DNA of 33,971 nt, taken from NCBI GenBank assembly GCA_021299385.1, contig JAJTGZ010000018.1, positions 1-33,971 on the forward strand, given 5' to 3'. This document shows positions 1-33,971 of this stretch, piece by piece. Within the stretch, counting starts at the first letter, position 1; each line of letters opens with the position of its first letter. The stretch comes from Phycisphaeraceae bacterium. GTDB lineage: Bacteria; Planctomycetota; Phycisphaerae; Phycisphaerales; UBA1924. Made by a program: the position numbers and the translations under genes. Under the pieces are notes generated by a model. That model made no database searches. It was not told where the DNA came from and saw only the letters and a program-made list of their open reading frames with translations.

Positions 1-96
1 GCCACGCCCATCGCGGGCGATGTTGCGAGCGCGACAAACTCTTCTCGAGACGACATGATCGACCACTCCCGCCAGGGCATGTTGGGCCTCCCGTAA
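1..96 (+). CDS. C-terminal fragment of a CDS, possibly an IS transposase (partial)
   Basis: The frame beginning at base 1 is open for 31 codons and ends at TAA (94-96); the peptide ends ...DDMIDHSRQGMLGLP. It is immediately followed by a sequence that looks like an insertion-sequence terminus, so it may be the end of the transposase gene of an element lying to the left. The fragment is too short to assign to a family from sequence alone. Alternatively it is the end of an unrelated gene or a chance frame. Confidence 0.35.
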   Translation, partial: ATPIAGDVASATNSSRDDMIDHSRQGMLGLP

Positions 97-168
97 AGCC
101 CAAACAGTCCCCGGCCAAAGTGCCACCCATGTCCTGACGCAGTGTTACCTATGTCCCAGGTCTGTACA
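1..168. mobile_element. Right end of an insertion sequence (IS481-like terminus)
   Basis: Read on the minus strand from 168, the sequence begins TGTACAGACCTGGGACATAG and holds two spaced copies of a GGACAT(A/G)GGT(A/G) motif (within 120-156). I recall such TGTACAGACC / GGACATAGGTAACAC ends from IS481-family elements; this is memory, not a database match. Just outside position 168 lies a truncated copy of the dispersed repeat found elsewhere in the window, which fits an insertion junction. The other end and any target duplication are outside the window. Confidence 0.45.
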
Positions 169-190
169 CTCCCCTCGGAGGAGGGGTTCT
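169..190 (-). repeat. Truncated copy of the CCCC-rich hairpin repeat family
   Basis: On the minus strand this reads AACCCCTCCTCCGAGGGGAG. It matches the first 20 bases of the family consensus, but the usual continuation (GGGCAGGGGTGGGGTT) is replaced by the IS terminus. It lies 14 bases beyond the stop codon of the 234-aa secreted protein, the usual 3'-end position of this family. Confidence 0.6.
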
Positions 191-203
191 GAAAAATACC
201 TTG

Positions 204-908
204 TTACTTTGGAGTTTTAGGATCCATGTCTTGTTCGTTGGCGCTACCCGGTGCAACTGGCCCCTCGGCGCGCACGGCCGCGGCCAGCAGTGCCGCGATG
301 CGGGCGGCGCGGTAGTCTGGCTCGGTGCAGAGCCGGCTGGTCAGACGGCTCCAGTCTGCGGGGGGTGAGGGGGTTGCGGGTGCTGGGGGTGGTTCGGGGT
401 TCTGGGGGGTGCGTGAGTCGATCCTGCCGTCGATGGCCAGAGGGTTGATGGGGGCTGATTGGCTTGCCGGCTGCGGTGCGTTGGGGATGCCGCCGATCAG
501 GAACTGCGTGCCTGGGGGGACCGTTGCGGTCGGGGTGCCGTTGGCGTTGAGGGCATAGGTGCTGCGCGGGAAGACGGCGACGAGGCCACCCATGCCACGC
601 ACGCGTGCGTACCACCCGGCGTAGGGGGAGCCGGGGATGTCGGGGATGCGGTAGACGCCGGCAAAGTCGTTGGGCATGCGCAGGTCGGCCGGTGCTTGTC
701 GCATGGTGGTGCTGGCCGGGCCTTGGTCGCCGATGCCTTGCTCGACGCGCTTGAGTTGGTCGAGCGGGAGCGTCGAGCCTGGGGTGGGCTGCTTCGCGGC
801 GTCGGCCGGCTTGCCCGCGCCGGGCTGTGCGCGGGCCGGGGTGCTCAGCGTGATGAGCAGCCCGGCAACAGTCGCGGCAACGATCGAGGCCACCTCGCGT
901 GCGTGCAT
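204..908 (-). CDS. Secreted or periplasmic protein, function unknown (234 aa)
   Basis: I do not recognise the family. The N-terminus (MHAREVASIVAATVAGLLITLSTPARAQ) is a clear signal peptide with a basic start, a hydrophobic core and an AxA-type cleavage site near residue 28. A proline/alanine-rich linker follows, then a segment with FAGVYRIPD...YAGWYARVRGMGGLVAVFPRS that looks like a small folded domain, then another proline-rich stretch and a helical C-terminus. The frame stays open far upstream, but the signal peptide fixes the start at 908. A TACCCT hexamer 5 nt before this ATG supports the choice and suggests a leaderless transcript. The gene is divergent from the GT4 gene. The role is unknown; the export prediction is secure. 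Confidence 0.75.
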   Translation of the reverse strand: MHAREVASIVAATVAGLLITLSTPARAQPGAGKPADAAKQPTPGSTLPLDQLKRVEQGIGDQGPASTTMRQAPADLRMPNDFAGVYRIPDIPGSPYAGWYARVRGMGGLVAVFPRSTYALNANGTPTATVPPGTQFLIGGIPNAPQPASQSAPINPLAIDGRIDSRTPQNPEPPPAPATPSPPADWSRLTSRLCTEPDYRAARIAALLAAAVRAEGPVAPGSANEQDMDPKTPK

Positions 909-913
909 GGGCA

Positions 914-919
914 AGGGTA
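914..919 (-). promoter_or_regulatory. Putative -10 element (TACCCT), leaderless promoter for the 234-aa protein
   Basis: TACCCT ends 5 nt upstream of the ATG at 908, which would put the transcription start at or next to the initiation codon. No Shine-Dalgarno sequence is present. Other starts in this window share the arrangement. Confidence 0.4.
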
Positions 920-1017
920 GATCAAGAACTTGGCACGCGGGCCGGCACACGGGTGGGGCGGGGGATGGCCGGGCGTTGCCGATCCCCGGCGCTATCCTGC
1001 CGGTCCAGGAGCGGCGT

Positions 1018-2412
1018 ATGCGGATTGTTATGCTTGGGTGGGAGTTCCCGCCATTTATATCAGGAGGCCTCGGCACGGCGTGCCAGGGGCTGACGGCCGC
1101 GCTGGACAAACAGGGGCACCAAGTGGTCTTTGTCCTGCCCAGGCCGGCGGGCAAGGGGCAGGAGGGGCATGTGCGCGTGCTTGCTCCGCAGGGTGGCGCG
1201 GGTGGGCAGGTGCACAATGCATCGCACGGCGTGGACCGGCCGTTTGGGACCGCGGGGGGGATGGGTGTGCACCACCCGGAGTTTACAGCCTCGCGGATCA
1301 TGGGCGTGCCGGCTGGGTTTGCAAGCCCATACGGCGGGGGGGGGCAGGTGGGGCTGATGGGCACCAAGGCAGCCGGACAGGGCCGGCCGGCGGGGCACGC
1401 GCCCGACGGAACGCCGTTGTATGAAGATGCTCGCCACGGTGGCTGGCCTGGTGGTGGCGTCGAGTCGCTCTATCAGGGGGACCTGTTCATCCAAGCCGAG
1501 CAGTATGCGCGCCTGGTGGTGGCGATGGTGCGGGGTGAGCAGTTTGACGTCATCCACGCGCACGACTGGCTGACATTCCCGGCGGGTATCGCGCTGTCGC
1601 GCGTTACGGGCAAGCCGCTGATCGTGCACGTACACAGCACTGAGTATGACCGTGCCGGGGACGCGCCAAGCCCGCGCATCTGCGAGGTTGAAAGGCGTGG
1701 GATGGCCTCGGCCAGCCGGGTGCTGGCCGTGAGTGAACTGACCAAGAACCTGGTGGTGCAGCGGTATGCGGTGCCAGCGGCAAAGGTGGACGTGGTCTAC
1801 AACGGGATCGACGACCAGCGTTTGCAGCCCGCCCCCGGCGAGCGGATCGAGGGGCAGGACAAGATCGTGCTGTTCTTGGGGCGGATCACGATGCAGAAGG
1901 GGCCTGATTTTTTTCTCGCCGCGGCCAGTCGCGTGCTCGAGAAGGTGCCCGAGGCAAAGTTCATCATGGCCGGCGCTGGGGATATGCACGCGCGGATGGT
2001 GGAACTGGCGGCACAGCTGGGGATTGGGCACCGGGTTTTGTTTACGGGCTTTTTGCAGGGTGAGGACGTCGACCGCGTCTACCGCATGGCCGACTGCTAT
2101 GTGATGCCCAGCGTGAGTGAGCCGTTTGGGATCGCGCCGCTGGAGGCGATCCGTGCCGGTGCGCCGGTGATCATCAGCAAGCAGAGCGGCGTCGGCGAGG
2201 TGCTCACGCACGCGCTGAAGGTGGACTTCTGGGACACCGACGAGATGGCCAACAAGATCGTGGCGGTGCTTCGGCACCCGCCGCTGGGCCAGACGATGCG
2301 CGAGCACGGCAGTTTCGCCCTGCGGGCACTGACGTGGGAGCGTGCCGGGCTTGCGTGCGTGCAGAGCTACCAGCGGGCCATCAGCGACGCGGCGGAGTTG
2401 ATCGGGACGTGA
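1018..2412 (+). CDS. GT4-type glycosyltransferase, starch/glycogen-synthase-like (464 aa)
   Basis: Retaining GT-B glycosyltransferase. The N-terminus MRIVMLGWEFPPFISGGLGT is the glycogen-synthase/GT4 start with a GGLGT loop that contacts the sugar nucleotide. The Rossmann core continues with DVIHAHDWLTFPAGIAL, VVYNGID and VLFLGRITMQKGPDFFL. The C-domain carries SEPFGIAPLEAI (about residues 367-378), the family's ExFGxxxxE motif. Between about residues 45 and 150 there is a glycine-rich, low-complexity insertion. The ATG at 1018 is preceded by AGGAG with good spacing and, farther upstream, by TATCCT (about 995-1000); a longer open frame begins at 670, but its extra residues are not homologous. 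The exact substrate is unknown. A GT3 glycogen synthase elsewhere in the window may share or divide the glycogen role. Confidence 0.88.
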   Translation: MRIVMLGWEFPPFISGGLGTACQGLTAALDKQGHQVVFVLPRPAGKGQEGHVRVLAPQGGAGGQVHNASHGVDRPFGTAGGMGVHHPEFTASRIMGVPAGFASPYGGGGQVGLMGTKAAGQGRPAGHAPDGTPLYEDARHGGWPGGGVESLYQGDLFIQAEQYARLVVAMVRGEQFDVIHAHDWLTFPAGIALSRVTGKPLIVHVHSTEYDRAGDAPSPRICEVERRGMASASRVLAVSELTKNLVVQRYAVPAAKVDVVYNGIDDQRLQPAPGERIEGQDKIVLFLGRITMQKGPDFFLAAASRVLEKVPEAKFIMAGAGDMHARMVELAAQLGIGHRVLFTGFLQGEDVDRVYRMADCYVMPSVSEPFGIAPLEAIRAGAPVIISKQSGVGEVLTHALKVDFWDTDEMANKIVAVLRHPPLGQTMREHGSFALRALTWERAGLACVQSYQRAISDAAELIGT

Positions 2413-2461
2413 GTGGTTTTCGCACGCCCGGCAGCAGCCGGGGTGGGCAGGTAAACAAACC

Positions 2462-3349
2462 ATGCTTGCAGCACGCAACGAAGCCGGGCACAAGGGGACC
2501 TTCGGGATGGTGCTCGTCGTCGGTGGGCAATCATCACCGCAGGGTGTGATGCTCGGTGCGCCGGCGCTGGCGGCGCGTGCGGCTTTGCGCGTCGGGTGTG
2601 GGCGGGTGGTGGTTGCTGCGCCGGCGCCGATCCTGCCGGCGATCCTGACGCTCTGCCCCTCGGCGACGGGCGTGCCCTTGCCCGCTGGTGATGCGGGCCT
2701 GCTGCCCGGTGCTGGTGAGGCGTTGCTGGCCGAGGCGCGTGGGGAGCACGCGGCGGTGATTGGCCCGGGACTTGGGCAAGGAGCGGTCCAACGCGACCTG
2801 GTGCGCACGGCACTGGCCCACCTGACGTGCCCGATCGTCCTCGATGCCGACGGGCTGAATGCAATGACGACCGCCGACGATGCCGCGTTGATCGCCCGGC
2901 ACGGGCGCGTCGTGCTGACGCCGCACCCGGGTGAGTTCCGCCGGCTGGCCGGGGCGTTTGGGATCGGGACGCTTGAGCAGGGGGATGAAGCATCAAGGAA
3001 GTCAGCGGCGAGCGCGCTTGCGCACGTGGCCCGAGCGGTGGTGGTGCTCAAGGGGGCCACAACGATCGTGGCCAGCCCTGACGGGAGGGCGCAGGAACTC
3101 GGCGAGGCGAACGCCGTGATGGCCGTCGGCGGCAGCGGGGACGTGCTAGCCGGGGCGATCGCGGGGCTGCTGGCGCAGTATCCCGATGCGCGCGGCGGTG
3201 CCCTTGCGGATGTCGTTTGTGCCGGCGTGCTTGCCCACGCCTCGGCGGGGCGGGCGTGGCGCGATTCTGCCGGGGTGGCCGGTGGGATGCTCGCATGGGA
3301 ACTGGCCGATCACCTCCCCATAGCGGTGCAGGGGCTTCGCAAGGCCTGA
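2462..3349 (+). CDS. nnrD: ADP/ATP-dependent NAD(P)H-hydrate dehydratase
   Basis: Repairs hydrated NAD(P)H (NAD(P)HX) by dehydration using ADP or ATP; cytoplasmic, ribokinase-like fold. The 295-aa protein has the family landmarks in order: KGTFGMVLVVGG near the start, AALRVGCGRVVVAAP, AAVIGPGLGQG, PIVLDADGLN, VVLTPHPGEFRRL, VVLKGATTIVASPDG, and near the C-terminus AVGGSGDVLAGAIAGLL, whose GSGD holds the catalytic aspartate. The NnrE epimerase half that is fused in many bacteria is absent here. The start at 2462 has only a weak AGGT upstream, but homology begins within a few residues of it. It lies 49 nt after the GT4 gene and is probably co-transcribed. Confidence 0.92.
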   Translation: MLAARNEAGHKGTFGMVLVVGGQSSPQGVMLGAPALAARAALRVGCGRVVVAAPAPILPAILTLCPSATGVPLPAGDAGLLPGAGEALLAEARGEHAAVIGPGLGQGAVQRDLVRTALAHLTCPIVLDADGLNAMTTADDAALIARHGRVVLTPHPGEFRRLAGAFGIGTLEQGDEASRKSAASALAHVARAVVVLKGATTIVASPDGRAQELGEANAVMAVGGSGDVLAGAIAGLLAQYPDARGGALADVVCAGVLAHASAGRAWRDSAGVAGGMLAWELADHLPIAVQGLRKA

Positions 3350-3395
3350 GTTTGGGGTGGTGTGCGGGCGGGGGCGTGTGCGAGGGGTCAATACA

Positions 3396-3401
3396 TACAA
3401 T
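3396..3401 (+). promoter_or_regulatory. Putative -10 element (TACAAT) for hldE
   Basis: TACAAT is followed by 7 nt and then the hldE ATG at 3409. There is no Shine-Dalgarno sequence, so a leaderless or near-leaderless hldE transcript is implied. No convincing -35 hexamer is seen. Confidence 0.45.
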
Positions 3402-3408
3402 CGCCACT

Positions 3409-4908
3409 ATGTCGCATCTGCTCGAAGTGCTCTCGGCTTGGAAACCCTTCGGGGCGATCGTTGTGGGCGACTACATGCTCGATGAACTGGTCTTTGGGAA
3501 CGTCGACCGCCTGGCCAACGACGCGCCGGTGCCCGTGCTGCACGTGCAGCGGACCGAGCACCGTGCCGGCGGCTCGGCCAACGTCGCGGCGGACCTGCTG
3601 GCGATGCGGGGCTCCGTCCATGCCGTGGGCCTGGTGGGGGACGACGCGGGTGCCGATGCGCTGTTGTCAAAGTTGACCGAGCAGGGCGTGGAGTGCGATG
3701 GGGTGCTGACGGACTCGACGCGCCCGACGACGCTCAAGCAGAGCCTGGTGGGCCTGGCCCAGCACCGGCACGCGCAGAAGATGTTCCGCGTCGATAAGGA
3801 GAGCCGAGAGCCGGCCAGCGTCCGCATGGTCGAAAAAATGCTCGAGCAGGTCGGCAAGCGTCTGCCCGAAGTGAACGTCGTTTGCATAGAGGACTACAAC
3901 AAGGGTGTCTGTACGCCGGGGCTTTGCCAAGGGGTCATCGAACTGGCCCGGCAGGCCAACATCCCCGTGCTTGTCGACCCCGCGGCGATCGCGGACTATT
4001 CGCGCTACGCCGGCGCATCGTGCATCACCCCCAACCGCAACGAGGCCGAGCGCGCCGCGGGGATCACCCTGCCGGACAACGCCCCGGCCGAGGCGTACAT
4101 CCCCCTGGCCGAGGCGTTACAAGAACGGCACGGCTTTGAGAGCGTGGTTATAACGCTAGACAAAAGCGGGGCGCTGCTGTTGGTGCGCGGCCAGGAGCCT
4201 CGGGTAGTCCCGACGGTCGCAAGGCACGTCTACGACGTAACGGGCGCGGGGGACATGGTGCTAGCCGCCCTCGCGGCGGGTCGCGCCAACGGGCTGCCGT
4301 GGCACGAGGCGGTGCGCTTTGCCAACGCCGCGGCGGGCCTGGAGGTCGAAGAGTTTGGCGTCGTGCCCATCCCTATCGAACGCATCCACCGCGACCTGCT
4401 GCTGCGCGAGCGCGAGCAGCGCGGCAAACTGCGCACGCTCAGCGAGCTCATCGTCGAGGTCTCGGCGATCCGCCAGGGTGGTGCCTCCAAGGGCACAACC
4501 CCCAAAGTGGTGCTCGCCAACGGGTGCTTTGACGTGCTGCACGCCGGGCACGTGAGCCTGCTGCGGCGGGCGGCCGCGCTGGGGGACTTCCTGGTCGTGG
4601 CCGTCAATGGGGATGAGAGCGTGCGCAGGCTCAAGGGCGCGGGCAGGCCGATCTACCCGATCGCCGACCGGGCGCAGCTGCTTGGGGAACTTGAGTGTGT
4701 GGGCGCGGTGGTGGTCTTTGACGAGCCGACGCCCGAGAACGTGGTTCATGCCGTGCGGCCGGATGTTCTGGTCAAGGGCCGGCAGTACCGGATCGAAGAA
4801 ATACCCGGCGCGTCGTTCGTGCAGTCGCACGGTGGGCGCGTCGAGCTGCTGGACGTTGTCGAGGGTCGGAGCACCACCGGCACGGTTGAAAGGATCCGCT
4901 CGTCGTGA
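3409..4908 (+). CDS. hldE: Bifunctional heptose 7-phosphate kinase / heptose 1-phosphate adenylyltransferase
   Basis: Makes ADP-D-glycero-beta-D-manno-heptose for the LPS inner core: one domain phosphorylates heptose 7-phosphate at C1 and the other adenylates the heptose 1-phosphate. The 499-aa protein has a PfkB-type kinase domain (about 1-330) with GDYMLDELVFG (20-30), GGSANVAADLLA (54-65), CITPNRNEAERA (205-216) and the anion-hole GAGD (279-282). The nucleotidyltransferase domain (about 365-499) has NGCFDVLHAGH (371-381) and the terminal STTGTVERI. The length fits fused HldE proteins. An open frame extends 64 codons further upstream, but kinase homology and the TACAAT box favour the ATG at 3409. 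The stop overlaps the next gene's start (GTGA). It is good evidence for a Gram-negative envelope. Confidence 0.95.
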   Translation: MSHLLEVLSAWKPFGAIVVGDYMLDELVFGNVDRLANDAPVPVLHVQRTEHRAGGSANVAADLLAMRGSVHAVGLVGDDAGADALLSKLTEQGVECDGVLTDSTRPTTLKQSLVGLAQHRHAQKMFRVDKESREPASVRMVEKMLEQVGKRLPEVNVVCIEDYNKGVCTPGLCQGVIELARQANIPVLVDPAAIADYSRYAGASCITPNRNEAERAAGITLPDNAPAEAYIPLAEALQERHGFESVVITLDKSGALLLVRGQEPRVVPTVARHVYDVTGAGDMVLAALAAGRANGLPWHEAVRFANAAAGLEVEEFGVVPIPIERIHRDLLLREREQRGKLRTLSELIVEVSAIRQGGASKGTTPKVVLANGCFDVLHAGHVSLLRRAAALGDFLVVAVNGDESVRRLKGAGRPIYPIADRAQLLGELECVGAVVVFDEPTPENVVHAVRPDVLVKGRQYRIEEIPGASFVQSHGGRVELLDVVEGRSTTGTVERIRSS

Positions 4909-5399
4909 TTCCGTACGTCGCATGGGCCGTGCAGCAGCAACCCCGGGCTCCTGGTCAGGGAGTGGGTGAAGGCGCGCCGCCTTCGCCGGGGCCTTGCGCG
5001 CGCCGCCGAACGCACGTTGCGGTCGTGCACGCTGTGTATGCCGACTTGATGCTGCGCGGCAAGAAGACCGTCGAGTGCCGGCTGAGCCGGACGAGGCGGC
5101 AGCCGTTCGGGGCCGTCGATGCGGGGGACGTGATCCACTTCAAGCTTGCCGGTGGGGGGTATGTCGCGCTGGCGACGGTCGGGCGCGTCGAGCACGTCGC
5201 GGGGCTGACGCCGAGCGAGGTCCGCCAGCTCGCATCCCGGCACGAGCCGAACGTGCTTGGCGGTCGGGCATACTGGGCCGGCAAACGTCAAGCCCGCTTC
5301 GCCACGCTCATCTGGCTCGCCGAGGTGCAGCCGATGACCATCGGCCCGGCGGTCGGGCCGTTCAACGGCGGTGCGTGGAAAATCATCGCGAACGGGTAA
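4905..5399 (+). CDS. ASCH-domain protein
   Basis: Small protein (164 aa) with an ASCH domain, a PUA-like beta-barrel thought to bind RNA. After about 35 variable N-terminal residues comes VHAVYADLMLRGKKTVECRLSR, then DAGDVIHFKLAGGGYVALATVGRV, and a C-terminal WAGKRQARFATLIWLAEVQPM; the KKTVECR and GDVIHF elements are typical. The start is a GTG overlapping the hldE stop (GTGA), with AAAGGA 9-10 nt upstream, so translation is probably coupled to hldE. An alternative internal ATG at 5049 would remove part of the conserved domain. No functional link to heptose synthesis is known to me. Confidence 0.8.
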   Translation: MIPYVAWAVQQQPRAPGQGVGEGAPPSPGPCARRRTHVAVVHAVYADLMLRGKKTVECRLSRTRRQPFGAVDAGDVIHFKLAGGGYVALATVGRVEHVAGLTPSEVRQLASRHEPNVLGGRAYWAGKRQARFATLIWLAEVQPMTIGPAVGPFNGGAWKIIANG

Positions 5400-5410
5400 T
5401 ACGCATCGCC

Positions 5411-5511
5411 GATGTTCCTCATGCGGAACCCCTCGCCCGAGGGGAGGGGCAGGGGTGGGGTTGACCACTTCGGGCGCACGACATTCAGTCGTGATCCATA
5501 TCAGTTCATCC
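5411..5511. repeat. Long copy of the CCCC-rich hairpin repeat between convergent genes
   Basis: The core AACCCCTCGCCCGAGGGGAG (5427-5446) continues GGGCAGGGGTGGGGTT. About 95 nt here align with 14737-14827, including flanks TTCCTC(A/G)TGCGG and CCACTTCG..CGCACG. A second hairpin, CACGAC-ATTCA-GTCGTG (5477-5493), follows. It lies between the ends of the ASCH gene and smc and could act as a bidirectional terminator. Confidence 0.8.
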
Positions 5512-8500
5512 CAACACCCGCTTGCACCGGCGCGACCATCCCCGCCAGGCCGCGGGCCAGTGCCCCATCGCCGGTGCCACCTTCGGCCTCGGGGGCGGTG
5601 CTTGCGGCGGGCTTGATCCGTCCATCGCTGCCGACCTGGTCGATCTTCACGGCCACGCGCTTGCTCACGCCGCGCTCTTGCATCGTTACGCCATACAACT
5701 GGTGTGCCGAGTGCATCGTGCGTTTGTGGTGCGTGATGACGATGAAGTGCGAGCGGTCGGTGAACTGCTCAACAACCCGGCAGAAGCGGTCAACGTTCGC
5801 GTCGTCGAGTGCCGCATCCACCTCGTCGAGCACGCAGAAGCAGCTCGGCTTGCTGCGGAAGATGCTCATCAGCAGCGCGACGGCCGTCATCGACTTTTCA
5901 CCGCCCGAGAGTTGGCTGATCGACCTCGGCTCCTTGCCCGGCGGCTTGGCGATGATCTCGATGCCCGACTCGAGCCAGTCGACCTCTTCACTCTCGACGC
6001 CGTCGCGCACCACGGGCATGAGGCGAACCTCCGCCTTCCCCCCGCCGAAGAGTTTGCGGAACATCCCCTCCTCGCCGGCGAAGTGCTGCTGGATGAGCTC
6101 GAAGGTCTCCTTGAAGCGCGACCGGCTGGCGTCGTCGAGCTGCGCGATCAGCTCGCGCAGCTGCCCCTGGGCGCTGTCCAGGTCCTTGACCTGCCCGGCC
6201 AACGCCTCGTTGCGGCCGGCGAGCTGGCCCTCCTCCTCGATCGCGTCGAGGTTGACGTTCCCGAGGTGCTTGATCTCCTTACGCAGCTGCTCGGCCTGCC
6301 GGTGCCCTTGCTGCGGATCGACGCGCACGACCACCACCGGCAACTCGTGCTCGTCGGCGGCAACCGACATCGACCCCGCAAGCATCTCGGCATACTCCCT
6401 GTGCAAGCCGGGCAGGTCAACGCCCAGGTCGTGCTCGGCACGCTCCTCGATGTTCTCACGCTTGACCTCGCACTCGCGCTTGGCAATCTCCAGCGCGTGC
6501 CAGTCGCGCTGCAGGTGCCCGGCCTGCTCACGCCCGGCCAGGGCACGCTCAGCCAACTGCGCAACCTCCACCGCCGCGTGCGCAACCCTTGACGCCAGCC
6601 CCGCCACGCCCTCGGCCAGACCCTCGGCACGAGCACGCGCTGCCGACGCCTCCGCCCGGCTCGACTCGATGATCCCCTCGTGCTCGGCCAGCGCACGCTG
6701 CCTCGCCGCGCCGGCCTGCACAAGCCCGCCGTGCTGCCGCTGCGCGTCGTGCAACTGCGACTCAGCACGCTGCCGCTCACGACGAAGGCCCGACAACTGC
6801 TCACCGAGCCGCCCAACCCGAACGCGACCGGCGGTCATCTGCTCGACGATCCCCTCGGCACGCAACGCCACCGCCGCGATCTTCACCTCCAACGCACCCA
6901 GCACGCCCCCGGCCTCGTTGAACGCCCGCAGCAAACCCTCGGCCTTGTGCGTCAACGCCTCACGCTCGGCACGCAGGCCCGCGGTACGCTCTTGCAACTG
7001 CCCGATCTCATCGCCCAGAACGCCGTGCTCACGCTCAAGACGGTCGGCCTCGCGGGCGAGTTGCTCTTGGCGGCTTTCCTCCTGCGCCAGCACCCGGCGT
7101 TCCTCGCTGAGCTGCCGGCGGGCCTCACCGAGTTCGTGGCCAAGGTTCGCGGCCCCGGCGTCGAGCGTGCGGATCGTCTGCCGCTCTTGCTCGACCTGCC
7201 CGGCCAGTGTGCCCAGCTCAAGGCCCAGCGCCTCCATCTCGCTGCGACGCTGCAACAACCCCCCCGCCTGGCTCGTCGAAACCGGCCCGGCCAGCACGCG
7301 CCCATCAGGCTCGAGCACACAACCATCACCGGTTACCAGCCGCAACGGCGACCCCGCCGGCGCGTGCAGCACGCCCGCGGCCTGCAGCATCAGGGCCGAC
7401 TCCAAATCCCGCACCAGGAACGTGCCGCCGAGCAACCGGTCCAGCAGTGCCGAGACCTCTACGCACCGCTCGGGCGACTGGCCCCGCGCCTTGACCATCC
7501 CGCGCACCGGAGCAACGCCCGGGACACCCTCAAGCCCTTGCACTGCCACCCCGCCAGATACACCACCCGCGTGCAACGGCACAAACGCCACGCGCCCCGA
7601 CAGCGACGCGAGTTCGCCCGGCGTGGGCAACTCCGTCAACGCCCGCACCACCACCGCCTGCAGAGCCTGCCCGAGAGCCGCCTCGACGTGCGCCGCCTGC
7701 GTGCCGTCCGTCTCGATCAGGTCCGCCAGCACACCAACAACGTTTGCAAAGCCCGTGCCGGCGCTCTGCGCATCGAGCACCTCCTTGACGGCATCGTTAA
7801 GCCCGACGCGCTGCTCGACCATCTCGCGCAGCGTCCCGTGCCGGCTCTCGACGCGGGCGAGCCTCTGCTCAAGCTCCGCCACGCGCTCGGCCTGCACGCG
7901 ACGGTCCCCATCAAGCTGCCGGCTCCGCTCCTCCAGGTCGTTGTTACGCCCCTCCAGCCCCCCCACCACCGCGCGCCGCTGCTCGATCGCCCGTGCAACC
8001 TCACGCCGAGACTCTCCGACGCGCGCCTGCTCGGCCTGGTTCCCCTGCGCCTTGCCCGCCAGCCGATCGAGCTGCTCGGCCACCACCTGCGCCCGCTGGG
8101 CGTCCTGCTGCAACGCCGCCAGCACACCGGCACGCTCGCGGTCGATCGCACCCTGCGCCGACCGCTGCCGGGCCAACTCCGCACGCTCGCCGGCCAGTTC
8201 ATCGAGCACGCCCGCACGCTGGCGCCCCTGCTCCTCGAGCGCCCGCTCGGCGTCGGCGAGCTGCTCGCCCACCGCCGCGATCTGCTCGGCCGCGTCGCGC
8301 TCACCACCCTCCAGCTGCGAGATCAGACCCGAGAGCGTTGCCAAACGCTGCACATCCTCAGCAATCTGCCGGCGTGCCTCCTCCGCCGACGCCCCCGCCT
8401 GCCGGGCGCGCTGCTCGGCGCTCTGCAATGCAAACCGAGCCTCGGCCAGCTCCTTCTCACCACGCCGGTGCCCCTCGGCCAGCTCCTGCCGGGTCAGTTC

Positions 8501-9481
8501 AGCCTCCTGCTTGGCCGACTCGGTCTGCGCCAACTGCGCCTCCGCCTCGCTACGCGTTGCCGACAGATCGGCCAAGCGACCCGTCAGCCCCAGCAGCCGC
8601 TCGTGCAGGTCGTCAAACTGATCGAGCGCCAGGCACATCCGCAGGGCCTTGAGCTCGGCATCGAGCACCTGGAACTGCCTCGCCTTGGCGGCCTGACCCT
8701 TGACCAGCCGCAGGCGGCGCTCGGTGCTCTCGAGCTGCTCGCGCGCGATCGTCAGGTTCGCCTCCGTCCGCTCCAACTTCCGCTGCGCCTCGGCACGCCG
8801 CTGGCGATACTTGGCCACCCCCGCCGCCTCCTCAAAGACCGTCCGCCTCTCCATCGGGTTGGCCAGCAGCATCGCATCGACCTTCCCCTGCTCGATGATC
8901 GAATACGCATCGGCCCCGACGCCCGTGTCCATAAACAACTCGCGGATGTCCCGCAGCCGGGCCTTCTTGGAGTTGATCAGATACTCGCTGGTCCCATCGC
9001 GATACAGCCGCCGCTCGACATCAACAACGTCGGCATCGATCGGGAGGGTGCGCTTGCCGCGCACGGCCAGGTCCAGCGCGGTGGGCGCATCGGGCTGGGC
9101 AATAGGGAGTTGGCAATCGGCAACAGGCGCATCCGAAGCAATCAAGCCAACCTCATCAGCACCCACCGCGCCGATTGCCCATTGCCCATTGCCTATTGCC
9201 TCTTGCCCCCCCGCCAGCACCGGGTTCTCGAAGCTCAAAACCACACTCGCCATCCCCAGCGGCTTCCGCGCCGCCGAGCCTGCGAAGATGACATCGAGCA
9301 TCTCGGTGCCGCGCAGGGCCTTGCTGCTGCGCTCGCCGAGGACCCACTTGATGGCATCGACGACGTTGCTCTTGCCACACCCGTTGGGGCCGACGACGCC
9401 GGTGATCGGCTCATCGAATGTAAACTCCGTCCGGTCGGCAAAGCTCTTAAAGCCGGTGAGTGTCAGTTTGCTCAGACGCAT
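5501..9481 (-). CDS. smc: Chromosome segregation ATPase SMC
   Basis: Structural-maintenance-of-chromosomes protein, which condenses and segregates the nucleoid with ScpA/ScpB. The 1326 aa begin [20 protein letters not shown] and carry Walker [10 protein letters not shown] (31-39). Two long Glu/Arg/Ala-rich coiled coils flank a central hinge ([16 protein letters not shown]...[12 protein letters not shown]). The C-terminal head has signature LSGGEKS (about 1191-1197) and Walker [13 protein letters not shown]. The ATG at 9481 has a strong AGGAGG; an open frame continues 19 codons upstream but is not homologous. It is longer than the usual 1150-1200 aa, partly because of an in-frame insertion at residues about 88-135 made of a repeat-like sequence. 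The C-terminal about 40 residues are low-complexity. Confidence 0.97.
9077..9220 (-). repeat. Repeat-like in-frame insertion within smc
   Basis: On the plus strand, 9170-9208 has tandem ATTGCC(C/T) units, and 9097-9126 carries an inverted, related GGCAATAGGGAGTTGGCAAT arm. The translation is [11 protein letters not shown]...[11 protein letters not shown]. It splits the conserved head segment between SFENP and [18 protein letters not shown], which are only a few residues apart in other SMC proteins. The reading frame is kept. Confidence 0.75.
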
Positions 9482-9622
9482 CGGGCAACCTCCTGTCGCC
9501 GGCCCCGGCCCGCAGGCAAGCCCTGTAAGCCAGACCAACCAAACTCAGACCCGCAGGCCAGGCCCATCCGTGAGCGCAACAAACCCCGGGCACAACCTGG
9601 AACCATACGGGCACAACACCGC

Positions 9623-9651
9623 AGTATCCTCACGCCACCCCAAGTTATCAA
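9623..9651 (-). promoter_or_regulatory. smc promoter, sigma70 type
   Basis: On the minus strand, TTGATA (9651-9646) and GATACT (9628-9623) are separated by exactly 17 nt, close to TTGACA-17-TATAAT. The predicted start near 9616 would leave a leader of about 135 nt ending in the AGGAGG of smc. Confidence 0.55.
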
Positions 9652-9675
9652 CCGGATATCCACAGACTTTCCACA
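9645..9675. promoter_or_regulatory. DnaA-box-like cluster upstream of smc
   Basis: Three near matches to TTATCCACA lie in 31 bp on the plus strand: TTATCAACC (9645-9653), ATATCCACA (9656-9664; 8 of 9) and CTTTCCACA (9667-9675; 7 of 9). They cover the -35 region of the smc promoter. They may be DnaA sites, or chance in a short AT-richer patch. Confidence 0.3.
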
Positions 9676-9709
9676 CCTGTCGGGTGCGGTGGGTTGGGCG
9701 CGGGCGCCA

Positions 9710-9910
9710 TCAAGGCCTGATGCGGTGCATCCAGATGCCGTAGTCGAGTATCGATCGCCACAACTGCACCCGGCTGCGTGGATACCCACGCCCAAACGCC
9801 GTGTGCAGCCGCCACTGCCAATACTCACCCTGGAACCGAAACCGAGTAATCACACCCAGCCGGGCGAGTTGGTAAAGGCCACCGAAAAAGTCAAGTATTG
9901 TTCGGATCAT
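9710..9910 (-). CDS. Small basic aromatic-rich protein, unknown (66 aa)
   Basis: The 66-aa product starts MIRTILDFFGGLYQLARLGV and continues with a Trp/Tyr/Arg-rich segment (FRFQGEYWQWRLHTAFGRGY) and LDYGIWMHRIRP at the end. The N-terminal 20 residues could form an amphipathic or membrane-associated helix. I do not recognise a family. Normal codon use, a non-repetitive composition and a position in a minus-strand run between the epimerase and smc favour a real gene. The open frame extends 23 codons upstream of this ATG (to 9979), but that part runs toward the repeat at 9971 and looks non-coding. Confidence 0.6.
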   Translation of the reverse strand: MIRTILDFFGGLYQLARLGVITRFRFQGEYWQWRLHTAFGRGYPRSRVQLWRSILDYGIWMHRIRP

Positions 9911-9970
9911 GGTGGCTTCTTGCGTGATTATTGGCCGATTACGGGTTGAATGTGGTTGAAAGTGTCTAAC

Positions 9971-10008
9971 CAACCCCACCCCTGCCCATCCCCTCGGGAG
10001 AGGGGTTC
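9971..10008 (-). repeat. CCCC-rich hairpin repeat at the epimerase 3' end
   Basis: On the minus strand: AACCCCTCTCCCGAGGGGAT, then GGGCAGGGGTGGGGTT. It begins at the stop codon of the epimerase gene. The CCCCTCTCCCGAGGGG arm can fold into a hairpin, so it may serve as a terminator. Confidence 0.75.
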
Positions 10009-11080
10009 ATTTGGCGGCCAGGGTTGTTCGGAACCACGCCAGGGTCTCAGTCAGGGCCTCTTCGAGGGTGCCGATGGGTTGGTAGCCCAGCAGCGAACGC
10101 GCCCCGGCGATGTCTGCCAGCGAGTGCCGGGGGTCCCCGGTGCGGGCGGGGCGGAAGGTCGGAACCGCACCAGGACGCCCGGCCCGGTCGGCCATGAGTT
10201 TCACCAGCGTCAACAGGTCCGTGCGCGTGCCGGTGCCGATGTTGACGACCTGACCGGCAAGCGTCTGCGTCGTCGTCGCTGACAGCAGGTTCGCCGCGAC
10301 CGCTGATGCAACGGGCGTGAAGTCGCGCGACTGCAGACCATCCCCAAAGACAACCGGCTGCTCACCAAGCAAAATCGCGCGTGCGAAACTGGCGATCACC
10401 GCCGAGTAGGGCGTCCCCGCGCTCTGCCTGGGGCCAAAGACGTTGAAGTACCGCAGGCTGATCGTCTCGATGCCGTAACTGGCCGACCACGCCCGCATCG
10501 CAAACTCCCCGGCTAGTTTGCTCGCCGCGTAAGGCGATAGCGGCGCAGGAAGTTGCGACTCAACCCTCGGCACCACCGGCCCGGGCACATCGCCGTACGC
10601 CGATGAACTAGCCGAGTAGACCACACGCTTGACACCCGCACGCCTGGCCCCCTGCAAAACACGCACGCAACCGGCATCGTTGACCGCCCAACTCCGCTCG
10701 GGGTGCTCGATCGACAACGGCACCGACCCGACCGCGGCCAAGTGGAAGACCACCTGCGCCCCGGCCAACGCCTCGTTCAGTGCCGAGTCGTCCAAAATCG
10801 ACCCCTGCACAAACCGCAGGCTCGATGGGTCCAGCTCCATGAGCTCAACGAGGTGCTCGGCACTCGCATTGGACAAATCGTCGATCACGCTCACACGCGC
10901 CTGCAACGCCAGCAACGCATCAACCAGGTGCCCGCCGATGAAACCCGCACCACCGGTTACACACACACTCCGCCCCGCAATCAGCGGGCGCAGGCGTTGG
11001 ACAAACTCGGCTGGCAGCTTCACGTCGAATAATAGATCGCCAAACCGGCCAGCAACCGCCCCGGGCCGGGCACGCCTCAC
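10007..11080 (-). CDS. NAD-dependent sugar-nucleotide epimerase/dehydratase (extended SDR)
   Basis: Extended short-chain dehydrogenase of the UDP-glucose 4-epimerase type, probably acting on a nucleotide sugar for surface polysaccharide. The 357 aa contain the NAD-binding [17 protein letters not shown] (G43-G49), a following acidic DDLSN loop, FHLAAVGSV, the catalytic SASSSAYGD (Ser near 158-160) and YAASK (Tyr184, Lys188), then [12 protein letters not shown] and [12 protein letters not shown]. The GTG start at 11080 overlaps the rnhA stop (GTGA), so translation is probably coupled; AGGAGA lies about 14 nt upstream. A second GTG at 11023 (VKLPAEF) would remove 19 residues and is possible. The substrate cannot be told from the sequence. 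Confidence 0.88.
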
Positions 11081-11553
11081 CCCGGACCGATCATCTCCTG
11101 ATACGCCCGCACCGCCAACTCATCGCACCGCTCATTCTCCGCGTGCCCGGCGTGCCCCTTGATCCAGTGGAACCGGATCGTGTGCCGCTTGCGCAGCACC
11201 GCCAACTGCTCCCACAGGTCCTGGTTCTTTACCGGTTTTTTCCCCGCCGTGCGCCACCCGCGCGCGATCCATGCGTCCAACCACGTCTTAAGCCCCTCCA
11301 AAACATACTTGCTATCGCTGGTCAGATCGACAAGCGTCGGCCTGTGCAGCGCGCTCAACCCCTCGATCACCGCACGCAGTTCCATCCGGTTGTTGGTCGT
11401 CTCAACCTCGGCACCGGAATCCTCGCGGGCCTTCCCCGTCGCCGGGTGCTTGAGGATGTACCCCCACCCACCCGGGCCGGGGTTCCCCGAGCACGCACCA
11501 TCGGTAAACAGGTGCACATTCGGCAGGTGTTGCTCCTCGCTCGCTTCGGCCAT
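11077..11553 (-). CDS. rnhA: Ribonuclease HI
   Basis: Cleaves RNA in RNA-DNA hybrids, removing primers and R-loops. The 158-aa protein has the full active-site set: Asp18 in [15 protein letters not shown], Glu58 in [13 protein letters not shown], Asp80 in [12 protein letters not shown], and a fourth Asp in [15 protein letters not shown]. The basic handle region ([21 protein letters not shown]) is present. The ATG at 11553 was chosen over an upstream TTG at 11562; a TACTTT hexamer lies 8 nt upstream of it and there is no Shine-Dalgarno. The stop overlaps the start of the epimerase gene. Confidence 0.96.
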
Positions 11554-11561
11554 AGAAACCA

Positions 11562-11567
11562 AAAGTA
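11562..11567 (-). promoter_or_regulatory. Putative -10 element (TACTTT) for rnhA
   Basis: TACTTT on the minus strand, 8 nt before the rnhA ATG, with no ribosome binding site between. It fits the leaderless pattern of the window. Confidence 0.3.
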
Positions 11568-11706
11568 GGGGCGGGGCGATCGATCCGCCCGGGCGATGAA
11601 AACCACGAGTCGAAGTTGCGCGTCCCTTGCCACGCTTACCGGGCGTTGACCAACCCTCTGTGCCCCCAGGCTTGATTGCCCCCGCGGCAAGACCGATATC
11701 CCAGGC

Positions 11707-12036
11707 ATGGAGAATCTGAAAACCCCCGAAGACCGCCGATCATTCCCGCGCTTACCTGCCGTCCACGGCTGCCGAACCTTCCGCCCCACGTTCAACAGTT
11801 TCGGCTCCGGCCGGACGCGTGATTACTCCGCCGGGGGCGCACTCATTGACCTCACGGCCACACGCCCGGTGAGCCTCGGCGAGACGATCGACGTGCACAT
11901 CGAGTTCAAGTCCTCTGCCGTGCTGCCCGCTGGCGAGATGAAGCGTGCAACAGTCGTCCGTGCCGGTGTATTGTCCAACGGCACACAACAAGTCGCCGTG
12001 CGCTTCGCACGACCACTGGCCGCGCAAGCGGCGTGA
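11707..12036 (+). CDS. PilZ-domain protein, putative c-di-GMP receptor
   Basis: Single-domain PilZ protein (109 aa), likely binding cyclic di-GMP and passing the signal to a partner. It has the N-terminal arginine motif as DRRSFPRLP (RxxxR) and the second motif as [12 protein letters not shown], corresponding to (D/N)xSxxG. The beta-barrel then continues [10 protein letters not shown]...RATVVRAG...[13 protein letters not shown]. The start ATG has no good Shine-Dalgarno; GATATCCC lies just upstream. It is divergent from rnhA and convergent with the flavoprotein gene. No cyclase or phosphodiesterase is nearby, so the partner is unknown. Confidence 0.85.
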
Positions 12037-12063
12037 TGCCGGTGGAGCTGTTTTCTTGCTGAA

Positions 12064-12165
12064 CTGCTCCCCCGAGGGGACGGGCAGGGGTGGGGCTGGG
12101 CAGCACAAAGAACCCCGAAAAAAAGCACCCAACACGCCCAAGATGGTCGGCTCGGAGAGCCGACC
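12064..12165. repeat. Composite repeat: CCCC-rich hairpin plus GGTCGGCTC palindrome
   Basis: CTCCCCCGAGGGGACGGGCA (from 12067) begins the first unit. After an A-rich spacer comes AACACGCCCA and the perfect hairpin GGTCGGCTC-GGA-GAGCCGACC (12145-12165). The same two units in the same order, with the same AACACGCCCA lead-in, occur at 27340-27442. It lies between the convergent ends of the PilZ gene (12036) and the flavoprotein gene (12175). Confidence 0.75.
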
Positions 12166-12174
12166 TACCCGAGG

Positions 12175-13155
12175 TCAGACCATCCCCACCAACTCCACCA
12201 CCCGCGCAGCCGTCCCCCAACTCAGCGTAACACCCGCGCGCCCATACCCATACGCGTGCACCACAGGCCCGGCCTTGGTCCGTTCCAGTTCCAATCGCAC
12301 GGCCTCGCGCTGCCCCCCCACCACCCGCGCCGGGCGCAAACCCGCAAGCGCCCGCAGACGAACACGCCCAAGCCCCGCCGCGCCTGCCCGACCCGTGCAC
12401 GCGAGCAGCCCCCGGCAACGCTCCGTCATCGCGTCCAACGCCCCCGGCTCCGTTACGCACGCCTGCTCATCGTGCTCGTACGTCCCACCCAACACAACAT
12501 GCTGCGCAAATGGATAGATATACGTAATCGACCCGTCCGGCTCCGTCGCGTCCAGCGCCTCGGTCAACCCCAGGTCGTTGGGCACATGCACCACCTGCCC
12601 ACGCATCGGGCGCACGGCTGGGTCTTCCGCCAGCACACGCGCGCCAAGCCCCGAGGCGTTGACAACCAGATCAAACCCCTCACCAAAGAGCAGCGCAACC
12701 GCATCAACGGCCCGCCGCGTGATTGAAACCCCAGACGCCAACACCCGCCCGCGAAGCCACGGCATGTACCGCGGGATATCAACCTGCGGCACCGTCAACC
12801 GAAACCCCCCCGCATACGGCCCGACCGGCGCAAGGCTCTGCACCCGCGTGCCCAGCGCACCGGCAACCACGCCCGTCCACGCCGGGATCGGGCCGGGACG
12901 CGACCAATATTCACTGCTCGGGCGCAGCGAAACCCCCGCATCCCCATCCCCGGCCAACTCAGCAAAAGCCACCGCCGACGCCGAGAGGACATCCACCATA
13001 TCCCCGGCATCAAACGCGGAAAAAACCGCGCCGGCGCGCGTCGAGGTCGTCTCTGCCGGGTCATCGCGCGTGAAAACCTCCACCCGCGCTACTGCCGACA
13101 GCCGGAGCGCCGCCGAGAGGCCGATCACACCCCCGCCAATCACCGCGATGTTCAT
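12175..13155 (-). CDS. D-amino-acid-oxidase-like FAD-dependent oxidoreductase
   Basis: Flavoprotein of the DAO family. The 326 aa begin MNIAVIGGGVIGLSAALRLS, a GxGxxG FAD-binding fold. The C-terminus has HAYGYGRAGVTLSWGTA, matching the D-amino-acid oxidase signature (HxYGxGxxGxxxxxGxA). A middle segment, PMRGQVVHVPND...SITYIYPFAQHVVLGGTYEHDE, matches substrate-domain elements of D-amino-acid oxidases. The likely reaction is oxidative deamination of a D-amino acid, perhaps from peptidoglycan or scavenging, but related glycine or D-aspartate oxidases cannot be excluded. The start at 13155 was preferred to an ATG 4 codons upstream. It is divergent from birA across 56 bp that hold TAACCT boxes in both directions. 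Confidence 0.87.
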   Translation of the reverse strand: MNIAVIGGGVIGLSAALRLSAVARVEVFTRDDPAETTSTRAGAVFSAFDAGDMVDVLSASAVAFAELAGDGDAGVSLRPSSEYWSRPGPIPAWTGVVAGALGTRVQSLAPVGPYAGGFRLTVPQVDIPRYMPWLRGRVLASGVSITRRAVDAVALLFGEGFDLVVNASGLGARVLAEDPAVRPMRGQVVHVPNDLGLTEALDATEPDGSITYIYPFAQHVVLGGTYEHDEQACVTEPGALDAMTERCRGLLACTGRAGAAGLGRVRLRALAGLRPARVVGGQREAVRLELERTKAGPVVHAYGYGRAGVTLSWGTAARVVELVGMV

Positions 13156-13199
13156 CCTTGCTGCCAACCGTCGAGGTTAGGTCGAGCACCGGGCCTCCC

Positions 13200-13205
13200 T
13201 AACCT
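13200..13205 (+). promoter_or_regulatory. Putative -10 element (TAACCT) for birA
   Basis: TAACCT lies 6 nt before the GTG start of birA at 13212, in the leaderless arrangement. A second TAACCT on the opposite strand (13174-13179) faces the flavoprotein gene, 18 nt from its ATG. Confidence 0.4.
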
Positions 13206-13211
13206 CCCGGC

Positions 13212-13781
13212 GTGATCATCCAGCGCGTGCGCGAGATCGACTCAACAAGCCTCGAACTCCGCCGAAGACTTGCCCGCGGTGAGTTGCTATCCCCCATCCT
13301 CCTCATCGCTACTACCCAGACCGGGGGCGTCGGCCAATTCGGTCGCCCCTGGCACAGCCCCCTCGGCGGCCTCTGGATGACCATCGCCCTCCCCGCCCCA
13401 CACGCACCAGGCACACCCAGCTTCGCGCACTGGAGCGCAACGCTCGGCACACGCTTGGGAGCAACTTGCCAAGAAGTCATCGCACAACTCCTCGCCGGCA
13501 CACCCTCGCAGACCCAAGTAACACTCAAACCCCCCAACGACATCCTCATCGCCGGCGCAAAGGTCTGCGGGCTCCTGACCGAACTCCTCCATGACCCCGC
13601 CGGGCGCGCGTGGGTGCTCGTCGGCGTCGGGGTCAACAGCAACGTGCCCCAAGAATCCATGCCAACAGCCCTGGCATACCCGGCCACCACCCTCCTGGCC
13701 CACCGCGGGCACCCAATCGACCAAGAGCACCTCATGCACGCCCTCGCCGAGCACATCACACACGCCTGCGCACACCCATAA
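13212..13781 (+). CDS. birA: Biotin--[acetyl-CoA-carboxylase] ligase
   Basis: Attaches biotin to the carboxyl carrier protein through biotinyl-AMP. The 189-aa protein holds only the catalytic domain. It has EIDSTSLELRR near the N-terminus, TQTGGVGQFGRPWHSPLGGLW where the family has its GRGRRGRxW adenylate loop, LKPPNDILIAGAKVCGLLTEL (the family KWPNDI..KxxGIL), and VLVGVGVNSN. The adenylate loop is unusual: GGVGQFGRPW keeps only part of the basic residues. The N-terminal repressor HTH of E. coli BirA is missing, so it is a monofunctional ligase; the C-terminal SH3-like domain also appears short or absent. The start is GTG with TAACCT just upstream. Confidence 0.88.
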   Translation: MIIQRVREIDSTSLELRRRLARGELLSPILLIATTQTGGVGQFGRPWHSPLGGLWMTIALPAPHAPGTPSFAHWSATLGTRLGATCQEVIAQLLAGTPSQTQVTLKPPNDILIAGAKVCGLLTELLHDPAGRAWVLVGVGVNSNVPQESMPTALAYPATTLLAHRGHPIDQEHLMHALAEHITHACAHP

Positions 13782-13806
13782 CAGCCCAGGCCCCTGGGCG
13801 TTGCGC

Positions 13807-13812
13807 TACGCT
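13807..13812 (+). promoter_or_regulatory. Putative -10 element (TACGCT) for the Cof-type phosphatase
   Basis: TACGCT lies 5 nt before the GTG at 13818; no Shine-Dalgarno is visible. Leaderless arrangement. Confidence 0.35.
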
Positions 13813-13817
13813 CACCC

Positions 13818-14702
13818 GTGCGCTACAAACTCTTGGCCATCGACCTCGACGGGACACTCATCGACCACCACGGGCACGTACCCGAGGTGAACATCGCTGC
13901 GATCACACGCGCTCGCGCCGCCGGGTGCACCGTCGTGCTCTGCACAGGCCGAGCACTCATCGAGTGCGAACGCATCCTTGACCTCGTCGGGCGCGACGAC
14001 CCCGCCATCGTCTCCGGCGGCGCGATGGTCGCCTGCCCCAAGTCAGGCCAAACGCTCGAACGCTTCGCCCTCGAACACGCGCTTGTCCAAGACGTCGTCG
14101 GCCACCTGCTCGAACGCGACCACGCAGCGATGGTCCTCAAAGACCCCGCCGCGACCGGGTACGACTACCTCGTCGTCTCCCCACGCGGCAACGCCGGGAT
14201 AGACCCCGCCAGCGCGTGGTGGTTCGCACGCATGAACGTCCGCCTCCGCGTCGTCCCACGCCTGAGCGACGACGAGCACCCGCACGACACCATCCGCGTC
14301 GGCGCCTACCAGGCCAACGACCCCGTCGACACCCTCGCCACCGGCCTGCAAAACCGCTTCGGCCAGGTCTCAACGCTGCAACACTTCCAGGGCGTCGTCC
14401 TGCCCAAGGACCGTCGCGACGGCGGCGTGCACAGCGTGCACATCGTCGAGGTCTTCCACCAGCACGCCGACAAGTGGCAGGCCCTCGCGCGCCTGGCCAG
14501 CCGACTTGGCATCGACCCGGCCCACACCGCCGCCATCGGCGACCAGGCCAACGACCTGACCATGCTCCAGCACGCCGGCCTTGGCGTTGCGATGGGCAAC
14601 GCGATCAAGCCCGTCAAAGACGTGGCCAAACGCCAGACCCTCCCGTGCGAGCAAGGGGGCGTGGCGCACGCCATCGAGCAGATGCTCAGCGGGGCGTGGT
14701 AG
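13818..14702 (+). CDS. HAD-superfamily hydrolase, Cof type (IIB)
   Basis: Phosphatase of the Cof/YidA group, acting on sugar phosphates or similar small phosphoesters in the cytoplasm. The 294-aa protein has motif I DLDGTLID (Asp9 and Asp11, nucleophile and acid/base), motif II VVLCTGRAL, a IIB-type cap (about 85-215), and motif III/IV DKWQALARLASRLG ... GDQANDLTMLQHAG, followed by VAMGNAIKPVKDVA, all typical of Cof proteins. The start is GTG, chosen because homology begins directly (MRYKLLAIDLDG). It follows birA by 36 nt. The cap that sets specificity gives no substrate clue. Confidence 0.9.
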   Translation: MRYKLLAIDLDGTLIDHHGHVPEVNIAAITRARAAGCTVVLCTGRALIECERILDLVGRDDPAIVSGGAMVACPKSGQTLERFALEHALVQDVVGHLLERDHAAMVLKDPAATGYDYLVVSPRGNAGIDPASAWWFARMNVRLRVVPRLSDDEHPHDTIRVGAYQANDPVDTLATGLQNRFGQVSTLQHFQGVVLPKDRRDGGVHSVHIVEVFHQHADKWQALARLASRLGIDPAHTAAIGDQANDLTMLQHAGLGVAMGNAIKPVKDVAKRQTLPCEQGGVAHAIEQMLSGAW

Positions 14703-14736
14703 GTGCTCAGTAAGGCGTGCTTCTACGGATGGCCGA

Positions 14737-14827
14737 GATTCCTCGTGCGGAACCCCTCCCCCGAGGGGAGGGGCAGGGGTGGGGTTGGCCACTTCGAACG
14801 CACGCGAATCATCGGTGATCTGTATCA
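14737..14827. repeat. Long copy of the CCCC-rich hairpin repeat between convergent genes
   Basis: The core AACCCCTCCCCCGAGGGGAG (14751-14770) is followed by GGGCAGGGGTGGGGTT. The 90-nt block matches 5411-5511 along nearly its whole length. It lies between the ends of the Cof-type phosphatase gene and the NIF3-family gene, where it could terminate both. Confidence 0.8.
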
Positions 14828-14835
14828 CGCGACCC

Positions 14836-16005
14836 TCACACCGTCCGCATCAGCACCTTATCCGCCCCGGCGTGCCGGGCTTGCAGCCCCGGCGTGATCG
14901 CATTGAGCCGCTCGGCCAGCCTCGGCAAAAAACCCCGCTCGGTGTTCGAGTGCCCCGCCAAAATAATCCCGATCCCCATCGCGTTCGCCGCCAGCACCTC
15001 GTGGTGCTTCATCTCCCCGGTCAAAAACACTTCGCACGATTCGCGGCTAGCCGACTCGACCAGCGACGCACCCGCGCCGGGGCAGATGCCAATGCGCGAC
15101 AACTTGCTCTCGACGGCCCGTGCCGGGGCGATCTGCACGTGCGTCAGGCCCAGGTTCGTCTTGACACGCTGGGCCAACTCCCCGATCGTCGCCGGCGTGT
15201 CCAGCGTCAGACGCCGGCCCGCACCCGTCCCGCGCTCGGCCTTCGGCTCCAATGGATACACATCGATCCCAGGCTCCTCATACGGGTGCAAACTCCGCAG
15301 CAGTTCCACCGCCAACGGCACCGCACGCCGCAGGATCACCATCTCCAGCCGAACCTCCGGCACATGCTCCAGCTGCCCCACCTTCCCCACCGTCGGGTGC
15401 GCTCCCTGGTTGCCCAGAAACGTCCCCGTCCCAGTCGCCGAAAAGGAACACGCCTGATAGTTCCCGATCGTCCCCGCACCCGCGCTCGCCAGCGCGCCAC
15501 GAACCTGCTCAACGTGCGATGCAGGCACAAACGTAACAATCTTGCACCGCCCGCTGGCCTGCTCGATCGCTCTGGGGATCAACGCCCGCCGATCCGCCGA
15601 GCGCGGCTGCCCAGGCTCCAGCACCGCATCGGCCAGCCAGTCGCTCATGCACCCAGGCGCAGCATCCAAACTCGTGTGCGGCGACACCACCGCCATACCC
15701 CCTGCCAGCGCACGCAAAATCAACCCCTGCCTCGCATCGCTGGCCACCAAACGCTTGATCGCATGGAAGATCGGCGGGTGATAACTCAGTATCGCCCCCG
15801 CCCCGACACCCTCGGCCTCGCTGAGCACCCCGTCCGTCAGGTCGATCGTCAGCAACACCGGCCCACGCAACGCCGACCGCGCGTCGCCGGCGATCAGGCC
15901 CACGTTGTCCCACTCCTCGGCCAGCGCCAGCGGCGCGACCGCGTCCATCGCGTCTAAAAGACTCTGCACGGTCGGGGTCGATGACGGGGGAATACGCGTC
16001 GCCAT
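14836..16005 (-). CDS. NIF3/YqfO-family dinuclear metal-centre protein
   Basis: Member of the widespread NIF3 family (often labelled GTP cyclohydrolase I type 2), a toroidal hexamer with two metal ions per site; the cellular role is unsettled. The 389 aa have EEWDNVGLIAGD near the N-terminus, ILSYHPPIFHAIKRL and VVSPHTSLDAAPGCMSDWL as metal-ligand segments, and near the C-terminus EVFLTGEMKHHEVLAA and GHSNTERGFLP. Between them is the PII/CutA-like insert (KIVTFVPASHVEQVRGAL...GNYQACSFSATGTGTFLG) that marks the long YqfO form. The ATG at 16005 has TATCCT 5 nt upstream; the open frame runs 66 codons further, but without homology. It is divergent from ispE. Confidence 0.92.
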   Translation of the reverse strand: MATRIPPSSTPTVQSLLDAMDAVAPLALAEEWDNVGLIAGDARSALRGPVLLTIDLTDGVLSEAEGVGAGAILSYHPPIFHAIKRLVASDARQGLILRALAGGMAVVSPHTSLDAAPGCMSDWLADAVLEPGQPRSADRRALIPRAIEQASGRCKIVTFVPASHVEQVRGALASAGAGTIGNYQACSFSATGTGTFLGNQGAHPTVGKVGQLEHVPEVRLEMVILRRAVPLAVELLRSLHPYEEPGIDVYPLEPKAERGTGAGRRLTLDTPATIGELAQRVKTNLGLTHVQIAPARAVESKLSRIGICPGAGASLVESASRESCEVFLTGEMKHHEVLAANAMGIGIILAGHSNTERGFLPRLAERLNAITPGLQARHAGADKVLMRTV

Positions 16006-16010
16006 GGTGC

Positions 16011-16016
16011 AGGATA
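16011..16016 (-). promoter_or_regulatory. Putative -10 element (TATCCT) for the NIF3-family gene
   Basis: TATCCT lies on the minus strand 5 nt before the ATG at 16005. The facing ispE gene has the same hexamer 6 nt from its ATG, so the 70-bp gap would hold two divergent leaderless promoters. Confidence 0.45.
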
Positions 16017-16063
16017 GTTGCCCGCAAAGCCCACCAGGGCACGCCTGCCCAAACCCCCGGCAA

Positions 16064-16069
16064 TATCCT
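16064..16069 (+). promoter_or_regulatory. Putative -10 element (TATCCT) for ispE
   Basis: TATCCT followed by 6 nt and the ispE ATG at 16076. No Shine-Dalgarno sequence. Confidence 0.45.
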
Positions 16070-16075
16070 CGCACC

Positions 16076-16981
16076 ATGCAAACGCACCAGGCCCACGCAA
16101 AGATCAACCTGGCCCTGGCCGTCGGCCCCCCACAAGGGCCGCGCGGGTACCACCCGATCGCCTCGATCTTTGTGTGCGTCTCCCTAGCCGGGGAGGTGCA
16201 CATCGAGCCGGCCGCTCACAGCAAAGGCACCTTCCGCACCACCTGGGCCAACGACGCGCCCCTGCCAACCCCCATCGACTGGCCGATCGAACAAGACCTT
16301 GGCTATCGCGCCTGGCGCGCACTGGAGGCCCACACCGGCCGCGCACTGCCGGTGCACATCGATGTCCGCAAGCGCGTCCCCGTCGGCGGGGGCCTCGGCG
16401 GGGGCTCATCCGAGGCCGCCGCCGTGCTGCGGGGCGTGAACAACCGCTGCGCACTCGCCCTCTCCAACGCGCAACTGGCCACCATCGGCGCGACACTCGG
16501 CGCCGACGTCCCCTTCTTCCTCGACGACCACACGCCCGCACGCCCGGCCGTGGTTGCTGGCTTTGGCGAACGCATCACACGCGTGCAACTCCCCACAGCA
16601 CGCGTCGTCCTCTTCATGCTCCCGCTGCGATGCCCTACCGGCGAAGTCTACAAGGCCTTCGACGCCGCCACGCACCAGCTGCCCGGCACGGCATCACTAC
16701 GCAGCGAGCGCATCGACGCGCTCCTCAACGCCGTACGCGAACGCAAAGCAATCGACCCGACCATGCTCTTTAACGACCTTGCGGCACCGGCTATGCACGC
16801 ATACCCCGCCCTAGCCGAGCACGCGCGGCACATCGCACGCGCAAGCGGGGCGACGATACACCTAACCGGCTCGGGCAGCACACTCTTGGCCCTCGCCCGC
16901 GACGCGGTTCAAGAGCAACGCCTCATCGCCGCGGCAGACACAGGCGTACGCGCACTCGGCGTCGATATGCTCGTGGCATAG
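16076..16981 (+). CDS. ispE: 4-diphosphocytidyl-2-C-methyl-D-erythritol kinase
   Basis: ATP-dependent kinase of the MEP pathway to isoprenoid precursors; cytoplasmic GHMP kinase. The 301 aa start MQTHQAHAKINLALAVG with the conserved AKINL(x)L, then GYHPIASIFVCVSL, the glycine-rich ATP loop VPVGGGLGGGSSEAAAVL, GADVPFFLD, and the C-terminal motif LTGSGSTLLAL. The length fits the family. The frame is open for 57 codons upstream of 16076, overlapping the NIF3 gene on the other strand, so the start rests on homology and the TATCCT box. The pathway product feeds the polyprenyl phosphate used by the UbiA-type enzyme at 27443. Confidence 0.95.
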   Translation: MQTHQAHAKINLALAVGPPQGPRGYHPIASIFVCVSLAGEVHIEPAAHSKGTFRTTWANDAPLPTPIDWPIEQDLGYRAWRALEAHTGRALPVHIDVRKRVPVGGGLGGGSSEAAAVLRGVNNRCALALSNAQLATIGATLGADVPFFLDDHTPARPAVVAGFGERITRVQLPTARVVLFMLPLRCPTGEVYKAFDAATHQLPGTASLRSERIDALLNAVRERKAIDPTMLFNDLAAPAMHAYPALAEHARHIARASGATIHLTGSGSTLLALARDAVQEQRLIAAADTGVRALGVDMLVA

Positions 16982-17061
16982 TTCGCTTGTCTAGTTTCCC
17001 CAGCCGCGGGCATGCCCGAGCGTGCCAACATACCATCTCCGCCACTTCCTAGGAGCTACCC

Positions 17062-17562
17062 GTGCACGAGTTTGTTCTCGATGTCGTCCAGGACATCCCA
17101 CGCCCCGTCGAAGAGGTCTTCCCCTTCTTTGCCGACGCCGGGAACCTCCAGCAAATCACCCCACCATTCCTGCACTTCCAAATCCTCACCCCCCTGCCCA
17201 TCGACATGCACGAGGGCACACTCATCGACTACCGCATCCGTCTGCACGGCATCCCCATCCGCTGGCGCACACGCATCGCACGCTGGGTGCCCATTACCCA
17301 AACCCCCGGCACCCAACCTGCCGGCACCCCCACGCCCTCGTTCATCGACGAGCAGATCAAAGGCCCCTACCGCAAGTGGGTGCACACGCACACCTTCGAG
17401 CCGATCGCCACGGGCACGCGTGCGCGCGACCAAGTCATCTACGCCGTGCCCGGCGGCCCGGGCGTCGAACGCATCATCGAACGCCTCTTCATCCGCCCGC
17501 AACTCGACCGCATCTTCGCCTACCGACGGCAAGTCATCGCCGACTATTTCGCCAAGACTTGA
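17062..17562 (+). CDS. SRPBCC (START-like) ligand-binding protein
   Basis: Single-domain helix-grip protein (166 aa) of the SRPBCC superfamily, often paired with cell-division-inhibitor SDR proteins or used as lipid or polyketide binders. It starts HEFVLDVVQDIPRPVEEVFPFFADAGNLQQITPPFLHFQIL, the usual first strand and helices, and ends with PGVERIIERLFIRPQLDRIFAYRRQVI, the long C-terminal helix; the GPYRKWVHTHTFEP strand lies between. The GTG start at 17062 has AGGAG 6 nt upstream. The ligand is unknown. It follows ispE by 80 nt and may be co-transcribed. Confidence 0.82.
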   Translation: MHEFVLDVVQDIPRPVEEVFPFFADAGNLQQITPPFLHFQILTPLPIDMHEGTLIDYRIRLHGIPIRWRTRIARWVPITQTPGTQPAGTPTPSFIDEQIKGPYRKWVHTHTFEPIATGTRARDQVIYAVPGGPGVERIIERLFIRPQLDRIFAYRRQVIADYFAKT

Positions 17563-17599
17563 ACCCCCTCCCCCCAGGGCAGGAGCAGCGGTGGAGTTG
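17562..17599 (+). repeat. Degenerate CCCC-rich hairpin repeat
   Basis: AACCCCCTCCCCCCAGGGCAGGAGCAGCGGTGGAGTT is a decayed copy of the family, starting at the stop codon of the SRPBCC gene. Confidence 0.6.
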
Positions 17600-17622
17600 G
17601 CTGACACAAAGTGTCCAATACA

Positions 17623-18152
17623 AAGAGGTTCGCGGAGGTTGCGAAGCTTGGCGGAGCAACGCGGAGTAAAGGCCCGAGTTGAAGCCTGCTACCACCAAAG
17701 CAACGCACAACCAATCTCTGCCACTCTGCCACTCTGCCACTCTGCCACTCTGCTACTTTGCTACTTTGCTACTCTGTCACTTCCCCTCCACACCTCCGTC
17801 CTCTGAGTGATTCCTTCTCTGGGCCCTCTGGGCCTCGGGAGTAAAACTTCTTCGTCAGCAAGTGCCGAGCGACAAGCGATGAGCGACGAGAAATGTGTAC
17901 GCTTCCCCGCGCCGTTGTGATCAAATGTGGATATGCACCACGATGGCACACGAGCCGCTCGGCGGCCTCGGGCATACCTCTGGACCCTCCCCGATGAGCA
18001 CGCCCCAGGATGGCTGTAAACGTCGCCGTGGGGGTGCGCGCAAAAAGGGGGAGATTGGCAAGGGCCACAAAGACGAATCAACCAGGCTTGAAAACCCCAA
18101 GCCTTCCCTCCGCGTTCCTCCGCCAACCTCCGCAATCTCCGCGAACCTCTTC
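17623..18152. repeat. Inverted repeat with arms 17623-17672 and 18103-18152
   Basis: The left arm AAGAGGTTCGCGGAGGTTGC... and the reverse complement of the right arm AAGAGGTTCGCGGAGATTGC... agree over about 50 nt with roughly seven differences. Each arm is itself built of CGCGGAG/GGCGGAG units spaced about 9 nt apart. About 430 nt separate the arms. Confidence 0.75.
17720..17783 (+). repeat. 8-bp tandem repeat, 8 copies (GCCACTCT / GCTACTTT)
   Basis: Four exact GCCACTCT units are followed by GCTACTTT, GCTACTTT, GCTACTCT and GTCACTTC. The period is not a multiple of three and no coding frame is served, so this is a simple non-coding microsatellite. Confidence 0.9.
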
Positions 18153-18158
18153 TGCCCC

Positions 18159-18179
18159 GGTCGGCTCGGAGAGCCGACC
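18159..18179. repeat. GGTCGGCTC-GGA-GAGCCGACC hairpin, copy 2
   Basis: Perfect 9-bp stem with a 3-nt loop, identical to the copy at 12145-12165. It lies 25 bp beyond the stop of the [2Fe-2S] protein gene. Confidence 0.8.
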
Positions 18180-18204
18180 TACCCGGCCGACCTACCCGGC
18201 CGGC

Positions 18205-18504
18205 TTACCCCGGACCCTCACCACCCGCCTCGCGCAGCATCTTCTCATCGCGCACGTTTGTCGCCTGGTACGTCAGCCGGGTGCGGGCGTATTGCTGCGG
18301 GCTGACGCGCAGGTCCGGCACCTCGCCGCGCAGGTGCTGGGCGTGCAGCGCTTTCAGAAACGGCACGCACCATCGGCAGCCCGTCCCCGCCCCCAGGCAC
18401 TCGCTGATCAGCGAGGCCACCGGCGGGTCCTGAACCGCCAAAAACGTCCGCACCTTGCGGAGCGAAACATGAAAGCACAAGCAAACCTCATCATCGGCGT
18501 CCAC
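18205..18504 (-). CDS. BFD-like [2Fe-2S]-binding protein
   Basis: Small protein (99 aa) with a bacterioferritin-associated-ferredoxin-like [2Fe-2S] domain. Cys8 and Cys10 (VCLCFHVS) and Cys43 and Cys46 (GAGTGCRWC) give the CxC...CxxC ligand pattern, with the usual LISECLGAGTGC lead-in. It probably works in electron transfer or iron handling, but no bacterioferritin gene is in view. The GTG start has GAGGAG 6 nt upstream. It follows the unknown 413-aa gene by 9 nt, so the two are very likely one operon. About 50 C-terminal residues lie beyond the domain. Confidence 0.8.
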   Translation of the reverse strand: MDADDEVCLCFHVSLRKVRTFLAVQDPPVASLISECLGAGTGCRWCVPFLKALHAQHLRGEVPDLRVSPQQYARTRLTYQATNVRDEKMLREAGGEGPG

Positions 18505-18513
18505 GCACGCTCC

Positions 18514-19755
18514 TCAAACCAGCAACGGCAACTCGTACCGCAGCACCATCATGCTCGGCACCGGCGGATAAGGTATCCGCACGCGCAGGCCCACAAAATC
18601 ACGCGCATCCCAACCCAGGCGCGCCATCGTTGCGTCGATCATCGCCGAGTAGCCCTCCACCTCATCGCAGGTGATGTTGGGAACATCCAGGGCCTCCGGC
18701 TCGACGCCGATCGGCAGCCGGCCCGACTCCGGGCCGTGCAGCGGGTAGACCGGACCGCCGGGGAGCATGCTATAGACTTCCAGCTCCGGGCGGTGTGCAA
18801 AGAACATCGAGCGGTGCACGAAGTAGTCAAAGACGACCACCTCCCCCGGCGTGCTCACGCGCACAATGTGCTCACCGAAGCGATCGACATCCGTCCGCCC
18901 GATCGGCACGCACGAGCGCATGAACCACCCGGTTACGCAGTCCATCGCCGCGGTCTGCCCGACGGGGACCGGCGCGAGCTCAAACCGGACCGCCCCGCTG
19001 GGCAGCGTCCGCACCTGCACCGTCGGCAGGGGCTTGGAGCAGAACGCGGGCATTAACGGCAACCCATCGGGCGTCAGGCCCGCTGGGTCGATCGCGCCGG
19101 TGAAGCCGGGGACGTTCTCCTGCCCCGCGCCGTCGTATGCACGCACGGTGGCGACGGCCCAGGGCGTCTCTGGGCGCAAACGCACCAGCCCGAGCAGGGC
19201 CGTAACGATGGCCGAGTCGAGCCGGCCCGGGTCCGCCGGGTTGGGCGCGACAAACTGCGCCGCCAGCTGCGCCCGTGCACGCACGCCAAAGACCGCGCTG
19301 TTGCCCACGAAGGCGACCTTGCGGTACTGCTCCTCGCGCTCGCGCCCGCTGGGCATCACACCCGCGAGCATGATTTCGAGCGTCTCGCGGTCCCCGGCGT
19401 GGGTGGCGATCATCTGCTCAAAGGCCAGCAGCGCCGACTGCACCGACTCCACTTCCGCCGGCGACGCCCCACCCTTGCCCAACGCCAGCAGCATCAGCTT
19501 CGAGCCCGTCCGCCCCGGGAGCCGGCACACGGCCGCCAGCGGGTCCGAATCGGTCACCACCCGCGCGATCTTCCACGCCAGGCTCTTGTCCAGCCGGAGC
19601 GCACGCCCAAGAGACTGCGGCTTAGACGGGTCCACCGCGCACGACGCCAACGCGGCCGAGAGCGCCGCACGCACCTGCAAGGCCACCTCACGCGCACGCG
19701 TCAAGAATGCGTCTGTCAACGGCTCGTCCACACTGTTACCGCTAGCCGAAAACAT
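18514..19755 (-). CDS. Conserved-looking protein of unknown function (413 aa)
   Basis: I do not recognise the family. The N-terminal 90 residues are helical and hold SLGRALRLDKSLAWKIARVV followed by DPLAAVCRLPGRTG, which resembles a helix-turn-helix or winged-helix segment. The remainder is mixed alpha/beta, soluble, without a signal peptide, and has aromatic-rich stretches such as VFDYFVHRSMFFAHRPELEVYSML. A transcriptional regulator with a ligand-binding domain is one possibility, not shown. The ATG at 19755 has GAGG 8 nt upstream and a TATACT -10 farther up. It leads an operon with the [2Fe-2S] protein. Confidence 0.75.
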   Translation of the reverse strand: MFSASGNSVDEPLTDAFLTRAREVALQVRAALSAALASCAVDPSKPQSLGRALRLDKSLAWKIARVVTDSDPLAAVCRLPGRTGSKLMLLALGKGGASPAEVESVQSALLAFEQMIATHAGDRETLEIMLAGVMPSGREREEQYRKVAFVGNSAVFGVRARAQLAAQFVAPNPADPGRLDSAIVTALLGLVRLRPETPWAVATVRAYDGAGQENVPGFTGAIDPAGLTPDGLPLMPAFCSKPLPTVQVRTLPSGAVRFELAPVPVGQTAAMDCVTGWFMRSCVPIGRTDVDRFGEHIVRVSTPGEVVVFDYFVHRSMFFAHRPELEVYSMLPGGPVYPLHGPESGRLPIGVEPEALDVPNITCDEVEGYSAMIDATMARLGWDARDFVGLRVRIPYPPVPSMMVLRYELPLLV

Positions 19756-19802
19756 CCGCTCTACCTCGGTTCATGATGGTGTATACGCATCCTCAGCCAG
19801 TC

Positions 19803-19808
19803 AGTATA
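19803..19808 (-). promoter_or_regulatory. Putative -10 element (TATACT) for the 413-aa gene / [2Fe-2S] operon
   Basis: TATACT on the minus strand within the palindromic AGTATACT. It predicts a leader of about 40 nt containing the GAGG ribosome binding site. No clear -35 element. Confidence 0.4.
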
Positions 19809-19860
19809 CTGCACAAACAGGCCAGAGCACGCAGCCAAAGACCAGCCAGCCCCGCACACC

Positions 19861-21762
19861 TCAACCCTTGATGGCAAAGGCACGCTCCAAGGCCAACGCA
19901 TGAGCCTTATGGTAATACTCGCCGAGGTTGGACCAATCAAACTGCCAAGAGTGCGCCTCGACCTGGTTGCGCATCGCGATCCGCGCACGCCGATCGAGCT
20001 TGCAGAACTCGAGCATCTGCCCGGCCATCTCGCCCGCGGCGTCGGCAAACCCGCGCCCGCGCCGGTGCACCGTCCACAAACCCGCCCCCGGCCGCCAGTG
20101 CATCTGCTTGCTGACGTAACTGCCAAAGCCCGCAAGATCACTGGTGATCGCCGGCACCCCCATCGCCAGGCACTCCAGCGGCGTGTACCCCCACGGCTCA
20201 TAACTGCTCGGGAAAACGCCAAGGTGGCACCCGCGCACAAAGTCGTCATACTCCATCCCCCACAAGGGGTTCACCGGGGACAAAAAGTCTGGGTGATAAA
20301 CGACCTTGACGGGGTCGTCCTTGCGGTTGAACAGCCAGACGTTCTGGATCTGCGAGATCACCGGGTCTGGCCCGTTGATCATGTGCGTTGTTACCAGCGG
20401 GAGGCGGTCAACCTTCATCGCCTGCTGCGTCCGCCGGTAGCGGAGCACCCAGTACTCATCGATCATCTTTTCCAGGTCCACGCGCGAGCCGGTCGCGCCG
20501 ACCTTGAAGAGCTTGTCCCCCAGGTCCGACATGATGTGGTCGCAGACTTGCCGAAACTCGTTGAGCACGCCCCGCTGCTGGAGCACCCACGGGTGCAGCG
20601 AGATCGTCGGCCTCTTGGTGATGATGAAAAACACCACGTTCACCGGCGAGCCGATCGCCTTGAGCTCGGCGTTGAGCCTCGCCATCGCCTCCAGCGACAG
20701 GTCAAACCCCTTGTTCCTCGGCTCATACCGGCCGCTGGTGAAAAAATAGAGCGTCTTGTCCAGGTCAAAGCTGTAACTCGGGAAGAAGTGCCCCATCACG
20801 AAGCGGTGGATCTTCTCCTTGTGCGTCGCGTGCAGCGTCTGGAACTCGTGCCCGACGTTGTACCGGCCGATGTCCAGCCCGTTGGGCAGGATCACGTCGG
20901 GCCCGCGCCCCAGCAGCCCCTCGCACTCTTCGCCCGTGACTTCGCTGACGGTCGTCATCACGTGGCACCCGTGCGCGCACGCCCGCTCGATGGCGTGCTG
21001 GGCCGAGATTTGATACTTCTCCGCCGACGCGGCCTGGTCGATCGTCCCCCACGAGAGGCGGTCGTAAAAATCCTCCTCGTTGCTGGCCATGTAGCGGCCC
21101 AGCAGCGTTGCGTGCGTCTGGAAGACACACCCCACCGGCAGGTTGTTCTTGCGGATCATCGGGACCGCCAGCCCACCCATCCACTCGTGGAAGTGCCCGA
21201 GCATCGGCCCGGTGCCGGCCGAGCCGCCCTCGCCGTGCTCGCTGAGTTTCATGAACACGCGCAGCACAGCGTCGGCGAAGCTCACCACGCCGTCGAGCAG
21301 GCCATCGCCGCCGGGGATCGCGATGTGGTTGTCGGCCCACAGCCGAAACTTGACGGCGTCGGCGTGCCCTTGCCCCTGCCAATGGTTGATCAGCAGCGCG
21401 CGTGGCCTACCCGAGACCATCCACCTGCCGTGCTTGATGTCCAGCCCCTCATGCCGCAACGCCTCGACGGCACGCCCGATCGGGCCCGTCGGTGGCGTCT
21501 CCTCAAACTCGATAGCCGCGTGCTGGGGGTTGTACGGGCCGATGAGGCAATACCGCTCACCCCAGCGCTCGACCATCGCCGGGGCCTTGGAACGGATGAC
21601 CTGGAAGATCCCCCCGATGGGGTTGCAGACCTCCCAGGCGACCTCGAGCAACATTCCATGCGGCGCGGGCTTCACTTCGAGCACCACATCGGCAATCGCC
21701 CCCTCGGCCGGTGAGTCTGGCCCGTCCAAAGTAGCAACCGGGCTGCGCAGACGCCTTCCCAT
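19861..21762 (-). CDS. Glycogen synthase, GT3 family (eukaryote-type)
   Basis: Retaining glucosyltransferase elongating alpha-1,4-glucan. The 633 aa resemble animal and fungal GYS/GSY rather than bacterial GlgA: EVAWEVCNPIGGIFQVIRSKA with YCLIGPYNPQ at the N-terminus, GHFHEWMGGLAVPMIR, FQTHATLLGRYMA, TVSEVTGEECEGLLGRGPDVILPNGLDI, then FTSGRYEPRNKGFDLSLEAMARLN, FFIITKRP, and the hallmark GVFPSSYEPWGYTPLECLAMGVPAITSDLAGFG with the catalytic Glu. The arginine-rich regulatory region of eukaryotic enzymes is not obvious. The ATG at 21762 is favoured by a TACACT box 6 nt upstream; an ATG at 21804 would add 14 residues. GT3 enzymes are known in some bacteria, UDP-glucose being the eukaryotic donor. 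Confidence 0.93.
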   Translation of the reverse strand: MGRRLRSPVATLDGPDSPAEGAIADVVLEVKPAPHGMLLEVAWEVCNPIGGIFQVIRSKAPAMVERWGERYCLIGPYNPQHAAIEFEETPPTGPIGRAVEALRHEGLDIKHGRWMVSGRPRALLINHWQGQGHADAVKFRLWADNHIAIPGGDGLLDGVVSFADAVLRVFMKLSEHGEGGSAGTGPMLGHFHEWMGGLAVPMIRKNNLPVGCVFQTHATLLGRYMASNEEDFYDRLSWGTIDQAASAEKYQISAQHAIERACAHGCHVMTTVSEVTGEECEGLLGRGPDVILPNGLDIGRYNVGHEFQTLHATHKEKIHRFVMGHFFPSYSFDLDKTLYFFTSGRYEPRNKGFDLSLEAMARLNAELKAIGSPVNVVFFIITKRPTISLHPWVLQQRGVLNEFRQVCDHIMSDLGDKLFKVGATGSRVDLEKMIDEYWVLRYRRTQQAMKVDRLPLVTTHMINGPDPVISQIQNVWLFNRKDDPVKVVYHPDFLSPVNPLWGMEYDDFVRGCHLGVFPSSYEPWGYTPLECLAMGVPAITSDLAGFGSYVSKQMHWRPGAGLWTVHRRGRGFADAAGEMAGQMLEFCKLDRRARIAMRNQVEAHSWQFDWSNLGEYYHKAHALALERAFAIKG

Positions 21763-21768
21763 GCGGGC

Positions 21769-21774
21769 AGTGTA
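21769..21774 (-). promoter_or_regulatory. Putative -10 element (TACACT) for the GT3 glycogen synthase
   Basis: TACACT on the minus strand, 6 nt before the ATG at 21762, without a Shine-Dalgarno. It would lie inside the coding region if the upstream ATG at 21804 were used. Confidence 0.4.
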
Positions 21775-21828
21775 CCGGCCCGCGGTAATGCGGCGCAGCA
21801 CCATGGCTTAGCAATGTTTCCCCCACCC

Positions 21829-22656
21829 TCACCCAAGGCCCCGCACCCCATTCGGCTCGCCCGCCGCCAGCGCCAGGCCGCCGCCGCGTGAGCGTGTTCG
21901 GACCATGTACTGCTGGAGGTTGCGCCCCGGGCATTCGGTGGGGTTCAGTTCGCGGTGGGTATAGACGCGCGAGAGTGGGATGTTGTACTGCCGCATCTGC
22001 GAGGCGATGAACCGGTCGAGCTGTGCCATCTGGGCGCTCGTCGGGCTTTGCTGCTCGAAGTTACCCATGCAGAGCACGCCGAGGTTGTGCTCGTTTTTGT
22101 CCTGCACATGCGCGCCCTGATAGGCCGTGGAGCGTCCCTCCCACACCCTCCCCCCGGCGTCGATGATGTAGTGGTACCCGATGTCTGCCCACTTGCCCCC
22201 ACCCTTGGCATTTCGGCTGATGTGCGAGAGGCGGATCTGCTCGACCCTTGCGGCGCACTGGCCGTACCCGGTGCTGGTAAAGACGTTCATCCCGTCGTGG
22301 TGCACGGTCAGCCGGCTGATCCCGTTCATGGCGTTGATGCTCCCCGGCCGGGCCACACCCGCACGCGTCCACTCACGCCTGGGGATCACGCCCGTCGGCA
22401 AGGGCACCACCCCCGGCACGGGGGACACAGGCCCAGCAGGGGCAAACGGGCCAGGCTCCGTAGGCGCCGGGTAATACGTGCCACGCACCGCCCGCCCCCC
22501 AGGAACACTCGGCAACTCGGGCCACGGAATCTCAGGGTCCCCCGCAACCAGACCATCGCCCCCACCGCCCGGCTTGGCCTTGCAGCCGGTCAAATACAAC
22601 AACCCCAGGGCTCCCCCCGCCTGCAGCAACAACCTACGCGATAGTTCAACGCTCAC
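21829..22656 (-). CDS. N-acetylmuramoyl-L-alanine amidase / PGRP-like, Tat-type lipoprotein
   Basis: Amidase_2/PGRP-domain protein (275 aa) likely to cut the muramyl-peptide bond of peptidoglycan. From the GTG at 22656, SRRLLLQAGGALGLLYLTGC combines a twin-arginine (7-8), a hydrophobic stretch and a lipobox LTGC (Cys25), so export as a Tat lipoprotein is likely. A Pro/Gly-rich linker leads to the domain: PRREWTRAGV, LTVHHDGM (zinc His), IGYHYIIDAGGRVWEGRS (Tyr), GAHVQDKNEHNLGVLCMGNF, YTHRELNPTECPG (zinc His and Cys). All zinc ligands of active amidases are present. GGAG lies 5 nt before the GTG; the open frame extends 15 codons to a TTG at 22701. It is upstream of and co-oriented with the GT3 gene. 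Confidence 0.88.
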   Translation of the reverse strand: MSVELSRRLLLQAGGALGLLYLTGCKAKPGGGGDGLVAGDPEIPWPELPSVPGGRAVRGTYYPAPTEPGPFAPAGPVSPVPGVVPLPTGVIPRREWTRAGVARPGSINAMNGISRLTVHHDGMNVFTSTGYGQCAARVEQIRLSHISRNAKGGGKWADIGYHYIIDAGGRVWEGRSTAYQGAHVQDKNEHNLGVLCMGNFEQQSPTSAQMAQLDRFIASQMRQYNIPLSRVYTHRELNPTECPGRNLQQYMVRTRSRGGGLALAAGEPNGVRGLG

Positions 22657-22708
22657 GCCCACTCCATCGGCAACCCACGCCCGTTCCCTGCAAACCCGCA
22701 AGCACCCC

Positions 22709-22770
22709 AGCCCCCCACCCTAGACCCCCAACCTTCACCCCCACCCTTCACCCCCACCCTACGCCCCACC
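22709..22770 (+). repeat. Low-complexity CCCCCACCCT/TTCACCC repeat
   Basis: A C-rich stretch with two tandem copies of about 16-17 nt (CCTTCACCCCCACCC). It fills most of the gap between the amidase gene and the 970-aa gene. No regulatory meaning is evident. Confidence 0.7.
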
Positions 22771-22793
22771 ATCGCGCAAGGTTCCGGGCACCC

Positions 22794-25706
22794 TTACGGA
22801 ACCATCACATACTTGGACATCCGCTCGGCACCATCGACATCGACCAGAATCACGCGCAGCCGGCGCCCCGTCAACGCCTCCGCCGCGTTCTTGAAGACAA
22901 ACTGCCGCACTGCCGTCTCACCCGGCTCAAGGTCCACCACTGGCAGGCTCTGCGTGGCAAACCCGCTGGTAGTCGTTGATAACTGCAGCGTCCGCGTCAA
23001 CTTGCCGGTGTTGCTGACCGTCCCTGTCAGGATCACATCAGGCCCGTCGTCCCTGGGCCCCAACTGCGTTGCCAACTGCAACTCCAGGTCCTCCAGCCCG
23101 ACGCTGATCGGCTTGGTAACGCGTATCGCCGGGTAGGGGCGGTCTACCGACAGCCGCACTGACATGGGCAACTGCTTGACCCCAGCCTCCTCCGCCGCGG
23201 TGAACTGGAAGACAAACGGCAGGCGCACCGTTTGCCCCGGCGCGATCGAAAAGGGCATCGGCGCCGTCGGCGACAGCATCCAGTTCTGATGAAGCCGGGC
23301 CGAGCGCGTGGGCGGGTTGTGCAGTGTGATGTCCCCGCTGATCCGCGATGGCCAGGGGTTGTGCAGCACCAGCTCGCAGTCGTGGCTGGTAATCACCGCG
23401 GGGATCAACTCGGGCTGCACCTTTATCTGCGACAAGAACTGCACCAGGTACGGGTCGATCCCCAGCACATAGGCCGGCGTGGTCGAAATGGGTATGACGT
23501 GCTGCCCGCTGTTCTTCTCGGGCAGCAGCCTCTTGCGGTTGCCGAACGCATCGATCAGCGTCAGCTCACCGCCGCCAAAGAACCCTGTCATCGTGCGCCC
23601 AGAGTCCTGCGCCTGGCCAACCTTGCCCTCGCACCAGAGGATGATCGTGCCGTTGCCCCCGCCAGGCCCGGCACGCAACCCACCCTTGACCGGGCTGCCC
23701 GACTCCGGCGCCAGCACAATGGTGCGGATCGCTGCATCGCTGGGCACCTCACCGATGACGCGCATACCCGCCGTCCCCGCCGAGAGCGTCGAGAGCACCG
23801 CCAGGATCGGCTCGGGCTTGAGCTGCCCGTCCACACCCACGCGCCACGGGTCCGCCGCACCGACGCGCACCAGCGGGCCGGCACGCTTGGCCACGCTCAG
23901 CTCACTCCAGAGCACCACCGCACGCTGCAAAAAATGCTCCAGCTGGTCCCGCCTAGAAAACTGCTCGCCCGGCAGCGCCTCGACGACGTATGTAACATCC
24001 ACCCCATCAGCTGGCACACGGGCAAAGTTCTCCAGCATCCCGCGCAGCGACGAAATCGGGTACCCCGCCGGCACCACGATGCTCGCGCCCGAAAACGCCC
24101 GCGCCCCGTCGCCGCTGCCCAGCCACTCTGAGTCCGCACGCCAAGGCAGCATCACACGCAGCCCGGGCGTTACACGCGAGAAGGCCCTGCTCAGCCCGCG
24201 CACCTGCGCGGGGATCAGGTCATGGTCCAGCGGTGCCGGGCCCAGCGTGGGCCCAAACTGCCAGCTTGCCAGACGCTGGCCCGACGACCCGATCAACCCC
24301 TCGATCTCCCCCAGCCACAGGCCAGACTCGACACCACCAAGCCCCCAGACGTTCGACCGCGACAGGCGCAGCTTCTCGGCCACAGGCCTGGGCATCGCCG
24401 GCAGCGAGACGGTCAACTCCACACGGTTGGCCGAGAGGTTGTCGAGCATCTCCCCCAGCGCAACGGCCGGCGTGGGGGTGTTGGCCGAGTACTCCGTCGG
24501 CAGCCCGACGGTCAACCTCGGCACGCCCAGCCCCGACGCCAACGCCGGCAGCCCGGCCAGCGAACCCGTCCCCACGCCCTCGGCAAACAACGCAAACGGC
24601 CGCAGCAGCGACACCCCGCCCTCCCCATCAACACCATCACCCCCGCCACTGCTAGGCACCCACACCACCGTGGTCTCGGTCAAAAACTTTACCCCCGCCA
24701 GACCGCCACCGGCAAGCGTCCGCAGCCCCCCCAGTTCCATCCGCACCCGGAACCACCCAAAGCCCGGCAGCGACAACGGCACACGCGTCTTGCTCCCGCC
24801 ACGCGGGATCGTCATCGCCAAGCGCCAAACTTCTTTGTCGTCCAGATCGCTGACGACCAACTCGGTCGCCAGTTCCGCACCCGTCAGGTCGCGGACGTCC
24901 ACGATCACCGCCGGGGCGTCGGGGGCGAAGAACGTGTTCGCCAGCCGGTTGCTCGTGAGCACCACCCTGGGCAGCTGCACGATCGTTACATCATCAAACC
25001 ACGCCGAGCCTTCCAAGTCCTGCACCTGCGACCACTCGCGCCCGCCACCGTCATGCCCGACCCCCAACTCCCCCGGCTGCAAGAGCAGCAGTTCGATCTG
25101 CAAAAAGTTTGCCCCCGCACGCCCGCTCGGCACCGTCAGCCCCACGGGCACCCAGCCCCCCTCGCTGACCACCGGCTCGGTCTGCACCATCGACCCCGCC
25201 AGCACCTCGCGCTGCCCGTCCAAGAGCGTCGCCCGAACCACAGCCCGCGCGTTGACCAAACCCTTGGTCTTGACCATCGCCGACACGCGGTACTCAGCAT
25301 CGGCAAAGACCACCAGCGACCCGGCCGCCAGCCGCAGCGCCGTGCTGCCGCCACGCGTGGGCAGCACCACCGACGAGCCTGAGCTGCCCGCCCCTTGCGT
25401 GTGGTCAAACCTCGCCCGGTTGAACGCCGGGAAGCCCATCCGCTCGCGCTCGGGTGGGTTGTGCTGGGCGCGGAACCAGTTCGCCGGCACCTCTTCTGGG
25501 TTCGCCGCCCGCTCGTCAAAGTCAAACCGCGTAACCACGCGCCCCGAGAGGACGGGCCGGTCAGCAGCCCCCCCCTGCGCCCCCTTCGATACACCAGGGG
25601 ACACACCAGGGGACATCGAAATCTCCACCACCTCATCGCCCGCGTGCGCAACGCCAGCGCACAACGCCAATGCCACCCCGAGCACCCATGCCAAACGCAC
25701 GCCCAT
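22794..25706 (-). CDS. Large secreted protein, unknown, with carbohydrate-binding-like N-terminal region (970 aa)
   Basis: A signal peptide (MGVRLAWVLGVALALCAGVAHA) is followed by a short repetitive SPGVSPGVSKG segment and then, at about 55-255, a beta-rich region ending WFDDVTIVQLPRVV, which resembles carbohydrate-binding or galactose-binding-like domains with their terminal FDDV strand. The middle (about 350-760) is alpha/beta, possibly barrel-like (FALFAEGVGTGSLAGLPALASG...). The last 200 residues are beta-sandwich-like, with LVLHNPWPSRISGDITLHNPP and VILTGTVSNTGKLTRTLQL, as in NEW3/Ig-like sugar-enzyme appendages. No catalytic motif is recognised. Extracellular glycan binding or a divergent glycoside hydrolase is possible. 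Confidence 0.78.
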   Translation of the reverse strand: MGVRLAWVLGVALALCAGVAHAGDEVVEISMSPGVSPGVSKGAQGGAADRPVLSGRVVTRFDFDERAANPEEVPANWFRAQHNPPERERMGFPAFNRARFDHTQGAGSSGSSVVLPTRGGSTALRLAAGSLVVFADAEYRVSAMVKTKGLVNARAVVRATLLDGQREVLAGSMVQTEPVVSEGGWVPVGLTVPSGRAGANFLQIELLLLQPGELGVGHDGGGREWSQVQDLEGSAWFDDVTIVQLPRVVLTSNRLANTFFAPDAPAVIVDVRDLTGAELATELVVSDLDDKEVWRLAMTIPRGGSKTRVPLSLPGFGWFRVRMELGGLRTLAGGGLAGVKFLTETTVVWVPSSGGGDGVDGEGGVSLLRPFALFAEGVGTGSLAGLPALASGLGVPRLTVGLPTEYSANTPTPAVALGEMLDNLSANRVELTVSLPAMPRPVAEKLRLSRSNVWGLGGVESGLWLGEIEGLIGSSGQRLASWQFGPTLGPAPLDHDLIPAQVRGLSRAFSRVTPGLRVMLPWRADSEWLGSGDGARAFSGASIVVPAGYPISSLRGMLENFARVPADGVDVTYVVEALPGEQFSRRDQLEHFLQRAVVLWSELSVAKRAGPLVRVGAADPWRVGVDGQLKPEPILAVLSTLSAGTAGMRVIGEVPSDAAIRTIVLAPESGSPVKGGLRAGPGGGNGTIILWCEGKVGQAQDSGRTMTGFFGGGELTLIDAFGNRKRLLPEKNSGQHVIPISTTPAYVLGIDPYLVQFLSQIKVQPELIPAVITSHDCELVLHNPWPSRISGDITLHNPPTRSARLHQNWMLSPTAPMPFSIAPGQTVRLPFVFQFTAAEEAGVKQLPMSVRLSVDRPYPAIRVTKPISVGLEDLELQLATQLGPRDDGPDVILTGTVSNTGKLTRTLQLSTTTSGFATQSLPVVDLEPGETAVRQFVFKNAAEALTGRRLRVILVDVDGAERMSKYVMVP

Positions 25707-25886
25707 GCACCTCTATATCGGGTGTTCGCCACCTTCCCTTGCACACCCAGACCCCAACGGGCCAAAGATCACCCGACCCACCCCCCACCAATACACTCCC
25801 CAGCCCAATCTTCCTCACACCCGCCCCCTCCGCGTCGCTCTTTCTTATTCCCTCTCAACTAGGTTTCCCCCCACCCAGGCCCCACC

Positions 25887-26624
25887 ATCACCACCACCCG
25901 TCCACCCTGGCAGCTCCACCTTCCCAACGCCCTCACCGGCGCGCGGGTCATCATGGCCCTGGTCTTCTTTGCGGTCCTGACCCGCTGGCGCTGGGAAGAC
26001 TCGGCGGCCCAGGCCCTCAGCCAGGGAACCTCCACCCACGTGGACCGCTGGCTCCTGCTCGCCGCCGCCCTCTTCATCATCGCGGGCCTGACTGACATAC
26101 TCGACGGCGCGCTCGCCCGCGCCTGGGGCGTTGAAACAACCCTCGGCCGCATCATGGACCCCTTCGCAGACAAACTCCTGGTCATCGGCGCGCTCGTCTT
26201 CCTCGCCAGCGCCGACTGGTGGTTCGAGTTCAAGGACCCCGACATCATCAAACTCTCAGGCCACGGCATGCAGGTCTCGGGCATCTACCCATGGATGGTC
26301 GTCGTCATACTCGCGCGCGAACTGCTCGTAACAAGCATCCGTGCCACGCTCGAATCGCAGGGCATCCGCTTCGGCGCCGATGTCTTTGGCAAGGCCAAAA
26401 TGCTCGCCCAGTCCATCGCCATACCCACCAGCCTCATCGCCCCGGCCATCACCAAAGTCATCCCCGCCGATGTTACAGCCAGTTTCTGGACCTACCCCTG
26501 GGGCCGCATCACCATCGACCTCGTCGCCCGCACTGCCGTCGCGCTGACGATCCTCAGCGCACTGCCATACATCTGGCGCGCCGCCATGCTCGTGCGCACT
26601 GCACGCAAAACCACACAAGGCTAA
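25887..26624 (+). CDS. pgsA: CDP-diacylglycerol--glycerol-3-phosphate 3-phosphatidyltransferase (non-canonical ATC start inferred)
   Basis: Membrane enzyme making phosphatidylglycerophosphate. It has the CDP-alcohol phosphotransferase motif DILDGALARAWG..LGRIMDPFADK (DxxDGxxARxxxxxxxxGxxxDxxxD). Hydrophobic segments include VIMALVFFAVL, WLLLAAALFIIAGL, LLVIGALVFLA, WMVVVILARELLV and ALTILSALPYIW. The first ATG (25953) lies inside the first membrane helix, after the conserved LHLPNALTGARVI. In-frame sequence upstream runs to a TAG at 25860 with no ATG, GTG, TTG or CTG. A start at ATC 25887 gives MTTTRPPWQLHLPNALTGAR and 245 aa. The conservative call is 25953-26624 (223 aa). pgpA follows 4 nt later. 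Confidence 0.88.
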   Translation: MTTTRPPWQLHLPNALTGARVIMALVFFAVLTRWRWEDSAAQALSQGTSTHVDRWLLLAAALFIIAGLTDILDGALARAWGVETTLGRIMDPFADKLLVIGALVFLASADWWFEFKDPDIIKLSGHGMQVSGIYPWMVVVILARELLVTSIRATLESQGIRFGADVFGKAKMLAQSIAIPTSLIAPAITKVIPADVTASFWTYPWGRITIDLVARTAVALTILSALPYIWRAAMLVRTARKTTQG

Positions 26625-26628
26625 GACC

Positions 26629-27144
26629 ATTTCAGCCAAACCCCCACCCTCACCCCGGCTCCCACTCGCCCTGATCACCACCCTGGGCCTCGGGCACCTC
26701 CGCCCCGCCTCGGGCACCTGGGGCTCACTCCCCCCGGCGGTCCTGGCCGGGGTCCTCATCCTCACCAACCAGGCCGGCACCACACTCTGGTACGCACTCC
26801 TGGCCGCCATCACCATCCTCTTCAGCGCCGCGTGCGTGGGCTTCGGGCACCTAGCCGAGCAAACCTTTGGCAAGAAAGACCCCTCCCAAGCCGTTGCCGA
26901 CGAAACCGCCGGGATGGCCCTGACGCTCCTGTTGCTGCCCACCTGGTGGGCGGACGACCAGCGCACGCTGCTGGCCTATACAGCCGGGGCGTTCGTCCTC
27001 TTCCGCTTGGCAGACATCCTCAAACTCCCCCCGGCGAACCAACTCCAGAGTATCGGTGGCGGCTGGGGCATCCTGCTCGACGACCTCGCCGCCGCGCTGC
27101 AAGCCGGGGCCGTGCTCATCGCCGGGGCGTGGGTGCTGAAATAA
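26629..27144 (+). CDS. pgpA: Phosphatidylglycerophosphatase A (non-canonical ATT start inferred)
   Basis: Removes phosphate from the PgsA product to give phosphatidylglycerol. The conserved parts are LALITTLGLGHLRPASGTWGSLPPAVLAG (the family GxGxxxxxPGTxGS element), VADETAGMALTLLLLP, FVLFRLADILKLPPANQLQ (family FRxxDxxKPxP) and GGGWGILLDDLAAAL. The first ATG-type start is a GTG at 26836, which would delete the first third, including the conserved GTWGS. Reading upstream in frame to the pgsA stop, the only initiator-like codon is ATT at 26629 (CTG at 26671 is internal to the first helix). Starting there gives 171 aa, close to E. coli PgpA (172), with AAGG 8-9 nt upstream. The gene is in the pgsA operon. 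Confidence 0.88.
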   Translation: MSAKPPPSPRLPLALITTLGLGHLRPASGTWGSLPPAVLAGVLILTNQAGTTLWYALLAAITILFSAACVGFGHLAEQTFGKKDPSQAVADETAGMALTLLLLPTWWADDQRTLLAYTAGAFVLFRLADILKLPPANQLQSIGGGWGILLDDLAAALQAGAVLIAGAWVLK

Positions 27145-27165
27145 CCATCACCCCGCACGCCCCGC

Positions 27166-27273
27166 GGTTGACGGCCAGGAGACCGATGGCCCGGCAAGCA
27201 CCGCTTATGGCTGCTGCGGTCAAGCCCTGACCAGGTTCGCAGGCCCACCGTTCACCGGGCCTGGCCGTCAACC
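27166..27273 (-). ncRNA. ffs: Signal recognition particle RNA, small bacterial (4.5S) type
   Basis: On the minus strand the RNA starts GGTTGACGGCCAGG and ends CCTGGCCGTCAACC, a perfect 14-bp terminal stem, and is about 108 nt long. The apical domain reads GAACCTGGTCAGG, then GCTTGACCGC, then AGCAGCCATAAGCGG, matching the Ffh-binding GGTCAGG...AGCAGCC of domain IV and its loops. The apical loop is UUGACC (or UGAC, a URRC-type tetraloop) instead of the common GGAA. TATAAT lies 15 nt upstream, so the primary transcript probably starts a few nt before 27273. It is convergent with pgpA. Confidence 0.9.
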
Positions 27274-27288
27274 ACAAGGCGTAAGCCG

Positions 27289-27294
27289 ATTATA
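27289..27294 (-). promoter_or_regulatory. -10 element (TATAAT) of the SRP RNA gene
   Basis: Perfect TATAAT on the minus strand, 15 nt before the terminal stem of the SRP RNA. The -35 region falls in the CCCC-rich repeat and shows no TTGACA. Confidence 0.65.
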
Positions 27295-27305
27295 GCGCGC
27301 TACTG

Positions 27306-27332
27306 AACCCCTCCCCCGAGGGCAGGGGTGGG
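27306..27332 (+). repeat. Shortened CCCC-rich hairpin repeat
   Basis: AACCCCTCCCCCGAGGGCAG then GGGTGGG: a copy missing about 6 nt of the second arm. It lies 8 nt before the full copy at 27340, so two units are in tandem. Confidence 0.7.
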
Positions 27333-27339
27333 CGCTACT

Positions 27340-27442
27340 AAACCCCTCCCCCGAGGGGAGGGGCAGGGGTGGGGTTAGACCATGCAAAAACTTAGAAAAA
27401 CAGGACCAAACACGCCCACGAGTGTCGGCTCGGAGAGCCGAC
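27340..27442. repeat. Composite repeat: CCCC-rich hairpin plus GTCGGCTC palindrome
   Basis: AACCCCTCCCCCGAGGGGAG (27341-27360) and GGGCAGGGGTGGGGTT, an A-rich spacer, AACACGCCCACGA, then GTCGGCTC-GGA-GAGCCGAC (27424-27442) directly before the stop codon of the UbiA-type gene. The arrangement equals that at 12064-12165. Confidence 0.75.
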
Positions 27443-28417
27443 CTACCCCAGCACCCCCGCATGCCTGGCGTACATCAGCACCCCTGCATACGCCGCGAAC
27501 GCCGTCGCCGCGAGCTGGAACGGCCGGTCGCGCAGCGCCAGTTCCGTCGGGTCGTCGTACCGGCCTGTCTCCACCAGCAGCACGCACCGCAGCAGCCCAT
27601 ACGTCGCCGGGAGCATCGTCAGCCAGAGCAGGTTGAACCCGTGCCCAGCCGAGCCCATCCACGAGGCGTGCCAGGCAAACTGCCCCTGGCGCGAGAGCAC
27701 ATACCCGGCGTAGGTAACCAGCGTAACCACGCCCGTGGCCACCACCGCCAGCCCGAGCGTCTGCTCGCTGTAACTCGCCTGCACCCCCCGCGCCCGTGCC
27801 GCCCCGGCCTCCCCGAGCGACCGCCTCTCGCCCAGCCTCTTGCCAAAGGCCAAAAACATCGCTAGGAAAAACACCACGTTGAGCAGGTACGTCGTCGGCG
27901 CAACGCCCACCGCCAAGCACCCGGCCACCACACGCAGCACAAACCCCATCGCCAGGCAGACCACATCCGCGATCACACGGTGCTTGAAAACCAGTGAATA
28001 CGCCAGCGTGTTGACAACATACAACCCCACGCACAAACCCACCCACACACGCCCCGCCCCCTGCACACCCAGCACCGCCGCCGCCGACAACGCCAGCAGC
28101 ACACCCGCCAATGCCCACGCGGCGGGCACCGGCACCACGCCGCTGGCCACCGGCCTCGTCCGCTTGCGCGGGTGCGCGCGGTCCTGCTCGGCGTCGCGGA
28201 TGTCGTTGACCGCATAGCACGCGCTGCTGGCCAGCCCAAACGCCAGCGCCGCCCACAACGCCGACCACAGCACCGACACCGACGCCAGGTTCCCATCACC
28301 CAACGCATACACCGGTCCGATCAAAACAAACACACCCTTGACCCAGTGCGGCACACGCGCCAACCGCACCAGACCAAACGCCAGCCCACCACCACGCTGA
28401 CTTGCACCCGCGCTCAA
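27443..28417 (-). CDS. UbiA-family prenyltransferase, decaprenyl-phosphate phosphoribosyltransferase-like
   Basis: Polytopic membrane enzyme (324 aa, about nine helices) that transfers a group to a polyprenyl phosphate. The Asp-rich motif NDIRDAEQDRAHPRKRTRPVASG (NDxxDxxxDxxHPxKxxRPxASG) and ASYSEQTLGL are characteristic of the Rv3806c-type 5-phosphoribosyl transferase, which makes the precursor of decaprenylphosphoryl sugars. RVPHWVKGVFVLIGPVYA is the usual first helix. The start is a TTG at 28417 overlapping the methyltransferase stop (TTGA), with GGGGGG upstream; the open frame runs up to 28516. The partner phosphatase and epimerase are not in the window. Confidence 0.85.
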   Translation of the reverse strand: MSAGASQRGGGLAFGLVRLARVPHWVKGVFVLIGPVYALGDGNLASVSVLWSALWAALAFGLASSACYAVNDIRDAEQDRAHPRKRTRPVASGVVPVPAAWALAGVLLALSAAAVLGVQGAGRVWVGLCVGLYVVNTLAYSLVFKHRVIADVVCLAMGFVLRVVAGCLAVGVAPTTYLLNVVFFLAMFLAFGKRLGERRSLGEAGAARARGVQASYSEQTLGLAVVATGVVTLVTYAGYVLSRQGQFAWHASWMGSAGHGFNLLWLTMLPATYGLLRCVLLVETGRYDDPTELALRDRPFQLAATAFAAYAGVLMYARHAGVLG

Positions 28418-29043
28418 CGCCCACCCCCCGACTTGGTCCGGATCACGGCCATGTACTGCAAAGAACGCCCAAACGCAACGTTCCACCACCCAGGGTACAG
28501 GTCCAAACCCGTCCACTCACGCTCCAACTCCCCACCGACCGCCCCCGGCACGGCGTGCCACTGCGCCAAACTGTTGTACCGATACAAGCACGGCACACCG
28601 TGCGGCGCGTTCGCCGCCCAGTCCATCAAACTCACTCGACACCACGACCAGAAACCCTCCACCTTGTGGTCCTTGATCACCAGCAACCGACGGCTCACCC
28701 GCGCACACTCACGCAACAGCGACGCCGGGGCACGCTCGTGGTGCAGAACGTCGGCCAAGATCACCACGTCGTAACTCTCATCGGCCATCGGCATCACCCC
28801 GCCGGCGTAGGCGTGCACCACGATCGGCTCACCACCACGGGGCACGCGCTCAAGGCCCTCAACGACCAGACCCGCCGGGCACCCCGGCGCAGACAGGATC
28901 GCGGCACCGAGGGCGCCGCCGCCGCACCCAACGTCCAGCACCCGGTCCCCTGCCCGCAGCGCAGGGAGCAGTTCGCGCACAAGCACCCCGAGGCGATGCT
29001 CGTAGATCGGCCCGTGTATTCTCTTCATCAATCCGCCGAGCAC
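28414..29043 (-). CDS. Class I SAM-dependent methyltransferase
   Basis: Methyltransferase (209 aa) with the SAM-binding motif I RVLDVGCGGGALGAAIL, an acidic post-I region, motif GVMPMADESYDVVILADVLHH, and ECARVSRRLLVIKDHKVEGFWS. The short N-terminal helix MKRIHGPIYEHRLGVL and the HHERAP pattern resemble methyltransferases acting on lipid-linked or quinone-type substrates, but the substrate is not predictable. The GTG start at 29043 has AAAGG 8 nt upstream; an ATG at 29028 is possible. It overlaps the downstream UbiA-type gene by 4 nt (TTGA), a strong hint of joint expression. Confidence 0.85.
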   Translation of the reverse strand: MLGGLMKRIHGPIYEHRLGVLVRELLPALRAGDRVLDVGCGGGALGAAILSAPGCPAGLVVEGLERVPRGGEPIVVHAYAGGVMPMADESYDVVILADVLHHERAPASLLRECARVSRRLLVIKDHKVEGFWSWCRVSLMDWAANAPHGVPCLYRYNSLAQWHAVPGAVGGELEREWTGLDLYPGWWNVAFGRSLQYMAVIRTKSGGGR

Positions 29044-29129
29044 GCTGGCACCTTTCGCAGTTCACGCTTCGGACGCTCGCCAAGAACCCCGGCGAGCGCC
29101 GAAACAGACAACACAACCGCGCCCCGACC

Positions 29130-30731
29130 ATGCCGGAGCAACCCTTGACGTTATCGGCACAAACACCCCGACGCTCCAACCCCCCACACCCTTCGCCCCC
29201 AGGCCGGGCGTGGCGGGCTGGCTTGCGCACCCTCCTGCTGGCCGTGCTCTTTGCCGCCGTTGCGATGCCGATGATCTTCGCCAGCGTGCTCCGCGGGCGC
29301 GGGGCGTACGACCAGGTCAACTACCACGAAAAAGTCGTCCGCACCTTTGCCGAGCAGCTCCCGCGCCCAGACCTGCGCGACTACCTCTCGGCTACCACGC
29401 CGGGATACCACCTCGTCATCGCCACGCTCACCCGCGCCGCCCTCGGCAGCAACCTGCACGCCGGCGAATCAACCCCTGACCCAAGCGCCAACCCGGCACG
29501 CGCACGCCAACGCATCCCCATGCAACTGGCCGGCCTCACCTTCACGGTAACCTGGCTCATCTTGCTCTCGGCGTGGCTCACCAACCGCCTGCGAGCGTCA
29601 ACCCACACCGCCCCATCAGCACAGCTGCTGGCCATCGCCGCGCTGCTGCCGCTGGCCTTCTCGCCGTATGTCTTGCAATCCGGCGTGTGGCTGCTGCCCG
29701 ACAACGCCGGGTGGCTCATGGTTACCGCCGTCCTCCTGCTCGCCCTGGGCCGACCCTCCAGCGCACGCCTGGTGCTCATGGGCCTCTATGTCTTGCTCGC
29801 CGTATGGATGCGGCAGATCCACCTCTGGTCCGCCGGGATCGTCTGGGCCGCCGGCTGGCTCGCCGCCACACTGCCGAACAACCCCGGCAACGACACGCGC
29901 GCACTGCTCGACTGGCGCGACCTCATCCCCGCGCACCTGGGCAAGCTCATCGGCCGGCTCGCCCTGGCCATCCTGGCCACGCTCCCCGCTCTTGCCACGC
30001 TCGCCTGGTTCTACAAACTCTGGGGCTATCACCTCATCCCCCCAACCTTTAAGGAGTGGTACGCACAGGGCCAATACCAGCTCGGCACACCCGCCTTCAC
30101 ACTCACACTCCTGGGCATCTACTCGGCTTTCTTCATGGGCACACTGTGGCCCTCCCTCGCACGGGCCTGGCAGCACCACCGCGCCGCGCTCGCGCTCGCC
30201 GGCGCACTGGGCATCGCCCTTGCCCTCCTAGGCCCGACCTCGGCCAACTACCACGCCGGACGCTTCGGGGCGATCTGGTCGGTCGTCGCACGCACCCCTG
30301 CCCTCGGCGACCGCTCCCTGCTGATCACACTCGGGTCCATCGTCGGCTGCATCGCCCTGGCGGGCTGGCTCGCGGGCATCCCACGCCGGGAACGCTGGAT
30401 CATGCTCGCCGCGCTCGCGGGCTTCATCGCCAGCCAGACGTTCAACCAGCAAATCTGGCAACGCTACCACGACCCCTTCGTGCTCCTGTGGCTCGCCCTC
30501 GCCGCGACGCTCACCAATGCGGGCAACCCTACCAACTCATCCCCCCGGCTGATCCGACTTCAAATAATCGGCCCGATCACGCTGGCCCTCCTGCTGGCGA
30601 CCTGGACAACCCTCGCAATCGCACAATCACCCCCGGCTATCGACCAAGGGTGGCGCATCGGCGCGATCCAAAAAGCTCCATCATCCAGAGCACCCACCCC
30701 CACGCCCAACGCGCACCCCGACCCACCCTGA
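29130..30731 (+). CDS. Polytopic membrane glycosyltransferase-like protein (GT-C, ALG10-like features)
   Basis: A 533-aa membrane protein with about 10-11 hydrophobic helices, a short cytosolic N-terminus and a Pro-rich tail. After the first helix come RGRGAYDQVNYHEKVVRTF and LRDYLSATTPGYHLVIATLTR; the TTPGYH element and the later WMRQIHLWSAGIVW recall the TPG and RQTN/W motifs of ALG10/DIE2-type glucosyltransferases using lipid-phosphate sugars. The usual catalytic acidic residues would be D in AYDQ. The match is by motif memory only. It is divergent, 86 bp away, from the methyltransferase/UbiA pair, a plausible lipid-linked sugar locus. No ribosome binding site is evident. Confidence 0.75.
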   Translation: MPEQPLTLSAQTPRRSNPPHPSPPGRAWRAGLRTLLLAVLFAAVAMPMIFASVLRGRGAYDQVNYHEKVVRTFAEQLPRPDLRDYLSATTPGYHLVIATLTRAALGSNLHAGESTPDPSANPARARQRIPMQLAGLTFTVTWLILLSAWLTNRLRASTHTAPSAQLLAIAALLPLAFSPYVLQSGVWLLPDNAGWLMVTAVLLLALGRPSSARLVLMGLYVLLAVWMRQIHLWSAGIVWAAGWLAATLPNNPGNDTRALLDWRDLIPAHLGKLIGRLALAILATLPALATLAWFYKLWGYHLIPPTFKEWYAQGQYQLGTPAFTLTLLGIYSAFFMGTLWPSLARAWQHHRAALALAGALGIALALLGPTSANYHAGRFGAIWSVVARTPALGDRSLLITLGSIVGCIALAGWLAGIPRRERWIMLAALAGFIASQTFNQQIWQRYHDPFVLLWLALAATLTNAGNPTNSSPRLIRLQIIGPITLALLLATWTTLAIAQSPPAIDQGWRIGAIQKAPSSRAPTPTPNAHPDPP

Positions 30732-30741
30732 CCGGGCTGGC

Positions 30742-31101
30742 CTAACCCGGTTGCGTTGAGTCCTCCACCGGCTCGATCACCGCGTGCATCGACCCCTTGC
30801 ACGAGGCCACCGCAGGGTCCTTGCCGTAACTGAGAATCTGGTCGCGCTTGAGCTCGGCCAGTTCCTTGTGTGCAGTCGCCACCACCGCGCGCCCGTGCGC
30901 ATCGACGAGCTGCGCCACATTCTCCGACCGCTCCGCGTCCATCGCAAACAGTTCCTGCACCATGCGGATGACGTACACGTCCGTGTGCTCCTGGTCGTCC
31001 AGCAGCACAACGTTCCACAGCCAAGGCTGCTTCACCCGGCCACTGCTGGCCGCTCGCGCATCAGCGCCCCTCTTCGCCCTGTCCGCCGGTTGTTGCGACA
31101 T
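30742..31101 (-). CDS. clpS: ClpS-like adaptor with altered N-degron pocket
   Basis: ClpS delivers N-end-rule substrates to ClpA/C-ClpP. The 119-aa protein has the fold signature WNVVLLDDQEHTDVYVIRMVQELFAMDAERSENVAQLVDAHGRAVVATAHKELAELKRDQI, aligning without gaps to E. coli ClpS [21 protein letters not shown].... In that alignment three residues that hold the substrate alpha-amino group differ: Asn34 to Asp, Asp36 to Gln and His66 to Asp. The Clp-binding surface (AERSENV, ELAE) looks kept. It may be a specialised paralogue with other specificity. The N-terminal extension is basic; the C-terminus has about 25 extra residues. It is convergent with the GT-C-like gene (10 nt apart). Confidence 0.85.
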   Translation of the reverse strand: MSQQPADRAKRGADARAASSGRVKQPWLWNVVLLDDQEHTDVYVIRMVQELFAMDAERSENVAQLVDAHGRAVVATAHKELAELKRDQILSYGKDPAVASCKGSMHAVIEPVEDSTQPG

Positions 31102-31213
31102 GCTCTAGACCCAAACACACACACCCATCAATCAACCGCCAACAATACGGCACCATCGGCAACCGGGATGCTCAAGCCCACAAATCAACACCCCGCGCCT
31201 ACCCAAAAAAACC

Positions 31214-33340
31214 ATGAACCCAACACCCATAACCATCCTCACCCTCTCCCTGCTGACGACCACCCACACATACGCCCAATCCCAACCTCCGCAGCCCCCC
31301 ACCACCCCCGAGCAAACCCTCGGCCTCCGCGCCCAAGCCGCCCGAGGCCTCCTCAGTGCCGACACCGCCATCGTCATCACCACCTCACCCGCGGCGTTTG
31401 TCGATGCCATCGGCACGCTCTGGGCCGCCGGGCACATCGTGCCGATCCTGCTCGACGACGGCACACCCGCCGCACGCGAAGACATCGCCCGCTTCACCCG
31501 CGCCCTCGGCGGGGAACAACTCCCACAACCCAACCCAACCAAACCGACCCCCACACTCCTGATTTGGATCCGCACCCCCGCGGCCGATCTCCCCGCAGAC
31601 CGTGCCGAGCGAGACTCGGCCTACCAAGCCGCACTCGGCGCAACGTGGCAGGCCAAGGACCAGGCCACACTCCTGGATGCCTTCAAGAACCGACCCAATT
31701 TACCCCCTGGCGCACCACCCAACGCACCGACCGGCCCGCTGGGCGTTGTCGTCTACGACCCCCTTGACCCGACCGCACCCGCCGCGCTCGCGCTCTCGGC
31801 GTTCTATGGGCAACTCCTGCTGCCGGTCGCCGCCCCCGTCGCGCCGGCGACGGACCTGTGGACCATCCCCAAGGTCGATGCCCTCTCCAACGCCATCACT
31901 GGCCGGCTCGACGAACTCAAACTCACCTACGCCGCCCTCGGCGATCAGATCGACGCCATCACCCTCTGCCTCAACGCCGACCCACGCGTAACAACCAAGG
32001 GCGAAATCCCCGGCAACGGACCCGTCGCCAGCAAAGAGGGCGAGGCCCTCGCGCTGACCGACCTGCTCGGCCGACCGACCACACGCGCACGACTGCCACG
32101 CTGGGCCTATGCCTCGCAACTCACCGGCAACTCGCCCCGAGCCGTGTACCGCGCGATGTGCTCGATCTTCCTACGCGCACAGCGCGACAACGCCCTGGTC
32201 ATCGACAGTTATGAAACCGGCGGGCAGTGGGCCGAGTTTGACGGCACACGCACCGCCGAGGTGTTTAAGAACGCGCTGCCGGGCGGTGTTGCCCTCCTTG
32301 ACCCACCCCGCTTTGGCCTGTCGGACTGGCGCACGCTCGCGGCAGGCTCATTCGCCAGCCCGCGCAGCCCCGCCATTCCACCATCCCAAATCGGCGGCGG
32401 CGTCAACGCCCCGATCATCACTGTTACGACCATGGGCAACTGGGACTTCTTCCAGCTCCGCCCCGGCAACGGCGAGCCGGGGGACATCCCACTGCTCCGC
32501 ACGCCCAGCGCGGTGTACTTCGTGCACTCGTGGTCGCTGCAGATGGGCGACCGCCCCGACACCGTGGGCGGGCGGTGGATGGACAAGGGTGCGTACAGCT
32601 ACGTCGGCTCGGTGCACGAGCCGTTTTTGGCCGGGTTTGTCCCCTCGCCGCTGTTCGCCCAGCGGATGGTCGCGGGTTGGCCGATCGCCGCGGCGGCCAG
32701 GCGGGGCGAGCCGCCGATGAACGCGCCGTGGCGCATCCAAGTCATGGGCGACGCGCTGCTGACGCTGCCGACGGCAACGAGCGCAGAGAAGATCGGCGCA
32801 CCACCATCAGCGCTCGCGGCGGCGATCGCCGACGGCACGCTCGCGCACGTGCGTGATTCGGTGCGCTCGGCGCTGAAGGCCAAGGAGTTCGGACAGGCCG
32901 TGCGGCTGATGGCGTTGCAGGGGCGCGATGCCGATGCCGTGCGCCTCGCACGCGCGCTGCTCGCCGAGGAGGGTGGGCAGATCGAGCCGGGCCTGGCCGA
33001 GGCGTTGGCCCTGGCCGCGTACCGGCAGGGGGACCTGGACCTGTTCATCGGCCTGGCCAGCAAGGCGAGGCCGAGCGTCGATGTGCCCAATGAACTGGCA
33101 GACGCAGTCTGGCACGCGCTGGGGACGCGCCTAGAAGCACTCACACCCGCGCAGGCGACGCTCTTGGCCCAGAACGTCCGCCTCTGGAACCTGGCCCGCG
33201 ACGCGCTGGAGGCGGGGCGCGCCATCGCCAAGGCCCAGGGTGCGCCGGCAGGCCAACGCATCATCGACGATGCCCTGGCCCGCACAACCCGGCCGGAGGT
33301 GGTCCAACGCCTCAAGGCGGCAAGGGTGCAGATCAAGTAA
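31214..33340 (+). CDS. Secreted protein of unknown function, 708 aa
   Basis: A signal peptide (MNPTPITILTLSLLTTTHTYAQ) precedes a mature protein with an alpha/beta first domain (VITTSPAAFVDAIGTLWAAGHIVPILLDD...). A second region holds NADPRVTTKGEIP...LVIDSYETGGQW and then GAYSYVGSVHEPFLAGFVPSPLFAQRMVAGWPIAAAA ... APWRIQVMGDALL. The GxYxYVGSVxEPF...GDxL pattern is like the ends of C25/TIGR03790-type peptidase-like domains common in planctomycetes; whether the catalytic His/Cys pair exists is unclear (an isolated VHSW at the middle is noted). The last 170 residues are alanine-rich helices like TPR-type repeats. Start by signal peptide; no ribosome binding site. Confidence 0.78.
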   Translation: MNPTPITILTLSLLTTTHTYAQSQPPQPPTTPEQTLGLRAQAARGLLSADTAIVITTSPAAFVDAIGTLWAAGHIVPILLDDGTPAAREDIARFTRALGGEQLPQPNPTKPTPTLLIWIRTPAADLPADRAERDSAYQAALGATWQAKDQATLLDAFKNRPNLPPGAPPNAPTGPLGVVVYDPLDPTAPAALALSAFYGQLLLPVAAPVAPATDLWTIPKVDALSNAITGRLDELKLTYAALGDQIDAITLCLNADPRVTTKGEIPGNGPVASKEGEALALTDLLGRPTTRARLPRWAYASQLTGNSPRAVYRAMCSIFLRAQRDNALVIDSYETGGQWAEFDGTRTAEVFKNALPGGVALLDPPRFGLSDWRTLAAGSFASPRSPAIPPSQIGGGVNAPIITVTTMGNWDFFQLRPGNGEPGDIPLLRTPSAVYFVHSWSLQMGDRPDTVGGRWMDKGAYSYVGSVHEPFLAGFVPSPLFAQRMVAGWPIAAAARRGEPPMNAPWRIQVMGDALLTLPTATSAEKIGAPPSALAAAIADGTLAHVRDSVRSALKAKEFGQAVRLMALQGRDADAVRLARALLAEEGGQIEPGLAEALALAAYRQGDLDLFIGLASKARPSVDVPNELADAVWHALGTRLEALTPAQATLLAQNVRLWNLARDALEAGRAIAKAQGAPAGQRIIDDALARTTRPEVVQRLKAARVQIK

Positions 33341-33364
33341 GTTTTGACGATTTATTCTTATCTC

Positions 33365-33400
33365 AACCCCTCCCCCGAGGGGAGGGGCAAGGGTGGGGCT
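33365..33400 (+). repeat. CCCC-rich hairpin repeat after the 708-aa gene
   Basis: AACCCCTCCCCCGAGGGGAG then GGGCAAGGGTGGGGCT, 25 nt after the stop codon. A likely transcription terminator or REP-like unit. Confidence 0.8.
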
Positions 33401-33589
33401 GGTCCGTAAATCCACATCCCGCAATCTCCACAAAATCGCGACCGCACACGGAGTTGCACCACGATGGCCCAGGAACGCGACGGCGGAGTTTTTAGGGCTG
33501 CGGGTCCAAAGCGAAAACCCCGGCTGTAATGCCCTCTAATGCGGGCTTTCGCGCGCAGGCGGCGTTCGAGCCCCCCCCTACGTTCGCCT

Positions 33590-33855
33590 TCGGCCCCATC
33601 GGGGCCGAGGGTTGTAGCCACGGGTGAAGCGGCGGCGCGGCGAAGCCCGCCGATGCGGAACCCGTGGGAGCGTGACGCAGTTGCGCACCGCCCCTGCAGG
33701 GGCGGAGGAGTTTTTTTGCTGATAGATTACACGAGATAAGAATTCCTCCGCCCCTGCCGGGGCGGGTGGATTGGGGCGCGTCAATCCACGGGTTGCGCCC
33801 GCGAGGCGCGGGCTTTACCCGTGGCTACATGCCGTGACCCCTTCGGGGTCGAAGA
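33590..33855. repeat. Nested palindrome (REP/REPIN-like element)
   Basis: Outer arms GTAGCCACGGGT (33614-33625) and ACCCGTGGCTAC (33817-33828) are inverted copies. Further in are AACCCGTGG (33659-33667) and its inverse CCACGGGTT (33786-33794). The inner hairpins CCGCCCCTGCAGGGGCGG (33688-33705) and CCGCCCCTGCCGGGGCGG (33748-33765), with GAGGAGTT/AATTCCTC flanks, face each other. All pairs share a centre near 33721-33727. The first inner hairpin is followed by GAGGAGTTTTTTT, so it could also stop transcription. Confidence 0.75.
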
Positions 33856-33903
33856 GGGTGTGTGTATCTCTTTGGGGGTTGGAGGCGTTGGGTGCAACTT
33901 TAT

Positions 33904-33971
33904 TTAAGTTGTTGGCCGTGCCGGGTGTGTCCAGCGTGCGATGAGTTTGGCGAGGGTGGGGTCGCGGGGGT
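33904..33971 (-). CDS. Possible C-terminal end of a CDS cut by the window edge
   Basis: The minus-strand frame entering from the right edge reads PRDPTLAKLIARWTHPARPTT and stops at TAA (33906-33904). The composition looks protein-like (DPTLAKLIARW is a plausible helix), but only about 21 codons are visible. It cannot be assigned. Confidence 0.3.
   Translation of the reverse strand, partial: PRDPTLAKLIARWTHPARPTT

Follow-up and report, generated by a model that had tools for sequence, protein, structure and literature searches.

The pcnB gene of Escherichia coli starts with AUU. For infC, ATT is used as start codon in E. coli and ATC in Streptomyces, and the gene is autoregulated by IF3 (PMC5472188). 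Repression by IF3 has been found by experiment also for Streptomyces sigR, which starts at GTC in 32/34 species (PMC5472188). Start codons whose third position pairs weakly are rejected by IF3 (PMC10158994), and an excess of IF3 inhibits re-initiation that lacks a Shine-Dalgarno (SD) sequence (PMC2268962). Such starts are rarely gained: for 61,358 ancestral AUG starts, one switch to AUU and two to CUG were reconstructed (PMC5622118).

Here, we investigate pgsA and pgpA of an uncultured planctomycete, two adjacent genes of the phosphatidylglycerol pathway that both lack a nearby ATG, GTG or TTG (in the following, standard starts). A first-pass annotation had assigned ATH codons to both genes and had suggested shared translational control or a lineage habit. 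We consider it probable, though well short of certain, that an intact pgpA is translated from a non-standard codon, most likely ATT 26629. In the part of the literature covered, we found no account of unusual pgsA or pgpA start codons.

Materials and Methods

The window, i.e., the whole stretch of DNA analysed, is contig C13 with 33,971 bases. It is part of an assembly of 2.63 Mb in 111 contigs that is 95% complete. Our pgpA locus set combines this genome, 29 of the 48 other matching genomes, and the best 80 of 502 confirmed places. Among the named matches, of which the best 80 of 502 were kept, Phycisphaerales or Planctomycetota assemblies prevail. Profile searches find pgpA in 110/110 loci examined, of which 98 are distinct. 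When counting the spacing between pgsA and pgpA, the start was taken as the first ATG or else as the first standard codon.

The coding-signal scan used separate training sets, i.e., 629 kb of this genome, 600 kb of the same-genus genome G003, and 400 kb of the less GC-rich genome G027. It covers 1,142 genes in total, i.e., 447 of this genome (24% sampled), 394 of G003, whose sample was chosen so as to contain the pgsA-pgpA stretch, and 301 of G027. An additional homology scan compares N-termini nearly exclusively with G003, since G027 contributed 11 genes. To score start contexts, a model was trained on 205 confident ATG starts. When separating true starts from internal codons, the context score yields an AUC of 0.77 and is as such a moderate discriminator, while SD pairing and folding reach 0.57 and 0.72, respectively.

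Results

The frame of pgpA is open from 26548 to 27141 and ends with a stop at 27142-27144. Upstream of GTG 26836, its first standard start, it holds zero ATG, GTG or TTG, which verifies the coordinates given by the first-pass annotation. Counted from ATT 26629, this GTG is residue 70 of PgpA, such that a start there drops ten residues that are invariant in 18/18 aligned proteins (L21, G22, R25, G29, W31, G32, S33, P35, P36, C69). The conserved segment upstream of the GTG, which we take to be the active site, would be lost as the annotation had stated. That is, no ATG, GTG or TTG is compatible with the conserved N-terminus. The same is seen in the Pfam match, which begins at profile position 3 for the ATT start vs. 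59 for the GTG start. From ATT, PgpA scores 103.8 bits with PF04608 (cut-off 28) and covers positions 3-139 of 141. With NCBIfam NF008288, the equivalog model of E. coli-type PgpA, it reaches 42.5 bits, i.e., less than the cut-off of 226, and a search of solved structures with PgpA returned chance-level matches only. By sequence, we infer a distant member of the family with a predicted function. The PgpA of E. coli has a length of 172 aa.

The coding signal runs 60 codons above the first standard start of pgpA, which is the maximum among all 447 + 394 + 301 scanned genes; the runner-up, a frameshifted transporter gene, shows 49 codons. From codon frequencies alone, the chance of 69 codons without a standard start is between 0.8% (coding usage) and 2.6% (non-coding). 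At 3 of the 98 distinct pgpA loci, namely this window, L030 and L267, the stretch from codon -25 to codon +3 around the profile start holds no standard start. In L267, an ATG is found 35 codons before the profile start with the frame open from there, and in L030 the N-terminal motif is located in another frame (read by eye). Of all intact pgpA genes at the 98 distinct loci, only the one studied here is devoid of a standard start, and none of the intact ones among the 97 others shares a non-standard start. Taken at the sequence level, these results support that pgpA requires a non-standard start.

In L030 (G035:C177), the pgpA frame is broken near the N-terminus, and pgsA does not adjoin it, the two being separated by about 5 kb of the contig. 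In our window, a gene of the bacterial small SRP RNA (RF00169, 46.6 bits vs. 40) is encoded convergently with pgpA at 27170-27266 on the minus strand.

Table 1. Features of the pgsA-pgpA region (window positions) and the initiator-like tRNA gene of the same genome.
Feature	Position	Strand	Basis or remark
pgsA (CDP-alcohol phosphatidyltransferase family), 245 aa from ATC	25887..26624	+	Pfam PF01066
ATC, proposed pgsA start codon	25887..25889	+	coding boundary; best context of its frame
AAGG, Shine-Dalgarno-like (weak), 8 nt ahead of ATT 26629	26617..26620	+	sequence
TAA, pgsA stop	26622..26624	+	sequence
pgpA (phosphatidylglycerophosphatase A family), 171 aa from ATT	26629..27144	+	Pfam PF04608; invariant residues kept
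ATT, most likely pgpA start codon	26629..26631	+	4 nt after pgsA stop; offset -10 = TTG of G003
CTG, rival pgpA start codon	26671..26673	+	offset +4 = ATG of G003
GTG, first standard start codon of pgpA frame, too far inside protein	26836..26838	+	Pfam match begins at profile position 59
tRNA-Met (CAT), initiator-like	G000:C85:11077-11148, locus L346	-	GGG/CCC anticodon arm, mismatched first pair (by eye)

For the upstream gene pgsA, the lack of a nearby standard start, as previously proposed along with ATC 25887, is borne out. After TAG 25860-25862, its frame shows zero ATG, GTG or TTG until ATG 25953. A start at the latter would drop the conserved segment HLPNALTGARV, which aligns with relatives, and its context is poor. 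ATC 25887, on the other hand, coincides exactly with the boundary of the coding signal, has the best context in the frame, which also beats 97% of the 205 confident ATG starts, and is located in a region with almost no folding. The PF01066 score of PgsA is 105.7 bits from ATC vs. 92.4 from ATG 25953 (cut-off 22). TIGR00560, the PgsA equivalog, is its best-scoring equivalog with 98.2 bits, under the cut-off of 109.1. The coding scan reports 22 codons for pgsA, which is within the noise of the method, so that the case rests on homology and context. We conclude that pgsA probably starts at ATC 25887.

A pgsA match is present at 100/110 loci (93 distinct), of which 90 distinct ones provide a standard start within at most 30 codons from the motif. 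These 90 are among the 92 distinct loci other than this one. The remaining 3/93 are L057 and G003, where a standard start is found only further away, and this genome with none. For L057, it is an ATG at -32. In G003, the first standard start met when going upstream is a GTG, located 31 codons above an ATA. This GTG lacks an SD sequence, its context is poor, and the codons between it and the ATA carry no coding signal. The ATA itself is set in a mediocre context, which a CTG nine codons further on surpasses. It is possible that pgsA of G003 starts at the distant GTG, and the same-genus genome G002 has an ATG nearby. A non-standard pgsA start may be common to two species of the genus, such that a lineage trait is possible at pgsA. 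Overall, a non-standard start is not conserved among the relatives compared: for intact pgpA, the lack of a standard start is restricted to this genome, and for pgsA it possibly extends to G003.

We also assessed whether non-standard starts are habitual throughout the genome. Of the 447 genes of this genome, which all have a complete 5' frame, 11 show a coding signal that begins at least 12 codons ahead of the first standard start, and for 4 this distance is at least 20 codons, namely pgpA (60), a frameshifted RND-type transporter gene (49), an rsmA-like gene (35, named by eye), and pgsA (22). On inspection by eye, we dismissed two of the four, i.e., the transporter gene due to its frameshift and the rsmA-like gene due to a usable GTG. 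The transporter gene continues in another frame around position 6753 of L086 (G000:C6), which is a real or an assembly frameshift. For G003, 10/394 genes show at least 20 codons and none at least 45, where most of the ten have a plausible ATG or GTG at the real start (by eye). The respective numbers for G027 are 2/301 and none. The homology scan flagged 5/97 genes: pgpA, pgsA, the frameshifted transporter, and two genes with good ATGs that were over-extended by alignment. In the reverse direction, 6/98 genes of G003 were flagged.

After review of the 447 sampled genes, only pgpA and pgsA are left, which gives no support to a genome-wide habit. The lineage habit suggested by the first-pass annotation is likewise unsupported when searching for N-termini upstream of first standard starts throughout the sample; at pgsA alone, a lineage trait is possible given G003. 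The adjacency of pgsA and pgpA points to a local cause; the window having been chosen for this feature, we claim no probability. Local G depletion was considered as such a cause and rejected: compared with 463 genes, the GC skew of pgsA ranks at the 18th percentile and that of pgpA at the 23rd, which is not extreme.

Within the pgpA frame, the non-standard candidates before the conserved stretch are ATT 26629, CTG 26671, ATC 26674, and CTG 26683. The distances of ATT 26629 to the pgsA stop and to AAGG as well as the resulting protein length were reported correctly by the first-pass annotation and, along with an aligned TTG in G003, make it a good candidate; CTG 26671 was overlooked. When starting there, pgpA would encode 157 aa from just before the conserved TTLGLGHLRP, and ATT would be incidental. 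CTG 26671 is found at the offset of an ATG in G003, its context score equals that of ATT (1.81 vs. 1.63, no difference), and it scores equally in Pfam (104.0 bits). Moreover, several codons unable to start outscore ATT in the same stretch, e.g., TCA 26650 with 3.60. The presence of ATT alone proves little, since within 13-18 codons ATT is expected by chance in 6-16% and any ATH in 32-60% of the cases. The coding signal has its statistical boundary at 26656, i.e., between both codons, which counts against ATT, but also against the CTG, being 5 codons ahead of it. The CTG is 46 nt past the pgsA stop and thereby off the usual coupled position. The SD duplex is weaker for CTG 26671 (-1.7 vs. -2.8 kcal/mol for AAGG before ATT, compared to a mean of -4.1 for confident starts; the 16S tail carries a normal anti-SD), and folding is stronger (-6.4 vs. 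-4.4 kcal/mol, i.e., weak around ATT). Every intact locus except L267 (ATG at -35) has a standard start between -25 and +3, and none is forced to +4. In G003, a TTG that overlaps the pgsA stop aligns with ATT, each of them 15 residues before TT(F/L)GLG, and this TTG surpasses the ATG aligned with CTG 26671 in context (2.08 vs. -0.03) and is less folded (-2.7 vs. -8.9 kcal/mol). Residues 2-14 of PgpA counted from ATT read SAKPPPSPRLPLA. Since SD pairing, folding and G003 favor ATT while contexts are equal and ATH codons are common, ATT 26629 is most likely the better choice, though not proven, and we regard a start at CTG 26671 as less likely, though a real rival.

Three further readings concern the genes as a whole. 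Both start codons could be assembly or consensus errors or result from strain mixtures, with the living genes starting at ATG, GTG or TTG. One changed base per gene is sufficient for this, the assembly is split into 111 contigs, and no other intact pgpA of the set is without a start. But two independent errors would be needed at adjacent start codons with both frames otherwise intact, and G003, a separate assembly, also shows no good nearby standard start for pgsA, which makes such errors distinctly unlikely. Early decay of pgpA, i.e., a lost start codon, little or no product, and replacement by another phosphatase, would agree with a gene that may be dispensable in the order, given that the PgpA query is unmatched in 12/61 genomes searched (one of these only 55% complete). 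Against decay, the reading frame is unbroken and has kept every invariant residue. Moreover, pgsA also lacks a start, yet with matches in 60/61 genomes it is unlikely to be a dying gene; we deem decay of pgpA very improbable. Finally, the frame of pgpA is open back to 26548 and overlaps the end of pgsA, such that a +1 frameshift or readthrough near the pgsA stop could yield a single PgsA-PgpA polypeptide, named in the first-pass annotation as an outcome that would contradict separate starts. With pgsA and pgpA in different frames, a fusion would have to get past the TAA that ends pgsA by a +1 shift with no evident slippery sequence (by eye), while pgpA has its own standard start in 84/86 adjacent pairs. 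The fusion is unsupported, and we assign it hardly any probability.

Discussion

Given a start at ATT 26629, a coupling to pgsA would be in line with the gene order in relatives. At 86 loci, this one included, pgsA is directly before pgpA, where 46 pairs overlap and 17 show a gap of 0-15 nt; re-initiation coupling is therefore the normal arrangement, and ATT with its distance of 4 nt fits it. Ribosomes that end pgsA, itself presumably started at ATC 25887, would re-initiate at ATT 26629 with the aid of the weak AAGG and would insert formyl-methionine. The expected outcome would be low amounts of PgpA that are coupled to pgsA. By comparison with other systems, the output of PgsA and PgpA would fall when IF3 is abundant, because IF3 disfavors such codons elsewhere. 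Production of PgpA is thus possibly IF3-dependent, and the shared translational control of both genes, as suggested before, is plausible. A stronger version, i.e., that both phosphatidylglycerol genes of the genus use IF3-sensitive starts on purpose such that anionic lipids are synthesized at a rate set by the IF3 level, appears unlikely to us. If true, IF3-sensitive starts of pgsA and pgpA would link translation initiation capacity directly to membrane composition.

IF3 is needed for the proposed control step, and that it was not found here counts against this step. In this assembly, which is 95% complete, neither IF3_C nor IF3_N reaches the cut-off. IF3_C is over the cut-off in 56/61 genomes, and the five without comprise this one and others of 55, 88, 92 and 99% completeness. 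Since these include incomplete genomes, we judge the absence to be most likely a gap rather than a real loss. The gene that adjoins infC in G003 also exists here, in a different neighborhood. A relaxed initiation via IF3 loss was considered as an explanation and discarded: the gap is likelier, and the gene scan gives no support.

A standard initiator tRNA anticodon arm is likewise not found in this assembly. A looser pattern matched in 53/61 genomes, where some matches are not initiator tRNAs and the misses include incomplete genomes. The 44 tRNA places of this genome, a list that is possibly incomplete given that ARAGORN found a tRNA-Ala in L084 outside of them, include three tRNA genes with CAT anticodon, one of which is initiator-like (Table 1). 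It is 82-84% identical to the tRNAs of G012, G046 and G009 at the places of their standard initiator arms. Its contig of 14 kb was binned with this genome, and phage tail and internal virion genes flank the tRNA, which is possibly phage-borne. The missing initiator tRNA is most likely an assembly gap, and a real loss has a low probability. An altered initiator tRNA was weighed as an explanation of the unusual starts as well and was discarded.

For annotation, a restriction to ATG, GTG and TTG would truncate both PgsA and PgpA. Beyond that, two rare starts side by side in one pathway would provide a useful natural test of regulation vs. tolerated noise.

Among the known systems, E. coli pcnB is comparable as a chromosomal gene with an AUU start, but it belongs to a different pathway and is not known to be part of such a pair. 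With infC, the locus shares a conserved protein that begins at an ATH codon. A pattern match finds ATT or ATC before the conserved N-terminus of infC in 10/14 loci of relatives (L063, L065-L071, L075, L076), of which 5 also have an ATG, GTG or TTG upstream in the stretch shown and 5 have none. IF3 of relatives may itself be made from an ATT or ATC start. In contrast to infC, which controls its own product, an IF3 feedback is not implied for the lipid enzymes, and the pgpA case is known from a single genome. Streptomyces sigR resembles our locus in being a coupled pair with a rare start on the first gene that was overlooked by gene finders. There, the evidence is experimental and concerns only the first gene, whereas pgsA-pgpA is known from sequence and both genes are affected. 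Together, pgpA and pgsA probably add a further case to a phenomenon that is known but very uncommon.
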